Of a DNA stretch of 41,444 nt, positions 1 to 41,444 are shown one piece after another (positions within the stretch are counted from its first letter, which is position 1; each line of letters begins with the position of its first letter). Below the pieces are notes generated by a model, which saw only the letters and a program-made list of their open reading frames with translations, had not been told where the DNA came from and ran no database searches. The position numbers were made by a program, and so were the translations under genes. Location: contig JAAYZA010000144.1 in NCBI GenBank assembly GCA_012515055.1, positions 1-41,444 of the forward strand. The letters run 5' to 3'. This DNA is from Syntrophomonadaceae bacterium (GTDB taxonomy: Bacteria > Bacillota > Syntrophomonadia > Syntrophomonadales > Syntrophomonadaceae).

Positions 1-1
1 A

Positions 2-77
2 TGGCAGGGGAGACAGGAATCGAACCCGCAGCCCTCGGTTTTGGAGACCGATGCTCTGCCAATTGAGCTACTCCCCT
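2..77 (-). tRNA. tRNA-Trp (anticodon CCA), 3' CCA encoded
   Basis: Reverse complement reads AGGGGAGTAGCTCAATTGGCAGAGCATCGGTCTCCAAAACCGAGGGCTGCGGGTTCGATTCCTGTCTCCCCTGCCA: D, anticodon (CTCCAAA) and T-loop (GGTTCGATTCC) arms and acceptor stem all present. Confidence 0.95.
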
Positions 78-265
78 TGGTTGGCTGTATTCAGCAATGC
101 TCATTTTAACATAAAGTCTTCCCGGGTTCAATAGTAATATAGGGGCGATAAAAAATTGCTGCATTGCATCTAAATAGCTTACGCGTTATCATTAGCTTAT
201 TAAAATACTGAATAAGGTCTCAAAGACTGATATATTTGCGGTTATTATCAACAGGCGGTGGGGAT

Positions 266-1198
266 TTGAAAAAGATTTTGGTTTTGATGGGCGGCGAATC
301 TGAGGAAAGGGAAGTTTCTTTAAGAAGCGGCCAGGCTGTTTTACAGGCGCTGAAGGTGAAGGGTTATGCAGCGATTCCCCTTGATTTCACCCGTGATTCA
401 CTGCACAAAGTTATGGAAATTAAACCGGATGCTGTATTCATTGCACTACACGGCAAAAAGGGAGAAGACGGCACTGTTCAGGGTTTTTTAGATTTGCTGG
501 GGATTCCCTATACCGGTTCAGGGGTTGCTGCCAGTGCTATTTGTATGAACAAGATCCTGTGCAAGAAAATATTTGCTTATGAACAGATACCGACCCCCGA
601 TTTCTTTGTTCTGGGCCGGGAGTTTTTAACGGAGGAGAAGGATGATATGGATCTGCTTATTGATACAATTGGCTTGCCCATGGTTATTAAGGCGGCCGGG
701 CAGGGTTCCAGTATCGGTACTTATATCGTCAGTGACAGAACAGCGGCCATTGAAGCCATCAAAAATGCCCGGGAATTTGATAATGAGATCCTGGCGGAGA
801 AATTCATCGCTGGAACGGAAATCACTGTCTCCATATTGGGCAATGAAGATACTCAGGTATTACCTTTGATCGAAATTACCTCTGTTAACGAATTCTATGA
901 TTACCAGTCCAAATACACTCCGGGTATGTGTGCACACATCATACCGGCCCGCATCGATGCTGCCGCCAGTGATGAAATTGCCAGGATTGCGTCACGGGCT
1001 TATAAGTCGCTTAACTGCCGCGGTTTTGCCCGGGTCGATCTGATGATTGACGGGGAGGGCAACCCCTATGTACTGGAGATTAATACCGTGCCGGGAATGA
1101 CGGAAATGAGCCTGGTCCCTGATGCGGCCAGGGCCGCCGGGATGGATTTTGCCCAATTGGTGGATCATATTATTAAACTGGCTTTAGAAAACAAATAA
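266..1198 (+). CDS. ddl: D-alanine--D-alanine ligase (ATP-grasp)
   Basis: MKKILVLMGGESEEREVSLRSG, ALHGKKGEDGTVQG, VLEINTVPGMTEMSLVP motifs; TTG start at 266 preceded by a GGTGGGG SD fits better than the TTG at 236. Confidence 0.93.
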   Translation: MKKILVLMGGESEEREVSLRSGQAVLQALKVKGYAAIPLDFTRDSLHKVMEIKPDAVFIALHGKKGEDGTVQGFLDLLGIPYTGSGVAASAICMNKILCKKIFAYEQIPTPDFFVLGREFLTEEKDDMDLLIDTIGLPMVIKAAGQGSSIGTYIVSDRTAAIEAIKNAREFDNEILAEKFIAGTEITVSILGNEDTQVLPLIEITSVNEFYDYQSKYTPGMCAHIIPARIDAAASDEIARIASRAYKSLNCRGFARVDLMIDGEGNPYVLEINTVPGMTEMSLVPDAARAAGMDFAQLVDHIIKLALENK

Positions 1199-1226
1199 AA
1201 AACGCCGCCCTTTTCTCCGGCGGCGT
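1196..1226 (-). terminator. Rho-independent terminator of the ABC transporter operon (possibly shared with ddl)
   Basis: ACGCCGCC / GGCGGCGT stem; on the minus strand it is followed by TTTTTTATTT. Confidence 0.75.
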
Positions 1227-1251
1227 GATTATTAAATAATAGTACCCGGTA

Positions 1252-1992
1252 TCATCTCCAGGAACTGACCTTTCTTTCGGCAATGTCGATAACACTGAAA
1301 AGGACAAAACCCATCAGGCTTAATACCACTATGCCGCCGTACATATCCAGGTAATTAACCCGCATCCAGGCATCCATGATAAAATAGCCCATACCGAATT
1401 CAGTCCCGAAGGTTTCCGTAAAAAACAATATGGAAACTGCCGTTCCCAGGGCCAGCCGGGTAGCGGTCAGAACATCGGAAAGTGAAGCCGGGATGATTAT
1501 CTCCGTAAACATTTGCCGTTTATGGGCCCCCAGTGATTGCAGACTGCGGAAGATTTCATGGGGGATGGCTTTGACTGCGTCCCGGGAAGTAATGATGATT
1601 TGAAAAATAACGATTAATACAATCATGATAAGCTTGGAGGCCTCACCCAGGCCGAAAAGCAGCATGACAATGGGCAGCAGGGCTATCTTGGGTATGGGGT
1701 AAGTGAAATACACCAGGGGTGATAGTATTTTATCTACCCTGACAAAATAACCCATCAGAAGTCCCAGGGGCACCCCCAGCAGTATGGCAATACTGATTCC
1801 CGCCACGATCCTGCCCAGGCTGTAAATAAGATGGATACTCATTTTGGCAGCAAATATCCCGATCAGATTGGTAAACACCGCCAGGGGCGGGGGAATGATG
1901 GGGATTCTAAGCAGCCAGGCCAGGAGCTGCCAGAGAATTATCACCAGCAGCAGTCCGTAAGTTGCACCTCGCCAGGTATTATTTGCAGACAA
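1252..1992 (-). CDS. ABC transporter permease, NitT/TauT (SsuC-like) family
   Basis: BPD-transporter inner membrane protein with an EIIIPASLSDVLTATRLALGTA type EAA loop; next to a cognate ATPase and binding protein. Confidence 0.9.
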   Translation of the reverse strand: MSANNTWRGATYGLLLVIILWQLLAWLLRIPIIPPPLAVFTNLIGIFAAKMSIHLIYSLGRIVAGISIAILLGVPLGLLMGYFVRVDKILSPLVYFTYPIPKIALLPIVMLLFGLGEASKLIMIVLIVIFQIIITSRDAVKAIPHEIFRSLQSLGAHKRQMFTEIIIPASLSDVLTATRLALGTAVSILFFTETFGTEFGMGYFIMDAWMRVNYLDMYGGIVVLSLMGFVLFSVIDIAERKVSSWR

Positions 1993-1996
1993 TGAT

Positions 1997-2740
1997 TTAT
2001 CTTCCTTTATCCAGTATTTTTCTTAAGCGCTGTGACATATCATAATATTCTTCCCGGGAGCGCAGGTTGTCCAGCTGAAAACAGGGATTATCCAGAACTT
2101 CCAGGATACGGCCGGGGGCAGGGGAGAAGACGACAATTTTACTGCCCAGATAAAGGGCCTCATCGACACTGTGGGTGATGAAAACCGTTGTTACATTGTT
2201 TTCCTTCCATATCTTAAGAAAAAGTTCCTGTAATTCTTCCCGGGTAATGGCATCCAGAGCAGAAAAGGGCTCATCCATCAAAAGCAGATCAGGCTTTAAC
2301 ATAAAAGCCCGGGCAATAGCGACCCGCTGTTGCTGACCACCGCTCAATTCTTTGGGATAACGATCAAGAAGATTATCGATTCCTAATCGCTGCAACAAGT
2401 ATTGGCCATAATCATCCAGTACCACCTGGTCATTTTTGATTTTGACCCCCAGCATAGTGTTATCATAGACATTTTTCCAGGGCAATAGTCCATAGTTTTG
2501 CAATATAAGACCAATCCTCTGGGAACGAGGATTCACCGGGCGTTCATTGACCCGTACACTGCCGGTATAATCCTGGAGTATCCCGGATAATACGTAGAGA
2601 AAGGTTGACTTGCCACAGCCTGACGGGCCAATAAATGTATAAATGTCACCAGTGCCAATATTGATGCTCACATTTTTTAATGCCGGTATTTTATCATTTT
2701 CGCGATTATAATTAACGGTCAGGTCTTTGACTTCGATCAC
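1997..2740 (-). CDS. ABC transporter ATP-binding protein, NitT/TauT (SsuB-like) family
   Basis: Walker A GPSGCGKST, signature LSGGQQQR, Walker B LLLMDEPFSALD. Confidence 0.95.
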   Translation of the reverse strand: MIEVKDLTVNYNRENDKIPALKNVSINIGTGDIYTFIGPSGCGKSTFLYVLSGILQDYTGSVRVNERPVNPRSQRIGLILQNYGLLPWKNVYDNTMLGVKIKNDQVVLDDYGQYLLQRLGIDNLLDRYPKELSGGQQQRVAIARAFMLKPDLLLMDEPFSALDAITREELQELFLKIWKENNVTTVFITHSVDEALYLGSKIVVFSPAPGRILEVLDNPCFQLDNLRSREEYYDMSQRLRKILDKGR

Positions 2741-2746
2741 AGATAA

Positions 2747-3676
2747 TTACCTCAGAATGGTCTGGTCGACAATATCATTAAATTCGTAATTGTTTTTGAT
2801 CAGATCTTTTTTAAGCATCCAATCGACTACATCACTAAAAACATCTTCCCGAATTATTTCAGCCTGGTGATAAAAGGGTAAATCCAGAGAATCTTTAATT
2901 CCAGCAGGAAAATGTAGTTCTTCAATAATAAAATCGATATATTTGTCCGCCGCTTCGTTTTGTAAATATTCAACCGCCTGATTGTAGGCACGGAAAACTG
3001 CTTTTATTTCTTCGGTGTTTTCCTGGATGCTGTAAGAAGTAAAAGCGATGGCACCAGCTTTGTTGTCCATCTGGTCAGTACTGGTCAATACATGGGCTCC
3101 ATTTTTAACTGCCAGCCCGGCCATGGGCTCCGGCAAAATGGCCGCATCAATTTTGCCCCCCTGCAGCATTTCCAGGCGGGTGGGCAGTGGCGGTATGGCA
3201 ATTTTGCTGACTTCATTATCTTGCAGGCCATGGACTTCCAGCATTTTGTCCAAAGTGAATTCCATGATGGTATTGGTTGACAATCCGATATCCTTGTCTT
3301 TTAATCCGGCAACAGTATTTATTCCCGCTTCTTTGCCGGCCATCAGCAGAATATTGCCGTCACTTCGGGCAATTATCCTTAAATCAATGCCGCCTTCATT
3401 GGCAAATAAAACCGCTGCTATATCAGTTATAACTCCATCCAGCTTGCCGCTTTGCAGTGCACTGTCACGGTCTTTGGCGCTGCTGAAATGCTCTATATTC
3501 ACATTAACGCCTTCACGAGCAAAATAACCATTTTTCTGGGCGATTAAAAAAGGAATTGATTCTACATCGGGCATTACGCCAATATTAATGGTTTTATCCA
3601 CCTCTGTTTGCTGGTTACAGCCAAATATGCCAAAACTGCATAAAAGCACCAGCAGGACAACTAAGAATTTCTTCAT
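2747..3676 (-). CDS. ABC transporter substrate-binding lipoprotein (NMT1/SsuA-like)
   Basis: Lipobox-like LLCSFGIFGC signal; INIGVMPDVESIPFLIAQKNGYFAREGVNV typical of NMT1/SsuA-type binding proteins. Confidence 0.88.
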   Translation of the reverse strand: MKKFLVVLLVLLCSFGIFGCNQQTEVDKTINIGVMPDVESIPFLIAQKNGYFAREGVNVNIEHFSSAKDRDSALQSGKLDGVITDIAAVLFANEGGIDLRIIARSDGNILLMAGKEAGINTVAGLKDKDIGLSTNTIMEFTLDKMLEVHGLQDNEVSKIAIPPLPTRLEMLQGGKIDAAILPEPMAGLAVKNGAHVLTSTDQMDNKAGAIAFTSYSIQENTEEIKAVFRAYNQAVEYLQNEAADKYIDFIIEELHFPAGIKDSLDLPFYHQAEIIREDVFSDVVDWMLKKDLIKNNYEFNDIVDQTILR

Positions 3677-3997
3677 CAGTACCCCCGTTCATTCTCTCTA
3701 GCAACTTCTTGATATTGCGCTTACATCTGGCATAATTATAATAGTTTATCCCATAAAAAACTACTTTTAGCCAGTGTCTAATCTATTTCAATTATAAATA
3801 TAACACTAAAACAGTAACAAACACTGGACGGGGATAGAATTAAGTGCTATTTTAGTAAAAGTAAATAATGTGAAGTAATTCACTATCGGTGCTGATATGC
3901 TGTTCAATTGATCAAATAAAGGTGGAAAGCCTTATCAGCTATAAATTTAACCGCCGTCGGGAATATTTTACTGATTGGATCTACAGGAGGTGTAACT

Positions 3998-4363
3998 ATG
4001 CTGGGAGATTATCCGGCACTGGGGTTGTTTTTTATTTTGACACTGGCGTTCCCCATTGGTGCCATGGCCGCAGCCTGGATTTTCCGGCCCAAACCGAAGT
4101 CTATGCCGGATGACGAGAAATTTACTACCTATGAATGCGGTGTTGATACGAAAGGGAAGACCTGGATCCGGTTCAAGGTTAATTATTTTTTGTATGCCCT
4201 GGTTTTTCTCATATTCGATATAGAAACCATATTTTTATATCCCTGGGCAGTCAAATTTAAAGTCCTGGGGCCCTTTGCATTCATTGAAATGATAATTTTC
4301 ATCACTATACTGGTGATAGGACTCTGGTATGCGTGGAAGGAGGAAGCGCTGGAATGGCACTAG
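3998..4363 (+). CDS. nuoA: NADH-quinone oxidoreductase subunit A
   Basis: YECGVDTKGKTWIRFKVNYFLYALVFLIFDIETIFLYPWA signature; SD CAGGAGG. Confidence 0.95.
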   Translation: MLGDYPALGLFFILTLAFPIGAMAAAWIFRPKPKSMPDDEKFTTYECGVDTKGKTWIRFKVNYFLYALVFLIFDIETIFLYPWAVKFKVLGPFAFIEMIIFITILVIGLWYAWKEEALEWH

Positions 4364-4857
4364 ATATTGAAACAGATACTGATGTGAATGAATTAGCCCA
4401 GCACAATATTCTGGTGACGACTTTCGAAAAATTATGGAATTGGGGTCGGTCATGGTCATTCTGGCCTTTAAACTATGGCTGTAATTGCTGCCCTATTGAA
4501 GTGATGGCAGCTGGTGCGGCACGATTTGACCAGGCCCGTTTTGGCTATGAAGTGGTGCGGGCGGTTCCCCGTCAGGCTGATTTATTGACGGTTGCCGGTC
4601 CCATCACCTTGAAAATGAAGCCGGCAGTTGAAAGGGTTTGGGCGCAGATGCCGGAGCCTAAATGGGTGATTGCTTTTGGCAATTGTGCTATTAGCGGGGG
4701 CCCTTTCCGGGATGGTTACAGTATCCTGCCCGGGGTCGATTCCATCATCCCCGTAGATATTTATATACCGGGCTGTCCGGTAAGGCCGGAGGCATATTTT
4801 CATGCCATGCTGGAATTGCAGAAGAAGGTCCAAAAAGGAGATTACCGGAGGGGTTAA
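4354..4857 (+). CDS. nuoB: NADH-quinone oxidoreductase subunit B
   Basis: NYGCNCCPIEVMA...GNCAISGGPF...YIPGCPVRPEA. ATG at 4354 chosen over 4333; 10-nt overlap with nuoA. Confidence 0.95.
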   Translation: MALDIETDTDVNELAQHNILVTTFEKLWNWGRSWSFWPLNYGCNCCPIEVMAAGAARFDQARFGYEVVRAVPRQADLLTVAGPITLKMKPAVERVWAQMPEPKWVIAFGNCAISGGPFRDGYSILPGVDSIIPVDIYIPGCPVRPEAYFHAMLELQKKVQKGDYRRG

Positions 4858-5325
4858 TTGGTGGCAAATAATATTAATGAAAATGAATTGGCTGCTCAAC
4901 TAAAAATAAAATTGGGCGAAGATTTAAGTATTACTGAAGATAAATATTTTACCATGCTTAATATTGCTCCAGGTCGATTGCTTGCATTGATGCAATTACT
5001 AAAAGCTGAATACGGTTTTGACCAGTTATCCAATCTTACTTCAGTAGATTTTGTCGAAACCTTTGAAGTTGTTTATCATCTGTATTCAATAGCCAGCCAT
5101 GCTAAAATCTGTGTTAAAACCAGGATCCCTGCCGATAATCCTCAGGTGGAGTCAGTTGTTGATATTTGGCCGGGTGCTGACTGGCAGGAACGGGAAGTTT
5201 ATGATTTGATGGGGATAATCTTCACCGGGCATCCTAATTTGATCAGGGTGCTGCTCCCCGATGACTTTGAGGGCCATCCGCTGCGCAAGGATTTTGTCAG
5301 AAAGGAACCAGGTGCCGATGCTTGA
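4858..5325 (+). CDS. nuoC: NADH-quinone oxidoreductase subunit C
   Basis: PGADWQEREVYDLMGIIFTGHPNLIRVLLPDDFEGHPLRKDF signature. Confidence 0.95.
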   Translation: MVANNINENELAAQLKIKLGEDLSITEDKYFTMLNIAPGRLLALMQLLKAEYGFDQLSNLTSVDFVETFEVVYHLYSIASHAKICVKTRIPADNPQVESVVDIWPGADWQEREVYDLMGIIFTGHPNLIRVLLPDDFEGHPLRKDFVRKEPGADA

Positions 5326-6418
5326 TACAGATAAATATACAGTAAATGTCGGACCAGTACACCCCAGTACACATGGGGGTTTACACGTAGAGGCCATAAT
5401 GGATGGTGAAATCATTGAGGATGTGATAGTACATCTGGGTTATGTCCATAGAAGCGTGGAAAAAATTGCTGAAAGCAAGACCTATTATCAGTTTGCCCCC
5501 TATACCGCCCGACTGGATTATCTGGCCACCAATCTGCCAGTGATGGGCTACTGTCAGGCCGTGGAAAAACTTACCGGTATCCAGGTGCCGGAACGGGCAG
5601 AATATATAAGGATAATTATGGCAGAGCTTTCCCGCATTGCTTCACATCAGATTGCTATTGCTGCCACCGGAATAGATCTGGGGGCAACAACTGGTTTGAT
5701 GTATGCCATGCGCGACCGGGAAAGAATTATGGATATATTCTCCATGACCGGCGGACAGCGGCTGTTATCTTCTTATATCAGGATCGGCGGAGTTGCCGCT
5801 GATATCCCGGACGATTTTATTCCCCAGGTCAGAGCTTTTGTGGCTGATATTCCCCGTATGATCGAGGAATATAATTCCTTGATGACCGGCAATGAAATAT
5901 GGGCCGCCCGCATGAAAGGGGTGGGCGTTTTAAAAGCTGAAGATGCTGTCGCCTACAGTGTGACCGGTCCCAATTTACGGGCCAGCGGCATTGATTTTGA
6001 TTTGCGTAAAGCTGACCCATATAGCATTTACGACCGTTTCGATTTCAATATACCTGTGCGGCAGGAAGGGGATTCCATGGCCCGCTGGGAAGTGCGGATA
6101 GAGGAGATAGCAGAAAGCGGAAAGATAATAGAACAGGCTTTGCAGCAATTACCGGCCGGTGAGTTTATGAGCAAAGTGCCAAAAAACTTGAAACCGGAAG
6201 CCGGCGCTGAAGTCTTTCATCATATCGAGTCCTCCAAGGGAGAACTGGGTTATTATATTGTCAGTGACGGCAGTACCAAACCCTACCGTTTGCATGTCAG
6301 GGCACCTTCTTTTATTAATCTGATGGTTTTGCCTTTGATTTGCCGCGGGGGCGTTTTTCAGGATATCATAACCAATATTGCTACACTGGACCCAATTTTG
6401 GGTGAATCAGACCGATAA
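5318..6418 (+). CDS. nuoD: NADH-quinone oxidoreductase subunit D
   Basis: GPVHPSTHGGLHVEAIMDGEII...GYVHRSVEKIAE...; start ATG at 5318 (19 residues inside the ORF). Confidence 0.95.
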   Translation: MLDTDKYTVNVGPVHPSTHGGLHVEAIMDGEIIEDVIVHLGYVHRSVEKIAESKTYYQFAPYTARLDYLATNLPVMGYCQAVEKLTGIQVPERAEYIRIIMAELSRIASHQIAIAATGIDLGATTGLMYAMRDRERIMDIFSMTGGQRLLSSYIRIGGVAADIPDDFIPQVRAFVADIPRMIEEYNSLMTGNEIWAARMKGVGVLKAEDAVAYSVTGPNLRASGIDFDLRKADPYSIYDRFDFNIPVRQEGDSMARWEVRIEEIAESGKIIEQALQQLPAGEFMSKVPKNLKPEAGAEVFHHIESSKGELGYYIVSDGSTKPYRLHVRAPSFINLMVLPLICRGGVFQDIITNIATLDPILGESDR

Positions 6419-6491
6419 AGTAAGCACCAGCTTTAAACTAAGTTAATGATGCCGTTAATTCTTATTTATTTCGTTGCAAGGAGTAAACTTT

Positions 6492-7532
6492 ATGGAACAT
6501 TGGTTCACGAATTTATTTACCATTTTCACACAAGCGCTGATCAGTCTAGGATTATCACCGGTCCTGGCAGATGCAGCTTTACTGGTCCTCAAATGGATCC
6601 TTATCGTCATAATTATCATAGTGAATATTATCATTTTAATCTGGCTGGAAAGAAAAATAAGCGGGTTTTTCCAGGAAAGGCTGGGTCCTAATCGACTGGG
6701 TCCCTTTGGCGTTTTCCAGACTATTGCTGATGCCATCAAATTACTTACCAAAGAAGATATAGTCCCGTCGGCAGCTGATAAACTAATCTTTAAAACGGCT
6801 CCCATGCTGTTTATTGTCATTGCTGTTTTGCTTTATACAGTCATACCATTGGGTCATGACATGCAGGTCATCGATCTCAATGTTGGTATCCTCTTTTTCA
6901 TTTCTATCGGCTCATTGAGCACCATAGCTATCCTGATGGCGGGCTGGGGCTCCAATAACAAATGGTCACTCATGGGTGCCTTCCGCTCCGCAGCTCAAAT
7001 GATCAGTTATGCAGTACCACTTGCTTTTTCACTGCTGGGAGTCATTATGATCAGCGGTTCATTGAATCTCCAGGACATAGTGGCAGCGCAGAAAAACATC
7101 TGGTTTATACTTTTGCAGCCCCTGGCTTTCATCATCTATTTCATTGCGGCAACAGCGGAATTGAATCGGGGACCTTTTGACATGCCCGAAGCCGAGCAGG
7201 AACTAACCGGTGGTGCCTACACGGAATATACCGGAATGCGCTGGGCTTTGTTTTTCCTGGCTGAATATACCAATCTGGTGGCGGTCTCGGCATTGATGGC
7301 TACAGTTTTCCTGGGAGGCTGGCAGGGACCCTGGCTGCCTTCCTGGTTATGGATCATTATTAAAACCTATGGGGTGATCCTGGTCTTCTTCTGGATTAAA
7401 TGGACTTTTCCGCGTATCAGAATGGATCATTTGATGTCTTTTAGCTGGAAGATACTGGTGCCATTAAGCCTCATCAATATTTTACTGACCGGTGCCGGAA
7501 TTTATTTCTTCCGCTGGATGGGATGGTGTTAA
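6492..7532 (+). CDS. nuoH: NADH-quinone oxidoreductase subunit H
   Basis: [23 protein letters not shown]...[40 protein letters not shown]. Confidence 0.95.
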
Positions 7533-7533
7533 A

Positions 7534-8277
7534 ATGAAGGGAATTGGCTTGGTCAAGGGTCTGGGAGTAACTCTTAAACATTTTTTCCGCCGGGAAATAA
7601 CGGAACAATACCCGGATGTAATGCCGGAACTCCCCGAGCGTTATCGGGGCCGCCTGCAGTTTGATAATACTAAATGCATTGTTTGCGGCCAGTGTATAAA
7701 TGTATGTCCTAATAATGTTTTATCAATGGAAACCTTTCGGGATGCCAATACTAAAAAAAGGAAACTGGCCAGTTTTACCATCGATTTTCAATATTGCATG
7801 TTCTGTAATTTATGTGTCGAGGCTTGTCCAGTTTCGACTTTGTATTTCAACCAGGATTTCGAACTGTCTGTTGCTGACCGAAATGCCATCAAGATGACTT
7901 ATGATAATTTGTCCGGAGAAGTGATGGAACAAGGTACCGTTTTAATAACGCCGGAGGGCAGTGTACCTGCGGCAGCAGATGAGCAGGAAAAAACACAGCA
8001 AATGCAGGAGCAGGCTGAAAAGGAACAAAGACAAATCACTGCCATGATAACAGCTATGGCTAAGAATCCGCATAAAGTTTTAGCCCGGGTAGTGGAAGGG
8101 GAAGAAGATTTAGGCATACTGGCTGATTTAGTCGGACAGGACGAAAAGATCGCCGCCAAAATAGCCGAACTTCTGGTAAAGGATAAAGAAAAAGCGGCCC
8201 GAGTTGCCGCCGGATTTATAAAGAAAGAAGCGAAAAGAAGAAATGAAGCAATATTTGATAAGAAAGGAGAAGAATAA
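7534..8277 (+). CDS. nuoI: NADH-quinone oxidoreductase subunit I with long C-terminal extension
   Basis: Two 4Fe-4S motifs, CIVCGQCINVCP and CMFCNLCVEACP; start ATG at 7534. The last ~95 residues are a charged extension. Confidence 0.93.
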   Translation: MKGIGLVKGLGVTLKHFFRREITEQYPDVMPELPERYRGRLQFDNTKCIVCGQCINVCPNNVLSMETFRDANTKKRKLASFTIDFQYCMFCNLCVEACPVSTLYFNQDFELSVADRNAIKMTYDNLSGEVMEQGTVLITPEGSVPAAADEQEKTQQMQEQAEKEQRQITAMITAMAKNPHKVLARVVEGEEDLGILADLVGQDEKIAAKIAELLVKDKEKAARVAAGFIKKEAKRRNEAIFDKKGEE

Positions 8278-8804
8278 TGTTGGATTTTTCTGCTTTCTCC
8301 CTTTTTGATGCAGCATTCATAGTTATTGCCGGTGTGACTGTCATAGCAGCACTGGGTGTGGTCATTTTCCGCAATATTATCCACTCTGCTTTTTGCCTGA
8401 TCCTCTCGTTCCTGGGAATTGCGGCCATATATTTCCAGCTTCATTCAGGATTTTTAGGTGTTGTGCAGATTCTGGTCTATGCCGGGGCCGTTGCAGTCTT
8501 GATCATTTTTGCCATTATGCTGTTGATGAATCAGGACGCTAACCGGACCAATCAGACTACCCCCAACAGCAAACAATTATTTGCTGCCGGGGGCATTACC
8601 GCCATGATACTGGCAGCACTGACGGCAGCAATCGGGTTTACCAGCTGGCCTGCCGGTCAGCTACAAAGCATCGATAATTCTCTTAACTTGCTGGCTGAAT
8701 TGATGCTGACAGATTATGTGATCGCTTTTGAAACGGCTGCGATTTTGTTATTGGTAGCTGTTATAGGCGCTATTCTTATTGCCAGGGGGGTTGATGATAA
8801 ATGA
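8277..8804 (+). CDS. nuoJ: NADH-quinone oxidoreductase subunit J
   Basis: Multi-TM NuoJ-like, LVYAGAVAVLIIFAIMLL motif; syntenic. Confidence 0.93.
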   Translation: MLDFSAFSLFDAAFIVIAGVTVIAALGVVIFRNIIHSAFCLILSFLGIAAIYFQLHSGFLGVVQILVYAGAVAVLIIFAIMLLMNQDANRTNQTTPNSKQLFAAGGITAMILAALTAAIGFTSWPAGQLQSIDNSLNLLAELMLTDYVIAFETAAILLLVAVIGAILIARGVDDK

Positions 8805-9109
8805 TTGGTTTACCCCATTATATTTTACTGGGTTCAGTCCTTTTCAGCATCGGACTTTTCGGGGTACTATCCCGCCGCAATGCTGTGGCTGTTCTAATGT
8901 CAGTGGAGCTTATGCTGAATGCGGTAAATATCAATTTTGTCGCTGCCAATAAATTTATTGCCTCGGATGCAGCTGTAGGCCAATTGCTGGCGATTTTTGT
9001 CATTGTTGTTGCTGCCTGTGAAATCGCAGTTGGTCTGGCTTTGATCATCGCTGTATACCGACAGCGGAGATCCGTTGATCTAAGTGATTTTAACCTGCTG
9101 AAATGGTGA
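8801..9109 (+). CDS. nuoK: NADH-quinone oxidoreductase subunit K
   Basis: RRNAVAVLMSVELMLNAVNINFV and VVAACEIAVGLALIIAVYR signature. Confidence 0.95.
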   Translation: MIGLPHYILLGSVLFSIGLFGVLSRRNAVAVLMSVELMLNAVNINFVAANKFIASDAAVGQLLAIFVIVVAACEIAVGLALIIAVYRQRRSVDLSDFNLLKW

Positions 9110-9122
9110 GGTGAAAGAATAA

Positions 9123-11000
9123 ATGTACGATTTAATTATTGTTAATGCATGGCTGATACCATTATTGCCCTTTGTAGCTTTTGCGGTGATCTCGTTATTT
9201 TTCCACCGCTGGCCCGGTATTTCAGCAGGAATATCAATTTTCTCAATTGCTTTTTCATTTTTGCTGGCCACTGGCATTGCCCGGGTAGTTTTCAGTCAGC
9301 CCGGCGGGGCAGTCTATGAGTTTACAACGCGCTGGCTCGATATCAGCGGACTTCAGGTGGATATGGGTCTTCTATTGGACCCCCTCTCTGCACTGATGCT
9401 GCTGGTGGTAACATCTATTGCTGCACTGGTGCAAATATACTCACTGGGTTATATGAAAGATGATCCTGGATTTGCCAGTTATTATGCCTATCAGAGCCTG
9501 TTTGCCGCTTCCATGCTGGGGCTGGTCATTGCCAATAATTTCGGGCAGATGTTTGTTTTCTGGGAACTGGTGGGGATCTGTTCTTATTTCCTGATCGGCT
9601 TCTGGTTTGGGCGTGATTCAGCTAAAAATGCCGCCATTAAGGCCTTTGTTACCAATCGAGTGGGCGATTTTGGCTTCCTGCTGGGAATATTATTTTTACA
9701 GATTTTATTTGGAACTTTAAATTTCGCCGGACTGGCAGAAGCATTGCCTGGATATGCCAATGCAGCCATATTAATTCCGGTAGCTATATTGTTATTTACC
9801 GGCCCCATGGGGAAATCCGCCATGTTCCCGCTGCATGTGTGGCTGCCTGATGCCATGGAAGGCCCGACACCGGTGAGTGCCCTGATTCATGCCGCAACAA
9901 TGGTGGCTGCTGGTGTTTATCTGGTGGCCAGAGCCTTCTTTATTTTCAGCAGTGTACCGGAAGCTATGACGGTCATTGCCTTTGTTGGCGGTTTCACTGC
10001 CTTATTTGCTGCCACTATAGCACTGGTCCAAAACGATATTAAAAGGATCCTGGCTTATTCTACTTTAAGTCAGCTGGGATATATGATGATGGCTATGGGG
10101 ATAGGGGCTATGACGGCTGGAATGTTTCATCTGACCACCCATGCCTTTTTCAAAAGCCTGCTCTTCCTGGGGGCTGGCAGTGTTATCCATGCCATGGCGG
10201 GTGAGCAGGATATATGGAAAATGGGGAATCTGCATAAAAAAATGCCGGTAACCACCTGGACCTTTATTATTGGCGCCCTGGCACTGTCTGGCATTCCTCC
10301 CTTGTCCGGTTTCTGGAGCAAGGACGAGATATTATTGGGGGCTTTTGCCAGCGGACATTATGGATTGTATATCCTGGGAGCATTCGTGGCATTCCTGACG
10401 GCTTTCTACATGTTCAGGCTGATCTTTGTGGCATTTTTCGGCAAGAACCAGGCGGGGGAAAAAGCTCATGAAAGCCCGGGCGTAATGACGGTTCCTTTGA
10501 TCATTCTGGCAGCAGCAGCAGTTCTGGTGGGTTTTGTAAACTCTCCTTTCATGCATCATATCTTTGGAACATTTATATCTCATCCAGCGGGCATCCAACC
10601 CCATTCCAGCAATATGATCATGGTTTCATCGGCATTGATAGCTCTGGCCGGTATTGCAATGGCCTGGCTGATATATCAGAAGGAAGCCATCAATCATCTG
10701 GTTATGCGCAGTAAATTTAAAAATATTTATGAGCTGTTGTTAAATAAATACTATATTGACGAAATTTATGAAAGAATGGGGTCGATTCTGGTCTACGGCG
10801 GGGCCCGGGTTATGTACTGGATTGATATCCATATTGTCAATGGTTTTGTTGATCTGACCGCCAGACTTACCGGCAAAAGCGGTGATACTTTGAAATATAC
10901 AGAAGACGGACAGGTACAGAGTTATGCCATGTATATGGCGGTCGGGGTATTGATCCTGATTGTGCTGGCAACCATGGCGGCTGTATCTGTGATCGTGTAA
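9123..11000 (+). CDS. nuoL: NADH-quinone oxidoreductase subunit L
   Basis: FWELVGICSYFLIGFWF, LPDAMEGPTPVSALIHAATMVAAGVYL antiporter-like motifs. Confidence 0.95.
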   Translation: MYDLIIVNAWLIPLLPFVAFAVISLFFHRWPGISAGISIFSIAFSFLLATGIARVVFSQPGGAVYEFTTRWLDISGLQVDMGLLLDPLSALMLLVVTSIAALVQIYSLGYMKDDPGFASYYAYQSLFAASMLGLVIANNFGQMFVFWELVGICSYFLIGFWFGRDSAKNAAIKAFVTNRVGDFGFLLGILFLQILFGTLNFAGLAEALPGYANAAILIPVAILLFTGPMGKSAMFPLHVWLPDAMEGPTPVSALIHAATMVAAGVYLVARAFFIFSSVPEAMTVIAFVGGFTALFAATIALVQNDIKRILAYSTLSQLGYMMMAMGIGAMTAGMFHLTTHAFFKSLLFLGAGSVIHAMAGEQDIWKMGNLHKKMPVTTWTFIIGALALSGIPPLSGFWSKDEILLGAFASGHYGLYILGAFVAFLTAFYMFRLIFVAFFGKNQAGEKAHESPGVMTVPLIILAAAAVLVGFVNSPFMHHIFGTFISHPAGIQPHSSNMIMVSSALIALAGIAMAWLIYQKEAINHLVMRSKFKNIYELLLNKYYIDEIYERMGSILVYGGARVMYWIDIHIVNGFVDLTARLTGKSGDTLKYTEDGQVQSYAMYMAVGVLILIVLATMAAVSVIV

Positions 11001-11010
11001 GGGGGCGGTA

Positions 11011-12519
11011 ATGATGTACGATAATATATTGTTAGCAACACTACTGATACCTTTGCTGGGGGCAGTCCTCATTATGTGGATGCCGGCATCCCGTCATCAG
11101 CTGATTAAATATACGGCTGCGGCTGGGACGGGAATCAGCCTGGCTTTGTCTCTGCTGGTCGCCCTTGCTTACGACAAGGATGTCGGCGGTATGCAATTTG
11201 TTTTGACCATTCCCTGGATTAAAGACCTGGGAGTAAATTTTGCTCTGGGTGTTGATGGTATAAGTATACCCATGCTTCTGCTGACTACCCTGATCGGTTT
11301 CAGTGCTGTTTATGCTTCCTGGAAAATTGTTGACCGGGCTAAAGAATTTTTCGTTTTGCTTTTGATCCTGATCGCAGGTGTAATGGGAACATTTATCACC
11401 ACTGACCTGTTTATTTTCCTGCTTTTCTATGAAGTCGTGGTTATACCTATTTATTTGCTGGTTATTATGTTTGGCAGCACCAAGCGGGTTACCAAAGAAT
11501 ATGCCGGTATGAAACTGACCATTTACCTTTTGATCGGCAGTGCCTTTTTGCTGGCGGGGGTAATTGCACTTTTCATCAAAGCACAGGCTGTCAGCGGGAC
11601 AGCCAGTATGGACATGGCGTTCCTGGGCAGCCTGGATTATCCTATCGGGTTTCAGGTCTGGGTTTTTGCTTTTATGGCTTTTGGTTTCGGGACCCTGCTG
11701 TCCATGTTCCCTTTTCACGCCTGGTCCCCGGATGGATACGCCGGTGCCCCTACGGCAGTCAGCATGATCCATGCCGGTGTTTTGAAAAAAATTGGCGGAT
11801 ATGGTCTGATACGGATCGCCTTGACCATTTTGCCGGAAGGAGCTCAGGTTATCGCGCCCATTATAGCAGTCCTGGCTATTGGTAATATCGTTTACGCCGC
11901 TTTGATCTGTCTCAGTCAGAAGGATCTTAAATATATCGTGGGCTATTCCAGTGTCAGCCATATGGGTTATGTCCTGATAGGGATTGCCGCATTGAACATA
12001 GTAAGTCTGAATGGAGCCGTTGTTATGATGTTTGCCCATGGAGTTATGGCTGCTTTGTTCTTTGCCATGATCGGCAATTTATATGAGAAAAGTCATACCC
12101 GCAATATTGACGATTTTGGCGGTCTGGCCCATCAAATGCCCCGGCTTACTGCTGGTTTTATGATTGCAGGACTGGCTTCACTGGGATTGCCAGGAATGGT
12201 CAATTTTGTTGGTGAGTTTACCATATTTGTCGGTGCTTTTGCTTCCTTTAAAGCTATCACCGTTCTGGCCATTTCAGGAATTGTTTTCACCGCTCTTTAT
12301 ATCCTGAAGTCGCTGGGAACCATGCTGTTTGGCCCCCGCAATGAAAACTGGGATCATTTGCAGGATGTAAAAGGGGTGGAAATGATACCGCTGCTGGTTC
12401 TGGGTATAGCGATTTTTACCGGTGGATTTTTCCCCTTCATTTTGATGGATTTCATTAATGGCGGAGTTGGAGAAATAGTTCAGCATATCGGAGCACTAAG
12501 GATAGGAGGGATGATGTAA
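11011..12519 (+). CDS. nuoM: NADH-quinone oxidoreductase subunit M
   Basis: FLLFYEVVVIPIYLLV, FHAWSPDGYAGAPTAVSMIHAGVLKKIGGYGLIR. Confidence 0.95.
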   Translation: MMYDNILLATLLIPLLGAVLIMWMPASRHQLIKYTAAAGTGISLALSLLVALAYDKDVGGMQFVLTIPWIKDLGVNFALGVDGISIPMLLLTTLIGFSAVYASWKIVDRAKEFFVLLLILIAGVMGTFITTDLFIFLLFYEVVVIPIYLLVIMFGSTKRVTKEYAGMKLTIYLLIGSAFLLAGVIALFIKAQAVSGTASMDMAFLGSLDYPIGFQVWVFAFMAFGFGTLLSMFPFHAWSPDGYAGAPTAVSMIHAGVLKKIGGYGLIRIALTILPEGAQVIAPIIAVLAIGNIVYAALICLSQKDLKYIVGYSSVSHMGYVLIGIAALNIVSLNGAVVMMFAHGVMAALFFAMIGNLYEKSHTRNIDDFGGLAHQMPRLTAGFMIAGLASLGLPGMVNFVGEFTIFVGAFASFKAITVLAISGIVFTALYILKSLGTMLFGPRNENWDHLQDVKGVEMIPLLVLGIAIFTGGFFPFILMDFINGGVGEIVQHIGALRIGGMM

Positions 12520-13934
12520 TGGACTTTTCTCTGATTAACCTGGAAATAATGACTGCCGTACTGGGACTGGGGGTTCTCGTTCTGGGTTTGACCCTGCCGG
12601 ATAAACTGAATAAGCTTATCAGCAGTGTAGCCTTCTGGGGAATCCTTTTGATCCTGGTCTACAGCATAGTGATATTACCGGGACAAACGGAGGTTTTTAA
12701 TGGTATTTACCATATTGACCTGTATGGACGCTTTTTCAAAATATTGTTTCTGGCCGCCGCTGTTCTGGTCATGATGATGTCCCGGCGCTATACGGAAAAA
12801 ATCCCGCGGCAAAGTGAGTTTTATGGGCTGGTGATCCTGGCCGCTGTCGGTATGATGTTGATGGCATCTGCGGCAGAATTTATCACTTTGTACATCGGGC
12901 TGGAACTGATGACGATAAGCTTTTATATCCTGACGGCTTATTTATTGAAAGATAAACTTTCAGGCGAAGCTGGACTGAAATATCTGATTCTGGGGGCGCT
13001 TTCTTCCGCTATTCTGCTTTTTGGAGTAAGTCTGATCTATGCCATGAGTGGTACGGTCAGTTTTACCGGGATAGGGATGGCCCTGGGGAATCAGCCGGCA
13101 ATAACCGCCGGGCTGGTAATTATCCTGGCCGGTTTTGCCTTTAAAATATCCGTTGTCCCTTTTCACATGTGGACACCGGATGTTTATCAGGGGGCGCCTG
13201 TTCCGATTACAGCCTATTTGTCCGTGGCTTCTAAAGCCGCCGGGATTGCTGCTTTGATAAGATTTCTCCTGACAGCTGTCGGGCCGGGGGAATTGGCCCT
13301 GGACTTAAATCTGCTTCTGGCCATTATGGCAGGATTGACCATTCTGGTCGGCAATTTAATTGCCCTGGTGCAGAAGGATGTAAAAAGGTTGCTGGCCTAC
13401 TCCAGTATTGCCCAGGCTGGATATCTTATGGTGGGGCTGACAGCGGCCAATGATTATGGCCTTAAAGGGGTGCTGTTTTATGCCATGGTATATGTTTTTG
13501 CCAATGTCGGTGCTTTCGCTGTCACTACTGCAGTTGAAACCAATACCGGGGGTACTGCTTTGGAGTCCTTTGGCGGTTTGAGCAAGCGCTCCCCAATGAT
13601 GGCTGCCATCATGACCATTTGCATGCTTTCACTGGCCGGTATTCCTCCTATGGCAGGATTTGCCGGTAAGTTTTATTTATTTGCCGGTGCCATCCAGTCA
13701 GGATATTTATGGCTGGCTATAATCGGTTTAGTGATGAGCATGGTGTCGGTATATTATTATCTGACTGTGGCCAAAGTAATGTATATCGGCACTAGTTCCT
13801 GCGATACACCGCTGCTGGTCAGCAGAGGTGCGGCCACAGCACTATGGATATGTGTTTTAGCAACTGTTTTGATCGGATGTTATCCGGGACCTCTGGCTGA
13901 ATTTGCCGGTCTGGCCATAAAATCTATAATGTGA
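12519..13934 (+). CDS. nuoN: NADH-quinone oxidoreductase subunit N
   Basis: PFHMWTPDVYQGAPVPITAYLSVASKAAG; 1-nt overlap with nuoM. Confidence 0.95.
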   Translation: MDFSLINLEIMTAVLGLGVLVLGLTLPDKLNKLISSVAFWGILLILVYSIVILPGQTEVFNGIYHIDLYGRFFKILFLAAAVLVMMMSRRYTEKIPRQSEFYGLVILAAVGMMLMASAAEFITLYIGLELMTISFYILTAYLLKDKLSGEAGLKYLILGALSSAILLFGVSLIYAMSGTVSFTGIGMALGNQPAITAGLVIILAGFAFKISVVPFHMWTPDVYQGAPVPITAYLSVASKAAGIAALIRFLLTAVGPGELALDLNLLLAIMAGLTILVGNLIALVQKDVKRLLAYSSIAQAGYLMVGLTAANDYGLKGVLFYAMVYVFANVGAFAVTTAVETNTGGTALESFGGLSKRSPMMAAIMTICMLSLAGIPPMAGFAGKFYLFAGAIQSGYLWLAIIGLVMSMVSVYYYLTVAKVMYIGTSSCDTPLLVSRGAATALWICVLATVLIGCYPGPLAEFAGLAIKSIM

Positions 13935-13950
13935 CCGATCGTTTAAAGCA

Positions 13951-13979
13951 TAAAGGCCGCCCTGCAGGGACGGCCTTTA
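13951..13979 (+). terminator. Strong hairpin ending the nuo operon
   Basis: TAAAGGCCG-cCCTGCAGGGA-CGGCCTTTA inverted repeat directly after nuoN. Confidence 0.65.
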
Positions 13980-14092
13980 CGCTAAGGAAGTTTTAAACAA
14001 CTTTTTATCTTGCTTATCTGCTATAATTGGGCTATGCAATTTATTATATTTAATTTATTTGGATGGTAGCAATTAACAGGAGGAGGTTTTTC

Positions 14093-16849
14093 ATGTCTCA
14101 ATATAAGAGCACTATTAAATTGATTGTATTTTTCTTGCTTCTGGCGGCGGCCTCATTGCTGATCAATATGTATATAGATTGGCTCTGGTTTAAATCCGTC
14201 AGTTTCCAGGAGGTCTTTACTACAATCCTTTTCAACAAAATCGGACTTTATGCCTTGATTTTCCTGGTCACATTGGGACTGTTTTATATCAATTTATGGC
14301 TGACCAGAAAGAATATTTCTGATGATGAACCTCGCCTGCATAATGATAACGATCCCGATATTATTTATCTGGAACGCCCGCCATCTATATGGAAAGAATT
14401 ATTGACCGGCCAGACGGCCAAATATATATTTTTAGCCATTTCCATCTTCGCGGCCTTTATGGTCAGCTCCGTGGCGGCAGATAACTGGCTGGTTGTCCAG
14501 CAGTATTTAAATGGAGTTAAGGTGGGTGTCATTGACCCAATCTTCAATAAAGATCTGGGATTTTACTTTTTTAATCTCACCTTTTATCAGTTCATCTATT
14601 CGACTTTGATGATGCTGCTAGTGTTGTTGCTGCTGGCAGTGATTCTGATCTATGCTTCCAACACAACCAATCAGATGATTTACGGCCGACTAAAAGAATT
14701 CTCCTTTGCCAAAGGACACCTGGCCGTTTTATTGGCGGCAATTTTTGCTTTAAAAGCCTGGGGATATCGCCTGGATGCTTATCAATTGTTGTTTTCACCG
14801 GGCGGCATTGTTTTCGGGGCCACCTATACTGACATCAATGCCCGTTTGCTGGCCTATAAGGTGATGCTGGCCCTGTCTATAATTATTGCGTTGCTTCTTC
14901 TGGCCAATATATTTGTTAGAAAAATGAACCTGGTCTATATCAGCATTGGGACCTGGGCCATCGTAGCAATTTTATTGGGAACTATTTATCCTTCTTTGCT
15001 GCAAAGTCTGGTGGTACAGCCCAATGAATTTAATAAGGAGCGGCCCTATCTGGAAAACGCTATAAAATTTACCCGCCAGGCCTATGGCCTCGATAAAGCG
15101 CAAAGTATTGCCCGTACCGTCGATTATGATTTGAATATCAATGATTCCAAACATACCAGTACAATTAAAAACATCAGACTCTGGGACTGGCAGCCTTCCA
15201 AAACAACCTATAAGAATCTTCAGCAGCTGCGCAGTTATTATGTTTTTAATGATGTTGATATAGATCGTTATGAACTGAATGGTGAAAGTCGGCAGCTCAT
15301 GCTTTCCGCCCGGGAAATTGACCAGTCTGAATTGCCTGCCCAGGCTAAAACCTGGATAAATCAAAAATTGATGTATACCCATGGTTACGGGGTAGTAGTA
15401 AGCCCGGTCACCGAAATAACCACGGAAGGTTTTCCGGAATTTTATATCAAAGATATACCACCGCAGTTTTCCACTGATTTGACCATCACCCGGCCGGAAA
15501 TATATTTTGGTGAGAAAACTGATGATTACGTCATAGTAAACACCAAACAAAAAGAATTTGACTATCCTATGGGAGAACAAAACGTGTTTTCCACCTATGA
15601 AGGCCATGATGGGGTTAAGATTCAGTCCCTGCCGCGCAAACTGATGCTGGCCTGGGTCTTGAAAGATTATAAGATGCTGTTGTCATCAGATATAACCAAT
15701 GACAGTCAGGTATTGATGTACCGTAATGTGGTTGAGCGCATCAGGAAAATAGCCCCCTATCTGGCTTTCGACGGTGACCCCTATATCATTATCGATGAAA
15801 AGGGGAAACTTTACTGGATGCAGGATGCTTATACCTATACCAATAAATATCCTTATTCACAGCCCTTTGATGATTGGGGCAACAACTATATCCGCAACTC
15901 GGTGAAAATAATTACCGATGCTTATTCAGGTGAGGTTAATTTTTACATTGCCGATGACAGCGACCCCATCGTTAATACTCTGAGGAAGGTGTTCCCCAAT
16001 TTATATAAATCAATTGATGAAATGCCGGCTGATTTAAGAAAACATGTCAGATACCCGGTTGATATGTTCATGGTTCAGGCTGAAATGTATACCACTTTCC
16101 ACATGAGTGATCCCTGGGTATTTTATAACAAGGAAGACCCCTGGATAATCCCCAATGAAATCGTTGATGATAAACAGCAAAAAATGGAACCTTACTATAT
16201 CAATATGACCCTTGATCAGGACGAGGGCACGGAATTTGTTCTGATGATGCCTTTTTCACCCAAAAGCCGGCCCAATATGATAGCCTGGATGGGGGCACGG
16301 ATGGATGGGGATAATTATGGCAAAATGATGGTCTATAATTTCCCCAAACAGGAAACCATTTACGGTCCGGAACAGGTGGAGTCCCGTATAAACCAGAACA
16401 CTTCCATTGCCCAGCAGCTGACTCTATGGGACCAGAGAGGGGTGCGGGTCTATCGTGGTAATCTGCTGGTAATCCCGGTGGATAATTCCATATTATATAT
16501 TGAACCGATTTATTTACAGGCTGATAACAGCAAACTGCCGGAACTGAAACGTATCATAGCTGGTTTTGGCGAGAAACTGGTAATGGAACCCACTCTGGAT
16601 GAGGCTTTGCTCAAACTATTTGGCGAAGGACCAAGACCACCGGAAGCAGCTAAACCGGATGTTGATACACCCGATGTTGATACACCTGAAGAAACTCCCT
16701 TCAAGAGTGTGCAGGAGCTGGCTCAGCAAGCCCGTGATATTTATGATAGAGCCAATGAACAGCTAAAAGAAGGAAACTGGGCGGGATATGGCGAAAGCAT
16801 TGAAAAACTTAATGTAATAATCAGTGAACTTGAAGCCGCTGCCAATTAA
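14093..16849 (+). CDS. UPF0182 family large membrane protein (COG1615)
   Basis: N-terminal TM block, then [13 protein letters not shown]/[43 protein letters not shown] motifs typical of UPF0182; SD AGGAGGAGG before ATG 14093. Confidence 0.9.
16658..16687 (+). repeat. 15-bp tandem repeat x2 inside the UPF0182 gene
   Basis: gatgttgatacaccc / gatgttgatacacct, encoding [10 protein letters not shown] in the linker. Confidence 0.9.
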
Positions 16850-16884
16850 TTTAAGTTAAGTCCAATTTATCATGGTATCATTGG

Positions 16885-16917
16885 AACTCCGGAATCGAAG
16901 CAGTCAATTCCGGAGTT
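16885..16917 (+). terminator. Hairpin after the UPF0182 gene
   Basis: AACTCCGGAAT ... ATTCCGGAGTT, 11-bp perfect stem followed by TCTGTC; T-tract weak. Confidence 0.55.
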
Positions 16918-16942
16918 TCTGTCTATAGGGGGGGATAACAAA

Positions 16943-17839
16943 ATGTTATTGGATATCAGTGATAAGATAAAACTGGTTATAAGTGAAACGGGATTCACCT
17001 ATTGCAATTGTCTGTTTATTGACGATGATGTAAAAACCATCATCGATACCGGAGCTGATTATGGTTCACTGCAGCAAATCCAGCCGGCAAGTGTTGACCG
17101 GGTGATCAACAGTCATCACCACATCGATCATACCCGGGGCAATAAATATTTTCCCGGTGTTAAAATAGCTATTCATGAGCTTGACGCTGCAGCTCTGAGT
17201 GATATAAATAATTTTGAATATTATAACTCGCTGGATCAATGGCATGAATTAATGCCGGAAACAGATTACCTGGAAATAGCCAAACAAATTGGACTTTACT
17301 TTGAAGATTTTGTGGATATCTTCCGAGTCGATGAAACTTTTCAAGATGGTGAATGGATGGATTTTGGAAAAACCACCATGCAGGTAATTCACACGCCGGG
17401 ACATTCCAGAGGACATTGTTCCTTCTGGTTTCCTGAGGAAAGTTTCCTTTTCTGCGGGGATATATGCCTGACTAAAGCGGGGCCCTGGTATGGGGAATTG
17501 CTGGCCGATCCCACTGATATGATCGACTCCATCAATAAGCTGATCGAGCTTAAACCCGACCGTCTGGCTTCCTGTCATATCAAGAAGGTATGCACTGACA
17601 GCACCCCCAGGCTGACGGAATTCAGAGATCGGATTTATAAAAGGGAAGAGCGGATTTTAAAATATCTGGCCAATCCCGCCGGCATTGATGAATTAGCCCA
17701 GCAGAAGATGATTTACCGTTTTCATGTCAGTCCTTTCGTGCTATTCTGGGAAAAATTAATGGTGCAAAAACACATCCAGCGTTTGCTGGGATTTGATCTG
17801 GCCGAAGAAGTAGAACCAGGTATTTTTAAAGCCAGATAG
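16943..17839 (+). CDS. MBL-fold metallo-hydrolase
   Basis: NSHHHIDHTRGNKYF, HTPGHSRGHCSFW, CGDICL metal ligands. Confidence 0.9.
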   Translation: MLLDISDKIKLVISETGFTYCNCLFIDDDVKTIIDTGADYGSLQQIQPASVDRVINSHHHIDHTRGNKYFPGVKIAIHELDAAALSDINNFEYYNSLDQWHELMPETDYLEIAKQIGLYFEDFVDIFRVDETFQDGEWMDFGKTTMQVIHTPGHSRGHCSFWFPEESFLFCGDICLTKAGPWYGELLADPTDMIDSINKLIELKPDRLASCHIKKVCTDSTPRLTEFRDRIYKREERILKYLANPAGIDELAQQKMIYRFHVSPFVLFWEKLMVQKHIQRLLGFDLAEEVEPGIFKAR

Positions 17840-17856
17840 GAAGAGGAAGATATTAA

Positions 17857-18408
17857 ATGACACAGGAGATAAAAGTAGTTTGTCTGGGTGATAGTATAAC
17901 TTATGGCTTCCCCTATGGTCCTGAGATATCCTGGGTGACCATGCTGCAGGAGAATTTACCCGGCCAGTTTATCAACCGGGGGATCAATGGCAATACCACC
18001 AGTGATATGCTGGCCAGATTTGAAAGATCTGTTCTTAAACATGAACCGACCCATCTGATTATTATGGGAGGTATCAATGATGTGGTTTGGGGCGAATCTT
18101 TGGCCCGGATAAAAGAAAATATAAAAACCATGGTTAATTGGGCACTGTCCCGGAATATCAAAGTCATTTTAGGTATGCCTACCGCTGTCGATGAAATTAG
18201 CTGGGAAAGCACTTTAAATAAACTGCGACAGTGGCTGGATGAATATGCCCGGGAGAATAATTTGCCGGTGATTCGTTTTGAACAGGCCTTTTATACTGCC
18301 GCGGGAGAACTGCGTACCGATTTATTAATGGCCGATGGCGGCCATCCAACGGCCCGGGGTTACGAAGAAATGTATAAACAAATCGATTTGAATATCTTTA
18401 AAGTGTAG
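17857..18408 (+). CDS. SGNH/GDSL-family hydrolase
   Basis: CLGDSITYG block I, GGINDVVWG, ADGGHPTARGYEEM catalytic D/H block. Confidence 0.88.
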   Translation: MTQEIKVVCLGDSITYGFPYGPEISWVTMLQENLPGQFINRGINGNTTSDMLARFERSVLKHEPTHLIIMGGINDVVWGESLARIKENIKTMVNWALSRNIKVILGMPTAVDEISWESTLNKLRQWLDEYARENNLPVIRFEQAFYTAAGELRTDLLMADGGHPTARGYEEMYKQIDLNIFKV

Positions 18409-19375
18409 CAGGGATTTCCTCCGGCTTAAAAGGAATAACAGGAATAATCTGCAGTATTTCACCATCAGCCTTAAATATTTTCACCATGACTTCGGGCTGG
18501 TTTTTACCATCACCATAGCGGGCCACGATGCGGGCAGCATATTCTAAATCATAATTTCCCTCCCCGCCTTTAAGTAAAGCAGTCGGCCCGGGGAAATCAG
18601 GTACCACCAGCAGCAGATCTCCGGGGCGGGCCCCTTCCATAATCAAACGGTTTTCCTTCTGATTGCGTCCTATTATCAGTAAAGCATCATTTATAATGAA
18701 ATGGCGTCCCCAGCTCAGGATCCTGAAATCATCAGTACCGGCATCGGGTTTGACTGTGAGTATATATTTCAGCCGCCGACTATAGTTTTCATCCGTCAGC
18801 AGACAACCCCCTGCCGGGGAAGGGTATTCATTTATGCCGGTCTCTTCGGCCAGCTCCATTTGCCTTTTACGGCTGCGTCCGCTGATATCCAGCAATTGTG
18901 AACGATCTATCCAACCCTGTGTTTCTGGTATGGTTGGCTCCATTAAAAGGGCGGACAACGGGCGGACAATCAGTCCCGCCTGACCGGACAGGGAATCAAC
19001 TGCTTTCAAAGCGGAACGATTCTGGCTCATGGGACGCTGTCCCAAAACCTCTCCGGTAATAAGGAAGGAAGCACCAATTTCGTCCATGACACGGCGGGCA
19101 TTTTTCAGCATGAAGGCATGACAGTCTATGCAGGGATTCATATGCTGGCCGTAACCATAAACCGGTTTCAACAATACTTTATCCCGGTACTCCTCACTGA
19201 TATCCTCCGTGATCAAATCTATTTTTAATGCCGCTGCCGCTTCACTGACATAGGGTTTTAAAGCAAAAAAAGGAGTAATGAAATTGACTCCCGTCACTTC
19301 TATTCCTTGTTTCTGGATCAAAGCAACTGCCAGCTGCGAATCCAGACCCCCCGAAAATAAACTAATTGCTTTCAT
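18398..19375 (-). CDS. MnmA/ThiI-like PP-loop tRNA thiolation-type protein with NFACT-R-like C-terminus
   Basis: PP-loop FSGGLDSQLAV, NPCIDCHAFML, ITGEVLGQRPMSQNRSAL, GGCLLTDENYSRRL; C-terminal region NFACT-R-like. Confidence 0.75.
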   Translation of the reverse strand: MKAISLFSGGLDSQLAVALIQKQGIEVTGVNFITPFFALKPYVSEAAAALKIDLITEDISEEYRDKVLLKPVYGYGQHMNPCIDCHAFMLKNARRVMDEIGASFLITGEVLGQRPMSQNRSALKAVDSLSGQAGLIVRPLSALLMEPTIPETQGWIDRSQLLDISGRSRKRQMELAEETGINEYPSPAGGCLLTDENYSRRLKYILTVKPDAGTDDFRILSWGRHFIINDALLIIGRNQKENRLIMEGARPGDLLLVVPDFPGPTALLKGGEGNYDLEYAARIVARYGDGKNQPEVMVKIFKADGEILQIIPVIPFKPEEIPATL

Positions 19376-19425
19376 AGTTATTTACACTCCTTGATAAATG
19401 AGGTTTTGGTATGATTCAATTACTG

Positions 19426-19893
19426 TCACTCTGAGGGACAGCCAGTATCCATCAGATATTCCTCGTCGACAACCTTTATATTGTGCAGCTTCAATAATGC
19501 AGCTGTAACGCCATCGCCGCCAATTAAACGGGAACTGAAGGTACCATCGTAGATTTTGCAGCTTCCGCAGGAAGGGCTGCGGCTTTTAAAAACCGCCGTA
19601 TTAATACCGGCATTTTTTGCTAAAAGCAATGTTTTATAAGCGCCCCGCAAAAAATAATCGGTAAAATCACCTCCATAAGCACCAATAACACGGGCATAAC
19701 CTGCTAGCACATCTATTCCGCTGCCCCCTTTAATTTCACAGGGCGGGCGGGGGACGGGCAGTCCCCCCATTATTTCCGGACACACCGGCAAGTATTCCAG
19801 CTTTTTCAAATTATTATTCCATTCGGGCCGGTAGTTATTTCCGCCATTATATTTACAGTTGTCCCCGCCAAGACAGGCGCTGAGCAAAATCAT
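19426..19893 (-). CDS. DUF523 (COG1683, TudS/YbbK-like) protein
   Basis: LSACLGGDNCKYNGGNN, CPEIMGGLPVPRPPCEI, KSRSPSCGSCKIYDGTFS conserved Cys motifs. Confidence 0.88.
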   Translation of the reverse strand: MILLSACLGGDNCKYNGGNNYRPEWNNNLKKLEYLPVCPEIMGGLPVPRPPCEIKGGSGIDVLAGYARVIGAYGGDFTDYFLRGAYKTLLLAKNAGINTAVFKSRSPSCGSCKIYDGTFSSRLIGGDGVTAALLKLHNIKVVDEEYLMDTGCPSE

Positions 19894-20007
19894 AAAAACA
19901 CCCTGCCTATAAAACTTTAATATATTTATTGATATTTCGTCTCCATAATAGCAAACAAACAGTCATTTTCATATTATAAGTTACATTAATTAATTTTGGA
20001 GAAATAT

Positions 20008-21372
20008 ATGAGTAATTATACTATGTTTACCGCTGCGGTAAATACAAGACTGCCTGATTCCACCGTCCTGTTAACCCGGGATTTAGCCGAAACATTGGGT
20101 CTGCAAGGATCAGAACAGGTGCATTTTCATGTAGGCCAGACCAGTTGTAAATTAACTGTTGCCATTCGCAACTCCGACAAATTGAAAATGAAACTGGCGG
20201 TCAATCCTGGGGCATTAAAAAGATTGTTTTTACAGGCGGAAAAAAACTATGGAATCAAAAAAGATATGCATGGTTTACATCTGGGTCCTGTTGTAGGTAT
20301 ATCAGCCGATGTTTCCAACGAGAAAGGCAAGCCTTTCGGCAATCAGAGCTTTTTCTTCCAGCAATTACTGCAGGCCGGTGAAGCCATGGGAGAAATTTGT
20401 TATGCTTTCAGTCCTTACAGTATCAATTGGAGTAAAGGCACCGTTGCCGGCTATACCTATGGGAAAAAAGGCTGGCTGAGAAAAACATTTCCCCTCCCCA
20501 ATGTTATTTATCCCCGGGAGAGAGCTTATGCTGTCAATCATACCTATCGCCGCCGGCTGGAAAAAGTGGGGGCGCGCTTTTTCAACCCCCCATTAGTGGG
20601 TAAATGGGAGACTTATTTGATATTGAAAAAAAACCCTGACCTCACCAGTTATTTACCGGATACCAAATTAATAAAAAATTTCAGTCAAGTTGATTTAATG
20701 CTGAAAAAATATAAAGCGGTATATTTAAAACCCACTACAGGTTCCAAAGGAAAAAACATTATCCGGGTAAGTAAAAGAAAAAATATCGCCGGCTATGAAT
20801 ATCAATATGAAATCAACAATCTGATCATAAAGGGTAATGCTCCTTCACTGAGCCGTTTGCAAAGTTCTCTGCGGCGGGTTATGGGCAATCGTAGTTATAT
20901 CGTACAGGAACAGATCGATCTGCTGCGACTGAATAATAATATCGTCGATGTTCGTATCCTGGTGCAAAAAAATGACCGAGGTGATTGGGAAACCACCGGT
21001 ATGGCTTGCCGCCAGGGCAAACGGGGCTCCATAACCAGCAATATATCTTCGGGGGGCAGCGGCAGAAAACTGGACATGGTTTTAAACCAAAATTTTGATG
21101 ATGAAAACCATCGGGCAAGAATAATAGAAGAAATTTATTTCCTGGCTATTGAATCAGCAAAAACTCTGGAAAAAACCATTGGCCCGGCTGGGGAAATGGG
21201 TGTGGACATTGGCATAGATAAATCCGGGGCGGTATGGTTCATCGAGACTAATTTAAGACCGGCCCGCCACGTGTTCCTGCTCATTGGTGAACAGGACACC
21301 AGGCTGCGATCAGTAGAAATGCCCATGTTGTATTTGCGATATTTAGCTGGTTTTACCAGTAAAGAGAGGTGA
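20008..21372 (+). CDS. YheC/YheD-type ATP-grasp ligase (paralog 1)
   Basis: YAFSPYSINWSKGTVAGYTY, VYLKPTTGSKGKNIIRV, YIVQEQIDL, MGVDIGIDKSGAVWFIETNLRPAR; ATG at 20008 with SD TTTTGGAG preferred over TTG 19996. Confidence 0.88.
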   Translation: MSNYTMFTAAVNTRLPDSTVLLTRDLAETLGLQGSEQVHFHVGQTSCKLTVAIRNSDKLKMKLAVNPGALKRLFLQAEKNYGIKKDMHGLHLGPVVGISADVSNEKGKPFGNQSFFFQQLLQAGEAMGEICYAFSPYSINWSKGTVAGYTYGKKGWLRKTFPLPNVIYPRERAYAVNHTYRRRLEKVGARFFNPPLVGKWETYLILKKNPDLTSYLPDTKLIKNFSQVDLMLKKYKAVYLKPTTGSKGKNIIRVSKRKNIAGYEYQYEINNLIIKGNAPSLSRLQSSLRRVMGNRSYIVQEQIDLLRLNNNIVDVRILVQKNDRGDWETTGMACRQGKRGSITSNISSGGSGRKLDMVLNQNFDDENHRARIIEEIYFLAIESAKTLEKTIGPAGEMGVDIGIDKSGAVWFIETNLRPARHVFLLIGEQDTRLRSVEMPMLYLRYLAGFTSKER

Positions 21373-21376
21373 ACAG

Positions 21377-22702
21377 ATGAAGATTCACGGCAGCATTTCC
21401 ATTACCAGTGCTTTGCGGGACAAATATGGGATCCCGGTTAAAGATATCATCAGGATAAGAGTAGGCAGTATCGAAGTTTCAACCAGATTAATCTGCACAG
21501 AAGGGGAACGCTGTACCTATATGCTGTCACCGGAACTGAGGCGTACCTTGCTGATAAAAAAAGGCCGCCGTTTGCTGATCAGGTATGACAGCAGTCATGA
21601 TCATATCCATTTAGGCCCGACTATTGGCATATTAACCGTATCACTAAGCCACAGGGGCCAGTATGATCCCACCAGTATCAAAGCAGAACTCATTTACTTG
21701 AGCCAGGTCAGCAGGTCGCTAATTGGCCAGACATATATTTTCACACCGGGCTCAATTAACTGGGACAGCAAAACTGTTAGGGGATATACCTTCACCAAGG
21801 GCAGCTGGGTGGGAGCTGTTTACCCATTGCCGGATGTGGTCTATGACCGCATAACCAGCCGTACTTCAGAAGCCAGGAATCTGCTGACCAAACAAAGTTT
21901 ATTACAGCTGCCTCATTTAAAATATTTCAATCCGTCATTTTTGAACAAATGGAAAGTATATCAATTATTGGTCACGAATCCTGTTGTCAGCAAGTATTTG
22001 CCTGAAACCCGGGTACTTAATCTCGAAAACTTTAAGGAGATGCTGCTCCGATACAGCACTTTATTTGTGAAGCCCAGCAATGGCAGCCTGGGTAAAGGAA
22101 TAATAAAAGTGACCCGCGGTAAGGGCGGAGCGTTGAATTTTGTGATTTATGGCCGGGGCAAGGTGAAAAATCATGCTGAAAGCCCGGAGATATTTTTTAA
22201 AAAAACAGCCCGGGTCAGGGGGGATAAACCTTATATAGTGCAACAGGGGATCCCTTTAGCACTTTACCGGGGATCGACTTTTGATTTAAGGATCATATAT
22301 CAAAAGAACCGGGAAGGAAAATGGCAGCTGGGGAAAAAATTTGTCCGGGTGGCCCCCCGGGGCAGCAGCATTTCCAATCTCAGCAGCGGCGGACGAGTAG
22401 AAATAAGTAAAAGAATACTCAACTATCTATTTAATAATAAAGAGAAAGTCAATCGGAAATTTGAAGAAGTAAAAAACTTATGCTTGCAAACGGCATCAGT
22501 TCTGGAAGATAAAAGTGATGGCATTTACGGCGAACTGGGTCTGGACATTGGCATCGATAAAAATGGGGGCCTATGGATAATCGAAGTAAATTCCAAACCG
22601 CGAAAAACCACGGCCAGCGAATTTTCGACAGCTGTTATGCGGCGAACCTTTAAAAGACCATTGGAATTCGCTGCTTATTTAGCCGGCTTTTCCATCAAAT
22701 AA
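21377..22702 (+). CDS. YheC/YheD-type ATP-grasp ligase (paralog 2)
   Basis: YIFTPGSINWDSKTVRGYTF, LFVKPSNGSLGKGIIKV, YIVQQGIPL, LGLDIGIDKNGGLWIIEVNSKP. Confidence 0.88.
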   Translation: MKIHGSISITSALRDKYGIPVKDIIRIRVGSIEVSTRLICTEGERCTYMLSPELRRTLLIKKGRRLLIRYDSSHDHIHLGPTIGILTVSLSHRGQYDPTSIKAELIYLSQVSRSLIGQTYIFTPGSINWDSKTVRGYTFTKGSWVGAVYPLPDVVYDRITSRTSEARNLLTKQSLLQLPHLKYFNPSFLNKWKVYQLLVTNPVVSKYLPETRVLNLENFKEMLLRYSTLFVKPSNGSLGKGIIKVTRGKGGALNFVIYGRGKVKNHAESPEIFFKKTARVRGDKPYIVQQGIPLALYRGSTFDLRIIYQKNREGKWQLGKKFVRVAPRGSSISNLSSGGRVEISKRILNYLFNNKEKVNRKFEEVKNLCLQTASVLEDKSDGIYGELGLDIGIDKNGGLWIIEVNSKPRKTTASEFSTAVMRRTFKRPLEFAAYLAGFSIK

Positions 22703-22806
22703 AGGTTGATTACTCTGATATAAGCCGGACCAGATTATAAAACTAATCTAAACATTGACATAATTAAAGGATTACAAGTCTGTAACAGAGAATATTTAGG
22801 CATATT

Positions 22807-22832
22807 GCTGGGGTGGGAAAACCCGCCCCGGC
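22807..22832 (+). promoter_or_regulatory. Stable 5'-leader hairpin upstream of pfk
   Basis: GCTGGGGTGGG-AAAA-CCCGCCCCGGC, 11-bp stem (2 G-U), no following T-tract. Confidence 0.55.
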
Positions 22833-22862
22833 TGCTTAAATTATATTCAGGAGGGCCATGTT

Positions 22863-23948
22863 TTGAAGAAAATAGGAATTTTAACCGGCGGCGGTGACTG
22901 CCCGGGACTCAATGCAGTTATCCGCGCCATAACCAAGACAGCCATCGGTATTTACGGAATTGAAATAATAGGTTTTATTGACGGATTTAAAGGGCTAGTG
23001 GAGAATCACTACCGGGAACTCAACTTTAAGAGTGTATCCGGGATCGGTCATACGGGAGGTACTATTTTAGGTACCAGCAATCGGGACAACCCCTTTAACT
23101 ATTTAGTCAGTGCCATGGGAGAAGAACCAGTATTCGCCGACAAGTCTGCCCAGGCAGTAAAAAACATCAATGACTCCGGTTGTGATGGTTTAATCGTTAT
23201 TGGTGGTGACGGCACTCTTAATATTGCCCAGCGCTTTCATGAAATGGGAGTAAAAATAATCGGTGTACCCAAGACAATTGACAATGATTTGATGGCAACT
23301 GATGTAACCTTTGGTTTTAATACAGCTGTTAATACAGCATCAGATGCCCTGGATAAATTACACACCACTGCAGAATCACATCATCGGGTCATGATTTTAG
23401 AAGTGATGGGCCGTTATGCCGGTTGGATTGCATTACATGCCGGCATATCCGGAGGGGCTGATGTGATTTTGATTCCGGAAATTCCTTATTCGTTGGATAA
23501 AATCATCGATAAGATCAGGTTCCGTTACAGAAATGACAAGAAATTCAGTATCATCGTTGTTGCTGAAGGTGCTGCGCCCCAGGGCGGTAAAATGGAGATA
23601 CAAAAATTGGTCCCCACCAGTCACGACCCGATAAGATTGGGTGGGATCGGTCGAAAAGTGGGTCAGGACATAGAAGAAAAAACCGGCATTGAGACCCGGG
23701 TGACAGTGCTGGGCCATCTGCAGCGAGGCGGGCAGCCGATACCCTATGACAGGATCTTATCTTCCCGGTATGGGTCGGCAGCAGTAGATGCTTTTGTTAA
23801 CAAGGAATTTGGCACCATGGTAAGCTTGCAGGGCCCATCCATTAAAACAGTGCCATTGACAGCAGCCATCAAAGATATTAAAAAAGTACCGACAGACAGC
23901 GAGATTATTAAAACCGGCCGGGCTATCGGCATCAGTTTTGGTGATTGA
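22863..23948 (+). CDS. pfkA: 6-phosphofructokinase
   Basis: GILTGGGDCPGLNAVIRA, IVIGGDGTLNIA, VPKTIDNDL, EVMGRYAGWIALHAGISGGAD, LGHLQRGGQPIPYDR; TTG start. Confidence 0.93.
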   Translation: MKKIGILTGGGDCPGLNAVIRAITKTAIGIYGIEIIGFIDGFKGLVENHYRELNFKSVSGIGHTGGTILGTSNRDNPFNYLVSAMGEEPVFADKSAQAVKNINDSGCDGLIVIGGDGTLNIAQRFHEMGVKIIGVPKTIDNDLMATDVTFGFNTAVNTASDALDKLHTTAESHHRVMILEVMGRYAGWIALHAGISGGADVILIPEIPYSLDKIIDKIRFRYRNDKKFSIIVVAEGAAPQGGKMEIQKLVPTSHDPIRLGGIGRKVGQDIEEKTGIETRVTVLGHLQRGGQPIPYDRILSSRYGSAAVDAFVNKEFGTMVSLQGPSIKTVPLTAAIKDIKKVPTDSEIIKTGRAIGISFGD

Positions 23949-23969
23949 AAAGCCTGATGGAGGTTAACC

Positions 23970-25622
23970 ATGTTAATCAGCGGTATAATGCGCAAAGAAT
24001 TTCACAGCTTGAAAAATGATGACAGCCTGGATACTGCCTGCAAAATGATGAATGATCATCACCTTTATGGAGCCCCGGTAGTAGACGACGAGGATAGAAT
24101 AGTGGGTATTTTTACCCGGCCGCATCTGATCAGAGCATTGATGAACAAGCTGCCGCCTGAAACCCCGGTGGAAAATATCATGCAATCCAAAGTAATTACC
24201 ATAAAAGTGGATCATGAAGTCAATGAAACCATCAAATTGTTTATTGAAACCGGCTATCATCATTATCCGGTAACAGATGATGAGGGACATTTGCTGGGAC
24301 TGGTGGTTTCCACCGATTTGATGCAGGAAGGAACCAGGGAATTGTATAAACTTTTGGGCAACTATAATTACGACTATACTGATTCAGCCCTGGTCCGCAT
24401 CGATACCAAAGGATATATCCGTTCCATGAGTGAAAAAGCTCTGGATTTTTTAGGTTTGGAAGCTTCCCAGATCATAAACAAACACATTATCGAAACAATT
24501 CCCATCATGGAAAAGTTCACCACCGGCATATTTTCAGATGCCCATAAAGTAAAAGAGCTGTCAACCCAGTTGAATCTGGCCGAAAAAAGGATCGAATACT
24601 ATCGCGCCGAATTAGACAGTTTACTTAATACAGACAATTCCTTTAATGAAATTATCGGTATTTCACCGGAAATGAAGAAATTACGCCAAATGGGGATGCG
24701 GGCGGCCAAAACTTCTTCGACCATTTTAATCAAGGGGGAAAGTGGAACCGGGAAAGAATTGCTGGCCCATGCCATACATAATTTCAGTCCCCGCAGCAAG
24801 GAACCCTTTATCAAAGTCAATTGTGCTGCCATACCGGAAACCCTTATTGAATCAGAATTCTTTGGTTATTGCGAAGGAGCTTTCACCGGTGCTATCAAAG
24901 GCGGAAAACCGGGTAAATTTGAACTGGCCGATGGGGGTTCAATATTCCTGGATGAAATCGGTGATTTGCAGCCCGCCCTCCAGGCCAAATTACTCCGGGT
25001 GTTACAGGAATTCGAATTTGAACGATTGGGAGCTGTAAAACCGACCCGGGTCGATGTAAGAGTAATTGCTGCCACCAACCGTAATTTAAAAGAAATGGTC
25101 GCTAATGGACAATTCCGGGAAGATCTGTTCTATCGCATCAGTGTGGTAGAGTTGGAAACAACTCCTTTGCGGGCGCGGAAAATAGACATAGATTATATGA
25201 CCGACTATTTGATCGAAAAGATATCCCATCGATTAAAAATTAAAGTTGAGGGAATCAGCCATAATGCACGAATCGCCCTGAAAAACTATGATTTTCCCGG
25301 CAATGTAAGAGAACTGGAAAACATCCTGGAAAGAGCCATTAATTTTGTTGAAGATGGTGAATTGATCGAAGTGCATCATCTGACACCAATGCTAAAAAGC
25401 ATACAGATCAAAACTGATATTTTTAAAGAAAACACCACCCCCACTTTCACCTCTCTGGCGGAAGCAGTATCATTTGCAGAAGAAACTGCCATTCGCAAGG
25501 CGCTTAAAAATTCTAAAGGCAATCGAAGTGAGGCTGCTAAAGCACTTAATATCCATAGATCATTACTGTATAAAAAAATTGTAAAATATAATATAGCCAG
25601 GAAAGGGGAGGGGAGGTATTAG
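23970..25622 (+). CDS. Sigma-54 interaction-domain regulator with N-terminal CBS pair and PAS-like region, C-terminal Fis-type HTH
   Basis: CBS repeats (IMRKEFHSLKNDDSLDTACKMM..., IMQSKVITIKVDHEVNETIKLF...), AAA+ GESGTGKELLAHAIH, GAFTGAIKGGKPGKFELA, FREDLFYRISV, Fis HTH NRSEAAKALNIHRSLLYKKI. Confidence 0.92.
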   Translation: MLISGIMRKEFHSLKNDDSLDTACKMMNDHHLYGAPVVDDEDRIVGIFTRPHLIRALMNKLPPETPVENIMQSKVITIKVDHEVNETIKLFIETGYHHYPVTDDEGHLLGLVVSTDLMQEGTRELYKLLGNYNYDYTDSALVRIDTKGYIRSMSEKALDFLGLEASQIINKHIIETIPIMEKFTTGIFSDAHKVKELSTQLNLAEKRIEYYRAELDSLLNTDNSFNEIIGISPEMKKLRQMGMRAAKTSSTILIKGESGTGKELLAHAIHNFSPRSKEPFIKVNCAAIPETLIESEFFGYCEGAFTGAIKGGKPGKFELADGGSIFLDEIGDLQPALQAKLLRVLQEFEFERLGAVKPTRVDVRVIAATNRNLKEMVANGQFREDLFYRISVVELETTPLRARKIDIDYMTDYLIEKISHRLKIKVEGISHNARIALKNYDFPGNVRELENILERAINFVEDGELIEVHHLTPMLKSIQIKTDIFKENTTPTFTSLAEAVSFAEETAIRKALKNSKGNRSEAAKALNIHRSLLYKKIVKYNIARKGEGRY

Positions 25623-26475
25623 TACCGAGATAAATAGAATTGCTGTACTGGGTGCCGGGATTATGGGGGCCGGCATTGCCCAGGCTGCTGCCCGGGCCGG
25701 AATGCAGGTCATATTAAGAGATTTGCAAAAATCTCTGGTGGAAGATGGTTTAAGAACCATTGAAGCCAATCTTGACCAGGAAATAAAAATGGGGCAGATT
25801 AAACCCGCGGACAAAGACCTGGTTTTAAGCAGGATCGAGGCTACCACTGATCTGGCACAATTATATGATGTGGATCTGGTCAATGAAGCGGTGGTAGAGA
25901 ATATGGCCGTAAAAAAGCAGCTCTTCGCTGAACTGGATGATATTTGCCCCAGGAATACCATACTGGCAAGCAACACTTCGTCATTATCCATTACAGAAAT
26001 TGCTGCAGCAACCAGACGTCAGGATCAGGTACTGGGGATGCATTTTTTCAAGCCGGTAGCAACGACATACCTGGTAGAATTGGTCAGGGGGATGGAAACC
26101 AGCGACGATACCATCAATGTGGGGAAGGATTTTGCCCAAAGGATTGGTAAATTCAGTGTTGTTGTCAATCGTGAAAGCCCTGGATTTATTGTAAACCGCA
26201 TTCTAATACCCTATATCAACGAAGCTGTTTTCGCTTATGTTGAGGGTCTGGCGGGTGTAGAAGAGATAGATACAGCAATGAAGCTGGGTGCAGGTATGCC
26301 GGAAGGTCCTCTGGAAATGGCGGACAGGATTGGTTTGGATACGGTCTATTCAGTAATGATGGTATTCTACAATGAATTCCGGGATCCTAAATATCGACCG
26401 CATCCTTTCTTTTCAACCATGGTCAGAGCAGGATATTATGGCATCAAAAGCGGCAAAGGCTTTTATAATTACTGA
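25618..26475 (+). CDS. 3-hydroxybutyryl-CoA / 3-hydroxyacyl-CoA dehydrogenase, probable ATT start
   Basis: In-frame extension ISTEINRIAVLGAGIMGAGIAQAAARAG restores the Rossmann GxGxxG upstream of the first ATG (25663); NTSSLSITEIAAATRRQDQVLGMHFFKP; SD GGGGAGG before ATT 25618. Confidence 0.85.
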   Translation: MSTEINRIAVLGAGIMGAGIAQAAARAGMQVILRDLQKSLVEDGLRTIEANLDQEIKMGQIKPADKDLVLSRIEATTDLAQLYDVDLVNEAVVENMAVKKQLFAELDDICPRNTILASNTSSLSITEIAAATRRQDQVLGMHFFKPVATTYLVELVRGMETSDDTINVGKDFAQRIGKFSVVVNRESPGFIVNRILIPYINEAVFAYVEGLAGVEEIDTAMKLGAGMPEGPLEMADRIGLDTVYSVMMVFYNEFRDPKYRPHPFFSTMVRAGYYGIKSGKGFYNY

Positions 26476-26500
26476 TCATTATATTTAAGGGGGAGTGTAA

Positions 26501-27328
26501 ATGGAATTTTTAGCAAAGAAGTCGAATGGCAGCTGGTTCGGTTTATTGTTGGGTATTGTAATTTTCGGGTTTTTCATCTGGGGCATAAATTATTCACTGG
26601 GACCGGAGGATCTGGCCCTGGCCATCATGCTTTACATACCGGTATATTTGTTTATAGGAATTTTTGTGGTACTTTTATGGGGGGCTTTTACACTTAAATA
26701 TATCTGTGACGAAGATCAACTGATAATTAACTGGGGATTTATAAAAGCGAAAATCCCCTGGAATGAGATTGAAACCATTGAGAAGATTGAAGGAAAGGTA
26801 AATTATTACTCCATACTGGGTATGAGCTGGCCCGGGTTTATTGCCGGCTTATATTCGGCCCGCGGTTTGGGTTATATTAAAATGTATGGTTCGGATAATT
26901 CCACAGGTTTTTTGCTGTTAAGAACCAACCTGGGATTGTACGGATTAACCCCTGAGAGTCCGGAATTAGCCCGTATAATTGCTTCCAGAGCAGGGAAAAC
27001 CATTGATATTGTGGACATGAATGATTTGCCCCCGGAAAAGAAAGGTATAGATTTGCATGCCGACAACTTTTATAAATTATTATTACAGATCAATGTGGTG
27101 TTCATATCCCTGTACGGTTTATATCTATTAATATTTTTTCCCGGTTCCGGAGCCCCCCGGTTTATAATATTATTGCTGATCCTGGCAGTTGCTTTGTTTT
27201 TCTTCACCCTGGGAAATGCTGCCCGGTTATATCAATTCAGCACCACAGGGGGCTATGTCATGCTAATGGTAGGCATTGCAGTGACGGGAATATTCTTCAT
27301 TCTATCATTGTCAGAAATTCATCTTTAG
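26501..27328 (+). CDS. Membrane protein with bacterial PH-like domain
   Basis: Two N-terminal TMs, then DEDQLIINWGFIKAKIPWNEIETIEKIEG (bPH/YokE-like pattern) and C-terminal TMs. Confidence 0.55.
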   Translation: MEFLAKKSNGSWFGLLLGIVIFGFFIWGINYSLGPEDLALAIMLYIPVYLFIGIFVVLLWGAFTLKYICDEDQLIINWGFIKAKIPWNEIETIEKIEGKVNYYSILGMSWPGFIAGLYSARGLGYIKMYGSDNSTGFLLLRTNLGLYGLTPESPELARIIASRAGKTIDIVDMNDLPPEKKGIDLHADNFYKLLLQINVVFISLYGLYLLIFFPGSGAPRFIILLLILAVALFFFTLGNAARLYQFSTTGGYVMLMVGIAVTGIFFILSLSEIHL

Positions 27329-27414
27329 CGGAAATCCGGGGAAAAGTCGTAGTTAACATAATATATTTATTGTAAAATAAATAACAAATGCAGCGGAAAG
27401 GTAAATGATAGAAA

Positions 27415-28479
27415 ATGCAATTAGGCATAATTGGACTGCCCACAGCAGGCAAAACTTCAATTTTTGAATTGCTTACCAATCATGTGGATGGTGATGGCAA
27501 TATAGCCAGGGCCAATCTGGCCATAGCTAAAATTCCCGATCAGCGGATCGATTTCTTATCCAATCTATACAAACCTAAAAAAACCACCTATGCACAAATA
27601 GAAGTGATAGATGTGCCCTCATTGATACCAGGGACGGCCAAAAGCACCGCCCAATTTTTAGATTCAGTGCGTAAAGCTGATGCCTTACTTATGATGGTCA
27701 GGGTTTTTGAAAATGAAAACGTACCATCATATAGCGGTGAAATAAATCCCATAAAAGATATAGAGGATATCAATTATGAATTGCTGCTGGCCGATCTGGA
27801 CCTGATAGAAAAAAGGATCCAGAGGATCAATGAAAACAAAAAGAAAAATACCATGCTGAAAGAATTGGAATTATTAGAGAAGATTCAGGCCCATCTGGAA
27901 GAAGGTTTACGCTTATCTTCATTGGAATTGAGTGATGAGGAAACAGAATTATTGTCGAATTATCAATTATTAACGTCTAAACAAATGCTTATATGTCTAA
28001 ACATTTGTGAAGACGACATTGTGGAATCTCGATTTATTGGGAAGGAGGCGGTCTATGAATATGGCCGCAGCCATAATTTGAATATTATTGAAGTATCAGC
28101 CAGTATTGAAAAAGAGATTGCCCAACTCGATGAAGTTGATAGAAAAATCTATATGCAAGAAATCGGAATTGAAGAATCGGGGGTGGTGAAAATTGCCCGC
28201 ATGATGTACAGCAGCCTGGGACTCATATCCTTTTTCACTGTGGGAGAGGATGAAGTTAAGGCCTGGACCATCAAGGAAGATACCATGGCCCGGAAAGCAG
28301 CGGGCAAGATCCACTCCGATATAGAACGGGGGTTTATACGGGCGGAAGTAATCAAATATGAGGATTTATATGAGTGGAAAAATCCCGTCCAGGTAAAGGA
28401 AAAAGGACTATTCAGATTGGAGGGCAAGGAGTATATTGTCAAGGACGGCGATATTATCAATTTTAGATTCAATGTATAG
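27415..28479 (+). CDS. YchF/OBG-family GTPase with DUF933/TGS-like C-terminus
   Basis: GLPTAGKTSIFELLT P-loop, DVPSLIPGTAK, MYSSLGLISFFTVGEDEVKAWTIKEDTMARKAAGKIHSDIERGFIRAEV. Confidence 0.9.
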   Translation: MQLGIIGLPTAGKTSIFELLTNHVDGDGNIARANLAIAKIPDQRIDFLSNLYKPKKTTYAQIEVIDVPSLIPGTAKSTAQFLDSVRKADALLMMVRVFENENVPSYSGEINPIKDIEDINYELLLADLDLIEKRIQRINENKKKNTMLKELELLEKIQAHLEEGLRLSSLELSDEETELLSNYQLLTSKQMLICLNICEDDIVESRFIGKEAVYEYGRSHNLNIIEVSASIEKEIAQLDEVDRKIYMQEIGIEESGVVKIARMMYSSLGLISFFTVGEDEVKAWTIKEDTMARKAAGKIHSDIERGFIRAEVIKYEDLYEWKNPVQVKEKGLFRLEGKEYIVKDGDIINFRFNV

Positions 28480-28612
28480 GCTGCGCTCCATTTAAGCTTC
28501 AGTTGATGGTTACATGACTTTTTTTACAGTTTGGTTTTGCGGTAAAGAACAATCTATTAGTATGTCACTACCTGTCGGGACAGGAATATAAATATAAACT
28601 ATCTACGCTCAG

Positions 28613-28640
28613 AAAGCTGACAATCTGTCAGCTTTTTTTT
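28613..28640 (+). terminator. Rho-independent terminator
   Basis: AAAGCTGACA-ATC-TGTCAGCTTTTTTTT. Confidence 0.9.
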
Positions 28641-28660
28641 ATCTATCTGGTGCAAATGAC

Positions 28661-28688
28661 ACCGAGTATTTTAATAATTCATATTATG
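28661..28688 (+). promoter_or_regulatory. Candidate SigK/SigE-like sporulation promoter
   Basis: ACC (-35) -16 nt- CATATTATG, close to the sigma-K pattern AC-N16/17-CATANNNTA, ~30 nt before the ATG of 28718. Confidence 0.35.
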
Positions 28689-28717
28689 AACTAAAGATAT
28701 ACAAAAGGAGTACTTGG

Positions 28718-29848
28718 ATGCATAAATGGGGACAGCATCATACCGGACCAATTGTAGGCATCATTACCACCGGCAAAAGTAAAAACCGATCCGGCAGCGG
28801 TAATATCGAACGCCTTTTTAAAGAGTTGATATCCTGCGGACGGCCAAAAAACATTTTCACTTATTATTTTTACCCCCGTGGTATCAACTGGAAACATCGG
28901 GTGATCAAAGGTTATTCTCATGACGGCAGGAAATGGTGCAGCGGCATATATCCTTTTCCTGATATTGTTTATAATCGTATACTTTATCGTAATATTGAGG
29001 GGTCAACTGAAATTAAAAACATCCTTAAAAAATTTCAGCAAGACAAAGATATTCATTTGTTTAATTCCAGGTTTTTAGAAAAGTGGGAAGTCCATAAAGT
29101 AATCAGTAACAATAAAGATACCGCGCATCTGGTTCCGGATACGGAACTTCTCACCCGCGAAACCTTGGGATATATGCTTAAAAGACACCAGGAGGTTCTG
29201 CTTAAGCCGCGGCACAGCAGCCGGGGGCAGGGCATAATCAAAATTATAAAATTTCCCGGGGGGCATTATGCTTTCTCCCGTGCTGAATGGAAAACTCCCC
29301 GTTGGATCAAAGCAGCCAGTTTCAACTCACTGGTCAGGCATCTGGAAGTATCAAGGGTATTTAATAAAAATTATTTAATCCAGGAATGTATAGAACTAAC
29401 CCGTCATAATGGCCGGATATTTGATCTGCGTTCCCAATTTCAGAAAAATGGCGAAGGCAAATGGGTCCTCACTGGTGTCGGTGTCAGGATTGCCGGCAAG
29501 AACAGATTCGTGACTCATATCCCCAATGGAGGCAGCCTGGCATCCTATGATGATATTATTCCCTTATTCAATGATCTGACTGCTGATGAAAGTCAAAGCT
29601 TTGACCGTCAATTGAAAACCATAGGGCTGTTCATACCGAAACTGCTGGAGGAAAGTTTGCAGATCAATCTGGCAGTTCTGTCAATGGATATTGGCATCGA
29701 TCCCCGTGGAAAGATGCTGATTCTGGAGATCAATTCCAAACCAGCCAGATTTGATGAACCCCATATCAGGCAACGGCATCATATTAATCTGGTTGACTAT
29801 TTTCTATATCTGACCGGGAAAAAGTATAAGAGGAATGATAAGCAGTGA
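28718..29848 (+). CDS. YheC/YheD-type ATP-grasp ligase (paralog 3, lacks the N-terminal ~80-aa domain)
   Basis: YYFYPRGINWKHRVIKGYSHDGRKW, VLLKPRHSSRGQGIIKI, YLIQECIEL, LSMDIGIDPRGKMLILEINSKPARFDE; SD AAAGGAG. Confidence 0.88.
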   Translation: MHKWGQHHTGPIVGIITTGKSKNRSGSGNIERLFKELISCGRPKNIFTYYFYPRGINWKHRVIKGYSHDGRKWCSGIYPFPDIVYNRILYRNIEGSTEIKNILKKFQQDKDIHLFNSRFLEKWEVHKVISNNKDTAHLVPDTELLTRETLGYMLKRHQEVLLKPRHSSRGQGIIKIIKFPGGHYAFSRAEWKTPRWIKAASFNSLVRHLEVSRVFNKNYLIQECIELTRHNGRIFDLRSQFQKNGEGKWVLTGVGVRIAGKNRFVTHIPNGGSLASYDDIIPLFNDLTADESQSFDRQLKTIGLFIPKLLEESLQINLAVLSMDIGIDPRGKMLILEINSKPARFDEPHIRQRHHINLVDYFLYLTGKKYKRNDKQ

Positions 29849-31446
29849 ATTTAAATATTAATTATTTCCCTAACTCAATGGGTGATATGCTGCTGACCTG
29901 TCTTAAAAAGGATTTCGATGCTGTAGGAAAGAGACTGACAATCAATGGTGATGAATATTTGAAAATAATGGTCTCTGAACATGGGGCAAAATTGACCCGC
30001 GGGTTGAATCATTCCCGGGCAATAGAAATCTGTTTCAATGAAGAAGAACTGGGCGGAGTTCTGGCAGCTAATAAAATACCCTATGGCAATAGTATTGGAG
30101 AAAACTTAATAAAACATTATGAATTATTTATATTTGATTCCAGAGTCATATCAATTAAAGTTAGATCAGAGGTCAAAGCAAAACCGCAAACCAAATATAT
30201 CAGGGAATCCCCTAACAGCAGATCAGTGGAAATAGCTAATCGGGTAATATATTTGCTGGGTCTGGATTTTGCTGTTGTACATCTGTCCTTAACCGCACGC
30301 AGAAGGTTTAAAGTGATGAAAGTCGATCCCTCGCCAATAGTAAGAGAAAAAGACTTTAATGTATTTTATAAAATGTTGACCAATCTGTATGAAACCGGGA
30401 ATGAATTGCTATCAGCGGAAATTAAACTGGGCGCTGATCCGGAATTTATGATGATAAACACCAAAAGCGGAAGAATGGTATCGGCATCAGAATTTTTCCC
30501 CCGGGAAGGGCTGGTAGGCTGTGATAATATCAGGATACCCAATCGTCAGCAGCGACCGGTGGCAGAGCTCAGACCAGCGCCCAACAATGATCCGCTGGAA
30601 TTAATCGATAATGTAAAAAAGGCCTTAAATAACGCAAATCGCCTGGCATCCTATCGTAATGTTAAATGGGTGGCTGGCAGTCAACCGGTGGGAGGCTATT
30701 CCATTGGCGGGCACATCCATTTCAGTAATATGAAGCTGAATTATGCTATCTTAAGAGCCCTGGACAATTTTTTAGGTATTACAGTTTTTCTTCTGGAAGT
30801 GCCGGCAACGGCAGCCCGAAGAAGAAAAAAATATGGTTTTCTGGCGGATTACCGCATGAAAAGCCATGGTGGATTTGAATATCGCACACCGGGCAGCTGG
30901 CTGGTCTCACAAAAAATTGCCACCGCTGTTATCTGTCTGGCCAAAATCGTTATCAGCCGCTATCTATTCCTGGATAGAAATTATTTGAATTCCGCCGCTG
31001 CTCAGACAGCCTTTTATGCCGGCAACCAGGATTATTTCAAACCAATCTTTTATGATCTCTGGCATCATATAAAAAGAACTGATTTATATGATAAATACTC
31101 AGATGAATTAGAAATCATCCCTTATATGATTGAAAATGAAATAAATTGGGATGAAAAAAATGATTTGCGAAAAAAATGGCGTTTGGTTAATCCCAAAAAA
31201 TTGCCGCCGCGGCCCCCGGCTAAAACCAGTGTTCAGCCCCGGATTACAACCCCCGGAAGTATTAAAGCCAAACCCGGTGAAAAAACCTCCAAACGCAATT
31301 ATGGCGAAAAGGTAAGCCCGGGCAAAAAGAGCAGGGTCAATGTATCCAAAAATATAAATATGACCGTTCCGGATACCCGCAATATGCAAAGAGGAAGCAT
31401 AAATGCCGATCGTATCGTAATATCAAATACTATCCGGGGAATTTAA
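29845..31446 (+). CDS. GS-fold COOH-NH2 amidoligase (phage phiEco32-type, type 2) with N-terminal ATP-grasp-like region and basic C-terminal tail
   Basis: KLGADPEFMMINTKSGRMVSASEFFP, RPVAELRPAPNNDPLELI, GGYSIGGHIHFSNMKL, ADYRMKSHGGFEYRTPGSWL; GTG start overlaps the upstream stop (GTGA). Confidence 0.8.
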   Translation: MNLNINYFPNSMGDMLLTCLKKDFDAVGKRLTINGDEYLKIMVSEHGAKLTRGLNHSRAIEICFNEEELGGVLAANKIPYGNSIGENLIKHYELFIFDSRVISIKVRSEVKAKPQTKYIRESPNSRSVEIANRVIYLLGLDFAVVHLSLTARRRFKVMKVDPSPIVREKDFNVFYKMLTNLYETGNELLSAEIKLGADPEFMMINTKSGRMVSASEFFPREGLVGCDNIRIPNRQQRPVAELRPAPNNDPLELIDNVKKALNNANRLASYRNVKWVAGSQPVGGYSIGGHIHFSNMKLNYAILRALDNFLGITVFLLEVPATAARRRKKYGFLADYRMKSHGGFEYRTPGSWLVSQKIATAVICLAKIVISRYLFLDRNYLNSAAAQTAFYAGNQDYFKPIFYDLWHHIKRTDLYDKYSDELEIIPYMIENEINWDEKNDLRKKWRLVNPKKLPPRPPAKTSVQPRITTPGSIKAKPGEKTSKRNYGEKVSPGKKSRVNVSKNINMTVPDTRNMQRGSINADRIVISNTIRGI

Positions 31447-31462
31447 GAAGCAATGTTTAAAA

Positions 31463-31855
31463 TCAGGGGGTAAAGACATCATTAATTTCATAATGAAATG
31501 ATGTAATTTCCATTTGATCAGAGTAAAAATATAAAGTTTCCTCGATGACATGCAGAAAGTTTTCTAAATCCCGATTTTGATGTGAAACCAGGGAGAAACC
31601 AATTATAGACCGCTGGCGCAATTCATGGCAGTCAATTTCAGCAACCGAAATGCTGAATCTTTTTCTCAAGCGATCAATAACGCCTTTTACCAGCATCCGT
31701 TTATCTTTTAATGACTGGGAATACGGCAAATAAATTTCGGCTTTACCATATGCTACAAACAATTTGAATGACCTCCGGCAGTATTTTATGACCAGTCTGT
31801 GTATTATAAACAATCTTTTTACCAGTAAAATAGTAATCGACATATATTTGGTCAT
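31463..31855 (-). CDS. DUF503 (YlxP-like) protein
   Basis: YLPYSQSLKDKRMLVKGVIDRLRKRFSISVAEIDCHELRQRSIIGFSLVS; true start probably inside the ORF near LFVAYGKAEIYLP. Confidence 0.85.
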   Translation of the reverse strand: MTKYMSITILLVKRLFIIHRLVIKYCRRSFKLFVAYGKAEIYLPYSQSLKDKRMLVKGVIDRLRKRFSISVAEIDCHELRQRSIIGFSLVSHQNRDLENFLHVIEETLYFYSDQMEITSFHYEINDVFTP

Positions 31856-31937
31856 TTATTTATTATTCTAATTATGATAACATTATACAAGGATAAATGG
31901 GAATAATAGTAAAGGTTAAGAAAGGGTAGGGAAAGCA

Positions 31938-32219
31938 GTGTATATAGAACAATTTATGGTATTCAAAGTAATCACCCAGAGCGAAAGTTTTACTAAAGCA
32001 GCTAAGATTTTAAACTTGACCCAGCCAGCAATAAGTTTTCAAATCAAACAATTGGAAAAAAAATATCAGGTGAAATTATTTACCCGCAGCAATCGCGGCG
32101 TAAAACTTACCGATGCCGGTGAAACTTTTTATAATTATTGTGAAAAGATCCTGGCCGTTTACAATGAATTGGAAACTGCCATGGCTGATGAAGCCCATCG
32201 GGTGCCACTACAGGAATAA
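31938..32219 (+). CDS. Stand-alone LysR-type HTH protein (93 aa, no effector domain)
   Basis: MVFKVITQSESFTKAAKILNLTQPAISFQIKQLEKKYQVKLFTRSNRGVKLTDAGETFYNYCEKIL = LysR HTH_1; stops at residue 93. Confidence 0.88.
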   Translation: MYIEQFMVFKVITQSESFTKAAKILNLTQPAISFQIKQLEKKYQVKLFTRSNRGVKLTDAGETFYNYCEKILAVYNELETAMADEAHRVPLQE

Positions 32220-32242
32220 TTATTATATAATAATAAGACATA

Positions 32243-32300
32243 AAGGCCGTTTAAACTCATTAAATAATTGTTTTATTGGGTTTTAACGGCTTTTTAACCA
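32243..32300 (+). terminator. Hairpin after the LysR HTH gene
   Basis: AAAGGCCGTTTAAAC ... GTTTTAACGGCTTTTTA imperfect inverted repeat with T-run. Confidence 0.5.
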
Positions 32301-32600
32301 CTTCTCCATATTCCTATAATATATATTATGTTAACTAAGATAAATATTTATTCCTCTTCTAGATATTCCTGTATTTTGTAATCCCTTCCCCCCTTTCTTC
32401 CATTAAAAAATTACTGTCGTTTTTATTGTTCTTGGGTTCTATACCAAATATCCTGGTGGATAATAATATTTAATATCTGCCGGCAGTTTTTTATTAAGAA
32501 CTATTTGATTTTTTAACGGACTTTCATTATTCATTATTTATTTTTAGTGACAGCAATTTTATTCTACATTTCTATAAATATTTCTACTCGACTATAATTG

Positions 32601-32630
32601 TTGACATAATAATATTATTGTTAATAATAT
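32601..32630 (+). promoter_or_regulatory. Sigma-A type promoter in the large intergenic region
   Basis: TTGACA (32601-32606), 18-nt spacer, TAATAT (32625-32630). Confidence 0.6.
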
Positions 32631-32667
32631 CCCTGTTAGAACTGTATTTTCCCTGATTTTTAATTAT

Positions 32668-32708
32668 TTATTGCCAGAAAATACTGGCCCCGTAATAGGA
32701 GGCAATAA
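32668..32708 (+). promoter_or_regulatory. Candidate leader stem-loop overlapping an SD
   Basis: TTATTGCC ... GGCAATAA perfect 8-bp inverted repeat; the 3' arm overlaps AGGAGG. Confidence 0.4.
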
Positions 32709-33041
32709 TAAGCATGTTCCTGACGAGTAAATACATTTCGGTACATAAAACATTAAATATATTTTACTGGGGCCTTAAAACGCAAATAATTAGGAGCCAT
32801 ATATTGCCAGGAGAATAATTTTGATCGATGTGGGAATTTATGTTGGAAATGGTTCTCGGTCTTGATAAATGCAGCACAATTTTAAACTATCGTGAATAAT
32901 TGCTGGAAGACTATAAATAATTAATTGCTCCCCTGCCCTATTTATATTCATGCCAGCATATGGCAATAATGGTTTGACCAGAAGAACTGGAAACTTTTAC
33001 ACATGGCTTTTATTTCAATTATAATATAATCATTCCTGTTT

Positions 33042-33089
33042 TGCCGGTCACTGCTCCTGGTCATTTTATATTGATGCCCGGCATTTTTT
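33042..33089 (+). terminator. Terminator-like hairpin
   Basis: TGCCGG ... CCGGCA followed by TTTTTT. Confidence 0.45.
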
Positions 33090-33165
33090 AATACAGATCA
33101 CAATTAATGTGGAAGAATATTCTCAAAAACATGCCCATCAGACTGCTTTAACTGAATAGAATACT

Positions 33166-33195
33166 TTGACACTGAGATTCCGGGAATAGTATTAC
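33166..33195 (+). promoter_or_regulatory. Sigma-A type promoter for the P-type ATPase
   Basis: TTGACA (33166-33171), 18-nt spacer, TATTAC (33190-33195); SD ACAGGAGGGG downstream. Confidence 0.6.
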
Positions 33196-33235
33196 AGTAA
33201 ACAAATTATTTTACAGTACAGGAGGGGTACCTATA

Positions 33236-35848
33236 TTGCACCCGCATAAACTGCATTATGATGAAGTCCTGAACCAATTACAGGTTGATCCCGAAATGGG
33301 TTTGGGCCCCGAGGAATCTCTTGACAGACTTGATAAATATGGCAGCAATAAATTGCCGGAGGCCCGGAAAAAATCTATTTGGCTTTTATTTATCGAACAG
33401 TTTAAGAATATCATGATAATTATTCTCATTCTGGCTGCCGGTATTTCTTTTGCCATAGCCTGGTATGAAAAGGAAGGATTCCTGGAACCGATTCTGATAA
33501 TTGTTATAGTGGTGCTTAATGCAGTTATAGGTGTGGTACAGGAAGGTAAAGCGGAAAAATCCCTGGAGGCTTTAAAGGAATTGTCGGCTCCCCAGGCCAG
33601 GGTGATCCGGGGCGGGAAGGAAATGGTGACGGCAGCGGCACAACTGGTACCTGGCGATATAGTCATCCTGGAGGCGGGTGATTATGTTCCCGCCGATGGC
33701 CGGTTAATAACTGCCCATAGTTTAAAGGCGGAAGAATCGGCTTTAACCGGGGAATCAGTGCCGGCAGAAAAAGACGCCATAGCTGTGTCAGCGCCGGATG
33801 CCTCCCTGGGTGACCGCGTGAATATGGTTTATTCCGGCACCAGTATCACATATGGTTCGGCCCGGGCAGTTGTCACCGCAACGGGTATGGATACGGAAAT
33901 GGGTAGGATTGCCGGATTATTAAGGGAAGCCGGGGAAGTAGATACTCCTTTGCAGCTCAAGCTGGCGCAGATGGGAAAATATATCGGCCTGGGTGTACTC
34001 TTAATAAGCGCGGTAATTTTTATTATCGGAGCCCTAAATGGCATGGTACTGATAGATATTTTTATGATTGCAGTAGCCCTGGCCGTATCAGCAATTCCTG
34101 AGGGCCTGCCGGCTATTGTTACAGTGGTTTTAGCCATCGGCGTTCAGCGAATGGTCAGGAAGAAGGCCATAATTCGCAAGCTGCCCGCTGTCGAGACTCT
34201 GGGAAGCGCTTCCGTCATCTGTACTGACAAGACTGGCACCCTTACTCTCAATCAAATGACACTGGTCAAAGCTTTTGTCAGTGAAACTTCTATTCTGGAG
34301 GATATAACCAAGGATAATTCCCCGGCAGTAAAAAAGCTTTTGCAATTTGCCACTCTTTGTTCTGATGGTTCAGTAGCAATTGAAGATGGAGTGGAAAAGC
34401 ATTTCGGCGATCCAACTGAGACTTCCATCGTAATGGCTGCCCATAAAAATGGTCTGCCCCAGGATGAATTAAACCGTTTGTATCCCCGATTGGCGGTATT
34501 ACCCTTTGATTCCGACCGCAAGCTTATGAGCACCATTAACGAAATAGAGGGCCGAAAAATAGTAATCGTCAAAGGAGCTTTTGACGTTTTAGCTGACAGA
34601 TGCAGCAGCGGAGATTTGGAAACCGGACGTCGGCAGACGGAAGAGTTAAGCTGTCAGGCACTTCGAGTATTAGCAGTAGGTTATAAAACAATAGAAAATA
34701 TGCCGGCAGAATTAACCTCTGCTGCCCTGGAAAACGATTTGACATTAATGGGCCTGGTGGGCATGATGGATCCTCCCCGCCCTGAAGCACGGGAAGCGGT
34801 CAGTATCTGCCGCCAGGCCGGCATAAAACCGGTTATGATAACCGGCGATCATCTGGTTACTGCCTCCGCAATAGCTGAGGATCTGGGCATCCTGCAGCCC
34901 GGTGATGAAGCAATAACCGGCAATGAATTGGCCATAACCAGTGAGGAAGATTTAGCCGGCCGGGTCGGGAATATTTCTGTTTATGCCCGGGTCACGCCCC
35001 AGGATAAAATCCGCATAGTTCGGGCCTGGCAAAAACAAGGGGCAGTGGTCTCCATGACCGGTGACGGGGTTAATGACGCACCAGCGTTAAAGGCAGCTGA
35101 TATAGGCTGTGCAATGGGTATAACCGGAACAGATGTGGCTAAAGGTGCCGCTGATATGATATTGACTGATGATAATTTTGCCACAATTGTTGATGCAATT
35201 AAAGAAGGACGGGGCATATACGACAATATCCGACACACCATCGGATTTTTATTAGGGACCAATATCGGTGAAGTTATGGTGGTTTTTGCTGCCATGCTGC
35301 TGTGGCAGGTAACCCCTTTGCTGGCAGTACAGCTTTTATTGATCAACCTGGTCACTGACAGTCTGCCGGCAGTGGCATTGGGTCTGGAACCCCTGGATAA
35401 AAACGTAATGCAGCGCCATCCCCAACCCAAAAACGAGGGCATCTTTGCGCATGGTTTTGGGCTGCGCATCATACTCCAGGGTATCATGTTTGCCTTTTTG
35501 ACCCTGATCGGTTTTACCCTGGTCTGGGAAAGCACCGGGGATATATCCGCCGCCCGGACCATGGCTTTTATTATACTGGCAGGGTCCCAGGTGTTCCATG
35601 CCTTTAATATGCGCTCAGCCCATTCTTTATTTAAAATTGGCTTTTTCAGCAACAAATACCTTAATGCTGCTGCTTTTATTTCCTTGCTTTTGATATTACT
35701 GGTATCTTTTGTTCCCCCGGCGGCATCCTCACTGGGCATGACACATTTATCGACTGAGATGTATGGTTTGGCTCTTTTCCTGGCATTGGTCCCCGTCATA
35801 GTTCTGGAAATAACAAAAGCCATGGGCCTTGTTAAAGCGCACCAATAA
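33236..35848 (+). CDS. Cation-translocating P-type ATPase, Ca2+-type (P2A, SERCA/PMR1-like)
   Basis: ICTDKTGTLTLNQM phosphorylation motif, TGES, PEGLPAIV TM4, TGDGVNDAPALKAADIG hinge, C-terminal six-TM domain; TTG start. Confidence 0.93.
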   Translation: MHPHKLHYDEVLNQLQVDPEMGLGPEESLDRLDKYGSNKLPEARKKSIWLLFIEQFKNIMIIILILAAGISFAIAWYEKEGFLEPILIIVIVVLNAVIGVVQEGKAEKSLEALKELSAPQARVIRGGKEMVTAAAQLVPGDIVILEAGDYVPADGRLITAHSLKAEESALTGESVPAEKDAIAVSAPDASLGDRVNMVYSGTSITYGSARAVVTATGMDTEMGRIAGLLREAGEVDTPLQLKLAQMGKYIGLGVLLISAVIFIIGALNGMVLIDIFMIAVALAVSAIPEGLPAIVTVVLAIGVQRMVRKKAIIRKLPAVETLGSASVICTDKTGTLTLNQMTLVKAFVSETSILEDITKDNSPAVKKLLQFATLCSDGSVAIEDGVEKHFGDPTETSIVMAAHKNGLPQDELNRLYPRLAVLPFDSDRKLMSTINEIEGRKIVIVKGAFDVLADRCSSGDLETGRRQTEELSCQALRVLAVGYKTIENMPAELTSAALENDLTLMGLVGMMDPPRPEAREAVSICRQAGIKPVMITGDHLVTASAIAEDLGILQPGDEAITGNELAITSEEDLAGRVGNISVYARVTPQDKIRIVRAWQKQGAVVSMTGDGVNDAPALKAADIGCAMGITGTDVAKGAADMILTDDNFATIVDAIKEGRGIYDNIRHTIGFLLGTNIGEVMVVFAAMLLWQVTPLLAVQLLLINLVTDSLPAVALGLEPLDKNVMQRHPQPKNEGIFAHGFGLRIILQGIMFAFLTLIGFTLVWESTGDISAARTMAFIILAGSQVFHAFNMRSAHSLFKIGFFSNKYLNAAAFISLLLILLVSFVPPAASSLGMTHLSTEMYGLALFLALVPVIVLEITKAMGLVKAHQ

Positions 35849-35886
35849 AAAACGGAACATAAGCCCCCTGGCCAGTTCCGTTTTTA
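35847..35886. terminator. Bidirectional terminator between convergent genes
   Basis: AAAAACGGAAC ... GTTCCGTTTTT. Confidence 0.85.
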
Positions 35887-35916
35887 ATCAATGATTCTTC
35901 TGGCAGCCTGGTGCTG

Positions 35917-37020
35917 CTACTTGCTCAATTCCGCCAGGATCTCGGGTGAGGGGTGATTGGGAATCACTGCAATCACTTCATCACCATAGGTGAAAACTTC
36001 TTCATCAGCAGCAGTTATTTCGCCGATCAGGGCCACTGCCGCCCCCTTGCTCCGGGCCGCTGCCAGCACTGCTTCAACATCTTCCGGGGCTACCTGCAGG
36101 AGCATCCGGGCCTGGGTCTCGCAAATAAAGACCTCTTCCGGCATGATATCATCCACTCTGACCGGTACTCGGGCCAGATCCACCCGGGCACCAAAGCCGC
36201 CGAAACGAGCTGATTCACAAACCGCTGCACCAATCCCCGCTGCGCCCAGATCGGAACATGCTTTTATTTTACCGGTGGCAAATGCCGCCAGAGAAGCTTC
36301 CATGGTTACTCTCTCTTCAGCAAATAAAGCCCGGGCCGGATACAGATTGGGGACCAATCCCGCTCTATAAAGAGTGTCATTACCGTCATTGCCGGTTTCC
36401 CCTATTATTATTATCTGATCCCCGGCGGATTTGGCCGGTTTAGTCAGAGGTTTTTCCGTAACCAGCTGGCCGGTCACCGATACTACCATGGCTGGTACAA
36501 TATCACTGAAGGAAGTAGAAAAGCCGCCGCCGGCGATGAAAACTCCCATGCTTTCACACATATCAGCAATGCCCTTGAGCATCAGGTTGATCCTCTCCTG
36601 ACTGGTCATGGTAACACAGCTGCCGCAGGTACATACGCCCTCAAAGCCGCAGGGACCAACCAGAACCTCTTCTTCCGGAGGACGGGTCCCGATAAAATCC
36701 AGTGCATAAATGGGCCGGGCACCCATTGCTACAACATCGCGCATGGCACCACCCGCTCCGGTTGCTGCACTGTCATAAGGACGGGGTACACAGGGAGAAC
36801 AATGGCTCTCCATTTTACCTACTACCAGACAACCTGTGCCCGGCAGTTTAACAACAGCAGCATCATCATTGGCATCCGGTCCCACCAGTAATGCCCCCGG
36901 CCAGGTTTCATCCACTTTTTGATTAAGCCTTTTAAACATGCCAAAATCAATAGCCTTGTCTGCATTGTGATGCAGATGAACAAAAAGTGCATGGATAAGA
37001 GCTTGCTCAATACGATTCAT
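35917..37020 (-). CDS. AIR synthase / PurL-like single-module protein with Cys-rich insertions
   Basis: YDSAATGAGGAMRDVVAMGARPIYALD resembles PurL [22 protein letters not shown]; also CSDLGAAGIGAAVCE; PurL HNHPS loop replaced by HCSPC; extra CGFEGVCTCGSC motif. Confidence 0.75.
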   Translation of the reverse strand: MNRIEQALIHALFVHLHHNADKAIDFGMFKRLNQKVDETWPGALLVGPDANDDAAVVKLPGTGCLVVGKMESHCSPCVPRPYDSAATGAGGAMRDVVAMGARPIYALDFIGTRPPEEEVLVGPCGFEGVCTCGSCVTMTSQERINLMLKGIADMCESMGVFIAGGGFSTSFSDIVPAMVVSVTGQLVTEKPLTKPAKSAGDQIIIIGETGNDGNDTLYRAGLVPNLYPARALFAEERVTMEASLAAFATGKIKACSDLGAAGIGAAVCESARFGGFGARVDLARVPVRVDDIMPEEVFICETQARMLLQVAPEDVEAVLAAARSKGAAVALIGEITAADEEVFTYGDEVIAVIPNHPSPEILAELSK

Positions 37021-37174
37021 AAATATCCTCCTTCAGTTGTGTTAGGCTCAATATACACTGTCCCACCAAGAATTCTAACATAATTTATTTAAATTACCCA
37101 CTTGCTGACAGTTTTATTGTTATATTGTTTATAATTATAACCATAAGTAATTAATTTTAAATGGGGTGATGATA

Positions 37175-37534
37175 ATGGCAGCAAAATTTGAGTTTTATTG
37201 TGTTACTTCCTGAAGCACCTGCCGCAAAGCGCAAGCGTGGCTTGTGGACAATAAAATAGACTTTGACTATCATGATTTGCTCAAATCCCCTCCGGCACAT
37301 GATGAGCTGAACAAACTGGCGGCCATCGGAAAAGGGTCTTTGAAAGATCTTATCAATCCCAGAAGCCAGGTGTTTAAAAAAATGGATATTGATCTGGGGG
37401 CCATAGATGAAAAGAATCTGGTTGATTTGATTCAGGCCAACCCCAGAATATTGATTCGTCCGCTGTTAACGGATGGAAAAGAATTATTACTGGGCTTCAA
37501 AGAAGGTGATTATCGGGATTTGTTTCAGGCCTGA
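37175..37534 (+). CDS. ArsC/Spx-family thioredoxin-fold protein; candidate selenoprotein with in-frame TGA (37211-37213) as Sec
   Basis: MAAKFEFYCVTS-U-STCRKAQAWLVDNKIDFDYHDLLKSPPAHDELNKLAAIGKGSLKDLINPRSQVFKKMDIDL...LIQANPRILIRPLLTDGKELLLGFKEGDYRDLF: family-wide match on both sides of the TGA. The ORF track began at GTG 37244, losing the active site. Confidence 0.85.
37211..37246 (+). promoter_or_regulatory. Candidate bacterial SECIS element immediately after the UGA
   Basis: UGA-AG-CAC-CU-GCCGC-AAA-GC-[GCAA]-GC-GUGGC-UU-GUG: CAC/GUG, GCCGC/GUGGC (one G-U) and GC/GC stems, GCAA apical loop whose G lies 17 nt after the UGA. Confidence 0.6.
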
Positions 37535-37632
37535 CAGTTAGGTTCCGGCGAATCCGGCTTTAAACCCGGGGCAAAAAAGGATATCATTGATTTAGCAATT
37601 GTGGAATGTTTTAGAAAAAGGGGGATGCATAG

Positions 37633-38424
37633 ATGAGTAAAGAAAAAAAGATTGATGTGCAAAAAGAAGGTCATGTTTTATTGATTGGATTCGACCGGGC
37701 TGAGAAAAGAAATGCTTTTGATGTGGATATGTACTGGGACATAGCTCATGCTTACGGCCGTTTAAATGATGATCCCGATCTGCGCTGCGGCTTGCTGTAT
37801 GCTAAAGGGGATCATTTTTCTTCCGGACTGGACCTGGTGCAATGGGCACCTTTTTTTGCCGAGGGAAAAATGCCGGATATGCCCGAAGGAGTAATTGACC
37901 CCTTCGGTCTGGATGAGGACAGGCGTCTGATGAAACCATTGGTAATGGCCATTCAGGGTATTACCTACACCTTTGCTTTTGAAATGCTGCTGACATCAGA
38001 TATCAGGGTTGCAGCCTCAGATCTGCGCCTGGGCCAGATAGAAGTAAAAAGAGGGATTTATCCCGTGGGCGGTGCTACGGTAAGAATGTTCGAAGAAATC
38101 GGCTGGGGCAATGCCATGCGTTATATTTTGACCGGCGATGAAATGAGCGCAGATGAAGCTTACCGTTTGGGCCTTGTCCAGGCCGTTACCGAACCGGGCC
38201 AGCAATTCGACAAAGCTTTGGAACTGGCAGTTAAAGTATCCAAACAGGCACCTCTGGCAGTCCAGGCTGCTTTGAAATCAGCCCGTATTGCCAGGGTCCA
38301 GGGGACCAAAACGGCACTGGCCAGATTGCTGCCTGATTTGATGCCCATTATGACCAGTCAGGATGCGGCTGAAGGTGTTCAGGCCTTTATAGAACGGCGG
38401 GAGGCTAATTTTAAAGGCTGTTAA
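37633..38424 (+). CDS. Enoyl-CoA hydratase/isomerase (crotonase) family protein
   Basis: VLLIGFDRAEKRNAFDVDM, KGDHFSSGLDL oxyanion-hole motif, GATVRMFEEIGWGNAMRYILTGDEMSADEAYRLGLV. Confidence 0.9.
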   Translation: MSKEKKIDVQKEGHVLLIGFDRAEKRNAFDVDMYWDIAHAYGRLNDDPDLRCGLLYAKGDHFSSGLDLVQWAPFFAEGKMPDMPEGVIDPFGLDEDRRLMKPLVMAIQGITYTFAFEMLLTSDIRVAASDLRLGQIEVKRGIYPVGGATVRMFEEIGWGNAMRYILTGDEMSADEAYRLGLVQAVTEPGQQFDKALELAVKVSKQAPLAVQAALKSARIARVQGTKTALARLLPDLMPIMTSQDAAEGVQAFIERREANFKGC

Positions 38425-38560
38425 ATTATTTTGGTTTTCTCCGGGCAGGGACGATCCCCTGCCCTTTTCATTTTCATTTGCAAAATTATATGCGATAATG
38501 ATTTTTGTTATAAATGGGGACTTAGCTTAATTCAATTACTTTTAGCAGGGAGAATATTCT

Positions 38561-39460
38561 TTGAACAGAAACCACCCTCAAATCTCCGGAATACTGATGG
38601 CTGTCGGTGCTTATTTTTTATGGGGGATCCTGCCGCTGTACTGGAAACTGCTGCAAGGGGTTAATCCCATGGAGATACTGGCACACCGTATAATCTGGTG
38701 CCTGGTTTTCTTGTTGATGATCGTGATTTTATCCAGGAACATTAAAAGCGCTGTCAACGAGGCGATCCGTATAGCCGGTTACCCCGCCAAAACAATCGGA
38801 GTCGTTTTGGCTGCTGTAATCCTTACAATAAACTGGTACAGCTATATCTGGGCAGTGAATAACAATCAAGTGATACAGGCCAGCCTGGGCTATTATATCA
38901 ACCCCTTGATAAGCGTCCTCCTGGGAGTCATTGTACTGAAAGAAAAACTTTCCCGGGGGCAGCGGGCGGCCTGCCTCCTGGCTTTCTGCGGAGTATTAAT
39001 ATTAACTGTAAATCATGGTACATTGCCCTGGATCGCATTGGTACTGGCGGTGAGTTTTGCTCTTTATGGCCTGATCAAAAAGACGGTAAATATCGATGCT
39101 GTTACTGGACTGATCCTGGAAAGCAGTATAATGTCATTATTTTCGCTGTTTTATTTATGGCATTTACACAGCAGCAGCACGGGAGCATTTGGCAATAGCG
39201 GGCTCTTAATTACCATTTTGCTCGTTGGCGCAGGTATTGTTACTTCCATTCCTTTGCTGCTCTATTCCCGGGCCGTAAATCACCTGCCCCTGTCCATGCT
39301 GGGTTTTTTGCAGTACATTAACCCCACCATCAGCCTTCTCCTGGGTATATTTATTTTTCGCGAGACCTTTTCCGCCATTCACCTGGCAGCTTTTGCCGTG
39401 ATCTGGGTCGGCTTGCTCCTCTATTCATTCTCCAATGGAAAAAACACTGCCACACTTTAA
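38561..39460 (+). CDS. rarD: EamA/RarD family transporter
   Basis: AVGAYFLWGILPLYWKLLQGVNPMEILAHRIIWC..., LNWYSYIWAVNNNQVIQASLGYYINPL; TTG start. Confidence 0.9.
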   Translation: MNRNHPQISGILMAVGAYFLWGILPLYWKLLQGVNPMEILAHRIIWCLVFLLMIVILSRNIKSAVNEAIRIAGYPAKTIGVVLAAVILTINWYSYIWAVNNNQVIQASLGYYINPLISVLLGVIVLKEKLSRGQRAACLLAFCGVLILTVNHGTLPWIALVLAVSFALYGLIKKTVNIDAVTGLILESSIMSLFSLFYLWHLHSSSTGAFGNSGLLITILLVGAGIVTSIPLLLYSRAVNHLPLSMLGFLQYINPTISLLLGIFIFRETFSAIHLAAFAVIWVGLLLYSFSNGKNTATL

Positions 39461-39691
39461 AATCTCTTCCTTTTAAATCTAATTTCTTTTTATCAGCCAA
39501 TCAATATTTTTTGTCAGTTAAGCCTGCCATTAGTGTTTTCACATTAAAATACCGGATTTAATTCTTATTTCAACGCTGACATTTCCTCCCTATTAATCAT
39601 TGCAAACATTTCTATGCAATTAATTTGCCAGCTTATAACATTTCTAAAAAGTTCCCCCTGGTAATATTTACATCTCCACTGCTTTTACTGC

Positions 39692-39719
39692 ATGACAGAT
39701 CTGGCAAATTGCCTATAAT
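39692..39719 (+). promoter_or_regulatory. Sigma-A type promoter upstream of the 39883 gene
   Basis: ATGACA, 16-nt spacer, TATAAT (39714-39719). Confidence 0.55.
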
Positions 39720-39814
39720 ATGGCTCTTCCCCTGTTATTTAATGCTATTTAAGTCGTAGTCAGGATTATTCTGGTACCATTTACCAGCGGAAACTACAAG
39801 GAAGAAGGAGGATT

Positions 39815-39835
39815 ATGTCGTATTATGGTTATTAA
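39815..39835 (+). CDS. Putative 6-codon leader ORF (MSYYGY)
   Basis: AGAAGGAGGATT-ATG TCG TAT TAT GGT TAT TAA: near-perfect SD, then immediate stop. Confidence 0.4.
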   Translation: MSYYGY

Positions 39836-39882
39836 TTACTTTTTTACTATATTAACTTAAAGAAAGAGAGGAATGTAATTAA

Positions 39883-40662
39883 ATGAAAAAAGTAAGAACC
39901 AATACATATTCTATCTTCGTTTCCTTTTTGGCAGCTGTAATGATCTTAACAGGATTATTTGCCAGCCCTGCTCAGGCCGAGGCTGCTTCCGCAACCCGGC
40001 AAAAAATCACTCTGGCCAGTGGTTATGTCAGTGCAACTGAACTGTATATTATTGATTCCGGTAAGCCCGGGCCGGTGGTTATGATCGTTGGCGGTGTGCA
40101 TGGAAATGAAAAAGCCGGATACCAGGCTGCCGGAAAATATTCCAATCTGCAGATTAAAAAAGGCAAATTACTGGTTTTACCCCAGGCCAATAAGCGGGCA
40201 GTGAATGCCAACCGAAGGGCTGCCGTCGGCGGAAGTGACCTTAACCGTTCCTTCCCCCAGAGCAGCAAGGGAAATGCCAGCACTAACATTGCCCGGGATA
40301 TATATAAAACGGTAAAGGATAATAAAGTTGACTGGCTGATGGATATGCATGAAGGATTTGATTACTATAAAAACCCCAAAACAAGTTCAGTGGGACAAAC
40401 CCTGATATATTATCCCTCCACAGCCATGACTCCAATGGCCCGGCAAATTGTCAATAATTTAAACAAAAAAATCACTAAATCAAATCAGAAATTCACTTTG
40501 CTAAAATACCCGGTTAAAGGCAGTCTGACCCGCAGCAGCGCCCAGTTTTTAAAAGTAAATGCCTTTATTTTCGAAACATCCCAGAAACAAACCTTGAAAA
40601 CCAGAGTCAATCAACAATGCCAGGCTGCTGATACATTATTAAAACAATTGGGCATGATATGA
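39883..40662 (+). CDS. Secreted succinylglutamate desuccinylase/aspartoacylase-like (M14-related) protein
   Basis: Signal peptide ending ASPAQAEA; GGVHGNEKAGYQAA (HxxE zinc motif), NRRAAVGGSDLNRSFP, DMHEGFDYY, FETSQKQTLKTRVNQQ. Confidence 0.82.
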   Translation: MKKVRTNTYSIFVSFLAAVMILTGLFASPAQAEAASATRQKITLASGYVSATELYIIDSGKPGPVVMIVGGVHGNEKAGYQAAGKYSNLQIKKGKLLVLPQANKRAVNANRRAAVGGSDLNRSFPQSSKGNASTNIARDIYKTVKDNKVDWLMDMHEGFDYYKNPKTSSVGQTLIYYPSTAMTPMARQIVNNLNKKITKSNQKFTLLKYPVKGSLTRSSAQFLKVNAFIFETSQKQTLKTRVNQQCQAADTLLKQLGMI

Positions 40663-40679
40663 AATCAGTACAGCCAGCC

Positions 40680-41444
40680 TTAAGGGGCTGGCTGTGATTC
40701 TGACAATAATTCTGCTATCTCAGCGAAAAACTGCTGCAGGGGTATTGCCAGGGCGCGATATTCAATTTGCTCATCAGTAGTCAGATCCCGATGGGCGAAT
40801 ATGATCCCTAAAACCTTCCCCTCGGGGTTTAAAACCGGACTGCCGCTATTGCCTTTTTTTATGGGGGCGTTGATTTCAAAAATCGTATAATCATTGTATT
40901 TGTAAAAACCGCCAATGCTGCCCTGAACCGCAATTTGTCTGTAACCCAGGGGATCACCAATAATTGTTAGAGTCTGGTCACTGGCCTCCAGATGACTTTC
41001 CAGCTGCAGACAGGGGAGTTCCTGCTCATCCAATTGGATAACTGCTATATCAGCATCAGAAATCTGTGTATAATGATCCTTGTAAAAGGAGCGGCCATCG
41101 GAAAAAGTGATCTTAATGCTGCTGGCATCCTGGACAACATGGTGATTGGTCAGGATGACTCCCGCCGGGGCGATATTAAAACCGGTGCCTTTTTTACCGG
41201 CAAATCCTTTATCCCCTTTAACTTCAATGGAAACTATTGCTGGTTTACTCACCTGGACGATCTCTTCTTCCTGCAAATGTTTATTCTGGGCCAGAAAACT
41301 CAAATCACTGAAAAGTATTCCCAGCTGCGGAAAAGACCAGATTATAAAGGAAACCAGTATCAGTAGAGCAACAATGGATAAAAGGGCTCTGCGCAAAAGG
41401 GGTGAGCGATATTCTATTTTTTCATCGACTGAATCCCAGTCAAA
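40680..41444 (-). CDS. Trypsin-like serine protease (S1C/HtrA-type), 5' end outside the window
   Basis: GTGFNIAPAGVILTNHHVV, SDADIAVIQLD, KKGNSGSPVLNPEGKVLGIIF catalytic H/D/S. The frame stays open to the window edge (FDWDSVDEKIEYRSPL-LRRALL), so the M at 41396 is not necessarily the start. Confidence 0.85.
   Translation of the reverse strand, partial: FDWDSVDEKIEYRSPLLRRALLSIVALLILVSFIIWSFPQLGILFSDLSFLAQNKHLQEEEIVQVSKPAIVSIEVKGDKGFAGKKGTGFNIAPAGVILTNHHVVQDASSIKITFSDGRSFYKDHYTQISDADIAVIQLDEQELPCLQLESHLEASDQTLTIIGDPLGYRQIAVQGSIGGFYKYNDYTIFEINAPIKKGNSGSPVLNPEGKVLGIIFAHRDLTTDEQIEYRALAIPLQQFFAEIAELLSESQPAP

Follow-up and report, generated by a model that had tools for sequence, protein, structure and literature searches.

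Selenocysteine (Sec) has been described before in proteins of the ArsC fold. A UxxS Sec-containing arsenate reductase is known from the Sargasso Sea (PMC1088965), and the UxxC form appears in the GOS selenoproteome as 'Arsenate reductase 2', assigned to cd03032 (PMC2398784). A review of 2026 covers 119 families and subfamilies, among which the only ArsC entries are UxxS and UxxC, with NF041106 given for UxxC (PMC13188914). For Spx of B. subtilis, the G52R substitution disrupts the interaction between Spx and alphaCTD, and the C-terminal residues control proteolysis by ClpXP (PMC2801614).

The locus analyzed here lies on the plus strand of the window, i.e., the whole 41,444-nucleotide stretch of DNA under study. 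The reading frame starts with the ATG at 37175, contains an in-frame TGA at 37211-37213 as codon 13, and runs to the next stop, TGA 37532-37534, giving a read-through translation of 119 residues. The original prediction had placed the start, the TGA, and the end of the open frame at these positions, and the coordinates match both the sequence and the translation. Comparison with homologs leads us to assign a probability of about 0.93 to the reading that the product of 37175-37534 is a selenoprotein with the thioredoxin-like fold of Spx and ArsC. The features of the locus are as follows.

37175..37534, plus strand: predicted gene of the Spx/ArsC-family selenoprotein of 119 residues, the interval ending with the TGA stop (read-through translation, profile matches, homologs of the same organization).
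37163..37168, plus strand: Shine-Dalgarno-like GGGGTG, 6 nt upstream of the ATG, read in the sequence; most homologs have a similar G-rich stretch ahead of their start codon.
37199..37201, plus strand: codon of Cys9, an invariant Cys four residues upstream of Sec (Cys in 40/40 members of the Sec clade; most Bacilli Spx have Thr or Ser here).
37211..37213, plus strand: in-frame TGA, read as putative Sec (residue 13) and aligning with Cys10 of B. subtilis Spx (TGA in 41/41 close homologs; Cys in Bacilli Spx).
37220..37222, plus strand: codon of Cys16, the putative resolving Cys of the U-x-x-C motif, invariant across the clade.
37230..37246, plus strand: bSECIS-like hairpin of 7 base pairs, CGCAAGC-GUG-GCUUGUG, 19 to 35 nt past the T of the TGA (synonymous-codon permutation; pairing and compensatory changes in the 22 members of this register).
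37244..37534, plus strand: 96-aa GTG-started ORF nested in the predicted gene, without the active site; the only ORF given there by the mechanical ORF list.

Truncation to this 96-aa ORF by gene callers had been foreseen, and it is what the mechanical list contains; the alignment of homologs shows that the conserved FYC-U-x-T-C region is missing from it. That the TGA sits on the first redox Cys of CxxC also stood up. The motif itself was amended to C-x3-U-x2-C, because a further invariant Cys stands four residues before Sec.

The read-through protein matched TIGR01617 (Spx/MgsR) with 86 bits (cut-off 75) and PF03960 (ArsC) with 65 bits (cut-off 24) over its whole length. Among solved structures, the profile search ranked Spx first, with identities of 30-37%. 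The AlphaFold2 model had a pLDDT of 94, and Foldseek placed Spx structures on top, 1z3e with a TM of 0.88 at 1.6 Å. The label ArsC/Spx-like was thereby borne out, with Spx as the nearest described group. A tree was built from 95 proteins, in which all 40 Sec proteins of full length formed one side of a branch with support 96/83, as did the Bacilli Spx with 100/95. A tree joining the Sec clade with Bacilli Spx was not rejected (p-AU 0.52). The tree thus places the clade near Spx, with a sister relation unproven.

The Spx/ArsC fold with the redox CxxC, here UxxC, is present in the window protein and in its clade. In Spx numbering, Sec, Cys13, and Arg92 are present in all 40 members, as is a further Cys at position 6; 39 of them have Pro93, and the residue at position 60 is Lys or Arg. 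Gly52 and the surrounding alphaCTD-binding surface are not kept in these 40 members: position 52 is Gly in only three and mostly Thr, and R47 and K62 are variable. Positions 118-131 are gaps in at least 37/40, so the C-terminal tail beyond 117, which carries the ClpXP recognition site in Spx, is absent there.

These residues bear directly on the rival explanation that survives best, namely that the protein is a Sec version of the Spx regulator, whose Sec-Cys redox switch would act through binding to the alpha subunit of RNA polymerase and would activate thiol-stress genes upon oxidation. The top sequence and structure matches to Spx, the joined tree, and the retention of U10/C13, R92, and P93 together with a basic side chain at R60 all agree with it. 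The loss of Gly52, the variation at R47 and K62, and the missing tail argue against it, and ArsC-type proteins with FNTSG motifs also score above the cut-off of TIGR01617, which is named a regulator family, so the family name is no proof of a regulatory role. On balance we regard this explanation as rather unlikely. A regulatory role is possible, though two Spx-defining features have been lost; that a Sec-Cys switch would control an RNA-polymerase-binding Spx-type regulator in anaerobic Firmicutes through a contact other than Gly52 is an unlikely extension of the same idea. If true, it would to our knowledge be the first transcription regulator known to sense with Sec.

The selenoprotein reading draws most of its strength from the homologs, for which an alignment of TGA at position 13 had been proposed as a check. 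In 63 genomes of the window's order, 29 close homologs were found, and each of the 29 has a single internal TGA, aligned to the same residue, in an intact frame; the class-level search gave the same 63 genomes. Twelve further close homologs outside the class, from 398 genomes drawn across the phylum, had the TGA at the same codon. Altogether, the equivalent codon was TGA in 41/41 close homologs, which come from the order and from at least 10 further families in the phylum, and Cys at this position was found in none of the 41. The Sec clade is present in at least 41 bacterial species. The conservation of the TGA is far beyond chance. No frameshifts or other pseudogene signs were seen, and the frames were intact on both sides of the TGA in the homologs. 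After the TGA, dN was well below dS in all 10 close pairs for which dS was defined (0.077 vs. 0.905 in one of them), and the downstream frame is, by this measure, under purifying selection. Upstream, the FYC motif was nearly invariant among clade members.

Beyond the close homologs, the next tier consisted of Bacilli Spx with Cys (about 100 bits), followed by an ArsC-type FNTSG group that mixes Cys and TGA forms. A single-sequence search of genome contigs matched only the Cys Spx of Periweissella, and the plasmid and phage searches gave only distant relatives, the annotated ones being SpxA; none of these searches found the Sec form. In other genomes of the phylum, outside the window's clade, several ArsC/Spx-family genes (among L101-L116) have a TGA at the active-site codon; the tree intersperses them with Cys forms, and the ones that were scanned fall below the NF041106 cut-off. 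This pattern suggests repeated exchange of Cys and Sec within the ArsC/Spx family. One of these loci, L102, has two TGA-containing ArsC-family gene copies at about 807-1136 and 3473-3802, some 2.7 kb apart on one contig.

A bSECIS element downstream of the UGA had likewise been named as a check. Minimum-energy folds of single 45-nt stretches gave varied structures, so permutation and covariation tests were needed. Synonymous codons were shuffled within each of 29 genes, leaving protein and codon usage unchanged, and the stability of 42-nt folding windows was compared. Those starting +3 to +18 past the TGA were more stable than expected (summed z -5 to -6), whereas those starting at +21 or later had no excess stability (summed z about 0). 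Codon choice favors folding only for folding windows that include nucleotide +18. Two hairpin registers were seen among the members, the longer of them in the window's gene. Across the 22 members that share it, 88.6% of the cells pair, a figure that leans toward the chosen register because the register was picked from the same sequences; the permutation test is free of this bias. Three pairs change on both sides, the hairpin has 12 double-change cells, and none of 500 shuffles reached as high a covariation score. When the partner strand was shifted 1 to 3 columns, pairing fell to 23-48%. The element sought is accordingly matched by a SECIS-like hairpin with folding bias and compensatory changes, and by comparison the UGA is retained as a coding position with a selected hairpin, a predicted SECIS element, directly 3' of it.

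The host assembly consists of 419 contigs and is 94.7% complete with 6.2% contamination. It contains tRNA-Sec (72 bits, cut-off 47), SelB (351 bits), and SelD (381 bits). The selD gene has an in-frame TGA of its own in the context AAG-U-AAKIGPG, the known Sec site of SelD. This SelD (G000:C77:2020-2943, L158) is itself a selenoprotein, and its gene shares an 8.4-kb contig with that of tRNA-Sec. Of the sel genes that were to be checked, selB, selC, and selD were therefore located, and selA was not found in the fragmented assembly; as the SelB gene begins at base 3 of its contig, a neighboring selA could sit in an assembly gap. A strong tRNA-Sec match was present in 26/29 carriers of the order. 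Among the three others, G055 and G002 have SelB, and in G051, of the same genus as the host and 92% complete, neither tRNA-Sec nor SelB was found over cut-off, though its TGA gene is intact; either missing sequence or recent loss would account for this. Across the order, co-occurrence of the gene with tRNA-Sec did not discriminate, because 55/63 genomes have a strong tRNA-Sec match. Taken together, the conserved TGA, the hairpin, the host selB, selC, and selD, and the intact frames support the Sec reading of the original prediction.

The two remaining explanations concern the TGA itself. Decoding of UGA as a different amino acid, for instance Trp or Cys, through read-through or an altered code is very improbable, given a host with tRNA-Sec and SelB, a site that is Cys in related families, and a SECIS-like hairpin with covariation that follows it; TGA is moreover an ordinary stop in 12/36 other genes of the window, on which ground a change of the genetic code was rejected. 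A pseudogene or sequencing error, with the TGA as a true stop and the 96-aa ORF as a remnant or shorter gene, would account for the in-frame stop and the GTG ORF downstream, yet it is a negligible prospect, refuted by the 41 independent genomes that share the TGA in intact frames, by the purifying selection downstream, and by the nearly invariant FYC motif upstream; the 96-aa ORF was likewise rejected as the true gene.

For the selenoprotein, fold and motif make a Sec-dependent small thiol/selenol oxidoreductase of the Spx/ArsC fold the probable function. The UGA at 37211 would be decoded as Sec by SelB and tRNA-Sec, directed by the hairpin just downstream, a step that the comparative evidence strongly supports. 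The redox center would consist of the U13 selenol and Cys16, probably joined by Cys9. Motif and fold suggest that Sec would attack an oxidized substrate (a disulfide, an arsenate-like oxyanion, or a sulfenic or nitroso thiol) and that Cys16 would resolve the intermediate, and the Arg and Pro kept at the Spx R92-P93 position may bind the anion or the substrate thiol. As a secondary possibility, the Se-S switch could signal to a partner protein, like C10-C13 in Spx.

Often the gene has a MEMO/radical-SAM pair on one side and carA or argC on the other (names assigned by sequence), in a chromosomal slot that is conserved in some genera. No clear functional link was found from the gene neighborhood, and the recurrence looks like shared chromosome order. 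At 35917-37020 on the minus strand, divergent from the Sec gene, the window encodes a protein related to AIR synthase that resembles PurL and, weakly, SelD, a neighbor that recurs in the two other genomes of the genus. It was rejected as SelD, with scores of 59 bits vs. a cut-off of 299 and 55 vs. 125. At 31938-32219 there is a 93-aa LysR-type DNA-binding domain that ends with TAA and lacks an effector domain; no long ORF occurs in the roughly 1 kb after it. In NCBIfam the domain matched best to a selenium metabolism-associated LysR (82 bits, cut-off 250), and the fragment may be a decayed regulator.

Compared with Spx of B. subtilis and the Bacilli (TIGR01617/NF002459), the clade shares the fold (TM 0.88), the position of CxxC, and the Arg-Pro motif, and differs in Sec for Cys10, the extra invariant Cys at position 6, the loss of Gly52, and the missing C-terminal tail; the NF002459 score is 94, below the cut-off of 123. 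With the Sec arsenate reductase of the UxxS type (TIGR00014) it has in common Sec at the catalytic Cys of the ArsC fold, but it contains UxxC instead of UxxS and reaches 41 bits against the glutaredoxin-type model, whose cut-off is 106. The FNTSG-type ArsC proteins of the phylum (L101-L116, partly Sec) share the fold, the Cys four residues before the active site, and in several cases U-x-x-C; they form a separate branch of the tree that contains both Sec and Cys proteins, the window's clade having Sec throughout. NF041106, the ArsC family (seleno)protein, likewise has an ArsC-type domain and Sec first in UxxC. Against its cut-off of 85, the window protein scored 25.5 bits and L084 39 bits, the range being about 25 to 39 where scores were seen. 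None of the 398 phylum genomes matched NF041106 at E ≤ 1e-12, an absence that is weak evidence, as no control genome matched either. As cd03032 is the Spx subfamily of CDD, Sec in an Spx-type protein had probably been seen in marine metagenomes in 2008 already. The window's clade does not appear among the 119 families listed in 2026; an earlier unlisted report, in supplementary tables or in subscription papers, is possible. Because of this absence and of scores far below the NF041106 cut-off, we consider the clade a new subfamily of the already known Sec-containing ArsC-type proteins. It extends Sec-containing ArsC/Spx proteins into Firmicutes as a widespread family, which standard gene callers would shorten to a fragment lacking the active site, and a family model would correct many annotations. 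Since Sec is present in every clade member seen and Cys in the sister groups, the clade can be used to test what Sec adds to an Spx-type redox center.
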